From Catellatospora paridis (GTDB taxonomy: Bacteria; Actinomycetota; Actinomycetes; Mycobacteriales; Micromonosporaceae), in assembly GCF_009720365.1 (NCBI RefSeq), contig NZ_ML769317.1, positions 198,313 through 262,312 of the forward strand: 64,000 nucleotides of DNA. The letters are read 5' to 3'. Shown here piece by piece: positions 1 through 64,000 of the stretch. The notes below the pieces were generated by a model. That model was not told the DNA's origin, searched no databases, and was given only the letters and a program-made list of their open reading frames with translations. A program made the position numbers and the translations under genes. How positions within the stretch are numbered: position 1 is the stretch's first letter; every line of letters begins with the position of its first letter.

Positions 1-1
1 G

Positions 2-400
2 GACGTGTGCCGCCTGCTGACCGTGCACCAGATCACCAACGGCGGCCTCGGCCGGGCCGACGACGACGAGACCGTCGGCACCTACTTCGCCTACACCCAC
101 CGGCTGGTCCGGGAGGCCGCGGCCCGCGCCGGGCTGGCCCCCGCCGAGCTGGACTGGGTCGTCACCCAGAACATGCACGACAAGGCGTGGCAGATCCTCG
201 CCCGGCTGCTGGAGCTCGACCACGCCCGGGTCTGGGCCCCGACCCTGGCCGACGTCGGGCACGTCATCTCGGCCGACGCCGTGGTCAACCTGTCGGCGCT
301 GCTCGACTCGGGGCAGGTACGGCCAGGGCAGCGGATCGCGGTGCCGGTGGCCGGTTTCGGGCTCAACTGGCAGTGCGCGGTGCTGGAGGTTGCCCGATGA
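2..400 (+). CDS. KAS III-like acyltransferase, C-terminal part (5' end outside window)
   Basis: This is the last 132 codons of a beta-ketoacyl-ACP synthase III-like thiolase-fold enzyme; the reading frame is open to the left window edge, so the N-terminal half with the active-site cysteine is missing. The visible part shows the family's second half: an amphipathic region, the segment DWVVTQNMHDKAW where FabH has its conserved PHQAN, and GHVISADAVVNL where FabH has GNxSAAS. Thus the canonical His and Asn of the Cys-His-Asn triad are not in their usual places (T and H there instead), which suggests acyl transfer rather than ordinary decarboxylative condensation; this is inference. It overlaps the next gene by 4 bp (ATGA) and is the first visible member of a seven-gene operon. 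Confidence 0.8.
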   Translation, partial: DVCRLLTVHQITNGGLGRADDDETVGTYFAYTHRLVREAAARAGLAPAELDWVVTQNMHDKAWQILARLLELDHARVWAPTLADVGHVISADAVVNLSALLDSGQVRPGQRIAVPVAGFGLNWQCAVLEVAR

Positions 401-1278
401 GCGCCCTGGCGACCGCCCTGGCGCAGGTGTCGCAGACCACGGACCGGCTCAGCCGGCTGTCGGTGCGGGCGCACCAGAACCCGTACACCCTGGTCGACTG
501 GCCATCCGCGGTGGACCCGGAGCGGGACTGGTTCAGCACCCCGGAGTACGTGAGCCTGCACGGCACGGCCGTGTGGGCGGGCCTGGACGACAGCGCCCGC
601 CGCCGGGTCGCCTTCCACGAGGCCGCAGGCTTCTACAGCCTCAACATCCACGGGGAGAAGACGCTGATCCAGGGCCTGGCGGCACGGCTCTACCGCAGCG
701 ACCTGGCCGGTTCGGCGGGCTACCTGCACCATTTCCTGGACGAGGAGAACAAGCACAGCGTCTACTTCGGCGGCTTCTGCACCCGGTACGCGCGGGTCCA
801 CCGCAGCCGTCAGGCGCCGTGGCGCACCGACCGGCCGCGTGACGTCGACGACTTCCTGTTCTTCGCCAAGACGCTGATATTCGAGGAGATCGTGGACCAC
901 TACAACCGGGTCCAGGCCCGCGACGCGCGGCTGCACCCGCTGGCCCGTTTCATCAACGACAACCACCACCGCGAGGAGGCCCGGCACCTGGTGTTCGGCC
1001 GCCGCCTCGTGACGGAGCTGTGGCAGGCGGCGGACTGGGATCAGCCGACCGCCGCCGAGATCCGCGACGACCTCGCCCGGTTCGTGACCGCCACCTGGCG
1101 CGAGTACTACCACCCTGACGTGTACGCCGACGCCGGGCTCGGCGACCCGTGGGAGCTGGCAGAGGCGGCCTGGTCCGCGCCCGACCAGCGCACCCACCGG
1201 CGCCAGGTGTCGGCCGACTGCCTGCGGTTCCTGGCGGTGGCGGGCATCCTGACCGAGGAGCCGGCCGATGCGTTCTGA
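397..1278 (+). CDS. AurF-like non-haem diiron oxygenase
   Basis: The 293-residue product resembles the p-aminobenzoate N-oxygenase AurF family, ferritin-like four-helix diiron enzymes that oxidise amines to hydroxylamines, nitroso or nitro groups. The metal-binding pattern can be read directly: Glu87, Glu117-x2-His120 (in DEENKH), Glu163/164 (FEEIVDHY), and His190-x3-Glu194-x2-His197 (NHHREEARH). The length is normal for the family. The ATG overlaps the stop of the KAS III-like gene (ATGA), and the next gene starts inside its 3' end, so it is translationally coupled on both sides. Next to a carrier protein and an amino acid:carrier ligase, the likely substrate is an amino acid or derived acyl chain held on the carrier. 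N-oxygenation is the family default, but C-H oxidation cannot be excluded. Confidence 0.85.
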   Translation: MSALATALAQVSQTTDRLSRLSVRAHQNPYTLVDWPSAVDPERDWFSTPEYVSLHGTAVWAGLDDSARRRVAFHEAAGFYSLNIHGEKTLIQGLAARLYRSDLAGSAGYLHHFLDEENKHSVYFGGFCTRYARVHRSRQAPWRTDRPRDVDDFLFFAKTLIFEEIVDHYNRVQARDARLHPLARFINDNHHREEARHLVFGRRLVTELWQAADWDQPTAAEIRDDLARFVTATWREYYHPDVYADAGLGDPWELAEAAWSAPDQRTHRRQVSADCLRFLAVAGILTEEPADAF

Positions 1279-1513
1279 GGCCGAGATCCGCGAACAGCTG
1301 CGAACGTTCGTACGGCACCACGCCGGGGGAGTCGACATCACCGACGACACGGAGCTGTTCACGCTGCGGGTGCTGCGTTCGGTACACCTGCCCGAGCTGA
1401 TCATCCTGCTCGAACGGCTGCGCGGCGCACCCATCGACGTGGAGCAGCTGCGCATCGGCGACTTCGACGGCATCGACGCCATGATGGCCCGCTTCGGGGC
1501 GGTGCAGCCGTGA
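1268..1513 (+). CDS. Stand-alone acyl/aminoacyl carrier protein
   Basis: This 81-residue acidic helical protein has the size and layout of a discrete phosphopantetheinyl carrier protein. The DDTELF segment at residues 26-31 leads to VLRSVHLPELI, where Ser38 is the expected phosphopantetheine attachment site. The usual Asp-Ser-Leu is Arg-Ser-Val here. Many discrete carriers that work with aminoacyl ligases also lack the Asp before the serine, so this need not mean inactivity. It overlaps the oxygenase gene by 11 bp and the ligase gene by 4 bp. Its tight coupling to the downstream synthetase-like gene indicates that the two act as a pair. Confidence 0.8.
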   Translation: MRSEAEIREQLRTFVRHHAGGVDITDDTELFTLRVLRSVHLPELIILLERLRGAPIDVEQLRIGDFDGIDAMMARFGAVQP

Positions 1514-2391
1514 CCGGGCCGGCCGACCTGGCCCGGATCGGGCTGCGCTGGGACCCCAGCGGCCAGGCCGGGCTGACCGGGCCGCTGCTGGCGCTCGCCA
1601 ACGACTGCGACCGCGCCTTCCAGACCATCGCGAGCCGGTGGCGTTCACGCGAGGAGGCGTACCCGGCGACGCTGCCCGCCTCGTCCCTGCACGGGCACCT
1701 GCGGTCGTTCCCGCACCAGGTCACGTTCGCGACGACACTCGACCCCGCCGACGCCAACCTGGGCGAGTTCACCGACGGGCCGGTCGTGGACAGGACCGGG
1801 GCGGTCGCGTTGACCCGCACGGCACCGGTCACCGCAGTGCTCACCCCAGCGGCCTGCCACCACGTCTACCACGCCCACCAAGGGGAGCAATTGCCGACAG
1901 CCGTCCACGTGACCACCCGCAACACCTGCTTCCGGCGGGAGTCGAGCTACGAGCCGCTGCGCCGCCAGTGGACCTTCGCCATGAGGGAGATCGTGTGCCT
2001 GGGCACGGCTGAGGAGACCACATCGTTCCTGGCGCAGGCCCGCGCCGCGATCGACTACTTCACCCTGCTGATCGACCTGCCGACGGACTGGACACCGGCG
2101 ACCGACCCGTTCTTCCGCCCCGAACGCCACCCCGGCCACCTCCTGCAGCGCATCCAGCCGGTCAAGCACGAGGCGATCTACGGCGGCTCACTCGCCCTCG
2201 GCTCGGCCAACCTCCACCACGACCACTTCGGGTCCGCGTACTCCATCACCCGCGCCGGCACCCCCGCCACCACCGCCTGCATCGCGTTCGGCCTCGAACG
2301 CTGGCTGTACGCGCTCGTCGACCGCCACGGCCCGGACCCCGACAGCTGGCCGGACCTGCTCGCCGCGGCCCGACAGGTGGCAACCCGATGA
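1510..2391 (+). CDS. Amino acid:[carrier protein] ligase, class II aaRS-like
   Basis: The 293-residue protein resembles the truncated seryl-tRNA-synthetase homologues typified by Bradyrhizobium Bll0957, which adenylate a small amino acid and load it on a carrier protein instead of tRNA. Class II motif 2 is visible as CFRRE (residues 140-144) followed by FAMREIV (157-162), and motif 3 as FGLERW (260-265). Candidate zinc ligands of the atypical SerRS type are Cys116, Glu160 and Cys257. The tRNA-binding N-terminal arm is absent, and 293 residues matches the carrier-protein ligases rather than true SerRS. GTG start overlapping the carrier-protein stop (GTGA). Glycine or alanine would be typical substrates for this family; the specificity here is not readable from sequence. 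Confidence 0.85.
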   Translation: MTGPADLARIGLRWDPSGQAGLTGPLLALANDCDRAFQTIASRWRSREEAYPATLPASSLHGHLRSFPHQVTFATTLDPADANLGEFTDGPVVDRTGAVALTRTAPVTAVLTPAACHHVYHAHQGEQLPTAVHVTTRNTCFRRESSYEPLRRQWTFAMREIVCLGTAEETTSFLAQARAAIDYFTLLIDLPTDWTPATDPFFRPERHPGHLLQRIQPVKHEAIYGGSLALGSANLHHDHFGSAYSITRAGTPATTACIAFGLERWLYALVDRHGPDPDSWPDLLAAARQVATR

Positions 2392-3431
2392 CCACATTGA
2401 TCACCGGAGCGGACGGCTACCTCGGCCGGCGGATCACCGCCGCGCTGCGCGGCCAGGACCTGATCCTGGCAGTGCGCTGCGCCGACCAGACCGAACTCGA
2501 CCGCAAACGGGCCCGGCTCGCCCGCGTCGCAGACGTCCCCGTCGTGCCGGTCGACCTGCGCGACGCCGACCCGTTCGCCCACGTGGACCCCCGGCCCATC
2601 ACACGGATCATCCACGCCGCCGCGCTCATCCGCTTCGACGTCAGCCGCGACACCGCCGAGCAGGTCAACGTCGCCGGCACGGCACGCGTACGCGACTTCG
2701 CGCAACGCTGCGACCGGCTCGAACAGCTGATGCTGCTGTCCACGCTCTACAGCGCCGGCCGGCGTCGCGGCGAGGTCCACGAGACCCGCCACGACGACAC
2801 CGGCTTCGTCAACCACTACGAATGGTCGAAATGGGCCGCCGAGGAGTGCCTACTCGACCCGCCGGGACTGCCGGTGACGGTGGCACGGCTGCCGACGCTG
2901 ATCGCCGACGACGCTGGCGGCGCCGTCGCCCAGTACAACGCGTTCCACCACACGATGCGGCTCTACCACGCCGGGCTGCTGACCCTGCTGCCCGGCGACC
3001 CGGCGACACCACTGAGCCTGGCCACCGCCGAATTCACCGTCGATGCCGTGACGGCACTGCTCGCCGCACCGCCGGGCATCTACCAGATCTGCTCCGGCCC
3101 GGTGACCCTCGGCACCGCGATCGACACCGCCTTCACCGTCTTCGATCAGGATCCGAGCTTCCGACGGCGGATGCTGCCCCGCCCGATCCCCTGCGACCGG
3201 GCCGGCTTCCGCGACCTGGCACACGCCGCCCGGGCGCTGCGCGGCGGCCCGCTACAGCCCGCGCTCGCTTCCGTCGCGCCCTTCGCCGAGCAGCTCTACC
3301 TGCCCAAACACTTCCGCACCGACCGCCTGCGCGCGGCGTGGCCCGGATATCGGACGCACGACGCCACGGCGCTGATCGAGGCGGCGTGCACCGACCTGAT
3401 CAAGAGGAGTTTCCATGTCACCGCGCATTGA
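2388..3431 (+). CDS. Thioester-reductase-like extended SDR
   Basis: The 347-residue NAD(P)-dependent extended short-chain dehydrogenase resembles the reductase domains that release carrier-bound acyl thioesters as aldehydes. Evidence: nucleotide-binding TGADGYLG at residues 6-13 (GxxGxxG), a central Ser118 in LLSTLYSAG, and the catalytic YxxxK as Tyr144 and Lys148 in HYEWSK. It overlaps the ligase gene by 4 bp (ATGA) and the following gene by 17 bp. In this operon it is the natural candidate for reductive release of the product from the carrier protein. An alternative role as an ordinary sugar- or steroid-type epimerase/dehydrogenase is possible, but the neighbourhood argues for the thioester role. 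Confidence 0.75.
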   Translation: MTTLITGADGYLGRRITAALRGQDLILAVRCADQTELDRKRARLARVADVPVVPVDLRDADPFAHVDPRPITRIIHAAALIRFDVSRDTAEQVNVAGTARVRDFAQRCDRLEQLMLLSTLYSAGRRRGEVHETRHDDTGFVNHYEWSKWAAEECLLDPPGLPVTVARLPTLIADDAGGAVAQYNAFHHTMRLYHAGLLTLLPGDPATPLSLATAEFTVDAVTALLAAPPGIYQICSGPVTLGTAIDTAFTVFDQDPSFRRRMLPRPIPCDRAGFRDLAHAARALRGGPLQPALASVAPFAEQLYLPKHFRTDRLRAAWPGYRTHDATALIEAACTDLIKRSFHVTAH

Positions 3432-4557
3432 GACACCACAGCACCCGCAGGCGGCACAGCAGCCGGCCCTGGTGCGGCGGACCGAACTGCCCGGCGCCGT
3501 CGACGACCGGCTGTACTTCGCCCAGGTCCGCGAGGACCCGGAGCTGGAGATCGCCGCGTTCGCCGCACGGTGGGACGGCCCCATCGCCGTGGTCAGCTCC
3601 GCCGGCTGTACCGCGCTGTCACTGCTCGCCGCCGGTGCGACCGAGGTCGTCGGCATCGACGTCAACCGCACCCAGAACCACCTCGTCGAACTGAAAGCGG
3701 CCGCGGTCGCGCAACTGGCACCCGGCTCGGCCCTCGGACTGCTCGGCGGCGTCGCCATGGCACCGGCCGCACGGCGGCACGCCTACGACCAGATCCGGGG
3801 CCGACTCACCACCGGGGCACGTCACTACTGGGACGCCCACCTACAAGCGATCGATGCTGGAGTCTTGCAGGCGGGGGTCACCGAGCGACTGATGCGCCTC
3901 ATCGCCCGCTCCCTGCGCGTGGTCCACCCCCGCCGCATCGAGACGCTGCTCGCCCCGCGGACACTCGACCAGCAACGGGAGTTCTACCACCGGGACTGGG
4001 ACACCTTCGGCTGGCGGCTGCTGTTCGCCGTGCTGTGCAACCGGCTGGTGCTGCGGCGCACCTACGACGAACGGTTCTTCGCCCACGTCGAGAACCCCAG
4101 CTACGCCCGCCACTTCCGCCAGGTCGCCGAGCACACACTCACCGACCTGGAGATCGGCGGCAACTACTTCCTGCACCACCTGCTGACCGGTGCCTACCCC
4201 GCAGCAAGCCGCCCGCCCTACCTGGACGCGCAGGTGCCCGTCGACCGCCTGCACCTGGTCGACGGTGCCTTCACCGACTACCTGCGTACGCTGCCCGACC
4301 GCAGCATGGCCGGGTTCGCCCTGTCCAACATCTGCGAATGGCTGACCGCCGACCAGATCGACGAGCTGTTCGCCGAGATCGTCCGCACGGCCCGGCCGGG
4401 CGCCCGGCTGGTCTTCCGCAACTTCGTCGGCTGGACCGAGGTGCCGCCACGCTGGCGCGACGCCGTCCGCGAGGACCGGGCGCGCGGCGAGGAGCTGATG
4501 CGCACCGACCGCAGCCTGTGCCAGCGGCGTTTCGCGCTCTGCGAGGTGACGCCGTGA
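3415..4557 (+). CDS. BtaA-like (DUF3419) 3-amino-3-carboxypropyl transferase
   Basis: The 380-residue protein matches the layout of the DUF3419/BtaA family, whose founding member moves the 3-amino-3-carboxypropyl group of S-adenosylmethionine onto diacylglycerol in betaine-lipid synthesis. Seen here: the N-terminal YFAQVREDPELE (34-45), an SAM-binding VVSSAGCTALSLLAAG (59-74), and the acidic loop GIDVNRTQNHLVELK (80-94), which is nearly diagnostic. The C-terminal half has FALSNICEWL. The start is ATG behind a GAGGAG ribosome site inside the SDR gene. No BtaB-type N-methyltransferase is adjacent and the gene sits within a carrier-protein operon, so a small-molecule acceptor is more likely than a lipid; this is inference. 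Confidence 0.8.
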   Translation: MSPRIETPQHPQAAQQPALVRRTELPGAVDDRLYFAQVREDPELEIAAFAARWDGPIAVVSSAGCTALSLLAAGATEVVGIDVNRTQNHLVELKAAAVAQLAPGSALGLLGGVAMAPAARRHAYDQIRGRLTTGARHYWDAHLQAIDAGVLQAGVTERLMRLIARSLRVVHPRRIETLLAPRTLDQQREFYHRDWDTFGWRLLFAVLCNRLVLRRTYDERFFAHVENPSYARHFRQVAEHTLTDLEIGGNYFLHHLLTGAYPAASRPPYLDAQVPVDRLHLVDGAFTDYLRTLPDRSMAGFALSNICEWLTADQIDELFAEIVRTARPGARLVFRNFVGWTEVPPRWRDAVREDRARGEELMRTDRSLCQRRFALCEVTP

Positions 4558-5594
4558 GAGTCCGCGACGCCCGCCCCGAGGACAACGCGGCCCTGGTCGA
4601 CCTGGCGGCCCGCTGCGCGATGGAAGGCGACCTGGCGCTGTGCATCGACCGGCGGCCCGACTTCTTCGCCCTCAACCGGATCGGCGGCGAGGCCTGGCGG
4701 GTCGGGGTCGTCGACGGCGACGACGGCCCGATCGCCTGCGTCGCGGTCGCCCGCCGGCCCTCCTACATCGACGGCCGCCCGGCCCAGCTCGGCTATGTCG
4801 GCGACCTCAAGGTGCACCCGGCGCACCGGCGACGCGGCGCCGCCCGCGTCCTGGCGCAATGGGCGCACGACGCCGCCCGCGAGCTGGCCGGCCCGAACGC
4901 ACCGCTGATCGGCACCGTCCTGGCCGGCAACGACGCCGTCGACATGCTGCGCCGGCAGGTCGAACCCGGCGTACGCCGACAGGCCACCATCAGATCGCAC
5001 AGCATCGACCTGCTGACACGCCGCCGCATCCCGCCCGGCGACCTCACCGTGACTGTGGCCACCTCCGCAGACGAGCCCGAGATGGTCGAACTGTGGCACC
5101 GCGTGGCCGCGTCCCGCCAGTACGCCCCGGTCTGCGAGTCGTTCCCGCTCGACCGACCGGACCTGGACTACCTGGTGGCCCGGCGGCCTGGCGGCGAGCT
5201 CGCGGGGTTCGTCGGCCTGTGGAACCAGCACGACATCAAGCAGATGCGCGTCACCGGCTACTCGACCCGGCTGGCGGCCGCCCGGCTCGCCTTCAACGTC
5301 GCGGCCCCGCTGCTGCGGGTGCCACGCCTACCGCGCGCGGGCGAGGAACTGAGCTACCGCACGGTGGTCAACCCGTGCGTGCCCGACCCGCAGACGCTGC
5401 GCACCCTGATCCGGCACGCCTGCAACCGGCTGCACGGGCAGCACTCGTTCCTCACCATCGGTCTGGACGTCCGCGACCCGCTGGCTGCCGCGCTGACCGG
5501 GCTACGGGCGCAGCCCACCGACGTCGACCTGCTCGTACTGGGCGGACCGGACGGCCAGGCCACGCCGGTGCATTTCGAGATCGCCACGGTGTAG
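4554..5594 (+). CDS. Tandem GNAT-type N-acyltransferase
   Basis: The 346-residue product starts at a GTG that overlaps the previous stop (GTGA). The N-terminal half is a GNAT fold with the acetyl-CoA pyrophosphate loop visible in VGDLKVHPAHRRRGAARVL. The second half (from about residue 165) looks like a degenerate second GNAT domain, with strands around LAGFVGLWNQ and FLTIGLDV but no clear RxxGxG/A loop. It is the last gene of the operon; the following gene is convergent. A self-protection acetylation or a tailoring acylation of the amine-bearing product would fit. No signal peptide or membrane segment is seen. Confidence 0.7.
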   Translation: MRVRDARPEDNAALVDLAARCAMEGDLALCIDRRPDFFALNRIGGEAWRVGVVDGDDGPIACVAVARRPSYIDGRPAQLGYVGDLKVHPAHRRRGAARVLAQWAHDAARELAGPNAPLIGTVLAGNDAVDMLRRQVEPGVRRQATIRSHSIDLLTRRRIPPGDLTVTVATSADEPEMVELWHRVAASRQYAPVCESFPLDRPDLDYLVARRPGGELAGFVGLWNQHDIKQMRVTGYSTRLAAARLAFNVAAPLLRVPRLPRAGEELSYRTVVNPCVPDPQTLRTLIRHACNRLHGQHSFLTIGLDVRDPLAAALTGLRAQPTDVDLLVLGGPDGQATPVHFEIATV

Positions 5595-5697
5595 ACCCGA
5601 GTGTCCAGCTGGTGCCTGGTGCCGGCGAGTATCGCGCTATCGACGCCGCCACCAACGCCGACATCGCTGCAGGGTCACGCTGCGCGTCGCGGTGGCA

Positions 5698-6474
5698 TCA
5701 CTGCGGGCTCGGGCGCAGCTCGGCCCGCAACTGCAGGAACCGGAACACTCCCGGCCGACCGACGACCGTCTGATATCTGTCGACAACCGCATCCACGAAC
5801 GCGGGAACGTCCGCGGCGGGCAGGCGCGACGCCCAGTCGGAGAATCCGACCGTGCACCACTGCGCGAACTGCTCGCGCGAGCCGAAGTCCCATTCGCGGT
5901 CGACGACCGACTGCTGGGTGACTTTCAGGCCCGCGCTGCCCGCGATCGCAGGCAGGTCGTCGGGCTCGATGTGCACGTACGGTGGCGCGAAGCCGGCGAA
6001 CGCGGACGCCCAGCGCGAATCGTGGGCCACCTCCATCGCGACGCGTTCGACGCTCGGGCGGGAACCGCGGCAGACGAACTGCACGAGCGCTCGGCCGTCG
6101 GTTTTGAGCGCCGCAGCGATGTTCCGGTACGCGGTCTGCTGGTCGGCCACCCAGTGCAGCGCGTTGAACGAGACCACGAGGTCGAACTCCGGCCCGAACG
6201 TCATGGTGGTGACGTCGCCGACCTGGAACGACACGTTCGCCTGCTGGTCATCGGCAGCGCGAGCCGTCTCGATCATCCGTGGCGACGGATCGACGCCGAG
6301 GACGGATCCATCCGGCACCCGCGACGCGATCAGCCGGGTCACGTACCCGTCGCCGCAGCCCACGTCGAGCACGTGTTCGGTGCCCGCGACCTCGACGGAT
6401 TCGAGGCACGTCGTCGCCATCGCACGCTGCAGTCCGCTGATGTGGGCGTAACCGGCGCCGTCCCAGTCGGCCAT
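5698..6474 (-). CDS. Class I SAM-dependent methyltransferase
   Basis: The 258-residue protein has the classic Rossmann methyltransferase motifs: motif I VLDVGCGDGY (residues about 34-44), an acidic loop LGVDPSPRMI, and the post-motif DLVVSFNALHWV typical of the trans-aconitate methyltransferase (Tam)-like subgroup. The length fits that subgroup. It is convergent with the biosynthetic operon and separated from it by about 100 bp, so it is probably not co-transcribed with it. The substrate is unknown. I see no clear terminator in the short convergent gap. Confidence 0.8.
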   Translation of the reverse strand: MADWDGAGYAHISGLQRAMATTCLESVEVAGTEHVLDVGCGDGYVTRLIASRVPDGSVLGVDPSPRMIETARAADDQQANVSFQVGDVTTMTFGPEFDLVVSFNALHWVADQQTAYRNIAAALKTDGRALVQFVCRGSRPSVERVAMEVAHDSRWASAFAGFAPPYVHIEPDDLPAIAGSAGLKVTQQSVVDREWDFGSREQFAQWCTVGFSDWASRLPAADVPAFVDAVVDRYQTVVGRPGVFRFLQLRAELRPSPQ

Positions 6475-6728
6475 CTACGCTCCCGGCCGCGTCGGTGGCG
6501 CGTTGCTCGCCGACCGCGGGTAGGCGTTCAACGCTGCGCAGGTGGTCGGTGAATCCGGTCGACAGAAAACACCCGAAGGCTCCACGTAATGAACATAATG
6601 GAGTATCTCGTCTGAGCGGGAGGAACACCGACCGACGCCGTTTTCTGGATCTGCTCAAAAATGGCTGGTGCGCGGCTTCGCAGCACGACACGCAGTCAGC
6701 GTTCCGCATCAGGTCTCCCGGAGGAGCG

Positions 6729-7913
6729 ATGGCTGATGCCGACATTCACGAGATAGCGCCGAACCTCTGCGTCATCGAGGGCCACCACCCGCACCGTATG
6801 TGGGAGGACCCGGATATCCCGACCATCGCGGTCTACCGCGGCGTGTCGACTCTCTACCTGCTCGACACCGGCGTCGGCCCGCAGCAGCGAAGCGCGATCC
6901 TCGCCGTCGCGCAGAAGTACGGGCCGGCCGACGAAGTGCTCATCCTCTCCAGCCACGGGCACATCGACCACCTCGGCAACAACGACGTCGTCGACGACAT
7001 CCCCGCGACCACCAAGCGCAACTACTTCCCGCGGGCCGGACGACCCGGACTCGACGCCAAGACGTTCTTTCGAGTGATGTACGAGCGCGGCGCACCGTAC
7101 TTCGACTACGTCGACGGCCTGGACCTCGACGCGGACACCGTCAGCTCACTGCTGCGCGGCGTCGGCGCCGACCGGCGATCGACGCCTGACAACGTCGCCA
7201 GCCTGGGCGCCGCCGTCGAGGCCGCCGGTGTCGTCCCGGCGATCTCGAAGCTGCTGCCGGGGCTCGTCGTCGACATTCTGATGAGCACCTACCCGCCCGT
7301 GCACATCCGTGCCGAATCGATCCACGACTACGAGGAACTCGGACCCGCACGCGACATCACGATCGGCCAGACGACGTGGAGCGGATGGGGCTTCGGCGGC
7401 GGCGAGGTCCACGTCTTCCAGACCGCGGGCCATTCGGCGGGAGGCTGCGTCTTCTACGTCCCGGAGCATCGTTTCCTGATGTTCGCCGACGAGACGACGG
7501 GCATCCCCATCTGGGCGGACACCGACCCGGCCAACACGATCCGCACGATGCGCCGCGCACTGCAGATGATGGACTCCGGCCACGTCAGCACCGTGTGCGC
7601 GGGCCATCGCCCCATGCTGCCCCTGTCGAACGACGAAGCACGCGCCACGCTCACCGGGATCATCGCCGGGGCAGAGGAGTTCACGGCGACGGTGAACGAC
7701 GGCATCGCGAAACACCCCGATGGCGTATGCATCGACGAGCTCTACGCCGAACTGGTCTCGGCTGCCGCACCGCAGTCGATGATCGCGCTGGTGAAGCAAC
7801 TCCAGTTCCCGGTGTTCGCGACCTTCCTCAAGCTGACGCTGGCCAACGAGTGCCTCCTGCAGGGCTACCAGCAGGGCCGCGACGACAAAGGCCGCATCAC
7901 GTTCCGCGCCTGA
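6729..7913 (+). CDS. Metallo-beta-lactamase-fold hydrolase
   Basis: The 394-residue protein begins at an ATG preceded by a strong GGAGGAG ribosome-binding site; an in-frame upstream extension lacks one. The MBL zinc motif SHGHIDH is at residues 75-81. Further metal-binding candidates are the histidine in TAGHSAGG, the aspartate in MFADETTG and the histidine in CAGHRP. The C-terminal region is helical and differs from the alkylsulfatase at 25785. There is no signal peptide, so it is cytoplasmic. The upstream gap carries the divergent methyltransferase promoter region. The substrate cannot be read from sequence. Confidence 0.75.
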   Translation: MADADIHEIAPNLCVIEGHHPHRMWEDPDIPTIAVYRGVSTLYLLDTGVGPQQRSAILAVAQKYGPADEVLILSSHGHIDHLGNNDVVDDIPATTKRNYFPRAGRPGLDAKTFFRVMYERGAPYFDYVDGLDLDADTVSSLLRGVGADRRSTPDNVASLGAAVEAAGVVPAISKLLPGLVVDILMSTYPPVHIRAESIHDYEELGPARDITIGQTTWSGWGFGGGEVHVFQTAGHSAGGCVFYVPEHRFLMFADETTGIPIWADTDPANTIRTMRRALQMMDSGHVSTVCAGHRPMLPLSNDEARATLTGIIAGAEEFTATVNDGIAKHPDGVCIDELYAELVSAAAPQSMIALVKQLQFPVFATFLKLTLANECLLQGYQQGRDDKGRITFRA

Positions 7914-8185
7914 TCCGGCACCGGCGCGTAGCCGATGCGGCCTGACCCACCCAGACGCGGATCGCGAACGGCATTCGTGCGAGCGAGAACTGGTCCCATC
8001 GAGGCAGCAGGCATCGCCAACATCTCGACGCTGCGCATGGTCACGGCCGAGGTTGCTGGTCGGCGCTCAGTCGTGCCGGACTGCCGATCGGATCGCGGCA
8101 AATCCGGACGTCGTCGTGGACGCTGCCGGCGTGAATGTATGGCAGACGGGCGACTGTCGGTTCGAGGTCGGGAGCGCCTGCGACG

Positions 8186-8887
8186 TCAGTGTGCGTCCAG
8201 GACGAAGAAGAGGAAGCAGATGAAGGCCGTTCTGTCGCCGAGGTCGGGTGGGAGGAGTTCTCGGGGGGTGTCGGGCGAGAAGGGAGGCTCGCTGATGACC
8301 GCGATGCGGAAGCCTGCCTCGGTGAACGCGTCGGTCATGGCGTGCAAGGGCCGGTGCCAGAAGGTCAGCACCGCGCGCTGACCGTCGGCGAAGGTGTACT
8401 CGTCCGAGTACTGCGTGACGGAGAAGTAATCGGCACTGGGGTCGCTCGACTCGAGGATGCGGGGGTGGTTGACCGACAGAAGCAGACGGCCACCGGGCTT
8501 CAGCACGCGCCGCAGCTCGGCCAGCGGTGCCTTCCAGTCCTGCAGGTAGTGCAGTACAAGCGAGACAACGACATCATCGAACGCGCCGTCGGCAAACGGC
8601 AGTGGCAGGCTGAGGTCGGCAACCTGCAGGTCGGCGTCCTCACCCAGCCTCTTCCGTGCCAGCTCGACCATGACCGGGCTGGAGTCGAAACCGGCCACGA
8701 CGGCACCCCTCGCGCGGAGGGCTTCGGACAGAGGGCCGGAGCCACACCCGGCATCGAGCACCCGACGACCGCGGACATCGCCGGCGAGCGCGAGCATCGC
8801 CGGTCGCTCGTAGTGAGCGGTGAACAGGCCTGACTCGTTTGCCCTCGAGTAGCTCTCGGCGAAGCCGTCGTAGTGGTCGGCTCTCAT
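8186..8887 (-). CDS. Class I SAM-dependent methyltransferase
   Basis: The 233-residue methyltransferase has motif I VLDAGCGSGPLSE, the acidic loop VAGFDSSPVM, motif II region FDDVVVSLVLHYLQDW and motif III ELRRVLKPGGRLLLSVNHP, a ubiE/COQ5-like arrangement. The start chosen is the ATG at 8887, preceded by GAGGA with good spacing and beginning MRADHYDGFAESY; a longer frame upstream lacks a ribosome site and is low-complexity. It is divergent from the large regulator at 9106, and the 218-bp gap between them should hold both promoters. The substrate is unknown. Confidence 0.8.
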   Translation of the reverse strand: MRADHYDGFAESYSRANESGLFTAHYERPAMLALAGDVRGRRVLDAGCGSGPLSEALRARGAVVAGFDSSPVMVELARKRLGEDADLQVADLSLPLPFADGAFDDVVVSLVLHYLQDWKAPLAELRRVLKPGGRLLLSVNHPRILESSDPSADYFSVTQYSDEYTFADGQRAVLTFWHRPLHAMTDAFTEAGFRIAVISEPPFSPDTPRELLPPDLGDRTAFICFLFFVLDAH

Positions 8888-9105
8888 CAAGTCCTCGCTT
8901 CTTTCGCGCTCCCGGGCGATCTGATCAAGGGTGGCACAGCTCCCGGGCCCGTGGTGACCCCTGACGGGCGCGCGGCCACTCGCAACAACATTCATGCCGC
9001 TTGGGACGGATCGCTGTCACTATGGTCGCTGATCGCAGCCTCGAGGCATAACGTCCGTAGCTGTCCCGAAGCGACACGGCCGAGCAGGACGCTGGAGGTG
9101 CTCAC

Positions 9106-11886
9106 ATGCAGGTGAGGCTTCTCGGGCCCGTGGACGTCGCGGCAGCGGGCGTGGCCACGGAGGTGCCGGGCCTGCGCCGCAAGGCCGTGCTCGCGGTCCT
9201 CGGCCTGCACCCTGGACAGATCGTGAGCAGCGACCGCCTCATCGACGTGGTCTGGGGTGGCAACGCTCCGGTGACCGCGCTCAACACCCTGCAGCGCCAC
9301 ATCTCCTACCTGCGTGACGTGCTCGGCAGCAAGACCTCGATCGTGGCCAGGCCACCGGGCTACCTACTGAACCTGCCAGGTGAATCCACCGATGCCGAAG
9401 CCGCGCAGCGGCTCATCCGGCTGGGGACGCAGTCATCGGATCCGGCCCAGGCGCTCGACCATCTCCGTGGCGCTCTCGCCCTGTGGCGCGGCCGGCCGCT
9501 GGCCGATGTCGCCGAGCTTCGCTGGCTGGGGGAGCAGGCTGAACGCCTCGATCACCTGGAGTACGAGGCAACCCGGGCGCTCGTCGACGTCCGCCTCACC
9601 CTGGGCGAACACGCCCAGCTGATACCCGAGCTCGAGCAGCTGATCTCGGCCCGGCCCTTTGACGAGGATCTCCAGCGGCAGCTGATGCTCGCGCTGTACC
9701 GCTGCGGCCGGCAGGCCGAGTCGCTGGCGTGTTATCAGCGACTCAAACGGGCGCTGGCCGACGAGCTGGGCATCGACCCGGGGCTTGCGCTGCGGGAACT
9801 GGAAGCCGCGATCCTGCGCCAGGACGCCTCGCTGCAGGCGCTGGCGCCCGCCGTCACCGTGGCGGCTGTCCCGGCTGCCGCGTCGGCTCCCGCGCAGTTG
9901 CCACTGGCGATCCCGGCGTTCGCCGCACGCCAGCGGGAGGTGGCCCGCCTGGACGCGATGCTCGCCGGTCGGGGCTCGGCGTCGGTGCTCATCGCCACCG
10001 TGTCCGGCACCGCGGGCGTGGGCAAGACGACCCTGGCCGTGCACTGGGCGCACCAGGTGCGGCAAGCCTTCCCCGACGGACAGCTCTACGTCGACCTGCG
10101 GGGCTTCGACCGTGACGGCGCGCTCGTGGACCCCGCCGTGGCCTTGCGCGGATTCCTCGACGCCTTCGGTGTCGCTGTGCAGCGGATCCCCGCGGGCCTC
10201 GACGCCCAGGCGGCCCTCTACCGCAGCGTCCTCAGCGGGAAGCGGGTGCTGGTCGTGCTGGACAACGCCCGCGACGTGGCGCAGGTCCGGCCCCTGCTGC
10301 CCGGCTCGCCCGGTTGCGCGGTGCTCGTCACGAGCCGAAATCAGCTGACCGCACTCGTGACGGTCGAAGGCGCCGTGCCGATGACACTGGGCCTGCTGAC
10401 CGATGACGAAGCACGCGATCTGCTCACCCGGCGGTTGGGCGAAGACCGGGTCGCCGCCGAGGCCGGTGCTGTCCAGGAGGTGATAACGCAGTGCGCCCGG
10501 CTGCCGCTGGCACTGGCGATCGCCGCGGCGAGCTGTGTCACCCGCCCGGACGTGCCGGTCGCGGGAGTGGCAGCGCAGCTCCGCGACTCGGCGGGGACGC
10601 TGGACGCCCTCAACAGCGCTGATGCGGATACCGATATCAGGTCGGTGTTCTCCTGGTCTTATCTTGCTCTCAGCCCGGACGCAGCCCGGCTGTTCAGGTT
10701 GCTGGGCCTGCATCCAGGACCGGATGTGGACGAGTCGGCGGCTGCCTGCCTGGCCGGCCTTTCCGTCGCCGGGGTCCGGCCGCTGCTCGCCGAGCTGATC
10801 CAGGCGAATCTCCTGCTGCAGCCCAATCCGCGGCGCTACGGCTTCCATGACCTTCTCTGGACCTACGCCGCCGGTTGTGCGCAGGAAGACGAGCCGGAGC
10901 AGCGGGCCCAAGCGATGTGCCGGCTGCTTGACCACTACCTGCATACCGCCTTGTCGGCCGCCATGCTCATCCATCCGCACCGGGATCCGATCGCCGTTGC
11001 TGAGCTCAGCCCCGGCACGATGGTGCGGCAACTCGCCGACAAGGACGACGCGACGGCCTGGTTCACCGCTGAGCGAGCGGTGCTGGGTGCCATGATCAGG
11101 CGGGCGACCGCCGGCGGCTTCGATCGTCATGTCTGGCAACTGGCCTGGGCACTGCAGGATCACCTGGATCGCGGCGGTCATTGGGAGGAGCATGCGGCCA
11201 ACCTCGAGGCCGCCATCGAGGCCGCCGGACGCCAAGGCGACCAGGCCGCGCAGGCACATGCGCACCAGAGCCGTTCGACTGCCTGCGCCCGCATGGGCCG
11301 TTACGACGAGGCGCACACCCACCTCAGCGATGCCCTCAAGCTCTACGAGGCCCTCGACGATCGCGGTGGCCAGGCCACCGTGCAGTACCAGCTCGGCTGG
11401 GTGGCCAACCGCCAGCGCCGTCACGAACAGGCGAGTCATCATGCGCGCCAGGCGTTGCGGCTCTACCGGGCCACGGGAAAGCCGATGATGGCCGCACGCG
11501 CGCTGAATTCGCTGGGCTGGACATACGCGTTGCGCGGCGACTACCGCCGGGCCCGGCCGCTGTGTGAGCGTGCGCTGGCGCAGATGCGCGAGCTGGGCGA
11601 TCTGACGTTCCAGGCAGGGACCTCGGACAGCCTCGGCTACATCTACCACCATCTGGGCGATTACCAGTTGGCCGCAGGTCACTACCGGCGGGCGCTCGAC
11701 CTCTTCCGCGACCTCAACGACCGCTATTACGAAGCCGACACGCTCAGCCATCTTGGTGACACCCACCGGGCGGCCGGCGACCTTCGGGCCGCCCGGATCG
11801 CGTGGCAGCAGGCGTACGAGATCTTCAGCCGGCTAGCGCACGCGGACGCGGTCGGTGTGCGGGCGAAACTCGACGGCGCACACTGA
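9106..11886 (+). CDS. AfsR-like transcriptional activator (SARP, NB-ARC, TPR)
   Basis: The 926-residue STAND regulator reads in the standard AfsR order. It has an OmpR-type winged helix DNA-binding domain (about 1-92) and a bacterial transcriptional activation domain (about 97-245). An NB-ARC ATPase follows with Walker A GTAGVGKTT near 302 and a Walker B-like VLVVLDNARD, then a winged-helix/ARC2 segment containing FSWSYLAL. A TPR array fills about 700-920 (repeats such as ALNSLGWTYALRGDYRRA and TSDSLGYIYHHLGDYQLA). The family activates transcription by binding 11-bp-spaced direct repeats near the -35 region. Two such repeat blocks lie just downstream, before the two secreted-protein genes, making those candidate targets. 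Its last 54 bp overlap the end of the convergent gene at 11833. Confidence 0.9.
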   Translation: MQVRLLGPVDVAAAGVATEVPGLRRKAVLAVLGLHPGQIVSSDRLIDVVWGGNAPVTALNTLQRHISYLRDVLGSKTSIVARPPGYLLNLPGESTDAEAAQRLIRLGTQSSDPAQALDHLRGALALWRGRPLADVAELRWLGEQAERLDHLEYEATRALVDVRLTLGEHAQLIPELEQLISARPFDEDLQRQLMLALYRCGRQAESLACYQRLKRALADELGIDPGLALRELEAAILRQDASLQALAPAVTVAAVPAAASAPAQLPLAIPAFAARQREVARLDAMLAGRGSASVLIATVSGTAGVGKTTLAVHWAHQVRQAFPDGQLYVDLRGFDRDGALVDPAVALRGFLDAFGVAVQRIPAGLDAQAALYRSVLSGKRVLVVLDNARDVAQVRPLLPGSPGCAVLVTSRNQLTALVTVEGAVPMTLGLLTDDEARDLLTRRLGEDRVAAEAGAVQEVITQCARLPLALAIAAASCVTRPDVPVAGVAAQLRDSAGTLDALNSADADTDIRSVFSWSYLALSPDAARLFRLLGLHPGPDVDESAAACLAGLSVAGVRPLLAELIQANLLLQPNPRRYGFHDLLWTYAAGCAQEDEPEQRAQAMCRLLDHYLHTALSAAMLIHPHRDPIAVAELSPGTMVRQLADKDDATAWFTAERAVLGAMIRRATAGGFDRHVWQLAWALQDHLDRGGHWEEHAANLEAAIEAAGRQGDQAAQAHAHQSRSTACARMGRYDEAHTHLSDALKLYEALDDRGGQATVQYQLGWVANRQRRHEQASHHARQALRLYRATGKPMMAARALNSLGWTYALRGDYRRARPLCERALAQMRELGDLTFQAGTSDSLGYIYHHLGDYQLAAGHYRRALDLFRDLNDRYYEADTLSHLGDTHRAAGDLRAARIAWQQAYEIFSRLAHADAVGVRAKLDGAH

Positions 11887-12282
11887 CATCGGTTGTTCCG
11901 ACCACCAGTCCAAAGGGTTGGTGCAGTCGGCGGTGAGCTCGCCCGCGAGCAGCTCGCACACATAGATCCCGGAGGCGAGCTCGCCGAAGAGGCCGCCCGC
12001 GTATTCGCACTCGTCCCGTAGCGGCGGGTTCTCCAGTCGGCTGGCGTAGCCGCATCTGTCGTTTTGGCAGAGGATCACGGTGTCGGTGAAGTCGCATGAG
12101 TACGAGGTTCGCTGTTCGGAGTAGGCGCCGCCGAGGGTCTTGCAGAGGACCTGCAACGTCTCGGGGCTGACGGTCGGCGGGGGATCGCCTGCGGTGGCTG
12201 GGCCCGCCAGGCCGGCCACGAAGCCGGCGATCGTCAGCGCCGAGACGGTGAGAAGCCGGAGCAACTTGCTGACACGGTGCAC
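11833..12282 (-). CDS. Small secreted cysteine-rich protein
   Basis: The 149-residue product starts at a GTG preceded by AAGGAGA. A Sec signal peptide is evident: a basic start, hydrophobic LLTVSALTIAGFVAGLAG, and a likely cleavage after ATA in PATAGD. The mature part is rich in cysteine (VLCKTLGG, YSCDFTD, ILCQNDRCGY, DECEYAGG, YVCELL, ADCTNP, SVCAVE), which suggests disulfide bonding outside the cell. I do not recognise the family. It shares the PATAGD cleavage region and a KTLGG motif with the next gene upstream (12395-12832), and both genes carry matching CTGA direct repeats in front of them. It overlaps the convergent regulator by 54 bp. Confidence 0.6.
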   Translation of the reverse strand: MHRVSKLLRLLTVSALTIAGFVAGLAGPATAGDPPPTVSPETLQVLCKTLGGAYSEQRTSYSCDFTDTVILCQNDRCGYASRLENPPLRDECEYAGGLFGELASGIYVCELLAGELTADCTNPLDWWSEQPMSVCAVEFRPHTDRVRVR

Positions 12283-12337
12283 GGTGAGGTTCTCCTTCGG
12301 TGAAATCCAGAGCGTGCGTACACCATGGCGGCCCGGT

Positions 12338-12354
12338 CTGAAACGGTGCTGAAA
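12338..12354 (-). promoter_or_regulatory. CTGAAA direct repeat, 11-bp spacing (SARP-like box)
   Basis: Two CTGAAA copies begin at 12338 and 12349, exactly 11 bp apart (TTTCAG on the coding strand). They lie about 56 bp upstream of the GTG of the secreted protein gene ending at 11833. The same element occurs in front of its neighbour, so a shared SARP-type activator is inferred. Confidence 0.5.
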
Positions 12355-12383
12355 CGGGGCTCCGCGTCGAGCGCGGAGCCCCG
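12355..12383. terminator. Perfect GC hairpin
   Basis: A 12-bp perfect inverted repeat (CGGGGCTCCGCG and its complement) with a 5-base loop lies 12 bp beyond the stop of the minus-strand gene 12395-12832 and upstream of the next minus-strand gene. It is probably the terminator that separates the two secreted-protein genes. Confidence 0.65.
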
Positions 12384-12394
12384 GTGGGGGGTGG

Positions 12395-12832
12395 TCAGGC
12401 CCGCAGGATGAGCGGCCGGCAGATGTAGATGACGTACGGCGGCCAGTAGACGACGATGCATTCCCACACGACGACGTCGCCGACCCCGATCTGGCGGGCG
12501 ACCTGGTCGACAGTTGTGGCGGGCTCCGGGTGGTCGTAGTCACCCAGCCGCTTGACTCCGTCGGCGCCCTTGCCGGCCGCCACCGCCGCGATCTGCTCGG
12601 TGGTGAGCTCCCGCTCCGAGTTCACCAGCGTCACCTGCGACGGCGCGGGCAGCCGGCCGCCGAGCGTCTTCTCCGCCTCGGCCTGGATCTGCGCCAGCGC
12701 GGTTTCCGGCTTGAGATCGCGAACGGTCACGGTCTGCATTCCGCGGTCACCGGCTGTGGCCGGGCCGGCCACCACTGCGACCGCACTGACCACGGCCATG
12801 GTCAGCAGCGTCAGCCTTCTGCTCAGTTTCAT
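12395..12832 (-). CDS. Small secreted protein with C-terminal hydrophobic tail
   Basis: The 145-residue product has an ATG preceded by GAGGAAAGG. The signal peptide is clear (MKLSRRLTLLTMAVVSAVAVVAG, cleavage near PATAGD). The mature protein is first helical and charged (PETALAQIQAEAEKTLGG), then has a TTEQIAAVAAGKGADGVKRLG helix, and ends in an aromatic/hydrophobic segment, VVVWECIVVYWPPYVIYI. I do not recognise the family. It shares leader style and a KTLGG motif with the gene at 11833, suggesting a functional pair. It is preceded by three CTGA direct repeats at 11-bp intervals. Confidence 0.6.
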   Translation of the reverse strand: MKLSRRLTLLTMAVVSAVAVVAGPATAGDRGMQTVTVRDLKPETALAQIQAEAEKTLGGRLPAPSQVTLVNSERELTTEQIAAVAAGKGADGVKRLGDYDHPEPATTVDQVARQIGVGDVVVWECIVVYWPPYVIYICRPLILRA

Positions 12833-12900
12833 CGCATTGCCTTTCCTCGAACCGGTAGGTGGGTGCTGGAGCACCCGTGGCCACACCGTGACATCGAGGC

Positions 12901-12928
12901 CTGACGTGGGTCTGAAGCGCGGCTGAAA
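12901..12928 (-). promoter_or_regulatory. Triple CTGA direct repeat, 11-bp period (SARP-like box)
   Basis: CTGA begins at 12901, 12912 and 12923, a perfect 11-bp period (TCAG repeats on the coding strand), about 69 bp upstream of the ATG at 12832. It matches the repeat block at 12338-12354 before the neighbouring secreted-protein gene. Regularly spaced direct repeats are typical of AfsR/SARP binding sites; the AfsR-like gene at 9106 is the nearest candidate regulator. Confidence 0.5.
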
Positions 12929-13067
12929 GGCCAAACTGCCCGCTTGGTACTTCCTCTCGCCGAGCACGAAGCGGGTGCCCAGGCGTACGCGCCGTTGCAG
13001 GACGGGTAGGTGTCCAGGCGTGGCGCAGGCCCGACCGGCGGGTGTGTTCCATGAGTGCCGAAAACAG

Positions 13068-13700
13068 CTAAGCCAGCTCGGCGAGCCCCGCCTGATCGGT
13101 CACCTGCTGGGCGAACTGCGGCGCGGGGCGGCGCAACTCCACCGTGGTCCCGTTCCGGCCGGCCACGCCGCCGGCCACGACCGCCCAGCGGGCGTACGCA
13201 GACAGCACCACGGCGGCGATCGCGAAGACCGCCGGTGCGACCAGGACCGTCCAACGCACGATCTCGGCCAATGTGGATGGCTCGTCGTCGCCGAGCTGCT
13301 CGGGCAGCACGACCGGCACGTACAGGGCGCAGGAGACCGGCACAAGCACGAAGCAGACCGTCGCCGCCGTGACGAGGTTGGCCCGCCGCGCTCGGCAGGC
13401 CGGGCAGAAGCCCCACGCGGGCACGTCGACGATCTTGACCATGATGTTGTGGGTCAGCCAGGCGGCGAACAGTCCGGCGCCCAGTATGAGCAGGTACAGC
13501 TCGGGGTCGGGGTCGTCGAGGTAACGCGCCGCAGGATACGCAACGGGCAGCCCGGCCGCCACGACGAGCACCGCCACCGCGGCCTGCAGCCAGACCGGCG
13601 GTCGGGACCGGAACCGGGCGCTCGCGGTGTAGGTCACCGGATTGCCGTGGCGAGAGCAGACGGTGGGTGGGTTACTCGGCTGCGCGGGCACGAGGACCAT
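13068..13700 (-). CDS. Four-helix membrane protein with zinc-ribbon-like cysteines
   Basis: The 210-residue protein has about four transmembrane segments: roughly 37-58 (WLQAAVAVLVVAAGLPVAY), 68-86 (LYLLILGAGLFAAWL), 108-130 (LVTAATVCFVLVPVSCALYVPVV) and 148-170 (WTVLVAPAVFAIAAVVLSAY). There are two short cysteine motifs, CSRHGNP near the N-terminus and CPACRARR between helices 2 and 3, which look like halves of a small metal-binding ribbon. I do not recognise the family. It is a single gene with no obvious operon partner and is divergent from the subtilase at 13968. Confidence 0.6.
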   Translation of the reverse strand: MVLVPAQPSNPPTVCSRHGNPVTYTASARFRSRPPVWLQAAVAVLVVAAGLPVAYPAARYLDDPDPELYLLILGAGLFAAWLTHNIMVKIVDVPAWGFCPACRARRANLVTAATVCFVLVPVSCALYVPVVLPEQLGDDEPSTLAEIVRWTVLVAPAVFAIAAVVLSAYARWAVVAGGVAGRNGTTVELRRPAPQFAQQVTDQAGLAELA

Positions 13701-13967
13701 GGCCGAATGCTACGGGTCGCGGGCTCCGCCATGGGGACGCCGGATCACGGCTGTGGGCAGTACTCTGCCGAGCTGAGCCCGACGTCGCGCAAACCGGTAT
13801 CGCTGCGCTGATTCCTGAATGTCATGTGCCGAAGCGGCATTTGCCTCTGGTGCGCTCGAACCGCAATGTGCAACGATCCCTTCGCATCGCGGTAGGGCGT
13901 TTCAACGTCACCGGACCCACACCCCGTGGTCCCACGCTGCTATCGCCTCATTCAGGAGGACACCCCC

Positions 13968-16952
13968 GTGAGACTCGACCGACTGGCCGGCAAACGCCCG
14001 GCCTCGATGGCGCTCGCCGTCGTCACGACAGCCGCGCTCGCGGCTTCGGCGGCCGGCGGCGCCCAGGCCGCCCCGCCGACCTCGACGTCGACCGCGCTGT
14101 ACCTGATCCAGACCGTGAGCGAGCCGGTCGCCAACTACGCGGGCGGGGTCAGCGGCTACGCCGCGACCCGGCCGGTCGCCGGTGAGCGCGTGGACGCGCA
14201 CTCGACCGCGGCGACCAGGTGGCGTGACCGGCTGCGCGGCGAGCACGACGCCGCCCTGCGCGGCGCCCGGGTCGACGCGACCAAGAAGTCCTACGACTAC
14301 GGCATCACGTTCAACGGTTTCAGTGCTCGGCTGACCTCGGCCGAGGTCGCGCGCCTGCGGGCCGACCAGGGTGTGCTGCGGGTCTGGAAGAGCGAGCAGC
14401 TGCAGGCCGACACGATCACCACCCGCGACTTCCTGGGCCTGACCGGCCCCGGCGGGGTGTGGAACAAGCAGTTCCAGGGTGACTCGCACGCCGGTGAGGG
14501 CGTCATCGTCGGCATCATCGACTCCGGCATCTGGGCCGAGAACCCGTCGTTCGCCCCGCTGTCCACGCCGCGCCCGGACCAGCGTGACATCAACAAGAAG
14601 TGGAAGGGCACCTGCGACGCCGGTGTCGAGCAGCCGGTGGCCTGCAACAACAAGCTGATCGGCGCGCGCTACTTCCACGCCGACGCCAACGTCAACGACG
14701 TCGAGTTCCTGTCGCCGCGTGACTACAACGGCCACGGCTCCCACACCGCCTCGACGACCGCCGGCAACTTCGGCGTGACCGCTTCCATCAACGGCGGCGT
14801 CGTCGGCACCGTCTCCGGTGTGGCGCCGGCGGCCCGCATCGCGGCGTACAAGGTGCTGTGGCACAACCCGGTCGCGGGCAACTCCTCCGGCGGCACCGCC
14901 GACATCGTCGCGGCGATCGACGCGGCCGTCGCCGACGGCGTCGACGTCATCAACTACTCGATCTCCGGCTCGAGCCAGTACGTCGTCGACCCGGCCGAGA
15001 TCGCGTTCCTCAACGCCGCCGCGGCCGGTGTGTTCGTCTCCGCCTCGGCGGGCAACTCCGGTGACACCATCGGCGTGAGCAGCGTGGCCCACAACTCGCC
15101 GTGGCTGACCACGGTGGCGGCCAGCACCCACGACCGCGGCAACACCAAGACCGTGACCCTGGGCAACGGCGCCACCTACACCGGCGTCGGTGTCGGCGTC
15201 GCCGCCGGCCCGGCCACGCTGATCGACTCCAGCAGCGCCGGCCTGGCCGGTGCGGACCAGGCCCTGGTGGACCTGTGCTACCTCGGCACCCTCGACCCGG
15301 CGAAGGTGACCGGCAAGATCGTGCTGTGTGACCGGGGCGGCAACGCCCGCGTGGACAAGAGCGCCGCGGTCGCCCAGGCCGGCGGCATCGGCATGGTCCA
15401 GGCCAACACCAGTGCCGCGCAGTCGCTGAACGCCGACTTCCACTCGGTGCCCAGCATCCACCTCGACGCCACCGCAGGTGCCGCGGTCACCGCGTACGTC
15501 GCCTCGGCGGCGAACCCGACCGCCAGCATCTCCGCGGTCAGCACCACCCCCGTGCGGGCCCCGGCCATGGCCGGCTTCTCGTCCTACGGCCCGGCCCTGG
15601 CCGGCAACGGTGACCTGCTCAAGCCGGACATCACCGCGCCCGGCGCCGACATCATCGCGGCGGTGTCGCCGGCCGGCAGCGGCGGCAACAACTTCAACTC
15701 CCTCTCGGGCACCTCGATGTCGGCTCCGCACATCGCCGGTGTCGCCGCCCTGATCAAGAGCAAGAACCCGAAGTGGTCCCCGATGTGGATCAAGTCGGCG
15801 ATGATGACGACGGCCAGCACCAAGGACAACACCGGCGCCCCGATCCAGTGGTCGCAGGGCGACGCGACGCCGCTCAACTACGGTGCGGGTCACGTCGTGC
15901 CCGGCAGCGCCTTCGACCCGGGTCTGGTCTACGACTCGACGCCGGAGCAGTGGCTGCAGTACGCGTGCGGCATCGGCCAGCTGCAGCTGATCACCGAGGA
16001 GGAGTTCTGCCAGTCGGTCGGCTCGATCGACCCGAGCGACCTGAACTACCCGTCGATCGCCGTCGGTGACGTGCCCGGTGCGCAGACCGTCACCCGCCGG
16101 GTGACCAACGTCAGCAAGAACTCCTCGGTGTACACCGCGCAGGTCAAGGCCCCGGCCGGGTTCACGGTCAAGGTCGAGCCCAAGACGATGACGGTCCCGC
16201 CGGGCAAGTCGAAGTCCTTCAAGGTCACCGTCACCCGCACCACCGCGGCCGCCGGCGCCTGGTCCTTCGGCTCGCTGACCTGGTCGGACCTGCGTAACCA
16301 CAAGGTCACCAGCCCGATCGCGGTGCGCTACTCGGCACTGGCCGCGCCGGTCGAAGCCAACGGTTCGGGCACCAGCGGCAGCACCGCGCTGGCGCTGCGT
16401 ACCGGCTTCGCCGGCACCCTGACCACCACCGTCGGCGGCCTGGTCGCCGCCAACGTCAGCAACCTGGCCTTCGCCGGGCCGAACCCGACCTTCGCCCCGG
16501 TGGAGTCGGACTCGGTCAAGAAGGTCACCGTGACGGTTCCGGCCGGCACGGCGGTGGCGCGGTTCTCGACCTTCGACGCCGACGTGCCCATGGGCACCGA
16601 CGTGGACGTGTTCGTGTACCCGGCCGGTAACACCACCAGCCAGGTCGCCAGCAGCACCGGCGGCACGGCACAGGAGTCGGTGACCCTGCCGGCGGGCGCC
16701 TACGACGTGTACGTGCACCTGTTCGCCGCGGGCGGTGCGGTGACCATGCCGGGCAACGCCTGGGTCGTGCCCAGCACGGCGGCGGGCAACCTGACCGCGA
16801 CGCCGGCCAGCCAGCCCGCGGCCGTCAACGGCCCCGCGACGGTCACCGCGACCTGGACCGGGCTCACCGCGGGCGTCCGCTACCTGGGCGTGCTCGCCTA
16901 CGGCAACGGCAGCTCGCCCGTCGGCCAGACGGTGCTCTCCGTCAACGGCTGA
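13968..16952 (+). CDS. Secreted subtilisin-like serine protease (S8) with PA domain
   Basis: The 994-residue product starts at a GTG 7 bp after CAGGAGGA. It has a signal peptide (about 1-36), an I9-type propeptide (about 40-150) and a peptidase S8 domain with catalytic Asp185 (GIIDSGIW), His256 (NGHGSHTAS) and Ser583 (SGTSMSAPH). A PA domain is inserted between His and Ser (about 405-525, GKIVLCDRGG), and fibronectin-III-like strands and a pre-peptidase-like C-terminal region follow. This is the plant cucumisin-like layout also common in actinomycetes. It should act outside the cell on proteins or peptides. A terminator hairpin follows directly, so the gene is monocistronic. Confidence 0.9.
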   Translation: MRLDRLAGKRPASMALAVVTTAALAASAAGGAQAAPPTSTSTALYLIQTVSEPVANYAGGVSGYAATRPVAGERVDAHSTAATRWRDRLRGEHDAALRGARVDATKKSYDYGITFNGFSARLTSAEVARLRADQGVLRVWKSEQLQADTITTRDFLGLTGPGGVWNKQFQGDSHAGEGVIVGIIDSGIWAENPSFAPLSTPRPDQRDINKKWKGTCDAGVEQPVACNNKLIGARYFHADANVNDVEFLSPRDYNGHGSHTASTTAGNFGVTASINGGVVGTVSGVAPAARIAAYKVLWHNPVAGNSSGGTADIVAAIDAAVADGVDVINYSISGSSQYVVDPAEIAFLNAAAAGVFVSASAGNSGDTIGVSSVAHNSPWLTTVAASTHDRGNTKTVTLGNGATYTGVGVGVAAGPATLIDSSSAGLAGADQALVDLCYLGTLDPAKVTGKIVLCDRGGNARVDKSAAVAQAGGIGMVQANTSAAQSLNADFHSVPSIHLDATAGAAVTAYVASAANPTASISAVSTTPVRAPAMAGFSSYGPALAGNGDLLKPDITAPGADIIAAVSPAGSGGNNFNSLSGTSMSAPHIAGVAALIKSKNPKWSPMWIKSAMMTTASTKDNTGAPIQWSQGDATPLNYGAGHVVPGSAFDPGLVYDSTPEQWLQYACGIGQLQLITEEEFCQSVGSIDPSDLNYPSIAVGDVPGAQTVTRRVTNVSKNSSVYTAQVKAPAGFTVKVEPKTMTVPPGKSKSFKVTVTRTTAAAGAWSFGSLTWSDLRNHKVTSPIAVRYSALAAPVEANGSGTSGSTALALRTGFAGTLTTTVGGLVAANVSNLAFAGPNPTFAPVESDSVKKVTVTVPAGTAVARFSTFDADVPMGTDVDVFVYPAGNTTSQVASSTGGTAQESVTLPAGAYDVYVHLFAAGGAVTMPGNAWVVPSTAAGNLTATPASQPAAVNGPATVTATWTGLTAGVRYLGVLAYGNGSSPVGQTVLSVNG

Positions 16953-16969
16953 CCAGCAACGAGGTAACC

Positions 16970-17020
16970 AGGGGCGTCTTCCCGACACGGCCACGGCCGC
17001 GTCACCGGGAAGGCGCCCCT
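16970..17020 (+). terminator. Hairpin after subtilase gene
   Basis: The inverted repeat AGGGGCGTCTTCCC / GGGAAGGCGCCCCT (14-bp stem with one wobble pair, 23-base loop) lies 18 bp after the subtilase stop codon, as expected for an intrinsic terminator in a GC-rich genome. Confidence 0.7.
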
Positions 17021-17099
17021 TGCGCGCTCCGACAACACGCTGCGGCGCGAGCCGCCCGGATCCCGAGCGCAGCGGCCCGGCACGGGCAGGATCTGTGAT

Positions 17100-17945
17100 G
17101 TGAACGCGACGCAAGGCGCAAGCACCGAAGCGGTCCCGCGACGCGGACAGCCGCGAGATGCGGCGGCCGCGGCGGCGCTGGCGAAGTACGACCGCCTGGC
17201 CCGGCTTCCGATCATCCTGTCCGCGGTACTGCCGCTGATCATCGTCCCCGAGCAGGGCAACTGGGTCGCGGTCCTGATCGGCGTCGTCTCCTGGCTCGTG
17301 TTCGTCGTCGACTTCTTCACCCACCAGCGACTGCTCGTGAACTACGTCGGCACCCGCCTGGGCAAGTTCGACCTCGCCATCGTGATCCTCACCGCGCCGT
17401 GGTTCCTGCTCGCCGGCGCACACGGCGGCAGCATCGTGGTGGTCCTCCGCCTGGCCAGGCTCAGCCGGCTGCTGCTCGCCACCAAAGGCGTCCGGCGGCT
17501 GTTCGCCCGGTTGGGACGGGTCGCGATCATCGCCGCGGCGGTCCTGTTCGTCGGCGCCGCCATGGCCTACTTCGCCGAGCACCCCGTGAACCAGGAGTTC
17601 GCCACCTTCGGCGACGCTATCTGGTGGGCGACGGTCACCCTGACCACCGTGGGATACGGCGACATCGTGCCCATCACGACCGCCGGCCGCATCGACGGGG
17701 CGGCCATCATGTTCATGGGCGTCGCCCTGCTCGGCCTGCTCGCCGGTTCTCTCGCCAGCTTCTTCGGCCTGCAGCCCGAGGAGGCCGGAAACGGGCAGGA
17801 GGCGCCCAACGAGCCGGTGCTCGCCGAACTCGCCCTCCTGCGGGCAGAGGTCAAGGAGCTCGCCGGCCTGCGCGAGCAGCTGGCAGTGCTCACCCGTCAC
17901 CTCGCTGCAGGAGACAAGTCCGCTCCGGACACCGGCGCCGAATGA
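17100..17945 (+). CDS. Voltage-gated-type potassium channel
   Basis: The 281-residue protein has several membrane helices, an arginine-rich S4-like segment RLARLSRLL (117-125), and a pore loop with the potassium selectivity filter TVGYGD (183-188), followed by an S6-like helix and a cytoplasmic coiled-coil tail (ELALLRAEVKELAGLREQLAVL) that could drive tetramer assembly. The length and order fit bacterial KvAP-like channels in the inner membrane. The start is GTG; no strong ribosome site is seen, so the start may lie elsewhere nearby. It is a single gene. Confidence 0.85.
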   Translation: MNATQGASTEAVPRRGQPRDAAAAAALAKYDRLARLPIILSAVLPLIIVPEQGNWVAVLIGVVSWLVFVVDFFTHQRLLVNYVGTRLGKFDLAIVILTAPWFLLAGAHGGSIVVVLRLARLSRLLLATKGVRRLFARLGRVAIIAAAVLFVGAAMAYFAEHPVNQEFATFGDAIWWATVTLTTVGYGDIVPITTAGRIDGAAIMFMGVALLGLLAGSLASFFGLQPEEAGNGQEAPNEPVLAELALLRAEVKELAGLREQLAVLTRHLAAGDKSAPDTGAE

Positions 17946-18095
17946 TCCACCGGCATCCGCCGGCCTGCCGTCCCTGCACCGGTGTGCGGCCCAGCCGCAC
18001 GCAGTCCCTGGCGCAGCGCTGAACACCCTTACTGGGCGGGCTTCGCGGAACCAGGCCGGGCTTGGCGCGCGTCGCGCCGCCCGTAGGCTGCTGGC

Positions 18096-18689
18096 ATGGC
18101 GGGTGCACGGGTGGAGCGGGGGCCGGGGCGGCCGCGACAGGAGCACGTCACGGGCGCGGTGCTGTCGGCGGTCCTGGAGTTGGTGACCGAGCAGGGGCTG
18201 CCCGCGGTCACGATGGATGCCGTGGCCGCTCGCGCCGGGGTGAGCAAGCCCGCCATCTACCGGCGCTGGCCGGGTAAGCACGATCTGTTCCTCGCGGCGG
18301 CGGAGGCCCGGATCGGGGAGCTCACCGTGCCTGATCTGGGCGATTTCCGCGCTGAGCTGCGGGCGGTGCTGGACGCGCGGCTGGATGTCTACCGGACTCC
18401 GGGCACGTCCAGGCTGCTGGCGGGGCTGATCGCGGCGGTGGAGGAGGACGGCGAGGTGCGCGGCGCCTATCAGCGGTACGTCTCCCGGATCATGGGGGAG
18501 ACGAGAAAGATCCTCGAGCGGGGAATCGCGCGCGGTGACGTGCGTGCCGACGTCGATGTGCAGGCGGCGGCCACGCTGGTGGCGGCGCCGTTGATCTTTC
18601 GCCTGGTGATCGAGCAGGAGCTGCCCGACGGGCGGTTCGCCGCGGAGCTGGCCGACATGATCGCTCGCGCGGTGGGCTCGTCCGCCTGA
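18096..18689 (+). CDS. TetR/AcrR family transcriptional regulator
   Basis: The 197-residue protein has an N-terminal TetR helix-turn-helix (about 20-65, VTMDAVAARAGVSKPAIYRRW) and a C-terminal ligand-binding region of the TetR_C type (LADMIARAV at the end). It is immediately upstream of the MFS/ligase/dehydrogenase cluster and on the same strand, with 274 bp between. That gap carries a TAACG-type operator, also found before the GMC oxidase gene. The likely role is ligand-released repression of the alkyl-chain catabolic genes; this is inferred from context and the shared operator. Confidence 0.85.
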   Translation: MAGARVERGPGRPRQEHVTGAVLSAVLELVTEQGLPAVTMDAVAARAGVSKPAIYRRWPGKHDLFLAAAEARIGELTVPDLGDFRAELRAVLDARLDVYRTPGTSRLLAGLIAAVEEDGEVRGAYQRYVSRIMGETRKILERGIARGDVRADVDVQAAATLVAAPLIFRLVIEQELPDGRFAAELADMIARAVGSSA

Positions 18690-18813
18690 TCCGGTAGCGC
18701 CGCAAGACCTCCCACATCCGCTGCCGCGGCCTGCTCGACACCCTTGAGCTGGCGTCTTTGGCCCGTGGTGGCGGCAGATTTTCTACTGAGGGCTCTTGCG
18801 CCGCCGTATGCCT

Positions 18814-18837
18814 ATAACGATACTACCGGTTACGAAT
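18814..18837 (+). promoter_or_regulatory. Candidate operator, copy 1
   Basis: The site begins ATAACGATACT and continues into ACCGGTTACG. TAAC...GTTA arms with a 10-base spacer form an imperfect inverted repeat. The first 11 bases are identical to those of the site at 23857-23879. It lies about 126 bp before the MFS gene. It is probably bound by the TetR protein at 18096. Confidence 0.5.
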
Positions 18838-18963
18838 CTAGCGTGTCGGAGGTCACGTGGATGGCGCGCCGGACGGCGCAGCGCCTCGTGATCGCCGGCG
18901 TCCCGCCCTGCTGCACCACCCGCACGCCGTCCCCCAGTCCATCGCAGCCACCGCGGAGCAATC

Positions 18964-20286
18964 GTGACCGACACCGAAGTCGCACCCGCAACGCCCGTAA
19001 GACCCTCCGGGAGGACCCCGGACAACCGCTGCCGCGCGTGGATAGTCACCGCCCTGCTGGTCACCTTCATGATGATCAACTTTGCGGACAAGTCGATCCT
19101 GGGCCTGGCCGCCGACCCGATCCGGGCAGACCTGGGCCTGTCCGCGACCCAGTTCGGCACGGCCAACAGCGCCTTCTTCCTGCTGTTCTCCATCTTCGGC
19201 GCGGTGGGCGGGCTGCTGGCCGACCGGGTGCGCCCGCGGTGGCTGCTGCTGGGCATGGTGCTGCTCTGGTCGGTGTCCCAGACCCCGTTGGCGCTGGGCG
19301 CGGGCGTGGCCATGCTGTTCACCTCCCGGATCGTGCTGGGCGCGGCGGAGGGCCCCGCCTTCCCGATCGCCCAGCAGACCGCCCTGTCCTGGTTCCCCAA
19401 CAGCAGGCGCAACCTGCCCAGTGCGCTGGTCACCGCCGGCACCACGTTCGGCGTCGTGCTCGCCGCACCCGGCCTGACCTGGGTGATCACGGAGCACGGC
19501 TGGCGGTCCGCGTTCGGCGTGGTCGCCGTCGCCGGCGTCGTGTGGGCGCTGGTGTGGGCGTTCGCCGGCAAGGAAGGCCCCTACGCCGTCGCGACCGGCC
19601 CGGACGCCGACGTCGATGCGGCGGCCGCAGCCGCGTACGAGCCGACCCCGAGCAACGTCGGCTACCGGCGCATCCTGGGCACCCGCTCCTGGATCGGCGT
19701 CACCGCCGCCTACTTCGCCACCTACTGGATGGTCGCGCTGACCGTCGCCTGGCTGCCCTCGTACCTGCACGACGGGCTCGGCTACTCCAAGACCGCCTCG
19801 GCCAACCTGGTCGCGATGCTGTGGGCCGTCAACGCCGTGGCGCTGCTCGGCCAGGCCGGGCTGACCGGCTGGCTGCTGCGCCGCGGCGTCAGCAGCCGCT
19901 GGGCCCGCGCCCGGGTCGGCGGCATCACCCTGCTCCTCAGCGCCGCCGGCTGCCTGGCCCTGGCATTGGGCTCGGGCGGCCCGCTCACCGTGCTGCTGCT
20001 GGTCGCCGGGTTCGGGATCTGCGGCGTGATGGCGACCATCGCCGTCACCACCGTCGCCGAGATCGCGCCGGCCGCCCGCCGCGGCGGGGCCCTGGGCATC
20101 ATGAACGGCGTCGTGACCACCGCGGGCCTGATCGCCCCCATCCTGGTCGGCCGCCTGGTCGACACCCAGGGCGCAGCCGGATACGGCAACGCGGTCCTGA
20201 TCTCGGCAGCCGTGCTGCTGCTGGGCGGGATCGCCGCGGTCACGCTCGTCGACCCGGCCCGCGACAGGCAGCGCCTGGCGCAGTGA
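18964..20286 (+). CDS. MFS transporter
   Basis: The 440-residue protein has 12 predicted membrane helices in two halves, with the MFS loop 2-3 signature GGLLADRVRPRW and an acidic/arginine pair early in helix 1 (MMINFADKSILG). The central cytoplasmic loop is at about 205-230. It resembles the anion:cation symporter-like subgroup that imports organic acids or other anionic organics. GTG start. It heads the catabolic island and is preceded by a candidate operator, so uptake of the island's substrate is the likely role; the exact substrate is not readable. Confidence 0.85.
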   Translation: MTDTEVAPATPVRPSGRTPDNRCRAWIVTALLVTFMMINFADKSILGLAADPIRADLGLSATQFGTANSAFFLLFSIFGAVGGLLADRVRPRWLLLGMVLLWSVSQTPLALGAGVAMLFTSRIVLGAAEGPAFPIAQQTALSWFPNSRRNLPSALVTAGTTFGVVLAAPGLTWVITEHGWRSAFGVVAVAGVVWALVWAFAGKEGPYAVATGPDADVDAAAAAAYEPTPSNVGYRRILGTRSWIGVTAAYFATYWMVALTVAWLPSYLHDGLGYSKTASANLVAMLWAVNAVALLGQAGLTGWLLRRGVSSRWARARVGGITLLLSAAGCLALALGSGGPLTVLLLVAGFGICGVMATIAVTTVAEIAPAARRGGALGIMNGVVTTAGLIAPILVGRLVDTQGAAGYGNAVLISAAVLLLGGIAAVTLVDPARDRQRLAQ

Positions 20287-20453
20287 CCCGCCACGCCACC
20301 CGGCCGCACGCCTCTGCCAAGCAAGCGGCGGCCGGGTCCGCGCCGCGCACGACCGCCCGCCGCGCCGACGTCCCCCGAGACCGCCGCGGCAGGCCGGCGC
20401 CGACAGCCGAAGAACCGATCCCCTTTGAACCGCATCCGATGGAGAACCCGATC

Positions 20454-21938
20454 ATGACCAACCTCGCCCAGAACCTGGCCGACTCGGCCGCCCGCGACGG
20501 TGCCGCCCCGGCCATCCGGCTCGGTGACATCGTGCTGTCGTTCGAACAGCTCGACGCGGCCAGCGCCCGGGTGGCCGGGCTGCTGCGCAACCGTGGCGTG
20601 CGACCTGGAGACCGGGTCGGCGTCATGCTGCCCAACGTGCCGCAGTTCGCCGCGGCCTACTACGGCATCCTGCGTGCCGGCGCCGTCGTGGTCCCGATGA
20701 ACGTGCTGCTCAAGTCCCGCGAGGTGGCGTACTACCTGAGCGACTCGCAGGCCAAGCTGGTGCTGGCCTGGCACGGGTTCGCCCAGGACGCCGTAGCCGG
20801 CGCGGCCGCCGCCGGCACCGACTGCGTGCTGGTGACGCCGGGAGAGTTCGAGGCGCTGCTCGGCGCGACCACGCCGCAGGAGGGGATCGTCGAGCGCGAG
20901 GCGAGCGACACCGCCGTCATCCTGTACACCTCCGGCACCACCGGCACGCCCAAGGGCGCCGAGCTGACCCACGCCAACCTGACCCGCAACGCGCAGGTCG
21001 CGATCGACCTGATCTCCATGACGCCGGGTGACGTCGTGCTGGGGGCGCTGCCGCTGTTCCACTCGTTCGGGCAGACGTGCGGGCTCAACGCCGCTGTCGC
21101 CGCCGGGGCGTGCCTGGCGCTCGTGCCGCGCTTCGACCCGCAGGCGGTGCTCGCCACGATCCACCAGCACCGCGTCACGGTCTTCGAGGGGGTGCCGACG
21201 ATGTACGTCGCGCTGCTGGCCCACCCGCAGCGGTCCGAATTCGACGCGGACAGCCTGCGGCTGTGCGTATCCGGCGGCGCGGCGCTGCCGGTCGAGGTCA
21301 TGCGCTCCTTCGAGGCCGCGTTCGGCTGCATCATCCTCGAGGGCTACGGGCTGTCGGAGACCTCGCCGATCGCGTCGTTCAACCACGCCGACCGTGCGCG
21401 CAAGGCCGGTTCGATCGGCACGCCGGTCGCCGGCGTGCAGATGGCGCTGCGCGACGTCGACAACGGCGTCGGCGAGATCGTCATCAGAGGCCACAACATC
21501 ATGAAGGGGTACTGGGGCCGGCCGGACGCGACCACGGAGGCGATCGACGCCGACGGCTGGTTCCGCTCTGGCGACCTGGGCCGAGTCGACGACGACGGCT
21601 ACTTCTTCATCGTCGACCGCAAGAAGGACATGATCATCCGTGGTGGGTACAACGTCTACCCGCGCGAGGTCGAGGAGCTGCTGTACGAGCACCCGGCGGT
21701 GCGTGAGGCCGCCGTCATCGGCGTCCCGCACGCCGAGCTCGGCGAGGAGATCTGCGCCGTGGTCGCGTTGAAGGCCGGCGCCGAGGTCACCGCGGACGAG
21801 CTGCGCGAGCACGTCAAGGCGCAGGCAGCCGCGTACAAGTACCCGCGTCACGTGTGGATCGTCGCCGAGCTGCCGAAGTCCCCGACCGGCAAGATCCTCA
21901 AGCGGGAGATCCAGGCCCCGGCCGACCTGGTCGCCTGA
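20454..21938 (+). CDS. Acyl-CoA ligase (AMP-forming, FadD-like)
   Basis: The 494-residue ANL-family enzyme activates a carboxylic acid to acyl-adenylate and then acyl-CoA. Motifs: P-loop YTSGTTGTPKGAELTH, EGYGLSETSP, the hinge region SGDLGRVDDDGYFFIVDRKKDMI, and the C-terminal catalytic lysine in SPTGKILKRE. The length is slightly short but complete. The start at 20454 has GGAG 9 bp upstream; an ATG 15 bp earlier lacks a ribosome site. It is 167 bp after the MFS gene. In this cluster it would convert the fatty acid made by the oxidation steps into acyl-CoA for beta-oxidation. Confidence 0.9.
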   Translation: MTNLAQNLADSAARDGAAPAIRLGDIVLSFEQLDAASARVAGLLRNRGVRPGDRVGVMLPNVPQFAAAYYGILRAGAVVVPMNVLLKSREVAYYLSDSQAKLVLAWHGFAQDAVAGAAAAGTDCVLVTPGEFEALLGATTPQEGIVEREASDTAVILYTSGTTGTPKGAELTHANLTRNAQVAIDLISMTPGDVVLGALPLFHSFGQTCGLNAAVAAGACLALVPRFDPQAVLATIHQHRVTVFEGVPTMYVALLAHPQRSEFDADSLRLCVSGGAALPVEVMRSFEAAFGCIILEGYGLSETSPIASFNHADRARKAGSIGTPVAGVQMALRDVDNGVGEIVIRGHNIMKGYWGRPDATTEAIDADGWFRSGDLGRVDDDGYFFIVDRKKDMIIRGGYNVYPREVEELLYEHPAVREAAVIGVPHAELGEEICAVVALKAGAEVTADELREHVKAQAAAYKYPRHVWIVAELPKSPTGKILKREIQAPADLVA

Positions 21939-21969
21939 CACCGCGCCGGCTTCACCCGGCACCCGGACA

Positions 21970-22005
21970 CCGCCGCCTGCCGTGGGGAGGAGCGGCAGGC
22001 GGCGG
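21970..22005 (+). terminator. Strong hairpin between ligase and dehydrogenase genes
   Basis: A 13-bp perfect inverted repeat (CCGCCGCCTGCCG and its complement, 10-base loop) lies 32 bp after the ligase stop and about 100 bp before the aldehyde dehydrogenase start. It may terminate or attenuate transcription between the two genes. Confidence 0.55.
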
Positions 22006-22103
22006 CCTGCACCCGAACCCGCCGGGGCGCGTGCGCGGCCGCCTTCGCGTTCACGATCCTCGGCGACCTCCCGCCGAACCCAGCGCCGACAAGGACGACA
22101 CCG

Positions 22104-23819
22104 ATGACCGACAGCACCGCCACGACCGCGCAGCTGGACCAGATGATCGCCGAACTTCGCGACGGTGAACGAGCATGGGCCCGCGAGTCCCTCAGCTCCC
22201 GTCGCGCCCTGCTGCGCCAGCTGCAGGCGGCCGTCGCCGCCCACGCCGAACAATGGGTGCGTGTCGCCGGGGGCATCAAGCAGCTGGCCCCCGACTCGCC
22301 GCTGCTCGGAGAGGAGTGGACCAGCGGCCCCTGGGCCGTGCTCGGCTACGTCGACGCCCTGGCCGGCACCCTGGCCCGGCTGGAGCAGGGACGTGACCTG
22401 CTGGCGGGCTGCAAGGTCGGGGCCGCGCCGGGCGGCCGGGTGAGCATCGGCGTGCTGCCGCACAACACCTTCGACCGGCTGCTGCTCAGCGGTTTCCGGG
22501 CCGAGGTGTGGATGGAGCCCGGCGTCACCGAGCAGCAGACCCGCGAACGCGCCGGGCTGGGCCTGCGCGCGCCGGAGATGACGGCCGGCGTCGCCGTGGT
22601 GATGGGCGCGGGCAACATCTTCTCGATCGCACCGCTGGACGTGCTGTACCAGCTGTACGCGTACAACCGGGTGGTCATGCTCAAACTCAACCCGGTCGCC
22701 GACGCGCTGCTGCCGGTGCTGGCCGCGGTGTTCGCGCCGTTCATCAAGCGGGGCTACCTGCGCATCGTCAGCGGGGACGCCTCCGTCGGCGACCACCTGG
22801 TGACCCACCCGGGTGTCGACGCCGTACACCTCACCGGCAGCGAGGCCACCCACGACGCGATCGTGTGGGGCAGCGGCGAGGCTGGCCGGGCGTCGAAGGC
22901 CGCCGGCACACCGCGGCTGGACAAGCCCGTCACCAGCGAACTCGGCGGGGTGTCCCCGACGATCGTGATGCCCGGCCGCTGGTCGAAGGCCGACCTGCGG
23001 TTCCAGGCCGAGCACGTCGCCACCCAGCGCCTGCACAACAGCGGCTTCAACTGCGTTGCCGCGCAGATCGTCATCGTCAGCCGTGACTGGCCGCAGAAGC
23101 GGGAGTTCCTCGCCGCGCTGCGCGACGCGTTCGCGAACGCACCCGTCCGCCCGGCCTGGTATCCGGGCTGCGACGTGCGGGTGTCCGGTGCCCGGCGGGC
23201 GCATCCGCGCTTCGAGGCCGTCGGCGGCACCGCCGAACGCACCCTGCTGTGGGGCCTCGACCTGGGCGACGACGCCGAGCCGGCGTTCGGCACCGAGTAT
23301 TTCGGCCCGGTCCTCGGCGTCGCCGAACTGCCCGGCACGGGCGCGGAGTTCCTGGACGCCGCGGTCGACGCCGCCAACGAGCGGCTGCACGGCACGCTCG
23401 GCGCCAACCTGGTGATCGATCCCCGTACGCGCCGGCAGCTCGGTCCGCGCCTGCGGGCCGCCATCGCCCGCCTGCGCTACGGGACCATCGGCGTCAACGC
23501 CTGGACGGGCGTGGGATACCTGACCGCCCGTGCCACCTGGGGCGCATTCCCCGGGCATCCGCTCGACGACATCGCCAGCGGCCGCGGCGTGGTGCACAAC
23601 GCGCTGCTGCTGCACCGCCCGGAACGGACCGTGGTGTACGGGCCGTTCCGGCCGCTGCCGCGCTCGGTGATGACCGGCGAGTTCAGCCTCACCCCGAAAC
23701 CGCCGTGGTTCCTGACCAACCGCACGGCCGCGACGACCGGCCGCCGGCTCACCGCGTTCGCCGCTCGCCCCCGCTGGTCGGCGCTGCCCGCCATCTTCGC
23801 CTCCGCGCTGCGGGGGTGA
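22104..23819 (+). CDS. Aldehyde dehydrogenase family protein
   Basis: The 571-residue protein keeps the ALDH landmarks: cofactor lysine in VMLKLNP (Lys194), HLTGSEATH (the GS element), the general-base glutamate in TSELGG (Glu279) and a catalytic cysteine in NSGFNC (Cys317). It is longer than the usual 480-500 residues, with extra sequence at both ends. It is thus a divergent member, probably oxidising a long-chain or bulky aldehyde to the acid. It sits between an acyl-CoA ligase and a GMC alcohol oxidase, the expected neighbours for alcohol -> aldehyde -> acid -> acyl-CoA. Confidence 0.8.
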   Translation: MTDSTATTAQLDQMIAELRDGERAWARESLSSRRALLRQLQAAVAAHAEQWVRVAGGIKQLAPDSPLLGEEWTSGPWAVLGYVDALAGTLARLEQGRDLLAGCKVGAAPGGRVSIGVLPHNTFDRLLLSGFRAEVWMEPGVTEQQTRERAGLGLRAPEMTAGVAVVMGAGNIFSIAPLDVLYQLYAYNRVVMLKLNPVADALLPVLAAVFAPFIKRGYLRIVSGDASVGDHLVTHPGVDAVHLTGSEATHDAIVWGSGEAGRASKAAGTPRLDKPVTSELGGVSPTIVMPGRWSKADLRFQAEHVATQRLHNSGFNCVAAQIVIVSRDWPQKREFLAALRDAFANAPVRPAWYPGCDVRVSGARRAHPRFEAVGGTAERTLLWGLDLGDDAEPAFGTEYFGPVLGVAELPGTGAEFLDAAVDAANERLHGTLGANLVIDPRTRRQLGPRLRAAIARLRYGTIGVNAWTGVGYLTARATWGAFPGHPLDDIASGRGVVHNALLLHRPERTVVYGPFRPLPRSVMTGEFSLTPKPPWFLTNRTAATTGRRLTAFAARPRWSALPAIFASALRG

Positions 23820-23856
23820 ACTTTCCGGTCGGCGGCCCTTGCCTCGCCCATCGCTA

Positions 23857-23879
23857 ATAACGATACTGGCGTTAACGGA
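23857..23879 (+). promoter_or_regulatory. Candidate operator, copy 2
   Basis: The sequence ATAACGATACTGGCGTTAACG contains TAACG-N7-CGTTA, a perfect 5-bp inverted repeat. Its first 11 bases match the site at 18814-18837 before the MFS gene. It lies 113 bp before the GMC oxidase start, so it marks a second promoter of the island under the same regulator. Confidence 0.55.
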
Positions 23880-23991
23880 TTTGATGGCTCGGCACCCACG
23901 AGCCGCCGATGCGAGAACGCCGAAGGTGCACGCCACCTGGAACGAAGCGCTGCCCACGGTTTCTGACGCTGCTGCGGAAGGTATGCATGTC

Positions 23992-25695
23992 ATGAGTACC
24001 CACGACTACGACGTCCTCGTCATCGGCTCCGGCTTCGGCGGATCCGTCTCTGCCCTGCGTCTGACCGAGAAGGGCTACCGCGTCGGGGTGATCGAGGCAG
24101 GCCGGCGCTACACCAGCGAAGAACTGCCCAAGACGTCCTGGGACGCGCGCAAGTTCGTCTGGGCCCCGGCCCTGGGGCTCTACGGCATCCAGCGCATCCA
24201 CCTGCTGCGCGACGTCGTGATCCTCGGCGGCGCGGGCGTCGGCGGCGGATCGCTGAACTACGCCAACACGCTCTACAAGCCGCTCGCGCCGTTCTTCGAC
24301 GACCCGCAGTGGGCCCACATCACCGACTGGCGCGACGAACTCGAGGCGCACTACGAGCAGGCCCGGCGCATGCTCGGGGTCACCATGAACCGCACCGTCA
24401 CCGAGGCCGACAAGGTCCTCAAGTCGGTGGCCGACGACATGGGAGTCGGCGCCACGTTCACCCTGACGCCCGTGGGCGTGCTCTTCGGCGAGGACGGCCA
24501 GAAGCGCGGCACCGAGGTCGACGACCCGTTCTTCGGCGGCGCCGGACCCAGGCGCAACACCTGCATCGAGTGCGGCTCGTGCATGACGGGCTGCCGTTAC
24601 AACGCCAAGAACACCCTGGACAAGAACTACCTGTACCTGGCCGAGCGCAACGGCTGCGAGATCCACCCGATGACCACGGTCGTCGACGTCAAACCGCTGC
24701 CGGCAGGCGGGTACGCCGTGCACACGGTGAGCACCGACAAGTCGGCGCGCCGCAGGCGCAACCGGCGCACCTTCACCGCCGAGCAGGTGGTGTTCTCGGC
24801 CGGCACGTACAACACCCAGAAGCTGCTGCACCGCCTGCGCGACACCGGGTCGCTGCCGCGCATCTCCGCCAAGCTCGGTCAGCTGTCCCGGACCAACTCC
24901 GAGTCCATCCTCGGGGTCAAGGCACGGGCCAAGAACATCGCCTACACCCAGGGCGTCGCGATCACCTCGTCGATCCACGTCGACGAGAACACCCACATCG
25001 AGCCCGTGCGCTACGGCAAGGGCAGCAACCTGATGGCGCTGCTGCAGACCGCGCTCACCGACGGCGACCAGCGCCACCCACGCTGGGTCACCTGGCTCAA
25101 GACGCTGGCCACCCAGCCGCGGCAGTGGACCTGGTTCTCGCCGAAGAACTGGTCCGAGCGCACGATCATCCTGCTGGTGATGCAGGCGCTGGACAACTCC
25201 ATCACCGTCCGCGGACGCAAGAGTCTGCTCGGCGGCTACAAGCTCACCTCCGGCCCCGGCCACGGCCAGCCGAACCCGTCCTGGATCCCCGCCGCCAACG
25301 ACGCCGCCCGCCGGGTCGCCGACAAGATCGACGGCATCGCCGGCGGCACCATCGGCGAGATCGCCAACATCCCCCTGACCGCCCACTTCATCGGCGGCTG
25401 CCCGATCGGCGACACGCCCGAGACCGGCGTCGTCGACCCGTACCACCGGCTCTACGGCCACCCGGGCGTCCACGTCGCCGACGGCTCGACCGTGTCGGCC
25501 AACCTCGGCGTCAACCCGTCGCTGACCATCACCGCCCAGGCCGAGCGCGCCATGTCGTTCTGGCCCAACCGCGGCGAGCCCGACCCCAGGCCCGCGCTGG
25601 GCACCGCATACGAGCGCCTGGCCCCGATCGCGCCACACCGGCCCGCCGTGCCCGCAGGCGCGCCGGCCGCCCTCGGCACGGCCGCCGCGCCGTAG
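23992..25695 (+). CDS. GMC-type FAD-dependent alcohol oxidase/dehydrogenase (cholesterol-oxidase-like)
   Basis: The 567-residue flavoprotein has an N-terminal dinucleotide fold VLVIGSGFGGSVSALRL and FAD-binding GGAGVGGGSLNYAN. A cysteine cluster, CIECGSCMTGCRYNAKNT, is typical of the ChoD-like subgroup. A C-terminal HFIGGCPIGD and NPSLTITAQAERA carry the active-site His/Asn region. The start at 23992 is about 10 bp after GGAAGG; an in-frame ATG at 23983 is too close to it. No signal peptide. In this cluster it would oxidise the alcohol released by the downstream sulfatase to an aldehyde; a sterol substrate is an alternative. Confidence 0.85.
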   Translation: MSTHDYDVLVIGSGFGGSVSALRLTEKGYRVGVIEAGRRYTSEELPKTSWDARKFVWAPALGLYGIQRIHLLRDVVILGGAGVGGGSLNYANTLYKPLAPFFDDPQWAHITDWRDELEAHYEQARRMLGVTMNRTVTEADKVLKSVADDMGVGATFTLTPVGVLFGEDGQKRGTEVDDPFFGGAGPRRNTCIECGSCMTGCRYNAKNTLDKNYLYLAERNGCEIHPMTTVVDVKPLPAGGYAVHTVSTDKSARRRRNRRTFTAEQVVFSAGTYNTQKLLHRLRDTGSLPRISAKLGQLSRTNSESILGVKARAKNIAYTQGVAITSSIHVDENTHIEPVRYGKGSNLMALLQTALTDGDQRHPRWVTWLKTLATQPRQWTWFSPKNWSERTIILLVMQALDNSITVRGRKSLLGGYKLTSGPGHGQPNPSWIPAANDAARRVADKIDGIAGGTIGEIANIPLTAHFIGGCPIGDTPETGVVDPYHRLYGHPGVHVADGSTVSANLGVNPSLTITAQAERAMSFWPNRGEPDPRPALGTAYERLAPIAPHRPAVPAGAPAALGTAAAP

Positions 25696-25784
25696 TCGCC
25701 CGACGCTCGGCCCCATGACCGGCCAACGGCCGACAGCCCAAGATCTCAAGCACTTCCCAGGTGTACACGCACGGAGGTTCCGCA

Positions 25785-27584
25785 ATGGACAGCGCCCCCG
25801 ACTTCGACGACCGGACCGACATCGACAACGCCGACCGGGGCTTCGTCGCCGCCCTGACCCCAGGTGTCGTCACCGCTGCCGACGGACGGGTCGTGTGGGA
25901 CGCCGACGCGTGGTCCTTCCTCGACGACGAGTGCCCGGACACGGCGAACCCGAGCCTGTGGCGGCAGAGCCGGCTGTGCGCCCGCCAGGGCCTGTACGAG
26001 GTCACCGAGGGCATCTACCAGGTACGCGGCCTCGACATCTCGAACATGACCATCGTCGAGGGCGACACCGGAATCATCGTCATCGACCCGCTGCTCAGCG
26101 TAGAGACCGCCGCGGCGGCGCTCGGCCTGTACCGTGCCCACCGCGGCGACCGCCCCGTCACCGCACTGGTCTACTCGCACTCCCACGCCGATCACTTCGG
26201 CGGCGCCGCCGGCGTCACCGACGGCAACGTCCCGATCCTCGCGCCGGTCGGCTTCATGGAGCACGCCGTCGCGGAGAACGTGTACGCCGGCACGGCGATG
26301 ACCCGCCGGGCCGGGTTCATGTACGGCGCGACGCTGCCGGTCGGCCCGACCGGGCAGATCGGCTTCGGGCTGGGCAATGCCACCTCGTCCGGGACCGTGT
26401 CGCTGTTCCCGCCCACGATCGACGTCACGCACACCGGGCAGCAGGAGACCCTCGACGGCGTGCGGATCGTGTTCCAGCTGACGCCGGGCACCGAGGCGCC
26501 GTCGGAGATGAACTTCCTGTTCCCCGACCACCGCGCCCTGTGCCTGGCCGAGAACGCCACACACACCATGCACAACGTGCTGACCCTGCGCGGTGCGCTG
26601 GTCCGCGACGCCCGGATCTGGTCGCGTTACCTGACCGAGGCGATCACCATGTTCGACGGCGCGGCCGACGTCGTGTTCGCCTCGCACCACTGGCCCACCT
26701 GGGGCCAGGACAACATGGCCCGATACCTGACCGAGCAGCGTGACCTGTACGCCTACCTGCACGACCAGACGCTGCGGCTGGCCAACCAGGGCCACACCGG
26801 CGCCGAGATCGCCGAGATGATCCAGCTGCCGCCGGCACTGGACGCGGCGTGGCACGGACGCGGCTACTACGGGTCGGTGTCGCACAACGTCAAGGCCGTC
26901 TACCAGCGCTACCTCGGCTGGTTCGACGGCAACCCGGCCAATCTGTGGCAGCACCCGCCGGTCGAGACCGCCAAACGCTACGTCGACTGCTTCGGCGGCC
27001 TCGACGCCGTCCTGGCCAAGGCACGCGACTACGTCGACGCCGGGGACCTGCGATTCGCCGCGCAGCTGCTGCAGCACGCCGTGTTCGCCGACCCCGACCA
27101 CGGCGGTGCGAAGGAACTGCTCGCGCAGGCGTACGAGAAGCTCGGCCACGGCGCGGAGAACGGCATCTGGCGCAACTTCTACCTCACCGGCGCGCAGGAG
27201 CTGCGCCACGGACCCGACGTCACCCCGGTGGACCTCGGCGGCGGCATGGCCGCGGTGCTGTCCATCGAGCAGATCTTCGACACCCTGGCGATCCGGGTCG
27301 ACGCGCCGAAGGCCTGGCACGACACCATCACCGTCGACTGGGCGTTCACCGACCTGGGCCAGTCGTACCGCACCACGCTGCGCAACGGGGTGCTCGTCCA
27401 GCAGCAGAACCCGCCCGCCGGGCAGCCCGACCTCAGCCTCACCCTGACCAAGCCGCAACTGCTGGGCATGCTGGCCGGCAAGGGCCTCGGCGGCATCGCA
27501 CACGACGGCGATCTCAGCGCTCTGCAGCGAATGCAGGGCTACCTCGACGCGCCCGACCCGCGGTTCGCGATCGTGACGCCCTGA
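25785..27584 (+). CDS. SdsA-like MBL-fold alkylsulfatase
   Basis: The 599-residue protein has the three-part architecture of class III alkylsulfatases such as SdsA1. First is an N-terminal metallo-beta-lactamase domain with HSHADH (132-137), the second zinc region ENATHTMHN and a later FASHHWP. Then come a dimerisation domain (about 370-470, AKRYVDCFGGLDAVLAKA) and a C-terminal SCP2-like lipid-binding domain (about 480-599). These enzymes hydrolyse primary or secondary alkyl sulfates to alcohols. The start has ACGGAGG 7 bp upstream. No signal peptide, so cytoplasmic. It closes the enzyme series of the island. Confidence 0.85.
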   Translation: MDSAPDFDDRTDIDNADRGFVAALTPGVVTAADGRVVWDADAWSFLDDECPDTANPSLWRQSRLCARQGLYEVTEGIYQVRGLDISNMTIVEGDTGIIVIDPLLSVETAAAALGLYRAHRGDRPVTALVYSHSHADHFGGAAGVTDGNVPILAPVGFMEHAVAENVYAGTAMTRRAGFMYGATLPVGPTGQIGFGLGNATSSGTVSLFPPTIDVTHTGQQETLDGVRIVFQLTPGTEAPSEMNFLFPDHRALCLAENATHTMHNVLTLRGALVRDARIWSRYLTEAITMFDGAADVVFASHHWPTWGQDNMARYLTEQRDLYAYLHDQTLRLANQGHTGAEIAEMIQLPPALDAAWHGRGYYGSVSHNVKAVYQRYLGWFDGNPANLWQHPPVETAKRYVDCFGGLDAVLAKARDYVDAGDLRFAAQLLQHAVFADPDHGGAKELLAQAYEKLGHGAENGIWRNFYLTGAQELRHGPDVTPVDLGGGMAAVLSIEQIFDTLAIRVDAPKAWHDTITVDWAFTDLGQSYRTTLRNGVLVQQQNPPAGQPDLSLTLTKPQLLGMLAGKGLGGIAHDGDLSALQRMQGYLDAPDPRFAIVTP

Positions 27585-27792
27585 CCGAGCCGCACCGAGG
27601 GACGCGGCAATGACCGCCCGCTGAGCGGGACAAGCGGCAGTGGGACCGAGCATCGGCACGGGGGCAGGTGTCTCGGGCAGGCGACTGCCCGGGCCCGGCC
27701 TGTCACCGGCGTTCCCACTGGAGGCCTGCGGAGGCCTCACGTGATGGCGCATACTCTCCCCGCTGCACCAAGCGGAAGGGACCAGGTCACCG

Positions 27793-28785
27793 ATGCTGGA
27801 CGTGCTGGGGCTCGACCCCACCGACGAGAGCGTCTACCGGGCACTGCTCGGACGGCCCAACTCCACCACGACGCTGCTGTCGGACCTGCTCGCCGCACCC
27901 CAGGCCGACGTCGACAAGGCCCTGTCCCGCCTGGTCGAGTGGGGCCTGGCGATCAGGTCGCCCGGAGAGCAGTTCACCGCCACGCCGCCGGCCATGGCCC
28001 TCGGCGCACTCATCAGCCGGCACCGAGACCGGCTGCGCACGGCCGAACAGGCACTGGTGAGTTTCGCCGAGCAACACCGCGCGGCCGTGACCGGACGCGA
28101 CATCAACGACCTGATCGAAGTCGTCACCGGCGTCGACGCCATCCGCCACCGCTTCCTGCAGGTGCAGCAGGCAGCCCGTACGCAGGTCCGCAGTTTCATC
28201 ACCGCGCCGTTCGTCGCCGTGCCGCCCGAGCAGAACTCGGCCGAACCCGCGGCCATCGGCCGCGGCGTGCAATTCCGGGCGGTGCTCGACCGGGCCGTGC
28301 TCGCCGAGCCGGGCATCGTCGCCGACGCCATCGCATCGCTGCGCAACGGCGTGCAACTGCGGGTCGCCGATCAGCTGCCGATGAAGCTGGTGCTGGCCGA
28401 CGCCGACCTCGGCCTCGTCCCGCTCGCTCTCACCCCGGCAGGCGAGCCCGGGGCGGTGCTGCTGCACCGCAGCGGACTGCTGGACGCGCTGGACGCGCTG
28501 TTCGAGACGGTGTGGCATGCCGCTCACCCGCTCAAGCTGACGAGCAACGACGGCGAACCCGAGACCGTCGCCGAGTCCGGCCCGCAGGGCCCGACCGATC
28601 TCGACCGCAGAATCCTCACCCTGCTGCTTGCCGGGCTGACCGATCAGACGGCTGCGGCACAGCTGGGTCTGTCACCACGCACGCTGCACCGGCGCCTGCG
28701 CAATCTCATGGACATCGCCGGCGTCCAGACCCGGATGCAGCTCGGTGGTTACGCCACCCGACGAGGCTGGGTCGACGCGCACTGA
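27793..28785 (+). CDS. TrmB/LuxR-type transcriptional regulator
   Basis: The 330-residue protein combines a TrmB-like winged helix at the N-terminus (about 5-70), a middle effector-like domain with an HKD-resembling stretch, and a C-terminal LuxR-type helix-turn-helix (about 270-320, LLAGLTDQTAAAQLGLSPRTLHRRL). This arrangement is common in actinomycetes as stand-alone regulators near biosynthetic or catabolic genes. It follows the sulfatase by about 200 bp on the same strand and may give a second level of control on the island. A hairpin terminator follows. Confidence 0.8.
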   Translation: MLDVLGLDPTDESVYRALLGRPNSTTTLLSDLLAAPQADVDKALSRLVEWGLAIRSPGEQFTATPPAMALGALISRHRDRLRTAEQALVSFAEQHRAAVTGRDINDLIEVVTGVDAIRHRFLQVQQAARTQVRSFITAPFVAVPPEQNSAEPAAIGRGVQFRAVLDRAVLAEPGIVADAIASLRNGVQLRVADQLPMKLVLADADLGLVPLALTPAGEPGAVLLHRSGLLDALDALFETVWHAAHPLKLTSNDGEPETVAESGPQGPTDLDRRILTLLLAGLTDQTAAAQLGLSPRTLHRRLRNLMDIAGVQTRMQLGGYATRRGWVDAH

Positions 28786-28811
28786 CCGTGGTGCCTTCCA
28801 AGTTGGATCAA

Positions 28812-28859
28812 GAAAGGACACCCTTGAGGGAGGGGGAGCTCCGTCAAGAGTGTCCTTTC
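28812..28859. terminator. Bidirectional hairpin between convergent genes
   Basis: The inverted repeat GAAAGGACACCCTTGA / TCAAGAGTGTCCTTTC (16-bp stem, one mismatch, 16-base loop) lies in the 88-bp gap between the convergent regulator and the subtilase. It can serve both transcripts. Confidence 0.75.
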
Positions 28860-28873
28860 GCTTCTCGGCTACG

Positions 28874-31800
28874 TCAGAAACGCAGAATGGCGTGCGTCTT
28901 GCCGGAGCCGTCCATGGCGATGCCGTAGACGACGAACCCGCCGTCGTCGGTCACGTCCGCCGCCTCGGACAGCCACCACTGATCGGTGCCGAGCATGGCC
29001 GACAGGTCCCAGATCCGGCCCTGCGGGTCCCACGCGACGACGTGCGGCTCGTATGGCTCGACGTCGGCCTCGCCGATGATCCAGCCGGAGGCGTTGATGC
29101 CGACCGCCTTCGAGTGCAGCCCGAAGTCGGGCAGGCGGCGCATACCTGCTTCAACGGTCCAGATCGCGGCCCGGTTGCCGCTCTCGCCGACCGCCGTGCC
29201 CGCGTCGTTGATCTCGACGAGGAAGCTGTGCTCGCCCGCGGCCGCCGGCCCGATCCGGTGCACGTTGCCGGCAGCGTCCCAGCGGACCGCGGTCTGCCAG
29301 CCGCCGGCGTCCATCGACACACCGACGGCCGTGCCGCTGTTGTTGATCGCGTACGGCTCGGTCAGCTCCGGGTTCGCGGACAGGTGCGGCAGCTTCACCA
29401 TGCCGCCCTGCTCGGTCCACCGGAACCCTTCGTAGTGCCAGTACCAGTCGGCGTTTTCGGTCACCGCCGTCACGGACCCGACCACGGCGCCCGCGTCGTT
29501 GACGCCATAGCCGATGCCGTAGAGGGCGTCCGGCCGCCACGACGGCAGCTGCAGCTCGGTCACCGTGCCGTCGGCGTGGAAGACGGCCGGCAGCGTCGGC
29601 GTGTGGATGTACTCGGAGAACCCGGCGCCGTCACCGTGGTTGTTGAGCCCGAAGATATGGCCGCTCTGGTCGGGGTACGCCTTGACACCGCCCGCCTTCG
29701 TCCAGCGGGAGGGCCTGGAGACCGAGTCGACCTGCGTGGATCCCGCCACGACGCCGTCGATCGCGGTGAACGCGGCGAACGGGCCGAACTCCTCGGCCAC
29801 CCGCACCGTCGGGCCGTGCACCGCCTCGATGGTGACGCCGGCCATGCCGACCACGGCTCCGTCGGTGTTCACCAGATCCAGATCGCCGTGGAGCCGCCGG
29901 CCGGCCGGAGCCGTGCCGGTCGCGGTGACCTCCGCGGTGACGGTCTTCGTCTCGCCGCGCGCCAGTGCCAGCGGAGCGGCGAACGTGGTGGTCACGGTGC
30001 CCATCGACGGGGTGCTCATCTCGTCGGTGTAGTCGAACTCGGTGGAGCCGGCGGGAACGGAGTACCCGTCGATCCAGACCGCGTAGTAGCCGGCCGGCGG
30101 GTTGTCGATGACGACCTCCTCCTCGGAGTCGCCGTCGGCGCTCTGCCCGAGCACGACGCCGTTGGCCATGACGATCAGGTCGAGGTCGGCTGCCTTGTCC
30201 GACGGATTGCCGATCCGTGCCCTGAAACGGCCCGTGCCGAACGGCACGATCACCTGGTACAGGTGCTGCTGCTGGTCGGCGACGGACGGCCGCTCGGTGC
30301 GGCGGCTGCTCAGCGGCGAGGTCGACGCGGCGAGCTGCAGCGCGCCCAGATTGTTGATGACCTGCCAGCTGACCGGGCTGGGCGAGTGCATCTCCAGGGT
30401 GCCCAGTGCCGCTTCGGCCTTGGCATCGGCGCCGAAGACGTTCACGGCGAGCCGGTAGCCGCTGCTGGCGGTCGGCGAGGTGCGGGAGGATTCGACCGTG
30501 ATCTCCCAGACGCCGGGCAGCGGGTCCTTGAAGTTGCGGACGTTGGGGTTGCAGCCCTGCGCGTCCATGTTCGTGTAGCAGCCGTCCTCCACCGCGACGC
30601 CGTACGGGTGCTGCGCGACGAACCGGACCCGGTCGCCGGCGTCCACGCCGTCGAGCTTGACCTGCAGGCTACGGGTCTTCTCGGGCACCGTCACCAGGTA
30701 GGACTCGGACTGGGCCTTGTCGATCCGGCCGCTGTGCGTGCGGGTGTACGACGGCGCGGCGAGCTCGTCGGCGACCGCGACGGTAGCCATCATCCGGGCG
30801 TCGACGCCCTTGGTCGCCGGGTCGTCGAGCAGCATGATGGCGCTGTGCACGCCGTTGCCCTTCGGGCGCACCCAGACCAGCACCGGCATGGGCTTGTTCA
30901 GCGGCAGCAACACGATGTCGCTGAACGCCTTGAACGTGCCGTCGTCGCCGGTCCAGCTGATCCGGTGCAGGGCGGCCCGGTCCGGGCCGGTGGTACGGGT
31001 GACCATGACCTTCTGCAGCAAGGGGATCGCGCCACCGCAGCGGTGGTAGAGCCCCGCGCCCCGGTCGGGCGTGGTCAGGTACGGCGAGATCGCGGTGCAG
31101 ACCGGCGCGTCGATGGTGTACGTGCTGGTGGCCAGGCCGCCTTCGGCCAGTGCCCGCCAGGCGCGTGCGACGTCGAGCAGGCCGTTGCCCTGCTCGTGGG
31201 CGGCCACGCCGGGCAGGAACCGGGCGCTGTCGTAGACGGCGGCGCGCAGTTTGGCGGGCTTGGCGTCGACGTTGGTCGCCTTGGCGGCCGACAGCAGCAG
31301 CGCCGCCGCGCCGGCGGCCTGCGGGGAGGCCATCGAGGTGCCGTTGAACATGCTGTAGCCCGGCGGCAGTTCGTAGCCGACCCCGGTGACCGGCGCGCCG
31401 GGCAGCCAGGTCGGGGTGGTGCTGACCGCTGCGCCCGGGGCGACGATGTCGGGTTTGAAGCCGCCGTCTTCGCGGGGGCCGCGGGAGGAGAAGCCGAAGA
31501 TGCCCATCTTGGTCTTGACGTCGCTCCCGTAGTCGGCGGCCCAGGTGTCGCTGGACACCGAGGCGCCGACCGCGACCGCGTCGGTCGCCACGGCCGGGTC
31601 GCCGATGGTGTTCAGGCCTGGTCCGGAGTTGCCCGCGGACAGGAACAGCTGCACGCCGAAGTCGTTGATGAGCGTGTTGTACAGGTAGGCGCGGGCGTTG
31701 GCCCCGTCGTTGAGCGCGGGCAGGCCGCCGATGGACATGTTGACGACGTCGACGCCGCGGTTGACGACGAGGTCGATCATGCCTTCGGTGAGGGCGACGG

Positions 31801-33037
31801 CCGTGCAGCCCCCGCTCCAGGTGCAGGCCCGCGACGAGACGATCTTCGCGCCGGGGGCGGCGCCGTTCATCTTCCCGCCGAACAGGCTGCGGCCGGCGGC
31901 GATGCCGGCGACGTGGGTGCCGTGTGCACTTTCGGGCAGGCCGATGCTGACGAAGTCGGCGGTGCCCTCCCGCCCGGCTGGGGCCAGGTCGACGCCGAGC
32001 CGGTACTCGACCGTGAACGGCATCGACTCGTTGATCGCCGTGGCCGGGTCGTCGGTGCCGAACCGGCCCGCCTTGTGCTCCTCACGGAACGGCCGCAGCA
32101 ACGGCTCGTCGGTGAAGTCGCGGTCGTTGTCGACGTCGACCCAGATCGCCTTGTCACTGGGACGGAACAGCACCGTGAACGAGTCCCAGTCGTCGCCGTC
32201 ACGGTTCACATCACCGTTGACGTCGTTCGGGCCCGCAGTGGCGTACTCGTAGAACGTGGCGACGCGGTACTCGCCGGCGGCCGGCGCTACGTAGGTGCGC
32301 CACTCGAACTCGAACTCCGTCGTGGCGGTGACCGTGGCGGACATCTCCAGCCAGGTGTTGTCACCCTCGGTGAGGGGGTCGGTGGCGGTCACCCAGTCGA
32401 CGATCTTGCGCTCGCCCGTGGTGGTGGTGGCCAGTGCCGGGTGGTCGAGGTCCACTCCGGAGTCCAGGATGCCGATGGTGACGCCGCGGCCGTCCCACGT
32501 GCGGTGGTCGGCGACGAAGTCCACGGCACCGGTCTCGTGCGTGGGCAGGTACGGGTTGGCCGCCGGGGTCTTCGCGCCGGGCGCCTTGGCGGTGCCGCCG
32601 TTGTGCCGCCCCTCCGTGGCCGGAACCGGGTCGGCGAGCTTGATCTCCTCGTCGAGGTCGACGGCGAGCACCGAGCCCTTCTGGGCCACGGTGTCGACGG
32701 CGCCGACGGGCAGGCTCGCCCGCAGGTAGCCGACCTTCGGCTGGGCCGAGGCGACGACGCCGCCGGACGCCTCGACGGCCTTGCGAGCGGCGTCGAACTG
32801 GCCGGGGGCGACGGCCACCATGGTGGTGACCTTCTTCTTGCCGTCCCGTACGGCCTTGACCAGCAGATCCCGGTCGTGTGAGCCGAGTTTGTCCTTCTTG
32901 GAGAAGCCCGGGCCTTTGAGCGCGCCGGGCGGAGCAGGTGAGGGTTTCGGCGCGGCGCTCGCCGCCGGCGCGATGGCCAGCAATGCCATCGTCGTGAGCA
33001 GAGCCGTGCTCAGTCGGCCGAGTTTGTGTGGGGACAT
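28874..33037 (-). CDS. Large secreted subtilase with C-terminal HAF repeats
   Basis: The 1387-residue protein has a signal peptide (1-29), a propeptide-like region (about 40-135) and an S8 domain with Asp192 (GILDSGVD), His372 (HGTHVAGIA) and Ser567 (NGTSMASP). A long insert between Asp and His contains an acidic, EF-hand-like DVNGDVNRDGDDWD (272-285), probably for calcium. Beta-sandwich domains follow, and the last roughly 340 residues hold about five HAF-type repeats with motifs such as VNDAGAVVGS, INNSGTAVGV, INDAGTAVGE and INASGWIIGE. Those repeats usually form an extracellular beta-structure. The fusion should tether or guide the protease; the target is unknown. Confidence 0.85.
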   Translation of the reverse strand: MSPHKLGRLSTALLTTMALLAIAPAASAAPKPSPAPPGALKGPGFSKKDKLGSHDRDLLVKAVRDGKKKVTTMVAVAPGQFDAARKAVEASGGVVASAQPKVGYLRASLPVGAVDTVAQKGSVLAVDLDEEIKLADPVPATEGRHNGGTAKAPGAKTPAANPYLPTHETGAVDFVADHRTWDGRGVTIGILDSGVDLDHPALATTTTGERKIVDWVTATDPLTEGDNTWLEMSATVTATTEFEFEWRTYVAPAAGEYRVATFYEYATAGPNDVNGDVNRDGDDWDSFTVLFRPSDKAIWVDVDNDRDFTDEPLLRPFREEHKAGRFGTDDPATAINESMPFTVEYRLGVDLAPAGREGTADFVSIGLPESAHGTHVAGIAAGRSLFGGKMNGAAPGAKIVSSRACTWSGGCTAVALTEGMIDLVVNRGVDVVNMSIGGLPALNDGANARAYLYNTLINDFGVQLFLSAGNSGPGLNTIGDPAVATDAVAVGASVSSDTWAADYGSDVKTKMGIFGFSSRGPREDGGFKPDIVAPGAAVSTTPTWLPGAPVTGVGYELPPGYSMFNGTSMASPQAAGAAALLLSAAKATNVDAKPAKLRAAVYDSARFLPGVAAHEQGNGLLDVARAWRALAEGGLATSTYTIDAPVCTAISPYLTTPDRGAGLYHRCGGAIPLLQKVMVTRTTGPDRAALHRISWTGDDGTFKAFSDIVLLPLNKPMPVLVWVRPKGNGVHSAIMLLDDPATKGVDARMMATVAVADELAAPSYTRTHSGRIDKAQSESYLVTVPEKTRSLQVKLDGVDAGDRVRFVAQHPYGVAVEDGCYTNMDAQGCNPNVRNFKDPLPGVWEITVESSRTSPTASSGYRLAVNVFGADAKAEAALGTLEMHSPSPVSWQVINNLGALQLAASTSPLSSRRTERPSVADQQQHLYQVIVPFGTGRFRARIGNPSDKAADLDLIVMANGVVLGQSADGDSEEEVVIDNPPAGYYAVWIDGYSVPAGSTEFDYTDEMSTPSMGTVTTTFAAPLALARGETKTVTAEVTATGTAPAGRRLHGDLDLVNTDGAVVGMAGVTIEAVHGPTVRVAEEFGPFAAFTAIDGVVAGSTQVDSVSRPSRWTKAGGVKAYPDQSGHIFGLNNHGDGAGFSEYIHTPTLPAVFHADGTVTELQLPSWRPDALYGIGYGVNDAGAVVGSVTAVTENADWYWHYEGFRWTEQGGMVKLPHLSANPELTEPYAINNSGTAVGVSMDAGGWQTAVRWDAAGNVHRIGPAAAGEHSFLVEINDAGTAVGESGNRAAIWTVEAGMRRLPDFGLHSKAVGINASGWIIGEADVEPYEPHVVAWDPQGRIWDLSAMLGTDQWWLSEAADVTDDGGFVVYGIAMDGSGKTHAILRF

Positions 33038-33196
33038 GCTTCGGCAGCCTCATCGTGCCGCCTGGCCTTGGCAAGATCTTCTCGTGGCGAGGTTCTGCCG
33101 TGGCAACGGTTCGCCAACTTGCCGCGCCCGCTGTTGCCCGGCTCGGTCACCTCGACTCGTCGCCGCCCACGACGAAAGGCCCGGACCGACCTGCGC

Positions 33197-33589
33197 TCAC
33201 GGCAGATTGAGCTGCCAGGACACGCCGAAGCGGTCGTTGACCCAGCCGAAGCGGGTGCTGAAGCCGTAGTGGGACAGCGGCATGAGCACCCCGCCGCCGT
33301 CGGAGAGTGCCGCGTACAGGCGGGTGATTTCGGCGTCGTCTTTGCACTGCACGAACAGCGACAGCGACGGGGTGAAGGTGAAGCCGTGTTTCACGGAGCT
33401 GTCACTGCACAGCACCCGCTGCCCGGCCACCCTGAACTCGGCCAGCTGTATGCCGGCGTTCTCCCCTTGGTGCGGCGTCACGGTGAGGATCTCGCCGTCG
33501 TCGAACCGGGAGACGTAGAAGTTCATGGCCTCGGCGGCGGAGCCTTCGAACATCAGGAACGGGGTGAGCGTGGTGCCGGCAGCGGTCAT
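33197..33589 (-). CDS. PhnB-like VOC superfamily protein
   Basis: The 130-residue protein has the compact beta-alpha-beta-beta-beta layout of the PhnB/3-demethylubiquinone-methyltransferase-like group of the glyoxalase/VOC superfamily. It begins TPFLMFEGSAAEAMNFYVSRF, which is the usual N-terminal signature, and ends with FGWVNDRFGVSWQL, also conserved. Most such proteins have no established reaction. It stands alone between the large subtilase and the XRE-NB-ARC gene. Confidence 0.85.
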   Translation of the reverse strand: MTAAGTTLTPFLMFEGSAAEAMNFYVSRFDDGEILTVTPHQGENAGIQLAEFRVAGQRVLCSDSSVKHGFTFTPSLSLFVQCKDDAEITRLYAALSDGGGVLMPLSHYGFSTRFGWVNDRFGVSWQLNLP

Positions 33590-33724
33590 GACCTGACGTT
33601 AGGCAAGCAATCACTTGCCTGTCAACGTGGCACATCGGCTCACCTCCCGTCGGCCCATGCGTCAGCTGTCAGTCTGGCAGCCCGCCGTCAGGTCGCGGTG
33701 GCATACGGGGCCAGCCGCCACCGG

Positions 33725-35980
33725 TCAGCGGCGATCCTGCGGGTCCGGATGCGGTACGGCGAGCTTGTGGGCGACGTCGTTGGCCACCGGATGGCCGGCG
33801 TTGGCCAGCAGCTTGTAGGCGTGCTCCCAGTGCTCGCGGGCGGTGGCGGGATCGCCGAGCGCCTGGAACGCGTCGCCCGCGTGGTTGGCCACCTGCGCGT
33901 CGAGGATCGGGTCGCCGAGCTGTCGGGCCAGGTCGCGGGCGGCGTCGTACTGTTCGACCGCGGCCGCGTACGCGCCGAGGGCGTGGTGGGCCATGCCGAG
34001 GTTGTCCAGGCTGACGGCCTCGTTGGCGAAATCATCGGCCTGATGCTGCTCGGCGGCGGCACGGCGGTAGAAGACGATCGCGGTCGACGCGTCGCCGCGG
34101 TAGGAGTGGTACAGGCCGACGGCGTTGGCGGCCCGGCCGGTCCAGGCGGGGTCGGCCAGGCCGCTACAGAGCTCCAGCGAACGTTCGGCGTGCGCCAACG
34201 CGGTGACGACGTCGCCTTGCAGGAAGCACACATACGACAGGACGAACTCGGTCTCGGCTTCGCCGGGGCGGTCACCGGCGGCCCGGCACAGCTGCATGGC
34301 CTCGTGCATGTGGGCGTACGCGTCGGCGAAGCGGCTCAGCCGTCCGGCGACGGCGCCGAGGAACCTGTGCGCGTGGGCGGCCGCGGCGTCGTCCATCGAG
34401 GCGGTCGCGGCCCGCAGCGCCACCGCCCACGCCGCGCCCTCGTCATGCCAGCGGTGCTGCTCGTAGAGGAACGTGTCCAGCGCCCAGCCGAGCTGCCACG
34501 CGTGCCGGTCGGCCCCGTCGTCGCGGGCCTGGCGCAGCGTCGCCATCAGCACCGCGCGTTCGGCCTCCAGCCAGGCCAGCGCGGCCTTGTAGTCCGGCCG
34601 GCTGCCCGCGGCCGGCGGCACGGGCAGCGGGATCGGCGCGCGGATGGGGTTCAGGACGCGGTCGGCCTCGTGCGCCGTACGCGTGTAGTAGTCGAGCAGC
34701 CGGGTCAGCGCGTCACGGCGCTCGGTGTCGGTGTCGACGGCGCGGGCCTGCTCGCCGGCGTAGTCGCGCAGCAGGTCGTGCAGGAGGTAGCGGTGGGGCC
34801 GGTGCTCGATGATCAGGCCGGCCTCGACCAGCTCGTCGAGCTCGGCTCGGGCGTCGTGCACACCGGCGAGGGCGGCGACCGCGTCGGCGGCGACGTCGGG
34901 CCCGACGGTGAGTCCGAGCAGGCGGAACAGTCGCGCGGCGGGCGGGCTGACCGCCGCGTACGACCAGGAGAAGACGGCGCGCAGGTCGTCATGGGTTCGC
35001 GAGCCGGCCCGGTGCAGCTCCGCGGCGGCTGCTGCCAGCGGGAACCCGGTCTGGCGCACCCGCGCGGCGGTCAACGCGAGCGCCAGCGGCAACCGCCCGC
35101 AGGCGGCCGCGGCGCCCGCGGCCGTGTCGTCGTCGACCGGGCCGGCGATGCGGGACCGGAGCAGTGCGACCGCTTCGGCCTCGCCGGGCAGGTCCACGGC
35201 CAGAGGCGCGGCGGCGAACTCGGCGACCAGCGCGGTCAGCGGACTGCGGCCGGTCACCACGATGCGCACGCCAGGCCCGCCGGCCAGCAGCGGGCGGACC
35301 TGGTCGGCGTCGCGGGCGTTGTCGACGACGATGAGCAGGCGACGGTCGGCGACCAGGCTGCGGAACCGGGCCGCCTGCGCGGCCCGGTCCGGCGGGACGT
35401 CCCGGGCCGGCACACCCAGCGCGTCGAGGAAGCCGCGGATCGCGTCGGCCGGGTCGAGGGCGCCGCCGTCACGGGCATAACCCCGCAGGTCGGCATACAG
35501 GCGGCCGTCGGGAAACGATGCGGCCTGGCCGTGCGCCCAGTGCACGACCAGCGCGGTCTTGCCCACCCCGGGCGGCCCGGTCACGACGACGACGGACCCG
35601 GTCGCGGTGTCCAGCGCGGTCAACAGCGCGGCACGGCCGACGAAACTGCCGCTCATCGCCGGCAGCAGGTTCGGCGGGGCCGGTCGGAGGCCGCCCCGCT
35701 GCTTCAACCCCTCGTGCACGCCGACCAGCACTTCGTGGCGGCGTCGCCAGTCGGCGAGCTCGGCGTCGGTCGCCCCGCAGGCGAGCACGAACGGGCGCAC
35801 GAGCGCCTCGAAGTCCGGCGGCCGTTTGATCTCCCCGTTGAGGATCGCGTAGAGCTGGGTGCGGCTGATGCGCACCTGCCGGGCGATGCTCGGCAGGTCC
35901 CGGCCCGAGGCCTGCCAGCGGACCCGCAGGTCCGTGCAGAACTGCGCGACCGGGCTCGTACGTTCGTCCACATAGGTCAC
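33725..35980 (-). CDS. XRE-NB-ARC-TPR STAND regulator
   Basis: The 751-residue protein has an N-terminal XRE-like helix-turn-helix (about 10-75, IARQVRISRTQLYAILNG). An NB-ARC ATPase follows with Walker A GPPGVGKTAL (about 133-142), Walker B-like RLLIVVDNARD and the ARC2 motif FSWSYAAVSPPAARLFRLLGL. A TPR array closes the protein (about 480-745). GTG start. It is the full-length member of the two XRE-type STAND proteins here; the other, at 39755, lacks the TPR array. A degenerate second copy of part of its NB-ARC domain lies upstream at 36275-36330. Confidence 0.85.
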   Translation of the reverse strand: MTYVDERTSPVAQFCTDLRVRWQASGRDLPSIARQVRISRTQLYAILNGEIKRPPDFEALVRPFVLACGATDAELADWRRRHEVLVGVHEGLKQRGGLRPAPPNLLPAMSGSFVGRAALLTALDTATGSVVVVTGPPGVGKTALVVHWAHGQAASFPDGRLYADLRGYARDGGALDPADAIRGFLDALGVPARDVPPDRAAQAARFRSLVADRRLLIVVDNARDADQVRPLLAGGPGVRIVVTGRSPLTALVAEFAAAPLAVDLPGEAEAVALLRSRIAGPVDDDTAAGAAAACGRLPLALALTAARVRQTGFPLAAAAAELHRAGSRTHDDLRAVFSWSYAAVSPPAARLFRLLGLTVGPDVAADAVAALAGVHDARAELDELVEAGLIIEHRPHRYLLHDLLRDYAGEQARAVDTDTERRDALTRLLDYYTRTAHEADRVLNPIRAPIPLPVPPAAGSRPDYKAALAWLEAERAVLMATLRQARDDGADRHAWQLGWALDTFLYEQHRWHDEGAAWAVALRAATASMDDAAAAHAHRFLGAVAGRLSRFADAYAHMHEAMQLCRAAGDRPGEAETEFVLSYVCFLQGDVVTALAHAERSLELCSGLADPAWTGRAANAVGLYHSYRGDASTAIVFYRRAAAEQHQADDFANEAVSLDNLGMAHHALGAYAAAVEQYDAARDLARQLGDPILDAQVANHAGDAFQALGDPATAREHWEHAYKLLANAGHPVANDVAHKLAVPHPDPQDRR

Positions 35981-36485
35981 CCTATCCGGTGCGTCCGACG
36001 ATCCGCCTTCGTCCGCCGGGAACTACGACGGCGGCCGGCTCCCGTGCCGCTTCCATTCGCTGCCCGTCGTGTGCCTCTCAGCAAACTCGGATGTCGGATG
36101 TGGATCGCCGGAATCCGACGAACTCCGGAAGCTGAAGTCATCGCCGCTGGCACGGTGGGAATCCGCAACTCCGCGTGCCGGACGACACCGGACACGTGGT
36201 CGGGCAGCCTGCAGTCGCGATCATGCTGGGCCACCCGGCTGACTCCTGCCCACAGGCGCTCCGTGTCGGAGACGTACTCGGCGACCAGCGCGGCCGGCGG
36301 GCTGAGACCGGTCACCACTATCCGGTCCCGTCCGGTGGCCGGACTCCGTCCAGCGGCCACGATCAGGGTGAACGGCCGTGGCCGTCCGGAGTCGGTCGGC
36401 ATCGACCCGAACTCCGGCCGGCAATGGCGACGCTGTCCGTGAGCGATTCCACGCCACGAGGAATCGAGTGAGGAGCAACGTCGAC
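35981..36485. other. 505-bp intergenic region with a decayed NB-ARC fragment
   Basis: The gap separates the divergent XRE-NB-ARC gene and the small secreted peptidoglycan-binding-like gene. Apart from the short NB-ARC remnant listed separately and the ribosome site AGGAG at 36471-36475, I see no gene, repeat array or clear hairpin in it. It should hold both promoters. Confidence 0.5.
36275..36330 (-). pseudogene. Remnant of an NB-ARC domain gene
   Basis: The stretch containing CTCGGCGACCAGCGCGG and CCGGTCACCAC closely matches 35218-35264 inside the adjacent regulator gene. Translated on the minus strand it gives RIVVTGLSPPAALVAEY, against RIVVTGRSPLTALVAEF in the intact protein. The frame then diverges, so this looks like the remains of a partial duplication. 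Confidence 0.5.
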
Positions 36486-36953
36486 ATGTTCAAGTCAGGC
36501 GCTCGGCGCGGGATGGCCGCTGCCGTGATCGTTCTCGCCGCCGCGGTGGTGCAGCTGGTCGGGCCGTCGGCGGCGCACGCGGCCAATCCTCAGTGCGACG
36601 GTGCCGGCGTGATCATCAGGAACCAGAGCGGCGACCCGTATTCGGCGTGGATTCCCGCGTACCGGTCGAGCAACTTCAACTGCTGGCTGCTGCGCGGCTC
36701 GAACAACTCCGGGGTCGGCCACCTGCAGCGGGCCCTGAACTACGACTTCCGCGGCCGGAAGGGATACACGCTGCTCGACGTGGACAACGACTTCGGGTCG
36801 AAGACCGAGGCCGCGCTGCGATTCGCGCAGACATACTGGCACGACAACTTCGACTCGACCATCAAGATCGACGGCGGCTACGGTTCACAGACCCGCAACA
36901 TGCTCTGCTGGCCGGACATGAACGGCAGCGGCTGCGTCCATTACCTCGGCTGA
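36486..36953 (+). CDS. Secreted peptidoglycan-binding-like protein
   Basis: The 155-residue product starts at an ATG 10 bp after AGGAG. A signal peptide (about 1-34, ending SAAHA-AN) precedes a domain resembling peptidoglycan-binding domain 1: the segment HLQRALNYDFRGRK...DVDNDFGSKTEAALRFAQ...IDGGYGSQTRNML carries the usual LQ-AL and DG-FG-T patterns. Four or more cysteines suggest disulfides. It is probably exported and binds the cell wall. No catalytic domain is fused to it. A terminator hairpin follows. Confidence 0.7.
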   Translation: MFKSGARRGMAAAVIVLAAAVVQLVGPSAAHAANPQCDGAGVIIRNQSGDPYSAWIPAYRSSNFNCWLLRGSNNSGVGHLQRALNYDFRGRKGYTLLDVDNDFGSKTEAALRFAQTYWHDNFDSTIKIDGGYGSQTRNMLCWPDMNGSGCVHYLG

Positions 36954-36980
36954 CATCGCACCGACACGACAGTTCACCGC

Positions 36981-37007
36981 AGGGCCGGCCGTTCACGGGC
37001 CGGCCCT
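36981..37007 (+). terminator. Perfect hairpin
   Basis: AGGGCCGGCC and its exact complement, with a 7-base loop, lie 28 bp after the stop of the secreted protein gene and upstream of the SARP-like promoter at 37097. This is consistent with an intrinsic terminator. Confidence 0.7.
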
Positions 37008-37096
37008 TCCCGCGTTGCCGGCGGGCCGATCCGGTCATCGGGCGCGGGTACTCCGGTGGGGCCGATCACCGCCGTGCGGTGAACAGTGACCGTGCG

Positions 37097-37141
37097 CACT
37101 CACTCGTTTGCCACTGCTTGTGCACTCGGCCTGCCTAGTTT
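37097..37141 (+). promoter_or_regulatory. SARP-like promoter A: CACT direct repeats and -10 box
   Basis: CACT starts at 37101, 37112 and 37123, a perfect 11-bp period, with an extra CACT at 37097. The last copy starts 13 bp before TAGTTT at 37136-37141, a plausible -10. The same spacing and near-identical sequence occur at 41114-41158, and the same geometry at 42164-42204. It would drive the universal stress protein gene at 37236. Confidence 0.7.
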
Positions 37142-37235
37142 CAGCCACGGATCGTGCGACCGCCCTGCGCGGATCCGCGTCGGGCGGCACCGCACCATCC
37201 CCTTTTCCCGCCGACGCTGAACGAAGGACGATGCC

Positions 37236-38126
37236 ATGACGATCAGACCCGGTGCCCCTGTCGTGGTGGGCGTCGACGGTTCCGCCGCCGGGCTGGACGC
37301 GGTACGGGTCGCGGTTCAGGAAGCAGCGCACCGGCGTCGTGCGCTGCGCGTCGTGCACGCCTTCATCTGGCCGCTGATGGGCGTCCCGGTCGGCCCGGCC
37401 CCGGGCGCCCCGGCCGGCGGCGGCCTGCGCCACGAGGCGGAGCGCCACGTCGCGGAGGCGGTCGCCGAGGCCGGCAGACTCGCCCCGCAGGTGCCGGTCA
37501 CCGGCGTCGTCGTCGACGGCGCGGCGACTCCGGTGATGCTGGCCGAGTCGCGGGACGCGGCGCTGGTCGTGCTCGGGCACCGGGGACTGGGCGGCTTCAC
37601 CGGGCTGCTGGTCGGCTCGGTCAGCGTGCAGGTCTCGGCGCGGGCGCACTGCCCGGTGCTGGTGGTGCGGGGCGAGCCGCACGCCGGCGGCCCGGTGCTG
37701 GTGGGCGTGGACGGCTCAGAGCTGTCCACGGTGGCGATCGAGTTCGCGTTCGCCGAGGCCGCCTACCGCGACGTGCCGCTGGTCGCGGTGCACGCGTGGC
37801 TGTTCCCGTCGCCGGCCGGCCCGGGCGAGGCCCTGCCCGTGGCCTACGACGGGGACTACCAGGGCGACGATGTGAACCGGATCCTCTCGGAGTCGGTCGC
37901 CGGCCACCTCGAGCGCTACCCGCAGGTGGTCGTGCAGCACCGGCTGGTCCGGGGCACCGCGGCGCACGTGCTTGTGGAGGAGTCGAAGAGCGCCGGGCTG
38001 GTGGTCGTCGGCGCACACGGCCGCGGCGTGCTCAGCGGGCTGCTGCTCGGCTCGGTCAGCCACGCGGTGCTGCACCACGCGCACGCCCCGCTGGCCATCG
38101 TCCGGCACCAGCCTGAACGGGGCTGA
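37236..38126 (+). CDS. Universal stress protein with two UspA domains
   Basis: The 296-residue protein has two tandem UspA folds. Each starts with a strand and nucleotide-loop residues (VVVGVDGSAAG at 9-19, VLVGVDGSELS at about 154-164) and ends with the ATP-binding GHRGLGGF...GSVS and GAHGRGVL...GSVS patterns. Two-domain USPs are frequent in actinomycetes and respond to hypoxia, redox or stationary-phase stress. It lies under the SARP-like promoter A and is followed on the same strand by a flavoprotein gene 105 bp away, which may be co-transcribed. Confidence 0.9.
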   Translation: MTIRPGAPVVVGVDGSAAGLDAVRVAVQEAAHRRRALRVVHAFIWPLMGVPVGPAPGAPAGGGLRHEAERHVAEAVAEAGRLAPQVPVTGVVVDGAATPVMLAESRDAALVVLGHRGLGGFTGLLVGSVSVQVSARAHCPVLVVRGEPHAGGPVLVGVDGSELSTVAIEFAFAEAAYRDVPLVAVHAWLFPSPAGPGEALPVAYDGDYQGDDVNRILSESVAGHLERYPQVVVQHRLVRGTAAHVLVEESKSAGLVVVGAHGRGVLSGLLLGSVSHAVLHHAHAPLAIVRHQPERG

Positions 38127-38231
38127 CGTCGATCGCGATCCGCGGCCCGCGGGCCCGGGGCGAACAGCGGCTGCGGCCGGGCGACGGCGCGGGGACGGAC
38201 CCGTGGTCGCGGGACGAGCAGAGGAGTCGGG

Positions 38232-39488
38232 ATGGACGAGCGGGCGGACGTGATCGTCGTCGGCTTGGGACCCGGCGGCCGGCGCGTCGCGGGCGCGCTG
38301 GCACGAGCCGGGCTCGACGTGGTGGGCGTCGAGGCCGAACCCGTCGGCGACTGGTCCCGGGCCGCCCGCCGCGTACGCCGGCAGGCCGCCCACGACGGCG
38401 AAGACTGGCCCACGACCGATGACCTGGCCGCCCAGGGGATGCGGCTGGTCCGGGGGACCGGCCGGCTCGCAGGCCCGCACCGGGTCGCGGTCGGCGGGTC
38501 GACGTTCGAGGCCCGGCGCGGTGTCGTGCTCGCCACGGGCGCCCGGCCGCGCACCGCCGAGGTCGCCGGACTCGCGGCGACGCCCTACTGGACCCCGCGC
38601 GACGTCACGGCGGGCCGGGACCTGCCGGCGTCACTGCTCGTGGTGGGCGGGGGCGGCAACGGGGTGGAGATCGCGCAGAGGTTCGCCTGTGCCGGCAGCG
38701 CGGTGACCTTGATCGAGGCGGGGGAGCGGCTGCTGCCGCGAGAGGAGCCCGAAGCCGGGGAGCTGGCCGCGGCGGCATTGCAGGCCGACGGCGTGAACGT
38801 GCTCACCGGAGCCAGGGTGCGGCAGGTCGAGCACGACGGCGTCGGGTTCCTGGCGCACGTGGCGGGGGAGCCGGCGGTCCTGGACGGCGAGCGGCTGCTC
38901 GTGGCCACCGGGCGGGTCGTGGACCTGGCCGGGTTGGGCGTCGACACGGTGGGCCTGGACCCGTCGGAGCTGGCCGTGCCGACCGACGGCCGGATGCGGG
39001 CCGGTGCGGGGCTGTGGGCGGTCGGTGACATCACCGGGCGGGGCGGCAGCGCCCGCATGTCGGCGTACCAGGCCGAGATCGCGGTCCGGGACGTCCTCGG
39101 CCGGCCTGGGCCCGACGCGGGCCACTGGGCGCTGCCGCGGGTCACCCGCACCGACCCCGAGATCGCGGCGGTGGGTTTCACCGAGCACCAGGCCCGTGGG
39201 CTCGGCTTGAAGGTGCGCGCCGGCCTGGCGCCGATCGCCTCGCCGGCCTGCGGAGGAGGGTCGGGCGGCGAGGGGTTCGTCAAGCTGGTCGAGGACACCG
39301 ATCGGGGCGTTCTGGTCGGGGCGACCGCGGCGGGACCGGCGGGCGGCGAGGTGCTGTACGGGCTGCAGGTGGCGGTCCACGCCGAGGTGCCCGTCGCCCG
39401 CCTTCGGCAGATGATCCACGGCGACGCCGCCGTTCAGCGCGCCGTGGAGGCGGCGTTGCAGGCCCTTCGCCGGCCCGGTCACGACTGA
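38232..39488 (+). CDS. FAD/NAD-linked disulfide-oxidoreductase-fold protein lacking redox cysteines
   Basis: The 418-residue flavoprotein has the layout of dihydrolipoamide dehydrogenase/mercuric reductase: an FAD-binding VIVVGLGPGGRRVAG (8-22), a second NAD-binding VVGGGGNGVEIAQRF (about 137-151), the FAD-contact LWAVGDITG (about 258-266) and a dimerisation domain with DPEIAAVGFTEHQA. The usual CxxxxC active-site segment after the first fold is missing altogether, and the C-terminal His-Glu element is altered (MIHGDAAVQRAVE). It therefore cannot use the classical dithiol mechanism and may be a simple NAD(P)H-dependent flavin reductase or transhydrogenase. It follows the stress protein gene. 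Confidence 0.8.
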   Translation: MDERADVIVVGLGPGGRRVAGALARAGLDVVGVEAEPVGDWSRAARRVRRQAAHDGEDWPTTDDLAAQGMRLVRGTGRLAGPHRVAVGGSTFEARRGVVLATGARPRTAEVAGLAATPYWTPRDVTAGRDLPASLLVVGGGGNGVEIAQRFACAGSAVTLIEAGERLLPREEPEAGELAAAALQADGVNVLTGARVRQVEHDGVGFLAHVAGEPAVLDGERLLVATGRVVDLAGLGVDTVGLDPSELAVPTDGRMRAGAGLWAVGDITGRGGSARMSAYQAEIAVRDVLGRPGPDAGHWALPRVTRTDPEIAAVGFTEHQARGLGLKVRAGLAPIASPACGGGSGGEGFVKLVEDTDRGVLVGATAAGPAGGEVLYGLQVAVHAEVPVARLRQMIHGDAAVQRAVEAALQALRRPGHD

Positions 39489-39754
39489 CGGCGAGCTGCC
39501 TGGGCCGGTGGCCGCCCCTGGCGTCCTCGACCAGGTCAACCCACCACGTGCACCGATGGACACCACCGGGCCGGGCGAGGGCCGCGCGAGCTCACCGCGC
39601 TGCCGGAAATTAGCCGAGACAGCGCAGAGGCCACATTCGTGACATGTCGTGGGCATGATCACCGCCGCGACCCCCGCCGCCAGGACCCGCCCCCCGCCCC
39701 GCCCACCATGGAGCGGACGGCAGCCGCGACGAGCTCAAAGGGGGCGAAGCGACG

Positions 39755-41098
39755 GTGGGTGGGCGTGAACGGATCGACGGACCCGAGGGCGAGCCGGTGC
39801 CGGCCGTGGTGCCCGGCTCGACGTTCGGGCGGCGGCTGCGCGAGTTCCGGCAGTCGGCAGGGCTGACCATCGAGGGTTTGTGCCGGGCGTCAGGTGTCAG
39901 CGCCCGGGCGATCAGCGACATGGAGCGGGGGCACAGCCGGGTGCCCCAGGGCCGGACGCTGGCGCTGCTGGCCGATGCGTTGAAGCTCGACGACTTCGAC
40001 CGGGCCCGCCTGGTCGAGCCGGTGCGGGCGCAGCGGCCGAACAGGCGGGTCGGCCGCCCCCGGGTCGGTGAGCTGCCGTGGGGGATCGGTGACTTCGTGG
40101 GCCGGGTGCCGGAGCTGGCACTGCTCCGCCGCCACGCGCTGGCCGCCCCGGACCGCGGCCGGACGCTGCTGGCCGTGGTGCACGGCCAGCCGGGGCTGGG
40201 CAAGACGGCGTTCGCGGTCCGGGCGGCCGAGCAACTGCGGCAGGTGTTCCCCGACGGGCAGCTCTACCTGGATCTTCGTGGCACGGATCCGGTGCCGATG
40301 CCGGCCGGTGAGGCGGCCACGCGGCTGCTGCGGGCGCTGGAGGTGAGCCCGCGCAGCATCGCCGACGACGAGCAGGAACGGGCCGGGCAGGTGCGGGCCG
40401 TGCTGCGGGAGCGGCGCTGCCTGCTGGTGCTCGACGACGCGGCCGACGAGGCTCAGGTGCGGCCGCTGCTGCCCGGCGTGGGGACCGGCACGGTCGTGGT
40501 GACCAGCCGCCGCCTGCTCGGCGGCCTGGAGGGGGCGCTGCGGATCGGGCTGGCGCCGCTGACGCCCCGCGAATCGGCGGCCCTGTTGCAGGCGATCGCG
40601 GGACAGGCGGCGGGACCGGAGGCCGGCGCGGTGGCGAGGCTGTGCGGCCACCTGCCGCTGGCATTGCGGATCGCGGGCACGCGGCTGGCGAGCAGGCCGG
40701 GGTGGACGATGGGGCACCTCGCACGGGTGCTGTCCGATGAGGACCGTCGGCTGGCGAACCTGTCGACGGGCGACCTGGGCGTGGCGGCGGCGTTCGCTCG
40801 GTCGTACGCCCAGCTGTCCGAACCGGCCAAGGCGATGTTCCGGGGGCTCGCACACGTGCCGGGACCCGTTTTCGCCGTGCCGGACGCCGCGGCGCTCGCC
40901 CAGGTCGATCTCCTCGATGCCGAGGACCTGCTGGAGGAGCTGGTCGATCTGGGCCTGCTGCAGCCCGAAGGCGACCGGTACCGGTTGCACGACCTGGTCC
41001 GGATCTTCGCGGCCGACCGGCTCCGCGGCCATGCGCCGGCGGCGATGCGGGCGCACCGGCTCGCCGGTGCGATCCGGGTGCCGGTCCTGCTCAGGTAA
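39755..41098 (+). CDS. XRE-NB-ARC regulator without TPR domain
   Basis: The 447-residue protein has an XRE helix-turn-helix (about 25-85, FRQSAGLTIEGLCRASGVSARAISDMERG) followed by an NB-ARC ATPase with Walker A GQPGLGKTAF (about 146-155), Walker B-like CLLVLDDAAD and an ARC2 region with FARSYAQLSEPAKAMFRGL. It then ends after a winged-helix-like segment, RYRLHDLVRIFAADRL. The TPR sensor array that normally follows is absent. GTG start. It is followed by the SARP-like promoter B, and is one of six STAND-type regulators in the window. Confidence 0.8.
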   Translation: MGGRERIDGPEGEPVPAVVPGSTFGRRLREFRQSAGLTIEGLCRASGVSARAISDMERGHSRVPQGRTLALLADALKLDDFDRARLVEPVRAQRPNRRVGRPRVGELPWGIGDFVGRVPELALLRRHALAAPDRGRTLLAVVHGQPGLGKTAFAVRAAEQLRQVFPDGQLYLDLRGTDPVPMPAGEAATRLLRALEVSPRSIADDEQERAGQVRAVLRERRCLLVLDDAADEAQVRPLLPGVGTGTVVVTSRRLLGGLEGALRIGLAPLTPRESAALLQAIAGQAAGPEAGAVARLCGHLPLALRIAGTRLASRPGWTMGHLARVLSDEDRRLANLSTGDLGVAAAFARSYAQLSEPAKAMFRGLAHVPGPVFAVPDAAALAQVDLLDAEDLLEELVDLGLLQPEGDRYRLHDLVRIFAADRLRGHAPAAMRAHRLAGAIRVPVLLR

Positions 41099-41113
41099 CG
41101 CTGCGACCGGGCG

Positions 41114-41158
41114 CACTCACTCAAACGCCACTGCTTGCGCACTCAGAGTGTTTAGCGT
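41114..41158 (+). promoter_or_regulatory. SARP-like promoter B: CACT direct repeats and -10 box
   Basis: CACT starts at 41118, 41129 and 41140 (11-bp period; extra copy at 41114), and the last starts 13 bp before TAGCGT at 41153-41158. The block is nearly identical to promoter A, including the GCCACTGCTTG core. It is placed to transcribe the secreted hydrolase gene at 41251. Confidence 0.7.
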
Positions 41159-41250
41159 TCCTCCTCGCGAGCAAGAACCGGCCACCACCTGGGCCGGCTC
41201 GAGCCCCCCGCACCGCGACCGCGGTGCGGACACCACAGGAGGAAACGCAG

Positions 41251-42066
41251 ATGTCACTGAGCAAGAGATTGCGGGCGTTCGGCGTCGCCGCGGCCGCACT
41301 GCTCACCGCGGGCGCCGTCATGGCGGTCGCGCCCACCGGCGCGCAGGCCACCGGCGACCACGGCAAGAAGCCGACGGTCGTGCTGGTCCACGGCGCGTTC
41401 GCCGACAGCGGCGGCTGGAATGACGTGACCCGCAAGCTGCAGCGCGACGGCTACCCGGTCGTCGCGGCCGCCAACCCGCTGCGCGGCGTCGCACACGACG
41501 CAGCCCAGCTCAAGGCCAAACTGCAGCAGATCGACGGCCCGATCATCCTGGTCGGGCACTCCTACGGCGGCATGGTCATCTCGTCGGCGGCCACCGGCAA
41601 CCCCAACATCAAGGCACTGGTCTACATCGCCGCGTTCACCCCCGACAAGGGTGAGAGTGCGTTCCAGCTGGCGTCCAAGTACGAAGGCAGCACCCTGCCG
41701 GAGACGCTGCGCCCGGTGCCGCTGCCCGACGGCGACGCGGACCTGTACGTGGACCAGAAGCTGTTCCGCCGGCAGTTCGCCGCCGACGTCGCGTCCCACG
41801 AGGCGGCCCTGATGGCCTCCTCGCAGCGGCCGGTCACGGCGTCGGCGCTGAACGAGGGCGGGGGCGAGCCGGCCTGGCGGACCATCCGCAGCTACCACCT
41901 GATCGCCGAGGCCGACAAGACGATCCCGGCGAAGCTGCAGCACTTCGGCGCCGACCGCGCGCACGGCGTCAAGCAGCGCGAAAACGGCGCCTCGCACGCG
42001 GTGTTCGTGTCGCGGGCGAAGACCACGGCCGAGTTCATCGAGCGGGCAGCCCGCGAGACGGACTGA
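41251..42066 (+). CDS. Secreted alpha/beta hydrolase (EstC-like)
   Basis: The 271-residue product has an ATG 7 bp after AGGAGG. A signal peptide (about 1-31, ending AQA-TGD) precedes a compact alpha/beta-hydrolase: oxyanion segment VLVHGAFADSGGW, nucleophile elbow GHSYGG (Ser in VGHSYGGMV) and catalytic histidine probably in NGASHAVFVS. This matches small esterases of the EstC/salicylate-esterase-like group. The enzyme should act outside the cell on small esters. It is under SARP-like promoter B, and a hairpin terminator follows. Confidence 0.85.
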   Translation: MSLSKRLRAFGVAAAALLTAGAVMAVAPTGAQATGDHGKKPTVVLVHGAFADSGGWNDVTRKLQRDGYPVVAAANPLRGVAHDAAQLKAKLQQIDGPIILVGHSYGGMVISSAATGNPNIKALVYIAAFTPDKGESAFQLASKYEGSTLPETLRPVPLPDGDADLYVDQKLFRRQFAADVASHEAALMASSQRPVTASALNEGGGEPAWRTIRSYHLIAEADKTIPAKLQHFGADRAHGVKQRENGASHAVFVSRAKTTAEFIERAARETD

Positions 42067-42106
42067 CGGACACCTGCCACCCCGATCACGCGGGCGACGG
42101 CAGGCA

Positions 42107-42135
42107 GCGGGTGGCGGAGGTCGACCGCCACCCGC
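42107..42135 (+). terminator. Perfect hairpin after EstC-like gene
   Basis: GCGGGTGGCGG and its exact complement with a 7-base loop lie 40 bp after the stop codon. The hairpin isolates the gene from SARP-like promoter C, which starts 29 bp later. Confidence 0.7.
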
Positions 42136-42163
42136 GTCGTCGGCTCCGGACGCGTGGTCGACG

Positions 42164-42204
42164 CACTCGAATGTCACTGGACCCGCACCACGGCCTCCTA
42201 ACGT
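42164..42204 (+). promoter_or_regulatory. SARP-like promoter C: CACT repeats and -10 box
   Basis: CACT starts at 42164 and 42175 and CACC at 42186, again an 11-bp period. The last copy starts 13 bp before TAACGT at 42199-42204. Sequence between the repeats differs from promoters A and B, so the conserved geometry is not a simple duplication. The predicted transcript gives a short leader with GAGGAG before the GTG at 42230. Confidence 0.6.
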
Positions 42205-42229
42205 GACGCCGCGAGGAAACGAGGAGCAC

Positions 42230-43111
42230 GTGGGCGACGCACTGGCGCAGGGCACACACACCACGACGGTGTACGGGATCCATCAGCGCTTCCACGTCGC
42301 CGGCCGCGGCCCGGTCTGCGTCGTGCATCCGGGTGGCCCCGGCGTGCACTGGGACTATCTGCGGATGCCGGAGCTCGAGCAGCATCTGCGACTGGTCTAT
42401 ATCGAGCCGATCGGCACCGGTCGCTCCGGCCGGCTCGCCGATCCGCGCGACTACCGCTTCAGCACGTATGTGAGCGTCCTCGACGCAGTCGTGTCCACGC
42501 TCGGCCGCGATCAGGTCTTCCTGCTCGGCCACGGCCACGGCGGCCTGATCGCGCAACGCTACGGGCTCGATCACCCCGACCGTGTAGCCGGGCTGGTCCT
42601 GTACGCGACGTCCCCGGTGACCGACGAGCAGTTCCAGCAGTCGCTCCTGGCCGGGCTGGCCGCCTTCCCGACCCGCCACCCACGCCGCCGCGAGCAGGCC
42701 GCCGCGGCCGTACGGGCGTTCGAACAGGCGCTGACCGCCACCGACGACCAGAGCTTCACCCGCGGCGTCCGGGGCGCGTGGCCCGCCGCCGTCGCCGACT
42801 ACTGGGCACACGAGCAGCGGTTCGCCCGGGTCCGGACCCGCACCCGGGGCTGGGTCGCGCCATGGCGGGCCCGGCGGTCCGCACGGTTCGACGTTCGCAG
42901 CGAGCTGGGCCGCATCCAAGCGCCGACGCTGGTGCTGGCCGGCGCGCACGACCCGTTCTTCGGCCCGCGCTGGGCGACGATGCTGCACGAGGGAGTGCGC
43001 GACTCTGGCCTGCTCGTCTTCACCGACAGCGGCAACCTGCCCCACCTCGAGCAGCCGGCGGCGTTCACGGGCGCCGTGGCCGACTTCGTCCACCTGGTCG
43101 GCGCGCAATGA
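42230..43111 (+). CDS. Alpha/beta hydrolase (proline iminopeptidase-like)
   Basis: The 293-residue protein has an oxyanion segment CVVHPGGPGVHWDY, a nucleophile elbow GHGHGG where the expected Ser is His (LLGHGHGGLIAQRYG), the acid Asp in LAGAHDPFFG and a C-terminal His in NLPHLEQP. The HPGGPG motif is typical of proline iminopeptidase relatives. Replacement of the nucleophilic serine by histidine, if real, would abolish ordinary hydrolase chemistry. The start at 42230 is preferred because it follows GAGGAG and lies downstream of the -10 box; a GTG at 42203 overlaps that box. Confidence 0.8.
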   Translation: MGDALAQGTHTTTVYGIHQRFHVAGRGPVCVVHPGGPGVHWDYLRMPELEQHLRLVYIEPIGTGRSGRLADPRDYRFSTYVSVLDAVVSTLGRDQVFLLGHGHGGLIAQRYGLDHPDRVAGLVLYATSPVTDEQFQQSLLAGLAAFPTRHPRRREQAAAAVRAFEQALTATDDQSFTRGVRGAWPAAVADYWAHEQRFARVRTRTRGWVAPWRARRSARFDVRSELGRIQAPTLVLAGAHDPFFGPRWATMLHEGVRDSGLLVFTDSGNLPHLEQPAAFTGAVADFVHLVGAQ

Positions 43112-43236
43112 CCGCGGCGGGGCGCCGCGGCACTTCTTTCTGCGTTAGTTCTGCCTGGCAGCGGCCTGTTCTCGCTGGTTGCATGGATGCCTGAGCTGGT
43201 CCGTCCCGGGGCCGGGGCGAGCAGCGAGGGCAGGTC

Positions 43237-45054
43237 ATGGGCGAGTCGAGCGCGGCAGTGAGGTTCGCCATCCTGGGCCCGGTCGCGGCCCGGCGCGGTG
43301 GCGTCGAGCTGGAACTCGGCGGCCGCCAGCAGCGGCTGGTGCTCGCTCTGCTGCTGGCCAACGCGGGCTCGGTGGTCGGCCTGACCGATCTGGTCGACAC
43401 CATCTGGAACCAGGACCCGCCCGCCAGCGCGGTCAACGTCGTGCACCGCTACATCGGCACCCTGCGCCGGCTCATCGAACCGGACCTGCCGGTGCGCGCC
43501 GTCGGCGGCTACCTCATCCGGCACGCGGCCGGATACCGGCTGCGCGTCGACGAGGACTCCCTCGACCTGCTGAGCTTCCGCCGGCTGGTCGCCCAGGCCC
43601 GTGCGGCGGACGAACCGGGCCCGGCGGTGCAGCTGTACGCCCAGGCGCTGGCTTTGTGGCGTGGCGTCTGCGGGTCGGGGCTGGACCCGGAGTCGCGCGC
43701 GCATCCGGCCTTCGCCTCGATCGAGTCCGAGTGCTCCCAGGCCGTCCGGGACGCCGCGGACACGGCGCTGCGCGGCGGCCGGCTGCGCCTGGTGATCCCG
43801 GCACTGCGCCGGGCGGCCGGGCAGAACCCGTTCGACGAGGCGCTGCAGGCCCGTCTCGTGCTCGCGCTGGCCGCCGACGGCAGGCAGGCCGAGGCCCTGG
43901 ACACGTTCCAGCAGGTCCGCCGGCGGCTCGCCGACGAGCTCGGCATCGACCCCAGCCCGGAACTGCTCGACGCCTACGACCGCCTGCTGCACCAGCGCAC
44001 GGCCGGCCGCGACGCGCCACCACCGCCCGATCCGCTCGCCGGGCCCCGCGTCCCGTCGCCCATCGGCGGCGAGGAGGCGGCAGGTCAGACGATTCCGCGC
44101 CCGGTTCCGGCTCAGCTGCCGCCCGACCACCCCTTCTTCGGCGGTCGGGTGGACCTGCTGGCCCGTGCACGCGTGCTGCTCGACGAGGACCGGCGGCAGG
44201 GCAGGGCGACGGTGGCGCTGGCCCTGTACGGCGTGGCGGGCATCGGCAAGAGCACCCTGGCGATCCATCTGGGACACCGCCTGGCCGCCGCGTACCCGGA
44301 CGGGCAGCTCTACGCCGACCTGCGTGGCTTCGCCGCCCACGAACGCGCGATGAGCCCGGCCGAGGCACTGCGCGGATTCCTGGACTCGCTCGGCGTGCCG
44401 CAGCAGAGCAGGCCGGGCGAACTGCACGCGCTGGCCGGGCTCTACCGCAGCATCCTCGCCGGACGGCGGGTGCTGCTCGTCATCGACAACTGCCGGGACT
44501 TCGAGCACGTCCGGCATCTGCTACCCGCCGCCCCCGGCTGTCTGGCCATCGTGACCAGCCGTAACCAGCTCACCGGCCTGGTCTCCACCGGACGCGCCCA
44601 CCCCCTGCCCATGGGCCCGCCGCCACCCGACGAGGCGCGGGAGTACCTGCTCCGGCGGCTGGGCGCCGCACGGCTCGCCGCCGAACCGGGCGCGGTCGAA
44701 CAGATCATCGCCGGTAGCGGGCGGCTGCCGCGGGCGCTGGCCGTGGTGGCCGCCCATGCCGCGGCACTGCCCGAGGCGCCGCTGGCGGAATTCGCCGCGC
44801 AACTGCAGGCATCGCCGTCCGGGGCCGCGGCCGTGCGGCGGTGGCCGTGCGCGGCCGCGGCCCCGGGCCGTGCGACCGCAACATGCCATCGGTCCGCTGG
44901 AACCGGCCGGGCCGGGCGGCGTCTGCACCGCGTGGCGGGCTGCCCGGAGCGGTGGGCGGCGACGAAGCGAGCCGAGCCGCCACGCCGGCGGGGACGAACT
45001 CCTGATCGTCCGGTGTGGTCGACGGGCGTCCGACCCACCCGCCGGCGACTGTGA
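43237..45054 (+). CDS. SARP-NB-ARC regulator, C-terminally truncated
   Basis: The 605-residue frame begins with an OmpR-like DNA-binding domain (about 8-100), a BTAD domain (about 105-255, ELGIDPSPELLDAY) and an NB-ARC ATPase with Walker A GVAGIGKST (about 331-339) and VLLVIDNCRD. Homology stops near residue 530 (EFAAQLQASPSG). The rest is arginine- and proline-rich with no FSWSY/ARC2 or TPR sequence, although both paralogues at 48509 and 52104 have the FSWSY region. The coding region has therefore probably lost its 3' part and reads through non-coding DNA. The DNA-binding and activation domains remain intact, so it may act as a constitutive short SARP. Confidence 0.75.
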   Translation: MGESSAAVRFAILGPVAARRGGVELELGGRQQRLVLALLLANAGSVVGLTDLVDTIWNQDPPASAVNVVHRYIGTLRRLIEPDLPVRAVGGYLIRHAAGYRLRVDEDSLDLLSFRRLVAQARAADEPGPAVQLYAQALALWRGVCGSGLDPESRAHPAFASIESECSQAVRDAADTALRGGRLRLVIPALRRAAGQNPFDEALQARLVLALAADGRQAEALDTFQQVRRRLADELGIDPSPELLDAYDRLLHQRTAGRDAPPPPDPLAGPRVPSPIGGEEAAGQTIPRPVPAQLPPDHPFFGGRVDLLARARVLLDEDRRQGRATVALALYGVAGIGKSTLAIHLGHRLAAAYPDGQLYADLRGFAAHERAMSPAEALRGFLDSLGVPQQSRPGELHALAGLYRSILAGRRVLLVIDNCRDFEHVRHLLPAAPGCLAIVTSRNQLTGLVSTGRAHPLPMGPPPPDEAREYLLRRLGAARLAAEPGAVEQIIAGSGRLPRALAVVAAHAAALPEAPLAEFAAQLQASPSGAAAVRRWPCAAAAPGRATATCHRSAGTGRAGRRLHRVAGCPERWAATKRAEPPRRRGRTPDRPVWSTGVRPTRRRL

Positions 45055-45065
45055 TCCAGGTCACG
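45050..45065 (+). promoter_or_regulatory. CRP-like palindrome
   Basis: TGTGATCCAGGTCACG matches the Crp/GlxR-type consensus GTGA-N6-TCAC exactly in both arms. It lies about 70 bp upstream of the subtilase start, next to a TAGATC that could be a -10. A cAMP-receptor-type control of this exported protease is plausible but unproven. Confidence 0.45.
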
Positions 45066-45133
45066 TTCGTGAACTTTCGCCCACCGTTCACGTCTAGATC
45101 ACCCGACCCCCCTCGCGTTGATCTAGGAGAATG

Positions 45134-48100
45134 ATGCGGTCAGCTCGCAAGATATCGGCGCTGGCACTGCTGGTGCTGGGCGTCTCGGCGGTGGCCCCGG
45201 GCGGCACGCCGGCCGCGGCGCAGCCCCAGGCGCCGAAACCCGCGACCACACCCCCGGTCGCCGCCAAAGCACGGACGGTCACTCTGCTCACCGGCGACAC
45301 CGTCCACATCAGCACCATCGACGGCCAGACGGCCGTCAACGTCGTGCCGGGCAAGGGACGCGAACGGATCCCGTTCCTCACCCACAGCGCCGGCGAGCAG
45401 GTGCGGGTCATCCCCGCCGACGCCGTCGCCCTGCTCAACCGGGGCAAGCTCGACGAGCGGCTGTTCGACGTCTCGACGCTGATCGGCTTCGGCTACGACG
45501 ACACCCGACCGACCCTGCCGCTCATCGTCCAGCACACCGACACCACCCCCGCCGGCCTCGCCGGCGCCCGGACCACCCGGGAACTGACCGGAGCGAGCGC
45601 CGTCGCGCAGAACCGCGCGGACGCGGTGTCCTTCTGGAACAGCATCACCTCCACCGCCGGCGGCAGCGAGCGGCGGCTGCGCGCCGGGTTCGACAAGATC
45701 TGGCTCGACGGGCTGCGCCGCCCGACCCTCGACGTCAGCGTCCCGCTGACCGGCGCGCCGCAGGCGTGGCAGGCCGGCTGGACCGGTGCCGGCGTGAAGA
45801 TCGGCGTGATCGACACCGGCGTCGACCAGACCCACCCCGACCTGGCCGGTCACGTCGCCGCCGCGGAGAACTTCACCGCCGAGCCCGACAACCTCGACCG
45901 GGTCGGCCACGGCACCCACGTCGCCTCCACCATCGCCGGCAGCGGGGCCGCGTCGCAGGGCCGCTTCCAGGGCATGGCGCCCGGCGCGAGCCTGTACAGC
46001 GCCAAGGTCTGCACCGTGGACGGCTGCCCGGAGTCGGCGATCCTGGCCGGCATGAACTGGGCGGCCCAGCAGGGCGTCAAGGTCGCCAACATGAGCCTCG
46101 GCGGCCCGGACAGCCCGGCCACCGACCCGATCGAGGCGGCCGTGGCCGACCTCACCCACCGCTACGGCATGCTGTTCGTCGTCGCCGCGGGCAACTCCGG
46201 CCTGGGCGGCGAGTCCACCGTGAACTCGCCCGGCAGCGTCACCGAGGCGCTGACCGTCGGCGCCGTCACCAAGACCGGTGAGCTGGCCGAGTTCTCCAGC
46301 CGCGGCCCGCGCGCGGGCGACGCCGGCATCAAGCCGGACCTCACCGCGCCCGGCGTCGGTATCCTCGCCGCGCTCAGCAGCGTCTCCGACATGTGGCCCG
46401 ACGCCGACAACCCGCAGTACACCAGCCTCAACGGCACCTCGATGGCGACCCCGCACGTGGCCGGCGCGGCTGCGATGCTGTTCCAGCAGCACCCCGACTG
46501 GTCCCCTGAGCGGATCAAGTCCACGCTGATGGCCGCCGCGCAGCCCAACGCCGCCATCGGCGTCTACGAGCAGGGCGCGGGCTTCCTCGACGTCGCCCGG
46601 GCGATCCGGCAGACCGTCACCGCGAGCCCGGTCAGTGTCGCCTTCGAGCGGAGCACCGCAGCGCAGACGCGCACCATCACATACGCCAACAGCGGCCCTG
46701 CCGCGCTCACCCTGGCCGTGTCCCTCGCCGCGAAGGATGCCGAAGGCAACCCCGCACCGGCGGGCCTGTTCGGCCTCAGCGCCTCCTCGGTGACCGTCCC
46801 GGCCGGCGGCACCGCCACCGTGACCGTCACCGTGCAGGCCGGCGCGGACCTGCCCGACCGCTACGTCGGCGGTGAGGTCACCGCCACCGGCGGCGGCGCG
46901 CAGGTGCAGACCCCGGTCGCGCTCGATGTCGTCCGCCGTACGCTGGCCCTCAAGCTCGTCGGCCCCGACGGCGGCAAGCCGACGGCCGAGCAGGGCTGGG
47001 TGACCGTCCTGATGGACCTGGACCGGCAGACCCTGCTGGTGCTCGACGACCCGACGGCCACCAGCCACCGGGTCCGCGCGGGCCGCTACCTGGTCCAGAC
47101 GTACATGCTCAGCGGCGACCCGTTCATGCCGGACGTCACCTCGCTGGTGCGCCCGACCCTCGACCTGACCAAGGATCAGGCGCTCACCATGGACACCCGC
47201 ACGGCGAAGCCGATCGTGGTGTCGGTGCCGAACCCGAACGCGACCCTGGTCTTCCCGGACTCCGGCTGGACGATCCGGACCGAGCAGCCGCAGATCTGGG
47301 GCAGCAACGACCCGTTCGGCACGCTGATGAACGTGCCTTTCGAACACGTGCGGACCGCGCAGGCCGGGGCCGGCAAGACGCCGGGCTTCGTCTCCTACGT
47401 CCACGGCATCTGGGGCCAGGTCGACGCCGACGGCAGCCTGCACAACAGCCCCTACGTCTACCGGGCCTACTTCTACGAGCCGCAGCAGATGATGACGGGG
47501 CTGACCCGCAAGCTGCGCGCGGGCGACTTCGCCACGGTCCGTTCCCAGATCGGCGCGGACGTCGCCGGCGTGCCGGTGGCCCGGACCGCGGTCGCGCACG
47601 CGCCCGGCAACTCGCCGGTCTACCGCGACGAGCGCAACATCCAGCCGAGCTTCACCTACGACGTGCCGCGCACCATCACCGAGTACTACAACCAGGACAA
47701 GCAGACGGTCTGGCAGTCGGTCTCGGCGCAGACGCGGTACACCTACTACCAGTCGGACTGGACCAGCTTCAAGCCCGGTCGCACCTACGACGTGAAGTGG
47801 GCCAACGCGGTCGCCGGGCCGGTGTTCCCGCAGCCGAACTTCGGCCAGCAGTACGCCACCCGCTACTGGGGCGACCAGATCGGCGGGCCGGGGCCGCTGC
47901 ACGGCGACGGCACCGGGCACATGGGCTTCCGGCACGTCCGCGGCGGCAGCGCGCAGGTGACCCTCTACCGCAACGGCGTCGAGATCGGCGCCGCCACCGA
48001 GGTGCCCTACGCGTGGCAGGTGCCCGCCGCGACCGGTGACTACCGGCTCGCCGCGACGTTCCGCAGCGACCCGGAGTTCACCCTGTCGACCGTGGTCGAG

Positions 48101-48469
48101 GCGGAGTGGACCTTCAAGTCCGGGCACGTGGCCGACGGCGACCTGGTGAAACTGCCGCTGACGGCGATCCGGTACACCCCGGCCCTCGACATCGACAACC
48201 GGGCGCCGGCCGGGCGACTGTTCACGATCCCGGTCTCCCTCGACCGCCAGGTCGGGGCGGCACCGGGCCGGACCAGGTCGCTGACCGTCGAGGCTTCCTA
48301 CGACGACGGCAAGACCTGGCACAAGCTGCCCGTGCTGCGGTTCGGCGAGCAGGCGACCGCCCTGGTGTACCACCCGGCCGGGGCCGGCTTCGTCTCGCTG
48401 CGCGCCGCCGCGACCGACACCGCCGGAAACACGGTCAAGCAGACCGTCCTCCGCGCCTACCGGTACTGA
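45134..48469 (+). CDS. Secreted subtilisin-like protease (S8), multidomain
   Basis: The roughly 1111-residue protein has two consecutive ATGs at 45131 and 45134; the second is better spaced from AGGAG at 45125-45129. A signal peptide (about 1-29) and a propeptide (about 45-205) precede the S8 domain with Asp227 (GVIDTGVD), His259 (GHGTHVAS) and Ser436 (NGTSMATPH). Then come Ig/fibronectin-like beta-sandwich domains (from about 490) and a long C-terminal region to an end at TVLRAYRY. It resembles the large actinobacterial S8 proteases that degrade extracellular protein. It lies between two SARP paralogues and ends at a strong terminator. Confidence 0.9.
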   Translation: MRSARKISALALLVLGVSAVAPGGTPAAAQPQAPKPATTPPVAAKARTVTLLTGDTVHISTIDGQTAVNVVPGKGRERIPFLTHSAGEQVRVIPADAVALLNRGKLDERLFDVSTLIGFGYDDTRPTLPLIVQHTDTTPAGLAGARTTRELTGASAVAQNRADAVSFWNSITSTAGGSERRLRAGFDKIWLDGLRRPTLDVSVPLTGAPQAWQAGWTGAGVKIGVIDTGVDQTHPDLAGHVAAAENFTAEPDNLDRVGHGTHVASTIAGSGAASQGRFQGMAPGASLYSAKVCTVDGCPESAILAGMNWAAQQGVKVANMSLGGPDSPATDPIEAAVADLTHRYGMLFVVAAGNSGLGGESTVNSPGSVTEALTVGAVTKTGELAEFSSRGPRAGDAGIKPDLTAPGVGILAALSSVSDMWPDADNPQYTSLNGTSMATPHVAGAAAMLFQQHPDWSPERIKSTLMAAAQPNAAIGVYEQGAGFLDVARAIRQTVTASPVSVAFERSTAAQTRTITYANSGPAALTLAVSLAAKDAEGNPAPAGLFGLSASSVTVPAGGTATVTVTVQAGADLPDRYVGGEVTATGGGAQVQTPVALDVVRRTLALKLVGPDGGKPTAEQGWVTVLMDLDRQTLLVLDDPTATSHRVRAGRYLVQTYMLSGDPFMPDVTSLVRPTLDLTKDQALTMDTRTAKPIVVSVPNPNATLVFPDSGWTIRTEQPQIWGSNDPFGTLMNVPFEHVRTAQAGAGKTPGFVSYVHGIWGQVDADGSLHNSPYVYRAYFYEPQQMMTGLTRKLRAGDFATVRSQIGADVAGVPVARTAVAHAPGNSPVYRDERNIQPSFTYDVPRTITEYYNQDKQTVWQSVSAQTRYTYYQSDWTSFKPGRTYDVKWANAVAGPVFPQPNFGQQYATRYWGDQIGGPGPLHGDGTGHMGFRHVRGGSAQVTLYRNGVEIGAATEVPYAWQVPAATGDYRLAATFRSDPEFTLSTVVEAEWTFKSGHVADGDLVKLPLTAIRYTPALDIDNRAPAGRLFTIPVSLDRQVGAAPGRTRSLTVEASYDDGKTWHKLPVLRFGEQATALVYHPAGAGFVSLRAAATDTAGNTVKQTVLRAYRY

Positions 48470-48475
48470 GCACCT

Positions 48476-48510
48476 GACCCGGACGCGGCGCTTGTCGCCG
48501 CGTCCGGGTC
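48476..48510. terminator. Perfect 15-bp bidirectional hairpin
   Basis: GACCCGGACGCGGCG and its exact complement with a 5-base loop occupy the 39-bp gap between the convergent subtilase and SARP genes, touching the stop codon of the latter. It is suited to terminate both transcripts. Confidence 0.8.
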
Positions 48511-51277
48511 ACCGCAGCCGCGCCAGCCGATCGCGGATCTGCCGCGCCATCGGCGAGTCCGTCCCGTGCAGCTCGGCCAGCGCCTCCCGCCACGCCTGCC
48601 CGGCCAGCGCCGCGTCACCGCCGTCGGCATGGCAGTCGCCGACGGCGACCAGCACCTGCGCGGTGTGGTGGGCCGCCCCCGCGCCGCGGAACGTGTCGAT
48701 CGCCTGCTGCCAGACCGCCAGCGCACGCGGCAGGTCGCCGATCATCGAGTACGTGTGCGCCAGCCAGGCCTGGGTCGTGCCCACCCCGTGCAGGTCACCG
48801 ATGGCCTCGAACTGCCGCCGCGCCTGCACGAACATGCCCAGCGCCTCGGCCTGCCCACCGAGCCTGCCCTGCGCCCGCGCGATCGCCAGCAGCGCCGTCG
48901 TCGCACCCCGCACATTGCCCTCGGCGTGAAACAGCGCCCGCGCGGCCTCGGCATGGCGCAATGCCTCGCCGTAGCACCGCTGGTCCAGCCGGATCTCGGC
49001 GATGTTGTTCTCCACATGGCCCTGCTCGCTGCGCAGGCCGAGCCGCTCGAAGATCGCCCCCGCCTGCTGCAGGTGCGACAACCCACCGTCGAGATCGGCC
49101 AGGAAGTAGCAGGCACCGGCGAGGCTGCGGTGCAGCAGCGCCCGGGCCGCCGGATCGTCCCCGGCCGCGGCCAGGCCCGTGCCCACCACAGCCGCCCACT
49201 GCCGGAACTGCGCCGTGTCCTGGAAGAAGTTCTGCATGGCCAGCGCGATCCGCCACGCCGCACGAGGCCGCCCGCGTTCCTGCGCCCGCGCGACGATGTC
49301 GATCAGCACCCGCTGCTCGGCCGCGAACCACGCCATCGCGTCGTCCCGGCCGGAAAAACGCCGCCCGGTCACCCCCTGCCCGGACGGCTCCGGCTCCGGC
49401 AGGGGCACCTGCGGCTGCAACAGCAGATGCGCCGCGTACGCACTCAGCTCGTAATAGTCGTAGACCCGCGCGACGGCGGCGTCCCGCTCGGCCGCATCGT
49501 CGTGCTCCTCCCCGAGCTCCACCGCATAAGCCCGCAGCAGGTCATGCATCCGCCACCGGCCGCCGCCCGGCCGCACCAGCATCTGCGCGGCGAGCTCGCC
49601 GAGCAGGCCACGGGCGAAGCGCGCAGGCAGGCCGCCCAGCGCGGCCGCCGCCTGCGTGCTCAACTCCCCGGCAGGGTGCAGGGGCAGCAGCCGGAACAGC
49701 CGAGCCGCCTCAGGCGTCAGCGCCCGGTACGACCAGGAGAAGATCGACTCCAGATCGGCGTGCGCGTCCCCGAACCCGGCCAGCCGGCCGTCGGCCCCGG
49801 CCAGCTCACCCACGACCGCCGGCAGGCTCAACCCGGGCCGACCCACGCTACGGGTCGCGACCAGCGCCAGCGCCAGCGGCAGCCGGCCGCACCGCGCGAT
49901 GATCTCACCGACGGCCGCCGGGTCGGCGGCCACCGCGTCACCGAGCCGACGGGCGAGCAGCTCGCGGGCCTCGGCATCGGTCAGCAGATCCAGATGCAAC
50001 GCGTGCGCACCCGCCGAACCCGCCACACCGGTGATCCGGCGGCGGCTGGTGGCGATGACGAGGCTGCCGCCCGTGCCCGGCAGCAGGTGCCGGATCTGGT
50101 CCCAGTCACGGCAGTTGTCGAGCAGGATCAGCATCCGCCGCTCGGCCAGGATGCTGCGGTACAGCCCGGCCTGGGCGTGCAGCTCGGCCGGGATGGAGCC
50201 CGGGGCGACCCCGAGCGACCACAGGAAACCGCGCAACGCCTCCGCCGGGGTCATCACCGAGTCGCCGGAGTCGAACCCGCGCAGGTCGGCGTGCAGCTGC
50301 CCGTCGGGGTAGCGGGCGGCCAGCCGGTGCGACAGGTGCACCGCGAACGTGGTCTTGCCGACGCCCGGCATCCCGTCGATGACCAGCGCGGTCGTCCGCT
50401 GGTCGTCGGCCAGCAGCGCCTGGGCGGCGGCCATGACCTCCCGGCGGCCGGCGAAATACGGATGGTCGGCCGGCAGCTGCGCCGGCGGCTCGACCCCGGT
50501 CGGCACCGAGGCGTCCTGGTCGAGCACGCTGTCGCGCGCCGCGCGCAACACCCCGCCCGGCGCGATGCCGAGCTCCTCGGTGAGCCGGTGCTCGACGTCG
50601 GCATAAGCCGCCAGGGCCTCGGCCCGCCGGCCGTCCGCGGCCAGCGCCAGCAGCAGCCTCGCCTGCAATTCCTCGTCCAGCGGCTCGTACTCGGCGGCCA
50701 ACCTGATCGCGGGCAGCACCACGTGGGCGCACCCGGCCCGCAGCGCAGCGTCGGCCGCCGCCCGCACGGCCGCGAACCGCTCCCCGTCGACGGCGACGAA
50801 CTCCGGATGGGTACGGCCTTCGGCGTGCAGGCCCGCAGCGCACCGGTCGCGCCACAACGCCAGCGCCTGCCGGTACATCTGCACGGCCGGCTCGCCCGTG
50901 GCGGCAGCGGCCTGGGCGACCAGGCGCCGGAAGTGCAGCAGGTCGAGCGACTCCTCATCGATCAGCAGCCGATATTCGGCGCCGTCACGGACCAGCACCG
51001 AGCCCGCCGCGCGCGTCGGCAGGCCCGGTTCGAAGCGCCGCCGCAGCGTGCCGATGTGCCGGTGCACCACGTTGACCGCACTCGGCGGAGGATCGGACTC
51101 CCAGAGCAGGTCGACGAACTCGGCGACGCTGACCGCGCCACCGGCCCGGGCCAGCAGCAATGCGAGGATCAGCCGCTGCTGGCGGGTGCCGAGGTCCAGT
51201 TCGGACCGGCCGCGCCAGGCCCGCACCGGGCCGAGGACGGCGAACGAAAGCGGGCTGGTCATCCTGGCGCGGTCCAC
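48509..51277 (-). CDS. AfsR-like SARP-NB-ARC-TPR regulator
   Basis: The 922-residue regulator has an OmpR-like DNA-binding domain (about 10-100), BTAD (about 105-255) and an NB-ARC ATPase with Walker A GMPGVGKTTF and MLILLDNCRD. It also has the ARC2 motif FSWSYRALTPEAARLFRLLPL and C-terminal TPR-like helices (about 680-915). It is the complete paralogue of the shortened proteins at 43237 and 52104, which share its LGTRQQRLxLALLLARAG and VVHRHIG motifs. A GTG at 51277 is taken as start; an ATG at 51262 is also possible, and neither has a good ribosome site. Its targets are unknown; the CACT promoters at 37-42 kb are candidates. Confidence 0.85.
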   Translation of the reverse strand: MDRARMTSPLSFAVLGPVRAWRGRSELDLGTRQQRLILALLLARAGGAVSVAEFVDLLWESDPPPSAVNVVHRHIGTLRRRFEPGLPTRAAGSVLVRDGAEYRLLIDEESLDLLHFRRLVAQAAAATGEPAVQMYRQALALWRDRCAAGLHAEGRTHPEFVAVDGERFAAVRAAADAALRAGCAHVVLPAIRLAAEYEPLDEELQARLLLALAADGRRAEALAAYADVEHRLTEELGIAPGGVLRAARDSVLDQDASVPTGVEPPAQLPADHPYFAGRREVMAAAQALLADDQRTTALVIDGMPGVGKTTFAVHLSHRLAARYPDGQLHADLRGFDSGDSVMTPAEALRGFLWSLGVAPGSIPAELHAQAGLYRSILAERRMLILLDNCRDWDQIRHLLPGTGGSLVIATSRRRITGVAGSAGAHALHLDLLTDAEARELLARRLGDAVAADPAAVGEIIARCGRLPLALALVATRSVGRPGLSLPAVVGELAGADGRLAGFGDAHADLESIFSWSYRALTPEAARLFRLLPLHPAGELSTQAAAALGGLPARFARGLLGELAAQMLVRPGGGRWRMHDLLRAYAVELGEEHDDAAERDAAVARVYDYYELSAYAAHLLLQPQVPLPEPEPSGQGVTGRRFSGRDDAMAWFAAEQRVLIDIVARAQERGRPRAAWRIALAMQNFFQDTAQFRQWAAVVGTGLAAAGDDPAARALLHRSLAGACYFLADLDGGLSHLQQAGAIFERLGLRSEQGHVENNIAEIRLDQRCYGEALRHAEAARALFHAEGNVRGATTALLAIARAQGRLGGQAEALGMFVQARRQFEAIGDLHGVGTTQAWLAHTYSMIGDLPRALAVWQQAIDTFRGAGAAHHTAQVLVAVGDCHADGGDAALAGQAWREALAELHGTDSPMARQIRDRLARLR

Positions 51278-51395
51278 GGGTGGCTGTTGGTCACGATCGC
51301 CGTAGCGTGGCAGGACTCATATCCTGCCAGAAGCGGGCCCAACGGCGCTGTGAACTTGGCCGCAACGTCGGAACCGCAGCCCGGCGCGGTGCGTC

Positions 51396-51920
51396 TCAGG
51401 CGGCCTTGAGGTTGCTTCGCAAGGCGCACAGCGCATAGTGGGTCCGCGACTTCACCGTGCCGACCGGCATGCCCAGTCGACCCGCGACCTCCTTCGGGGA
51501 CCGCCCGACCAGGTACACCTCGCACAGCAGGCTGCGCTGCGCCGGGCTCAGCCGGCCGAGCGCCTGCCGGACGGCGTACGACGCCAGCGCGGTGCCGGTG
51601 GTGTCGTCCCGGCCGGGGATCCAGGTCATGTCGACGAGATGGACTTCAGCCGGGCGGCTGAGCCGCAGCCGCACGCCGTCGATGACGAGCCGCCGCGCGA
51701 CGGTCAGCAGCCACCGGCGGGCGGCACCGGCCTCACCCGGCACCGCGTCGAGGTGCCGCCACGCCCGCAGCATCGTCTCCTGCAGCAGGTCCTCGGCGGT
51801 CTGCCGCTGGCCGTGGGTCAGCACGAGCAGCAGGCCCAGCACGGCACGGGCGTGGTCCGTATGCAGCGCGGTCATCCGCTCGGCCGCGGTGGCCGTCGTC
51901 TCGTCGGGTGCCAGCAGCAC
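51396..51920 (-). CDS. ECF-type RNA polymerase sigma factor
   Basis: The 174-residue sigma-70-family protein has region 2 (about 20-80, with AEDLLQETMLRAWRHLD, the core-binding signature) and region 4 (about 120-172, LSPAQRSLLCEVYLVGRSPKEVAGRLGMPVGTVKSRTHYAL). The GTG start at 51920 has GGGAGG six bases upstream; a longer frame lacks a ribosome site. The layout fits the SigL/SigM-like ECF group. No anti-sigma factor gene is adjacent, so control by partner binding is not evident. It stands between two SARP genes on the same strand. Confidence 0.88.
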   Translation of the reverse strand: MLLAPDETTATAAERMTALHTDHARAVLGLLLVLTHGQRQTAEDLLQETMLRAWRHLDAVPGEAGAARRWLLTVARRLVIDGVRLRLSRPAEVHLVDMTWIPGRDDTTGTALASYAVRQALGRLSPAQRSLLCEVYLVGRSPKEVAGRLGMPVGTVKSRTHYALCALRSNLKAA

Positions 51921-52103
51921 GGTATTCCTCCCACAGGCAGGAACAACGGGTGATCGAGGCACGAGCCTAGGGATGATCGATGCGATTGGACTGACGCACG
52001 AGTGCCGATTCAGTGCCGTCACCCAGCGCCGTCGCCAACGGACGCGACGTGACCGGCCGCCAGGTGCGCGGGTGCGGCCGAAGCATCGGTCGGCGCGGTA
52101 CGG

Positions 52104-53978
52104 CTACCTGACGGCCCCGTGGAACTGCAGGCAGCGCAGCTGCGCGGCGGCGCGTTCGGCCGGGCTGTCGGTCTCCTCGCCAAGCTGGTCGGCATAGGCC
52201 GCCAGCAGCTCGTGGGTGCGGTAGCGGCCAGGCAGGTCCTCGCTGATCAGATGCGCGCGGCTCAGCTCGCCGATCAGCGCCTGCCCGCTGCGTGGTGCGA
52301 CGCCGGCCAGCGCCGCCGCGGCGGCGATCGAGAAGTCGGGACCGGGATGGATCGGCAGCAGCCGGAACAGCCGGGCGGCCGGGGCGGACAGCGCCTGATA
52401 GGACCAGGAGAAGACGGCGCGCAGCCCGGTCTGCGGGTCGTCACCGTCGAACCCGTCCAGGCCTTCAGGTGTGCCTGCCAGCTCCGCGGCGACCTGCGCG
52501 AGCGGCGTGGGTGGCAGGCTCGCCGTACGGGCGGCGACCACGGCCAGCGCCAGCGGCAGCCGCCCGCAGCCCGCGACGGCGGCGTCGACCGCGGCCGGGT
52601 CCACTGCGCCGCGGCCCGCGCCGAGCATCCCCAGCAGCATCGACCGGGCCTCGCCGACGCTGGGCAGGCCGACCGGCAACGGGTGCGCGCCGGCCGCGGT
52701 CAGCAGGGTGCTCAACCTGCTGCGGCTGGTGACGATCACCAGGCAGTCCGGGGTGCCCGGCAGCAGATGCCGGACCTGCTCGGCGTCGCGGCAGTTGTCG
52801 AGCACGACCAGCACCCGCCGGCCCGCGAGCCTGCTGCGATACAGGCCCGCCTGGGCGTGCAGCTCGGCGGGAATGCCCTCCCGGGGCACCCCGAGCGAGC
52901 CGAGGAAGCCGCGTAGCGCCTCGGCCGGGCTCATCACCGGCTCCCGCCCGTATCCGCGCAGGTCGACGTACAACTGCCCGTCGGGGTAGCCGGCGGCGAA
53001 CCCGTGGGCGAGGTGGACGGCGAGGGCGGACTTGCCGATCCCGGGCATGCCGTCGACCGCGAGCACCGTCGGCCCGCCCGGGCGCGCGACCGCCGCGCGG
53101 GCGTCGGCGAGCAGCTCGTCCCGGCCGCTGAAGGCGGGCAGGTCCGGCGGCAACTGTGCGGGCCGGGGGAGTGCAGCCGGCGCCTCGGCACGCGCCGGCT
53201 GGGTGCGCTGGTGCAGCAGCCGGTCGTACGCCTCCCGCAGCTCCTCGCCCGGTTCGACGCCCAGCTCGTCGGACAGCCGCCGCCGCACCAGCCGGTACAT
53301 CTCGACGGCTTCGGCCTGGCGGCCGTCGGCGGCCAGCGCCAACAGCAGCCGGCTCTGCAGCGACTCGTCGAGCGGGTGCTGCTCGGCGGCCTGCCGCAGC
53401 GGCGACAGCACCGCGCTCAGCCGGCCGCAGCGCTCGGCGGCGTCGGCAGCCTCGCGCACGGCGTGGGCGCGTTCAGCCTCCACGGCGAGGAAAGCCGGAT
53501 GCCGGCGGGACGCCGGTTCCAGGCCCGCGGCGCAGCGGCCGCGCCACAGCCGCAGCCCGGCCAGCGAATGCCGCAGCGCCGACACCGGGTCTGCGTCGTG
53601 CATGGCCCGGCTCGCCAGCCGGCTCAACGACCGGAACTTCAGCAGGTCCAAGGATTGCTCGTCGGCGCGCAGCCGGTAGCTCGTGAGCTCCCGGACGATG
53701 TGCCGGCCCGTGGCACGCGTGGGCAGGCCGGGTTCGAGCAGCCGCCGCAGTTCCCCGATGTGCCGGTGCACGACGTTCACGGAGCTGGCCGGGGCCTGCT
53801 CGTCCCAGAGCAGGTCGACCAGCTCGGCCACCGACACCGGTGCACCGGCCCGGGCCAGCAACAACGCCAGCACCAGCCGCTGCTGGCGGGTGCCCAGAGG
53901 CAGCTCGGCGCCGGCGCGGACGATCATGATCGAGCCGAGCACCGAAAAGCCGACCGCCTCACCCGCTTCCGCCTGCAC
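52104..53978 (-). CDS. SARP-NB-ARC regulator without TPR domain
   Basis: The 624-residue protein has an OmpR-like DNA-binding domain (about 10-100), BTAD (about 105-255, ELGVEPGEELREAYDRLLHQR) and an NB-ARC ATPase with Walker A GMPGIGKSAL and VLVVLDNCRD. The ARC2 region FSWSYQALSAPAARLFRLLPI is present, but the protein stops soon after (RYRTHELLAAYADQLGEE). The TPR array is missing. It is closely related to the proteins at 43237 and 48509, forming a series of full-length, TPR-less and truncated forms. GTG start without a strong ribosome site. Confidence 0.82.
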   Translation of the reverse strand: MQAEAGEAVGFSVLGSIMIVRAGAELPLGTRQQRLVLALLLARAGAPVSVAELVDLLWDEQAPASSVNVVHRHIGELRRLLEPGLPTRATGRHIVRELTSYRLRADEQSLDLLKFRSLSRLASRAMHDADPVSALRHSLAGLRLWRGRCAAGLEPASRRHPAFLAVEAERAHAVREAADAAERCGRLSAVLSPLRQAAEQHPLDESLQSRLLLALAADGRQAEAVEMYRLVRRRLSDELGVEPGEELREAYDRLLHQRTQPARAEAPAALPRPAQLPPDLPAFSGRDELLADARAAVARPGGPTVLAVDGMPGIGKSALAVHLAHGFAAGYPDGQLYVDLRGYGREPVMSPAEALRGFLGSLGVPREGIPAELHAQAGLYRSRLAGRRVLVVLDNCRDAEQVRHLLPGTPDCLVIVTSRSRLSTLLTAAGAHPLPVGLPSVGEARSMLLGMLGAGRGAVDPAAVDAAVAGCGRLPLALAVVAARTASLPPTPLAQVAAELAGTPEGLDGFDGDDPQTGLRAVFSWSYQALSAPAARLFRLLPIHPGPDFSIAAAAALAGVAPRSGQALIGELSRAHLISEDLPGRYRTHELLAAYADQLGEETDSPAERAAAQLRCLQFHGAVR

Positions 53979-54014
53979 AGCGGCAACGGTAACCGGCCGG
54001 GCACATCCTGGCAG

Positions 54015-54359
54015 CTACAGGGCAGTTACGGTCTCCGCCAGGACGCGGGAAAGTGCGCCGTAGTCGACGGTCTGCCCATCCTTGATATCGACGGCTTTGC
54101 GTTCGCCGTTGCCCAAAGACCGAAGGAAGCCCTTGATCTCCGCAACGTTCGTCGCGTTGAACACCATGAACGAGACCTTGTCCTTGGCCACCGCGATGAC
54201 GGCCGCGTAGTGCCCGTTCTTGAGGTAGTGCGGCTTGCCGTACTGGAGCCGCTCCTCGACACCGGGAACGGTCTGACCGACCATCGCACGTAGTTTCTCG
54301 CACACGTCGATCTGCCACGGCTGTTGCTTGTTGATGTACTGGGTGACCTCGTCGCTCAC
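54015..54359 (-). CDS. DUF1801 (YdhG-like) protein
   Basis: The 114-residue product starts at a GTG preceded by GAAGGAG. It shows the DUF1801/YdhG fold signature: an N-terminal helical CEKLRAMVGQTVPGVEERLQYGKPHYLKNGHYAAVIAVAKDKV split by short strands, then a C-terminal helix. Members have been linked to iron handling (frataxin-like), but the function is largely unproven. It is divergent from the acyltransferase-like gene at 54525. Confidence 0.8.
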   Translation of the reverse strand: MSDEVTQYINKQQPWQIDVCEKLRAMVGQTVPGVEERLQYGKPHYLKNGHYAAVIAVAKDKVSFMVFNATNVAEIKGFLRSLGNGERKAVDIKDGQTVDYGALSRVLAETVTAL

Positions 54360-54524
54360 GGTCTTCTCCTTCATCGTCCTCGCCGGAAACGAAGATCGGT
54401 GTCCAGACCGACGCGCATCGCCGGGCTGATCTCGTCGTAGATCCGGACCGTACCGGTCGTCACCGACAAGAGTCCCGGCTACAACGCCTGGAACTACCCG
54501 CGCAGATGCGAAATGATCTCCGCT

Positions 54525-56108
54525 ATGAGTGAGTTCGACTTCTGCCCGTGGATGTTCGCCGACGACGCCACACCGGACGAACGCGACGCGCAGCTCGCCT
54601 ACCAGCGCGGGCTGCCCGGCCTGCGGTCCGCGGGCGAGCGGACGTACGTCTCCCCGCTCGCCGCGATCCACCAGGCCGACCTCGCGCTCGGCGCGGACTC
54701 CTACATCGCCGCGCACGTCTACCTCACCGGCGAGGTCCAGCTCGGCGACCACACGAGCCTCAATCCCTACGCCGTCGTACGCGGCCCGGTGTGCCTCGGC
54801 TCCGGAGTGCGCATCGGCGCGCACGCCTCCCTCGTGGGCTTCAACCACTCCACCGACGCCGACGCGCCGATACACTCCCAGCCCATCGTGGCCAAGGGCA
54901 TAGTCGTCGGCGACGACGTGTGGATCGGGTCGAACGCCATCATCCTCGACGGCGTCACCGTCGGCGAGCACAGCATCATCGGCGCGGGTGCGGTCGTCAC
55001 CAAGGACGTCCCCGCCTGGTCGGTGATGGTCGGCAACCCCGCCCGCCGCGTACGCGACCGCCGCGACCAGACCCGCACCGGCGGCCTGACCCCGCAACTC
55101 GCCGACTTCGCCGCACAAGCCCGTGACCAGGCCCCACAGGTGCTGGACCGGTACCGGACCGGTGACACGTTCACCGACCAGCCCGCGGCCGCGCCCACCG
55201 TGCGAGCCGTCTGCGACGCGATCGAGATCGCAGACCTGCTGCTGAACGCCCCTCCGCCCCAGACCGACCGGGACGAACTCGTCCACCGGCTCGCCGCCCT
55301 GCAGGATCCGGCCACCGGACTCATCCCCGAACTCGGCGAGACCGGCCGGCCGAGCCTCGACAGCGGCTCGGCGTACCACGTCCTGTCCGTGGGATATGCC
55401 CTGGACCTGCTCGGCGCCCAGCTACCGCATCCGATCGAAGCCGTGCGCATGGACCCGTCCCGGCTGGTGGCGGAGCTGGACGGACTGCCGTGGGCGCAGC
55501 GGGCCTGGAGCGCGGGCGACTGGGTCGACATCCTCGCCACCGGACTGCATTGGAACCGCAGGCTGTTCGACCAGCACGAGCCGACCGAGACGCTGTTCGG
55601 CTGGCTGCTCACCAGGCAGGACGCCTTCACCGGGCTGTGGGGCAGCCCGAGCGCGGAGGAGGGTTGGCGGCAGCCGGTCAACGGCTACTACCGGCTCACC
55701 CGCGGCACGTTCGCCCAGTTCGGCCTGCCCGTGCCGCGCCCCGAGCAGACGATCGACACCGTGCTGGCCCACGCCCGCGACGGCCGGTTCTTCGCCGACG
55801 GGCGCGGCACCGCCTGCGACGTGCTCGACGTGATCCACCCGCTGTGGCTCTGCGGCCGGCAGACCGGCCACCGGCGTGCCGAGGTGCAGGCGTGGGCACG
55901 TGACCGGCTCGCCGCGACCCTGCCGCGCTGGCAAACCGGAGCCGGCTTCGCCTTCAGCCCCGCGCCCACCACCGGGGCCGAACACCTGCCCAGCCTCCAG
56001 GGGACGGAGATGTGGCTGGCGATCATCTGGCTGCTCGCGGACGTGCTGGGCGAAAGCGGAGCACTGGGCTACCGCCCCCGGGGCGTCCACCGACCCGAAC
56101 CCGCGTGA
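54525..56108 (+). CDS. Hexapeptide acyltransferase fused to a cyclase-like helical domain
   Basis: The roughly 527-residue protein joins two modules. Residues about 25-190 form a left-handed beta-helix acyltransferase, with hexapeptide turns such as LGADSY, LGDHTS, IGSNAI, VGEHSI and IGAGAV and the typical end GNPARRVRDR. Residues about 225-525 are helical and resemble the alpha/alpha-barrel of terpenoid-cyclase/prenyltransferase-like proteins, with repeats around LAALQDPATGLIPEL, LLTRQDAFTGLWG and LHWNRRLFD. The start is ATG at 54525 (one at 54513 is in frame); no ribosome site is clear. The substrate is unknown; sugar or lipid O-acetylation is a typical role of the first domain. Confidence 0.7.
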   Translation: MSEFDFCPWMFADDATPDERDAQLAYQRGLPGLRSAGERTYVSPLAAIHQADLALGADSYIAAHVYLTGEVQLGDHTSLNPYAVVRGPVCLGSGVRIGAHASLVGFNHSTDADAPIHSQPIVAKGIVVGDDVWIGSNAIILDGVTVGEHSIIGAGAVVTKDVPAWSVMVGNPARRVRDRRDQTRTGGLTPQLADFAAQARDQAPQVLDRYRTGDTFTDQPAAAPTVRAVCDAIEIADLLLNAPPPQTDRDELVHRLAALQDPATGLIPELGETGRPSLDSGSAYHVLSVGYALDLLGAQLPHPIEAVRMDPSRLVAELDGLPWAQRAWSAGDWVDILATGLHWNRRLFDQHEPTETLFGWLLTRQDAFTGLWGSPSAEEGWRQPVNGYYRLTRGTFAQFGLPVPRPEQTIDTVLAHARDGRFFADGRGTACDVLDVIHPLWLCGRQTGHRRAEVQAWARDRLAATLPRWQTGAGFAFSPAPTTGAEHLPSLQGTEMWLAIIWLLADVLGESGALGYRPRGVHRPEPA

Positions 56109-56145
56109 TCCGACAGTCAGGCCCGCCAAACGCGGTGGGCGCGGC

Positions 56146-56814
56146 TCAGTCGATCCCGTCGAGCACCGCGGCCAACGGCCCGGGCAGGGCATCGCGGCTC
56201 AACGCCGCCTCGGTGAGCAGCCGCGCGTAGCGCAGATTGCGGCGCGACCCCGCGCGCAGGAACCGCCACATCTGCCGCTCGGGCTCCTGACCGCGCCACG
56301 CGGGCTGGCCCTGCAAGGTCTGAAAAGACCCCAGGTCGCCTTGCGAGTCGAACAGGGCCTCGACCCCTGCCGTGCCCACCGCGCGGATCAGCTCCCCTTC
56401 GAGGTCGTCGACGCAGACATGAAACCCGAGGACGGCCATGTCGGCGCGGGTGCGGGGCGCGCCGACCCCGGCGGCGACCAGCGCACGCCGGAAGATCTCC
56501 TCCTCGCGCACGTCGCACAGGCCGGCCAGGCGCACCCGGGCCGTCCGCGGGCCGAGCTCGGTCAGGTAGCGGCCGATGGCGTGCGCCCCACCGATCGGCA
56601 CGACCACGACACGTTCGGCTTCGAGATCACGGCCGCGACCCGCCGCGGCCGTCTCCAGCGCGATCTGGTCGCTGAGACCCTCGACCAGGACCAGGGCCAC
56701 GGCATCGCCGATCCTCGCCTGAGCATCGGCAAGCGCCCGAGTCGTGGCGTCCGGGCCGCTGTCGTAGCCGTCGAGCGCCTTACGGGCCAGCTCACGGCGT
56801 TGCGCGAGATCCAT
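56146..56814 (-). CDS. Stand-alone OLD-type TOPRIM domain protein
   Basis: The 222-residue protein shows the TOPRIM elements of OLD-family nucleases: VLVEGLSDQIALE (conserved Glu), GLCDVREEE as the acidic motif, and VCVDDLEGEL, which is characteristic of OLD-type domains. The ABC-type ATPase domain usually fused in OLD proteins is absent, and no GajB-like helicase partner is nearby. A longer open frame upstream of the ATG at 56814 is arginine-rich and not credible. It may be a small nuclease or nucleotidyltransferase-like protein of unknown role. Convergent with the gene at 54525. Confidence 0.65.
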   Translation of the reverse strand: MDLAQRRELARKALDGYDSGPDATTRALADAQARIGDAVALVLVEGLSDQIALETAAAGRGRDLEAERVVVVPIGGAHAIGRYLTELGPRTARVRLAGLCDVREEEIFRRALVAAGVGAPRTRADMAVLGFHVCVDDLEGELIRAVGTAGVEALFDSQGDLGSFQTLQGQPAWRGQEPERQMWRFLRAGSRRNLRYARLLTEAALSRDALPGPLAAVLDGID

Positions 56815-57018
56815 GATGGGTTCCGTCGGTCGGCGATGTCGGGCGGGTCGGCGGCCCACCACGCGTCTGCCGTCGCCACACCGATCGGTCCGAGCCCGGC
56901 GAACACGACAGCGCGCAGGTGGCGGCCACCGTGGCCATACTCGCCGAGGCGCACCGCGGCGACAACCGAATAAGGTGCGCAATCCTCGCGGACGACCGCC
57001 GACGGCGACGACGGGCGG

Positions 57019-57846
57019 TCAGGCCACGTCGGCCGGGCGGGCGGCGGCGCGCCGCGGCGGCCACGGGACGATCGGCGAGGTGACCGCCCGGTAGTCGGCG
57101 TACTCCGGGTAGCGGGACAGGGTGATGCTCTCGGTGAAGATCGTCGAGCCGACGAACAGCGCGGTGAGCAGCGCCGGGCCGACGGCCGTCCACTGCAGCA
57201 CCGAACCGGCCGCGGCGGCGCCGAAGCCGAACACCACCCACCACTGGGCCTGTTCGAAGAAGTAGTTGGGGTGGCGCGAGTAGCGGAACAGCCCGGTGCG
57301 CATGAACCGCGACTGCGGCGCCCGGCCCTCGGCGAGCGCGGCGTGCTTGCGCCGGTGGAAGTCCCACTGCTGCTGGTCGGCGACCGTCTCCCCGACGAGC
57401 AACCCCAGGAACAGCACTGTCAGCGCCGCGTCGACCGCGCCGAACGAGCCCGGGTGGATCAGCGCCGTGTACGCCGGCAGGCTGATCAGCAGCAGGATGA
57501 TGTTCTGATACACGGTGATGAACAGCAGGTTGAACAGCTGGAACTGCCACCGCGACAGCCGAGCGCGCAGGATCGGCCAGCGGTAGTCCTCGCCGCCGGG
57601 GGCGTAGCCGCCGCGCCGCGCGAAGTTGAACGTCAGCCGGGCGCCCCACAGCAGCACCAGCACCGCGAGCACGTTCAGCCGGGCGTCGGCGAAGCCGGCC
57701 GAGGCCGCGAAGACGCCGACGTACACCACCGGGACGATCGACCAGATCCGGTCCACCCACGAATGCTCGCCGCTGACCAGGGAGGCGAGCCAGGTCGCGG
57801 CACACGTGGCCACGCAGATCCACGCGCAGACGATGAGGGCGTCCAT
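57019..57846 (-). CDS. DUF1295 family integral membrane protein (steroid 5-alpha-reductase-like)
   Basis: The 275-residue protein has about six to seven transmembrane helices and the DUF1295 landmarks: SWVDRIWS near the start, LTFNFARRGGY and the C-terminal RYSRHPNYFFEQAQWW with RYPEYADYR, which are the conserved NADPH-side residues of the steroid 5-alpha-reductase-like superfamily. The length is normal. The reaction in bacteria is usually unknown; reduction of a lipid or steroid-like enone is the family's chemistry. The ATG at 57846 starts just before the first helix; a longer frame upstream is not helical. Confidence 0.85.
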   Translation of the reverse strand: MDALIVCAWICVATCAATWLASLVSGEHSWVDRIWSIVPVVYVGVFAASAGFADARLNVLAVLVLLWGARLTFNFARRGGYAPGGEDYRWPILRARLSRWQFQLFNLLFITVYQNIILLLISLPAYTALIHPGSFGAVDAALTVLFLGLLVGETVADQQQWDFHRRKHAALAEGRAPQSRFMRTGLFRYSRHPNYFFEQAQWWVVFGFGAAAAGSVLQWTAVGPALLTALFVGSTIFTESITLSRYPEYADYRAVTSPIVPWPPRRAAARPADVA

Positions 57847-57918
57847 GATCGGGGACTGTAGCGGGCCACGTTCCGCCTGGATACCAGCCGTGAAGCCAGT
57901 AGCTGTCGACCGAGAAGA

Positions 57919-57975
57919 GGCAGGGCCCCCGGTCACGCGTGCGGCGACCGCCGCACCGTGATCGAAGGCCCTGCC
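57919..57975. terminator. Hairpin before DUF1295 gene
   Basis: GGCAGGGCC pairs with GGCCCTGCC, and the enclosed sequence contains a further partial pairing (TCACGCGTGCGGCG against CGCCGCACCGTGA). It lies just beyond the stop of the minus-strand pectate lyase gene ending at 57986, so it is probably that gene's terminator. Confidence 0.6.
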
Positions 57976-57985
57976 CCAGCGGACG

Positions 57986-59842
57986 CTACGGCGTGACCAC
58001 CGCGCCGCCGAGCGTCACCACCAGCCGGCCGTCGGAAGCGAACGACCAGCCCAGGGAGCCGCTGAGACCGGAGCACCGGGATCCGTTCGTGCCGGACCAG
58101 AACTGGTTCGAGCTGTCGGAGTTGCCGATGATCCGGTCGTTCGTGCCACTGCTGGAACGGCACGAGGTGTTGTTGCGGAACACCGACGTGCCGGCGTCGA
58201 AGGAGAAGTTGCGCTCGTCGTTGTCGATGCTGATGTTGTTCGACACCGTCATCGAGCCCGGGTTGCTGTTGTAGGTGAACCCGTGCTTGCCGTTGTTGAA
58301 GGCGATGTTGCGCCGCACGATGTGGTTCACGCCGATGTCCTCGCCGCCCAGCTTGTAGCCGTTGCGGTCGCCCGCGCCGGCCTGGCCGCCGTTGCTGAGC
58401 GTGCCGTTGTTGAAGGCGATCGAGTCCTCGATCGTCACCACACCGATCGGCCCGGTGTCGGTCTTGGTGTACAGGTCCCAGCCGTCGTCGATGTTGTTGT
58501 GCGATACGGCGTACCGGAACACGTTGCCCGAACCGACGGTCAGCTTCGCGGCGAAGCCGTCGGCGTCCTCACCGTCGGAGTCGGCGTTGTCGTGCGACTC
58601 CGCGCTCAGGATGAGGTTGTTGGCCGGCCACTGGCTCTGCGGCGTGCTGGACAGGGTCCGCGACAACTGCAGGCCGGTGTCGCGGTTGAAGCGCGTGATC
58701 GTGCGCTCGAAGACGTTGTTGCTGCCTCCGACGAAGATCCCGTTGTCGCCGGCCCGCTCGACGACGACGCCGTACACATGCCAGTAGTTGCCGTTCACGG
58801 CCAGGCCGCGGTTGGCGGGGTCCTCGGCCTGGGCGGAGAAGTTCAACACCGGAGTCTCGCCCTGGTACGCCGAGATCTTCTTCAGCGCGCCCGAGGCACC
58901 GTTGTTACCGGTCTCGACGGTCACCGTGGAGGAGAAGTTGTACGTCCCACCGCGCATGAAGATCGTTCCGCCGGCGGTCACCCGGGTGATCGCCGAAGCG
59001 AGCGTCGTCGGGCTCGCCAGGGTGCCGGCCGCGCTCGCGCTGCCGTTGGGCGCCACGTAAAGCGTGCCGGCCGGTGGCTGGCTGACGCTGGGGGAGGGCG
59101 ACGCGCTCGACGGCGACGGGGACGCGCTCGACGGTGACGGCGAAGCGCTGCTCGGCGACGGCGACGCGGTGCTGGCCGAGGGCGCCGGGGTGCTGGGCGG
59201 GGTGGTGACGGTGTCGGTCACGCTGACGTCGTCGAAGCGGGCGCTGGCGTAGCCGGTGAACAGTCCGATCCGGCCGGCGGCGATCGCGGTGCTGGTGGCC
59301 GTGCCGACGAGCGTGCCGTCGACGTAGCCGCTGATCGTCGAGCCGCTGGTGGTGATCCGCAGGGTGTACCAGGTGCCGGTCGACACGGTCCGGGATAGAC
59401 CTGCCAGGACCGTGATCGCGCTGCCGTTCATGTACTGCAGCTCGACCCGGTTGCCGCCGGTCAGCGCGAGCCGGTACATGGCGGTGGCGCCGCTGGACCG
59501 CGCCGCCAGCGCCGCGACACCGCCGGAGCCGAACGCCAGCGGCTTCACCCGGGCCTGGACGGTGTAGTTCGTCCAGCTGCTGGAACCGGCGAACTGGCGG
59601 GCCCGGTCGGTGGTCGTGCTGGCCTGCTGGAAGACCTGGGATCCGTCGGCGACGACGGTCCAGTCGCCGCCGGACTTCGACCAGCCGCTGGCGCCGGCTT
59701 CGAAGTCCGCGCTGAACAGCGTCGCGGCGCTGGCGGGAGTCGTCAGCACGGTGCCTGCGATGACGGTCAGTGCGGCCGCGGCCGCCGCGGTGACCAGTGC
59801 GGCGAGGCGGCCGCGCCGGCGGGGGAGTGGGTGCAGTTTCAT
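57986..59842 (-). CDS. Secreted PL9-like pectate lyase with N-terminal carbohydrate-binding-like domain
   Basis: The 618-residue protein has a signal peptide (1-39), a jelly-roll LamG/CBM-like domain (about 41-210, FSADFEAGASGW to FDDVSVTD) and a low-complexity Ser/Pro/Ala linker of four PSPSSA-type repeats (about 215-255). A right-handed parallel beta-helix follows (from about 260, LYVAPNGSASAAGTLASPTTL) with asparagine-rich turns such as ESHDNADSDGEDADGFAAKL and NNIDDGWDLYTK. The latter part resembles polysaccharide lyase family 9. It should cleave pectate-like plant polysaccharide outside the cell. AAGGACC lies before the ATG. Calcium-binding Asp residues are plentiful, as expected. Confidence 0.8.
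   Translation of the reverse strand: MKLHPLPRRRGRLAALVTAAAAAALTVIAGTVLTTPASAATLFSADFEAGASGWSKSGGDWTVVADGSQVFQQASTTTDRARQFAGSSSWTNYTVQARVKPLAFGSGGVAALAARSSGATAMYRLALTGGNRVELQYMNGSAITVLAGLSRTVSTGTWYTLRITTSGSTISGYVDGTLVGTATSTAIAAGRIGLFTGYASARFDDVSVTDTVTTPPSTPAPSASTASPSPSSASPSPSSASPSPSSASPSPSVSQPPAGTLYVAPNGSASAAGTLASPTTLASAITRVTAGGTIFMRGGTYNFSSTVTVETGNNGASGALKKISAYQGETPVLNFSAQAEDPANRGLAVNGNYWHVYGVVVERAGDNGIFVGGSNNVFERTITRFNRDTGLQLSRTLSSTPQSQWPANNLILSAESHDNADSDGEDADGFAAKLTVGSGNVFRYAVSHNNIDDGWDLYTKTDTGPIGVVTIEDSIAFNNGTLSNGGQAGAGDRNGYKLGGEDIGVNHIVRRNIAFNNGKHGFTYNSNPGSMTVSNNISIDNDERNFSFDAGTSVFRNNTSCRSSSGTNDRIIGNSDSSNQFWSGTNGSRCSGLSGSLGWSFASDGRLVVTLGGAVVTP
59101..59171 (-). repeat. Short tandem repeat encoding the Ser/Pro linker
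   Basis: Roughly 24-base imperfect units (core GACGCGCTCGACGG) repeat in tandem inside the pectate lyase gene and encode PSPSSAS copies. Length variation here between strains would change only the linker between the binding and catalytic domains. Confidence 0.65.
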
Positions 59843-60140
59843 CGGGGTGGGTCCTTCGGGCTGGGAGCGGACCATGCCGTTGGGCGACGGCGTGGGACGT
59901 GCCTGGCACCGGGTGGCGTGTGCTGCGGTCACCCGGCTGGGCCACGCTGGAAAGCGCATTCCGAGGCGACGGTAGACGAGCTCGCGGAACCCAGTCAACC
60001 GGTGAAGTTCGATGTCGCGGCCGTTCGTGCCCGCATTTGCAGAGACTGTCGTCGATATGTGGTGGGTGCGGCGTTGGTGTGTTCTCCATGACGGCCCCCG
60101 GTGTTGCAGGATTGCTCCGGGCGCTGGGAAACGTCTCATC

Positions 60141-61093
60141 ATGATCGGCGACAAGGGGAATCGTGGATTGACTGACATCGACATCACCGGGGTCAGCTCA
60201 CCCTGCGGCCGATCCGGTTCGATCGTCACCTGCAACTTCGGCACGCTGACCATCGACGGCGAGCGCAGGGTAGGGGCCACCCTGTCGCTGCGGGCGAAGC
60301 CCACCGCCACCATCGGCACGGCCGGCACCGTCCACCTGCGCCTTGCCAGCGACCCGCACCGGGCGACGCCACCGCCAGTGGCACGGTCGACATCCGCCCG
60401 AATGTGGCCGACATGGTCATGACCTCGACCGTGCCGACGGCCCAGATCGGCCAGACCGTCACCGTCTCCCACACGGTCAAGAACCTGGGACCCGCCGCAC
60501 AGCCGCAGGTGACGCTGGGCGCCAGGGCCGCGCAACCGGGCATCCGGTACGTCGGCGGCAACGGCTGCACCACCACCGCCACCACGTTCGTGTGCCGGAT
60601 CGAGGATCTCGCCGTCGGCCAGACGCGGGTGGTCACGGTGCAGGCGAAAGTCAACGGCTGCGATCCCACCAAGGGCGCCAACCAGCCGGGCGTGGACTGG
60701 ACCGCCGACTACGGCGATCCCCACACCACCAACAACGACGCCACGATCATCGTCAAGGTCAGCGGCTGCTCCGGCTCCACGGGCACCTCATCCGGTGGCA
60801 GCGGCACGCAAAGCGCCCCCAAACCCACCAGCGGCAAGACGGCCACACCGCGACCGACATCCTCGCCCACGGGATCGCCCGCCGGATCGCCCGGCGAAAC
60901 GCCCGCCGCCTCGGCTGCGCCCACGGCGACAGACATCGTGAGCCAGGGCCCGGCCGCCGCCGCGGCCTCCATCGCGCCCGCTGCCGCGACCGCATCGACC
61001 GGAGCCTGGACCGCGATCACCGTCCTGGCAGGGCTCGCGACGCTGGCGGGGTTCGTCGTGTTCCGCCGCCGTCGAAACGGCCCGCAAGTTTGA
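60141..61093 (+). pseudogene. Frameshifted DUF11-like surface protein
   Basis: Two adjacent frames together encode one protein. The first (60141 to about 60361) ends ...TVHLRLASDPHRA. The second, from about 60365, begins DATASGTVDIRPNVADM and continues with a DUF11/CARDB-like beta-sandwich (VSHTVKNLGPAAQPQV...), a Pro/Ser/Thr stalk, a C-terminal membrane helix (TAITVLAGLATLAGFVVF) and a basic tail RRRRN. A single missing base near 60361-60365 separates the frames. No signal peptide precedes the first frame, so the 5' end is probably lost too. It was most likely a cell-surface adhesin-like protein. A sequencing error could account for the frameshift alone. Confidence 0.6.
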
Positions 61094-61097
61094 TGCA

Positions 61098-61141
61098 CCG
61101 GCCCTGTCGGGCTGCGGCAACCCGCAGCCCGACAGGGCCGG
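61098..61141. terminator. Perfect 20-bp hairpin
   Basis: CCGGCCCTGTCGGGCTGCGG and its exact complement with a 4-base loop lie 4 bp after the surface-protein stop codon, in the convergent gap before the membrane protein gene. It is a strong bidirectional terminator. Confidence 0.85.
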
Positions 61142-61170
61142 GTGTCGCCTCACCGACGTCGGTGCGCCTT

Positions 61171-61581
61171 CTACTTCTGCTGCCGCTGTACGCGCAACGC
61201 GAGCAGGGTGGCGAGCGCCCCCGCCCCTTCCCAGGCCGCCACCGCGAAGAAGCCGGCGGGGGCGGTGTCGGTCAGCACGAGCGCGGTGAACACGCAGAAC
61301 GTCACCAGCCGGAAGACGACGGTGAAGGCGAAGAAGGCGGTCCAGTCCTTGGCCGCGGCGAGCAGGTAGTACACGCCCATGTTGAAGGACGCCATCGCGG
61401 AGGTCCGGACGAACACGAGCGTGTAGTCGTCGGCGGCGCGCACGGCGGTGCCGTCCGGCGCGAATCCCATCGAGGCCAGCAGCGCGTCGGGGCTGATCAG
61501 GCCAACGGCGCCGAGCACCAGTGCCGCGAGTCCGAAGACGGCGATCGTCCATCCGGCTGGTGACAGGCGGGGCATGGTCAT
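61171..61581 (-). CDS. Small integral membrane protein, four helices
   Basis: The 136-residue product has an ATG preceded by GGAGGAAAG. It has four predicted membrane segments: about 8-30 (GWTIAVFGLAALVLGAVGL), 55-75 (VFVRTSAMASFNMGVYYLLAA), 80-103 (WTAFFAFTVVFRLVTFCVFTALVL) and 108-128 (AGFFAVAAWEGAGALATLLAL). Short conserved-looking SPDALLASMGFAPDG follows helix 1. I do not recognise a named family. It is convergent with the surface-protein pseudogene and divergent from the hydrolase at 61719. Confidence 0.7.
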   Translation of the reverse strand: MTMPRLSPAGWTIAVFGLAALVLGAVGLISPDALLASMGFAPDGTAVRAADDYTLVFVRTSAMASFNMGVYYLLAAAKDWTAFFAFTVVFRLVTFCVFTALVLTDTAPAGFFAVAAWEGAGALATLLALRVQRQQK

Positions 61582-61718
61582 GGTGCTTTCCTCCGGGGGC
61601 TTGGGCGTCGGCGCACAGTCTGGCGATCGTCGGATGCCCGGTCAATGCCTTCACCGCAGGCGTCCGCCTGCAGCGGTATGCTCGGACCGACCATCGTGAT
61701 CATGAATGGAGGCGGCCG

Positions 61719-62528
61719 GTGACCGGATACCCGCCACCCGAGCCGCGGCCCACCGTCACCTACGCCGACTGCACCGTCGCCGTGGTGCCGGGCTTCCGGC
61801 CGCTGCACCTCGACCTGCACCTGCCCGCCGGCGACGGGCCGTTCCCGGTGCTGCTGTGGGTGCACGGCGGCGGCTGGATGGAGGGCAGCCGGGTAGGCCT
61901 GCCGCCGCCGGTCGCGCCGCACCGGTTCCACCAGCGTTTCCTCGATCGTGGCTGGGCGGTCGCCGACGTCGACTACCGGCTGGCGCTGGAAGCGCCGTAC
62001 CCGGCCCAGCTGGTCGACGTCCAGTCGGCCGTGCGCTGGTTGCGGCTCCACGCCGACCAGCTGAAGCTCGACCCGGCCCGGTTCGCCGCGCTGGGCGAGT
62101 CGGCGGGCGGCCACCTGGCCGCGATGGCCGGGCTGACCGGCACCGGCGAGACCGCGATCCAGGCCGTCGTCAACTGGTACGGCGCGGTCGACTTCTTCGC
62201 GTTCGACGACCTGGACGACCCGTCCAATTCCCGGGCGCTGCTGTTCGGGGGCGCGGTCAACGGTCGGCGTGAGTTCGTCGCCTTCGGTAACGCACTCAGC
62301 CGGGTGCATGCCGGGGCGCCGCCGTTCTTCACGGTGCACGGCGCTGACGACCAGGTCGTCTCGCCAGACCAGGGACAGGCCCTCACCGAGGCGCTGCGCG
62401 CGGTCGGCGTGCGGGCAGACCTGCTGCTCGTGCCCGGAGCCGATCACTGCTTCGAGGGCTACGACGACATCGGCGGGCTGATCGAGCGGGGCATCGACTT
62501 CCTGGACGAGGTGCTGCCGGGCAAGTGA
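61719..62528 (+). CDS. Alpha/beta hydrolase, HSL/BD-FAE-like
   Basis: The 269-residue protein starts at a GTG six bases after GGAGG. It carries the oxyanion motif HGGGW, the nucleophile elbow GESAGG (Ser in LGESAGGHLA), the acid in HGADDQV and a catalytic His in GADHCFEGY. This is the arrangement of hormone-sensitive-lipase-like and carbohydrate-ester-deacetylating (BD-FAE) enzymes. No signal peptide, so cytoplasmic. It could deacylate short-chain esters or acetylated sugars; with a pectate lyase nearby, oligosaccharide esters are possible substrates, but this is speculation. Confidence 0.88.
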   Translation: MTGYPPPEPRPTVTYADCTVAVVPGFRPLHLDLHLPAGDGPFPVLLWVHGGGWMEGSRVGLPPPVAPHRFHQRFLDRGWAVADVDYRLALEAPYPAQLVDVQSAVRWLRLHADQLKLDPARFAALGESAGGHLAAMAGLTGTGETAIQAVVNWYGAVDFFAFDDLDDPSNSRALLFGGAVNGRREFVAFGNALSRVHAGAPPFFTVHGADDQVVSPDQGQALTEALRAVGVRADLLLVPGADHCFEGYDDIGGLIERGIDFLDEVLPGK

Positions 62529-62588
62529 CGCCGAGCGCTCCGCCCGGGTCTCGGCGTCCGGCCGTGTGATCGATTCGGACTTGCCGCG

Positions 62589-63242
62589 GTGAAGCTCGTT
62601 GCCGATGCTGGTCTGGTGCAGCCGATTCCTGAGCGTCGTGATTGGACCACGCCTGTCGTGGTGAGCGTGGTGGTGCTCGGGATGGTCCTGGTGCTCTGCC
62701 TGGCCGGCGGCGTTGCCGCGTACTTCGCCCTGCGCGGCGAGCCGGCCTCGACGCCGAGCCCGTCGCCGGTAGCCGCCGCGTCTCCGTCGCCGTCTCCGCT
62801 GCCGCGGCCCAGCCTGGCTCCGGCCGCCTGCCTGATCGGCAGCTGGCGCGAGACCTCGTACACGGCCAACTGGGAGATGTACGGCAACAAGATCCAGTTC
62901 ACGGGCGCGGGCACGCTGATGCAGATCAACGCCGACGGCACGATGGCCACCGTCGACAAGGTGACCCGGCGCGGCGCGGGCTACGGCGACCGGTACGAGA
63001 TGATTCACAACGGCACGACCAAGCTCAACTACGTGGCCGACGACAAGACGATCAACTACAGCAGCCCGCGTTCGACCGGCACGACCACGTTGAAGGTGAA
63101 CGGGCGCCAGCGCGCGTCCGAGCCGCTCAAGGCCACGATCACCCCCGAGACGTACAGCTGCAAGGGCGACCAGCTGCGGCTGTTCGGCGAGGTCTACTCC
63201 AGTGAATGGGAGCGCATCCTGCCGCCGGGTCGGCCCGTGTAG
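62589..63242 (+). CDS. Single-pass membrane protein with extracytoplasmic domain
   Basis: The 217-residue protein has a short cytoplasmic N-terminus, one membrane helix (about 23-48, PVVVSVVVLGMVLVLCLAGGVAAYFAL), a Pro/Ser/Ala-rich stalk (about 52-78) and an extracytoplasmic domain of about 135 residues beginning LIGSWRETSYTANW, with many strands and two cysteines (ACLIGSW and YSCKGDQL) that may pair. The domain recalls small lipocalin-like Gly-x-Trp calycin folds, but I cannot assign it. It lies 60 bp after the hydrolase gene and may be co-transcribed with it. Confidence 0.65.
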   Translation: MKLVADAGLVQPIPERRDWTTPVVVSVVVLGMVLVLCLAGGVAAYFALRGEPASTPSPSPVAAASPSPSPLPRPSLAPAACLIGSWRETSYTANWEMYGNKIQFTGAGTLMQINADGTMATVDKVTRRGAGYGDRYEMIHNGTTKLNYVADDKTINYSSPRSTGTTTLKVNGRQRASEPLKATITPETYSCKGDQLRLFGEVYSSEWERILPPGRPV

Positions 63243-63258
63243 GGCGTGGGCAGACCAG

Positions 63259-63903
63259 TCAGCCGATGCCCAGGACGGGCAGGCACTGCTCGACGCCGGT
63301 CAGCTCGATGTCGTCTCGGCGGACCCGTTCCCACGCGTCGCGGGTGAGCCGCCACTGCTGGATCCGCGCGGGCTCGCCCCGGCGGGTGTCCCAGTCCGTG
63401 CCGTTCGGTTCGTAGCCCAGGCCACGGGAGATACGGTTGGAGGCTTCGTTGTCGACGAAGGCGTCGCTGCCGGCTTCGCGTGCGCCCAGCCCGGCGAAGG
63501 CCAGCTGCAGGATCGCCGCCCGCATCTCCTTGCCGAGGCCCTGCCCGCGGCTGCCGGGGGCCAGCCACGAGAAGCTGGACACCGTGCCGAACCGCGTGAA
63601 GTTCTTGCCGATGAGGTCCTGCATACCGACCGGTTCGCCGTCGACGAGAACGACGAAGTACAGCCGCCACGCATCCGGGCTCACCCGGGCGCGGCCGGCC
63701 CAGATGCCGCGCAGCCAGCGCCATTCGCGTTCGGGGTTGTCGGCGTAGAACGAGATCGGGTCGTCGAACGGCCACGGCTCGGCGTCGGCGACTCCGGCCC
63801 GCACGATCGGCACGAGACGTTCCAGCAGTTCGTCGGAGGCACCGGCCAGCGTCAGGCGCGGCGTGCGGACTTCGACGTTCAGCGGGGGATAGGTGTGGGC
63901 CAC
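63259..63903 (-). CDS. GNAT N-acetyltransferase (RimJ/RimL-like)
   Basis: The 214-residue protein begins with the RimJ/RimL-type VRTPRLTLAGASDELL. It carries the acetyl-CoA loop as SRGQGLGKEMRAAIL (R/QxxGxG/A) and ends with the usual DAFVDNEASNRISRGLGYEPNG, where the acyl acceptor side lies. The length is typical. It probably acetylates an amino group of a small molecule or protein N-terminus; the substrate is unknown. It is convergent with the membrane protein gene at 62589 (16-bp gap). The last 97 bp of the window beyond it show no further gene. Confidence 0.85.
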   Translation of the reverse strand: MAHTYPPLNVEVRTPRLTLAGASDELLERLVPIVRAGVADAEPWPFDDPISFYADNPEREWRWLRGIWAGRARVSPDAWRLYFVVLVDGEPVGMQDLIGKNFTRFGTVSSFSWLAPGSRGQGLGKEMRAAILQLAFAGLGAREAGSDAFVDNEASNRISRGLGYEPNGTDWDTRRGEPARIQQWRLTRDAWERVRRDDIELTGVEQCLPVLGIG

Positions 63904-64000
63904 GCCCGGACCGTAGCCAGCCCGGGCGGTTGCCGCACCCGTTTTCCCGGTGGCGGCCGGTAAGTCATCGGAGCCGGAGCCGTGGGGGCGGGCCGGTGTC

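What the first reader, a model, noticed from the sequence alone, without database searches (positions are those of the whole stretch)
2..5594. Undescribed-looking pathway: amino acid on a carrier protein meets an AurF-type oxygenase and a BtaA-type transferase
Seven genes overlap by 4-17 bp and encode a KAS III-like enzyme, AurF-like diiron oxygenase, discrete carrier protein, class II aaRS-like amino acid:carrier ligase, thioester-reductase-like SDR, DUF3419/BtaA-like 3-amino-3-carboxypropyl transferase and a double GNAT. The families are individually known, but I do not know a characterised pathway with this set. A working model is: ligase loads an amino acid on the carrier, the oxygenase oxidises it (probably at N), the SDR releases an aldehyde, and the BtaA-like enzyme adds an aminocarboxypropyl group from SAM. 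The order of steps is inference.
Basis: partly seen in the sequence, partly recalled or inferred. Interest (0 to 1): 0.85.

Follow-up and report, generated by a model that had tools for sequence, protein, structure and literature searches.

The report
Widespread carrier-bound amino-acid oxidation operon
Seven tightly packed genes in a soil actinomycete look like a small assembly line that hangs an amino acid on a carrier protein, oxidises it, releases it and caps it with a piece of the cofactor SAM; close relatives of the line occur in many other bacteria, and we found no description of it in the papers we could search.

Summary
The seven-gene set is real: overlaps 4, 11, 4, 4, 17, 4 bp; the first gene starts about 590 bases before the window. 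The same order recurs in 10 of 20 relatives' neighbourhoods fetched. Its five-gene core is in 55 of 80 homologous loci kept from a wider scan, under nine NCBI phylum names (about half MAGs). Catalytic residues are nearly invariant. Two corrections. (1) The "KAS III" has lost FabH's His and Asn and carries the Cys-His-Asp triad of the acyltransferases ChlB3/CerJ, in 58 of 58 loci. (2) BtaA plus GNAT is an exchangeable cap: of 58 loci 17 have BtaA, 37 an ICMT-like membrane methyltransferase, 4 neither, none both at our threshold (one has a remote ICMT), with about four swaps on the tree. GNAT was found in 15 of the 17, fused to BtaA in three, and in none of the 41 others. Likely job: alkylate an oxygen of the oxidised unit with aminocarboxypropyl, then acylate the new amine. 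The amino acid (glycine?), oxidation level and product are inferred. A new variant of a known kind.

The parts
1..400 (+). 3' part of the KSIII-like acyltransferase gene (whole gene G000:C6:197726-198712, begins ~586 bases before the window)
   Evidence: KAS III Pfam domains; Cys139, Gln252 (FabH His), His283 (FabH Asn), Asp288 invariant
397..1278 (+). AurF-type ferritin-like diiron N-oxygenase (FDO), 293 aa
1268..1513 (+). discrete carrier protein, 81 aa, Ser38 in an RSV rather than DSL motif
1510..2391 (+). class II aaRS-like amino acid:[carrier protein] ligase, 293 aa
   Evidence: Bll0957 7.6e-23; C116, E160, C257 invariant
2388..3431 (+). discrete thioester-reductase (R-domain-like) SDR, 347 aa
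   Evidence: R domains of NRPS, PKS and CAR are the best PDB hits; Y144-x3-K148
3415..4557 (+). DUF3419/BtaA-like 3-amino-3-carboxypropyl transferase, 380 aa
   Evidence: PF11899 3.3e-49; only DUF3419 match in this genome
4554..5594 (+). GNAT acyltransferase with two GNAT-like halves (second half by model only), 346 aa

Best explanation
The operon is a discrete (non-modular) carrier-protein pathway. Step 1: the aaRS-like ligase adenylates an amino acid with a free alpha-amino group (most likely glycine) and loads it on the carrier. Step 2: the AurF-type diiron enzyme oxidises the amine of the tethered amino acid to an N-oxygenated acyl thioester (oxime, nitro or nitronate level). Step 3: the KSIII-like enzyme moves an acyl group through its Cys as a CerJ/ChlB3-type acyltransferase, and the R-domain-like SDR reduces a carrier thioester to an aldehyde or alcohol. 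Step 4: the BtaA-like enzyme alkylates an oxygen nucleophile of the product with aminocarboxypropyl from SAM, in the place where most related clusters use a membrane methyltransferase. Step 5: the GNAT acylates the amine that BtaA has just introduced. Shown here: gene set, conservation, active-site residues, BtaA/ICMT alternation, BtaA-GNAT coupling and fusion. Inferred: every reaction, the amino acid, the oxidation level, the order of steps 3-4 and the acyl groups.
For: Ligase: similarity to Bll0957 over the catalytic core; C116/E160/C257, which match its Zn ligands (ligand numbers recalled, mapped by hand), kept in 61 of 61 loci with a hit, so a free amine is probably read at loading. FDO: fold; E117, H120, E163, H190, E194, H197 in 80 of 80 loci and E87 in 79 of 80, including the seventh His that PMC12154687 (passages) calls characteristic of FDO N-oxygenases. 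Precedent: HamC oxidises Val tethered on the HamD NRPS (PMC11659414 passages); carrier-bound glycine, diiron oxygenase, nitronate O-methyltransferase (PMC9967187 passages, citing He & Ryan 2021, which was not held; its title is). In our data AurF, carrier and ligase also sit beside a nitronate monooxygenase in 5 of 30 ligase loci (Pfam for one of them), and in Tistrella beside a nitronate monooxygenase and an O-methyltransferase. Acyltransferase triad. R domain. Cap: 17 BtaA, 37 ICMT, 0 both, 4 neither of 58 loci; 4 changes (bootstrap 3-5) on the KS tree; GNAT profile hits in 15 of 17 BtaA loci, behind DUF3419 in one ORF in L098, L100 and L107, the other two contigs ending at DUF3419, and in none of the 41 loci without BtaA. 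In the genus DUF3419 occurs in 7 of 11 genomes, once each, always at this operon (positions compared by hand).
Against: No product, no expression data. NCBIfam cut-offs for the ligase, thioester reductase and KAS III models are not reached. FDOs also do C-H chemistry. A profile of this AurF family finds no PDB chain by sequence at E 0.01, so transfer of function rests on Pfam, fold and ligands. Nocardia L080 has BtaA plus a remote ICMT (Pfam 3.7e-18; 28 bits to our ICMT profile), and L050 has a short DUF3419 protein and no GNAT match. Few independent swaps: strongly supported branches force only 2. Both KS and SDR consume thioesters, and only one carrier is in this operon, so who acts on what is unclear.
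Confidence: 0.6

Rival explanations
1. Ham/Pvf-like: a larger amino acid (Val, Leu) is loaded, oxidised to the hydroxylamine or nitroso level and reductively released; the N-oxygenated aldehyde goes on to a nitrone, pyrazine N-oxide or diazeniumdiolate, which BtaA and GNAT decorate.
For: Same logic (loading, AurF-type oxidation, reductive release) in discrete form; HamC/HamD passages in PMC11659414; R-domain hits.
Against: Loader is not an NRPS but of the Bll0957 type, which prefers Gly/Ala (recalled). The relatives beside nitronate monooxygenase and O-methyltransferase point to nitronates. No cupin or haem-oxygenase domain among the Pfam matches of the seven proteins.
Confidence: 0.2
2. Unusual condensing enzyme: the KS-like protein is acylated on Cys139 and joins the acyl group to the carbanion of a nitroacetyl-carrier, a Claisen reaction that needs no decarboxylation and so none of FabH's His/Asn.
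For: His to Gln and Asn to His in 58 of 58 loci with Cys kept; a nitronate is already a carbanion (chemistry, recalled); related clusters carry an acyl-activating enzyme (profile hit in 45 of 58) and a second carrier (43 of 58).
Against: The triad equals that of ChlB3/CerJ, which PMC9573744 (passages) describes as acyltransferases (though that paper also says ChlB3 and DpsC catalyse Claisen condensation); no second carrier or acyl ligase in this operon.
Confidence: 0.15
3. The diiron enzyme oxidises carbon (hydroxylation or desaturation of the tethered amino acid or acyl chain), not nitrogen.
For: The FDO family also does C-H oxygenation and desaturation (PMC12154687); after the N-oxygenases the fold matches are R2 and R2-like oxidases.
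Confidence: 0.12
4. Betaine-lipid-like pathway: DUF3419 acts on diacylglycerol and the other genes tailor that lipid.
For: PF11899 3.3e-49; BtaA is the known aminocarboxypropyl transferase for betaine lipids (PMC10491745 passages).
Against: None of the other six operon proteins matches a methyltransferase family that could be BtaB; the amine is more simply met by GNAT, which is even fused to DUF3419; DUF3419 occurs in the genus only with this operon.
Confidence: 0.07

Closest known systems
Glycine-derived nitronate pathways (enteromycin carboxamide / akazaoxime; He & Ryan 2021)
   Same: Glycine on a carrier, oxidised by a diiron enzyme; nitronate then alkylated from SAM (O-methyl) or denitrified
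   Different: Here the carrier unit meets a KSIII-like acyltransferase and an R domain, and the SAM-derived cap is aminocarboxypropyl plus acylation; no OMT or NMO. The primary paper was not held; its content is known from its title, a description in PMC9967187 and recall
Ham/Mgo/Pvf (valdiazen, fragin, pyrazine N-oxides)
   Same: Tethered amino acid, AurF-like N-oxygenase, reductive release
   Different: There an NRPS (HamD) does loading, carrying and release; here ligase, carrier and reductase are separate proteins; extra KS, BtaA, GNAT
Bll0957-type amino acid:[carrier protein] ligases
   Same: Class II aaRS core, Zn-site residues, adjacent carrier
   Different: About 36 residues shorter before the matched core than the tagged PDB chain; embedded in an oxidation pathway
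KSIII-like acyltransferases ChlB3, CerJ
   Same: Cys-His-Asp triad with His and Asp five apart
   Different: Separate family with Gln at the FabH His position; substrate unknown
BtaA (betaine lipid) aminocarboxypropyl transferase
   Same: DUF3419 domain
   Different: No BtaB-like protein in the operon; partner is a GNAT, fused in three loci

Membership tests
Amino acid:[carrier protein] ligase (Bll0957 type) | Class II aaRS catalytic core similar to Bll0957 | tested here: met
   E 7.6e-23 over residues 51-282 of 293
Amino acid:[carrier protein] ligase (Bll0957 type) | Zn ligands Cys/Glu/Cys | tested here: met
   C116, E160, C257 in 61 of 61 loci with a hit; the ligand numbers C131/E176/C279 are recalled and were mapped through the tagged PDB chain by hand
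Amino acid:[carrier protein] ligase (Bll0957 type) | Curated NCBIfam cut-off (PRK07080) | tested here: not met
   120 bits against 357; an equivalog threshold, so this lowers the claim of identity with that subfamily
Amino acid:[carrier protein] ligase (Bll0957 type) | Aminoacylates the neighbouring carrier | not testable with these tools
   Needs protein
AurF-type FDO N-oxygenase | AurF domain and fold | tested here: met
AurF-type FDO N-oxygenase | Seven metal ligands incl. extra His | tested here: met
   ligand pattern from PMC12154687, matched by motif spacing (my reading, no coordinates inspected)
AurF-type FDO N-oxygenase | Oxidises nitrogen | not testable with these tools
   Needs enzyme assay
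Condensing KAS III (FabH) | Cys-His-Asn triad | tested here: not met
   His is Gln252, Asn is His283
KSIII-like acyltransferase (ChlB3/CerJ) | Cys-His-Asp triad | tested here: met
   C139, H283, D288 in 58 of 58 loci; columns align with ChlB3, whose triad is Cys113-His296-Asp301
KSIII-like acyltransferase (ChlB3/CerJ) | Transfers acyl from carrier or CoA to acceptor | not testable with these tools
   Needs assay
Thioester reductase (R) domain | Nucleotide-binding glycines and Y-x3-K, R domains as nearest structures | tested here: met
   Y and K in 55 of 56 loci, one gap
Thioester reductase (R) domain | TIGR01746 cut-off | tested here: not met
   57 bits against 213
BtaA | DUF3419 domain | tested here: met
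   168.5 bits, cut-off 28.2
BtaA | Partner BtaB N-methyltransferase in the operon | tested here: not met
   no other methyltransferase among the seven; a methyltransferase on the other strand at 5698-6474 is shared only by L036 among the 21 loci compared
Glycine-nitronate cassette (OMT or NMO branch) | Nitronate O-methyltransferase or nitronate monooxygenase in the cluster | tested here: not met
   No such domain among the seven; so it works like this cassette but is not filed as one
Glycine-nitronate cassette (OMT or NMO branch) | Glycine as substrate | not testable with these tools
   Needs PPi exchange
Ham/Pvf | One NRPS for loading, carrying and reductive release | tested here: not met
   Functions are split over three proteins, loader is aaRS-like

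The most novel reading that the evidence does not exclude
A pathway family spread over many phyla builds a nitronate (or oxime) from glycine on a carrier, uses it as a ready-made carbanion in a non-decarboxylating Claisen reaction by a KS that has given up FabH's decarboxylation residues, reduces the thioester, and O-alkylates the nitronate or oxime either with methyl or with SAM-derived aminocarboxypropyl followed by N-acylation: an O-(3-amino-3-carboxypropyl) nitronate or oxime, a functional group I recall from no natural product.
Probability: 0.13. Interest if true: 0.92.

Novelty: new variant of a known kind. Interest (0 to 1): 0.72.

Why it matters
The core keeps its catalytic residues from Catellatospora to Acidobacteria, Melainabacteria and Gammaproteobacteria MAGs, which suggests a small molecule of general use, not a curiosity of one genus. 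It offers a compact, discrete system (one ligase, one carrier, one oxygenase, one reductase) to study oxidation of carrier-bound amino acids, a KSIII fold with an unusual residue set at the active site, and a natural experiment in which methyl and aminocarboxypropyl caps replace each other. It also predicts a role for DUF3419 outside betaine lipids.

Tried and rejected
Rejected: a condensing KAS III (triad not met); loss of the ligase's Zn site (my first column mapping used untagged numbering and pointed at the wrong columns; corrected by the tag offset, by hand, from the alignment); a betaine-lipid operon (no BtaB-like protein). The second diiron protein of related clusters (FDO2) gave no match in this genome (that call had no positive control) and only weak matches in the PDB, mostly bacterioferritins and designed diiron proteins at the top (best E 0.0018). 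PDB searches with the AurF and DUF3419 profiles were empty at E 0.01. Papers: searches found none; of 24, 29, 30 and 83 I looked through the listings (20 of 84, 9 of 9, 30 of 38 and 5 of 5 papers); none showed this set in title or abstract start. Searches were for other questions. MIBiG, antiSMASH and most subscription papers could not be searched.

Limits of counts: the scan kept 80 of 305 confirmed stretches (of 331 that matched a pattern), the best ones; loci are cut at 9 kb flanks or contig ends; each ORF got one label, the best of 13 profiles built here, so fused proteins show one label (the separate profile runs, listed, show both). Profiles for FDO2, ICMT, MMPL, the acyl-activating enzyme and NMO come from 2 to 6 sequences each. 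The four KS loci with neither cap are L074, L076, L082 and L085. Gene starts in fetched loci are from my own codon-bias caller.
Full report
WHAT IS THERE. The window is contig C6:198313-262312 of an 8.97 Mb genome; its nearest relatives are Catellatospora species, and the genomes of its own genus group include them (L056 and G087 share a contig length). Seven genes on the plus strand overlap by 4, 11, 4, 4, 17 and 4 bp. The first, KSIII-like, begins about 586 bases before the window, so the given coordinates cut it. Upstream lies a gene for a protein of more than 2,200 aa, downstream a methyltransferase on the other strand.

CONSERVATION. The ligase was sought in 250 family genomes: 43 have a match. 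I fetched wide neighbourhoods of 20 of these. The seven-gene order is present in 10 of the 20 (L036-L045). Flanks: L036 shares two flanking gene families with the window; L043, L044 and L045 share 5 to 11 with one another; all other pairs among the 11 share none to two. So the operon behaves as a unit. Four more (L046-L049) keep KS-AurF-carrier-ligase-SDR but have other genes in place of DUF3419/GNAT, and L050 has a rearranged version with a short DUF3419 protein. The last five (L051-L055) have the ligase with a carrier; L051-L053 also an AurF-type gene, L055 also two remote KS relatives (27-29%). In the genus, 7 of 11 genomes have a DUF3419 gene, one each, and its position lies in this operon in all seven; 1 of 14 control genomes has one.

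A SPREAD FAMILY. A scan of the named genome collection with the AurF alignment found 305 relatives, of which the best 80 were kept. Profiles made here label neighbours: 58 of 80 loci have this KS, 55 have all five core genes. By NCBI names the 55 are Actinomycetota 33, Pseudomonadota 9, Melainabacteria 4, Acidobacteriota 3, Bdellovibrionota 2, and one each of Omnitrophota, Nitrospirota, Myxococcota and Fidelibacterota; about 30 of 55 titles read as MAGs, so labels are not firm. Of the 58 KS loci, a second small diiron protein and a second carrier occur in 43 (always together), an acyl-activating enzyme in 45, the ICMT-like membrane methyltransferase in 37, an MMPL transporter in 11; phosphopantetheinyl transferase domains were seen in the few examined by Pfam. 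The window's operon and nine named loci (L056-L062, L065, L066) lack the second diiron protein and carrier; that they are a reduced form is inference.

THE KS IS NOT A NORMAL KAS III. In the alignment with solved enzymes FabH's catalytic His falls on Gln252 and its Asn on His283. The second-best hit, ChlB3, has His and Asp in the same columns as our His283 and Asp288. PMC9573744 (passages) gives Cys113-His296-Asp301 for ChlB3, reports the same pair for CerJ, and says that Cys and His mutants of CerJ lost activity. So the protein most likely moves acyl groups. That paper is not fully consistent about ChlB3 and DpsC (it also says they catalyse Claisen condensation), so C-C bond formation is not excluded; I keep it as a rival and as part of the most novel reading.

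THE CAP. Among the 58 KS loci DUF3419 is present in 17, the ICMT-like methyltransferase (over 60 bits) in 37, both in 0, neither in 4. Against this: Nocardia L080 has DUF3419 and a remote ICMT (28 bits; Pfam 3.7e-18). On the KS tree (window added) the two labels need 4 changes (bootstrap range 3-5; strongly supported branches force 2), against 15 for shuffled labels. GNAT has a profile hit in 15 of the 17 DUF3419 loci; in L098, L100 and L107 it lies behind DUF3419 in the same ORF (Pfam for L107); in L078 and L087 the contig ends at DUF3419. No GNAT hit in the 41 loci without DUF3419. L050, outside this set, has a short DUF3419 protein and no GNAT match. The simplest reading is that methyl and aminocarboxypropyl are alternative SAM-derived caps and that GNAT acylates the amine which only the second brings. 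That the capped atom is a nitronate or oxime oxygen is inference from the O-methyl nitronate precedent.

PRECEDENTS. PMC11659414 (passages): Val tethered on HamD, oxidised by HamC, reduction on the way to valdiazen. PMC12154687 (passages): FDO N-oxygenases give nitroso, nitro, nitronate and azoxy groups and, with Dob3, a diazo group; ligand set. PMC9967187 (passages): glycine on an NRPS, diiron oxygenase, nitronate O-methyltransferase proposed for akazaoxime and A-76356. He & Ryan 2021 was seen only as a citation. Here AurF, carrier and ligase lie next to a nitronate monooxygenase in 5 of the 30 ligase loci (L026, L027, L032-L034) and in Tistrella next to a nitronate monooxygenase and an O-methyltransferase, which fits the two branches named in that title. 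PMC10491745 (passages) names BtaA as the aminocarboxypropyl transferase of betaine lipids.

HOW IT LIKELY WORKS, WITH ODDS. Loading of an amino acid on this carrier 0.85; N-oxidation while tethered 0.8; glycine 0.6; nitronate or nitro level 0.45; reductive release by the SDR 0.75; KS as acyltransferase 0.7; DUF3419 then GNAT acting in that order on the same product 0.75; cap on a nitronate or oxime oxygen 0.3. These are judgments.

VERDICT. No paper describing this set was found in the searches listed. New variant of a known kind, with a wide spread that makes it worth a bench test.

Noticed in passing
L053, L027, L026, L032-L034: AurF, carrier and ligase beside a nitronate monooxygenase in five family genomes: likely glycine-nitronate denitrification cassettes
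   Followed up: partly
L130 8839-13254: Tistrella mobilis plasmid pTM2: AurF, carrier, ligase, nitronate monooxygenase and O-methyltransferase in a row, both branches in one cassette
   Followed up: partly
L046 12043-12633 and relatives (A8): Second small ferritin-like diiron protein (E21, E50xxH53, E100, E131xxH134 invariant in 10 of 10) of unknown role, found with the second carrier in all 43 KS loci that have it
   Followed up: partly
L098, L100, L107 (e.g. L107 4058-6331, minus strand): DUF3419 fused to GNAT in one protein in three actinobacterial MAGs
   Followed up: yes
L109-L135 (16 loci so labelled): AurF-type genes near an AMP-binding (adenylation-type) enzyme instead of the aaRS-like ligase, most with a carrier: alternative loaders
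   Followed up: no
window 9106-11886: 926-aa protein that looks by eye like a SARP/AfsR-type regulator; relation to the operon unknown
   Followed up: no
window 13926-16952: 1008-aa protein that looks by eye like a secreted subtilisin-type protease
   Followed up: no
L082 6739-13051: Streptomyces sp. ODS25: the KS, AurF and carrier genes next to a radical SAM enzyme and a carrier-condensation protein, ligase on the other strand: a divergent use of the core
   Followed up: no
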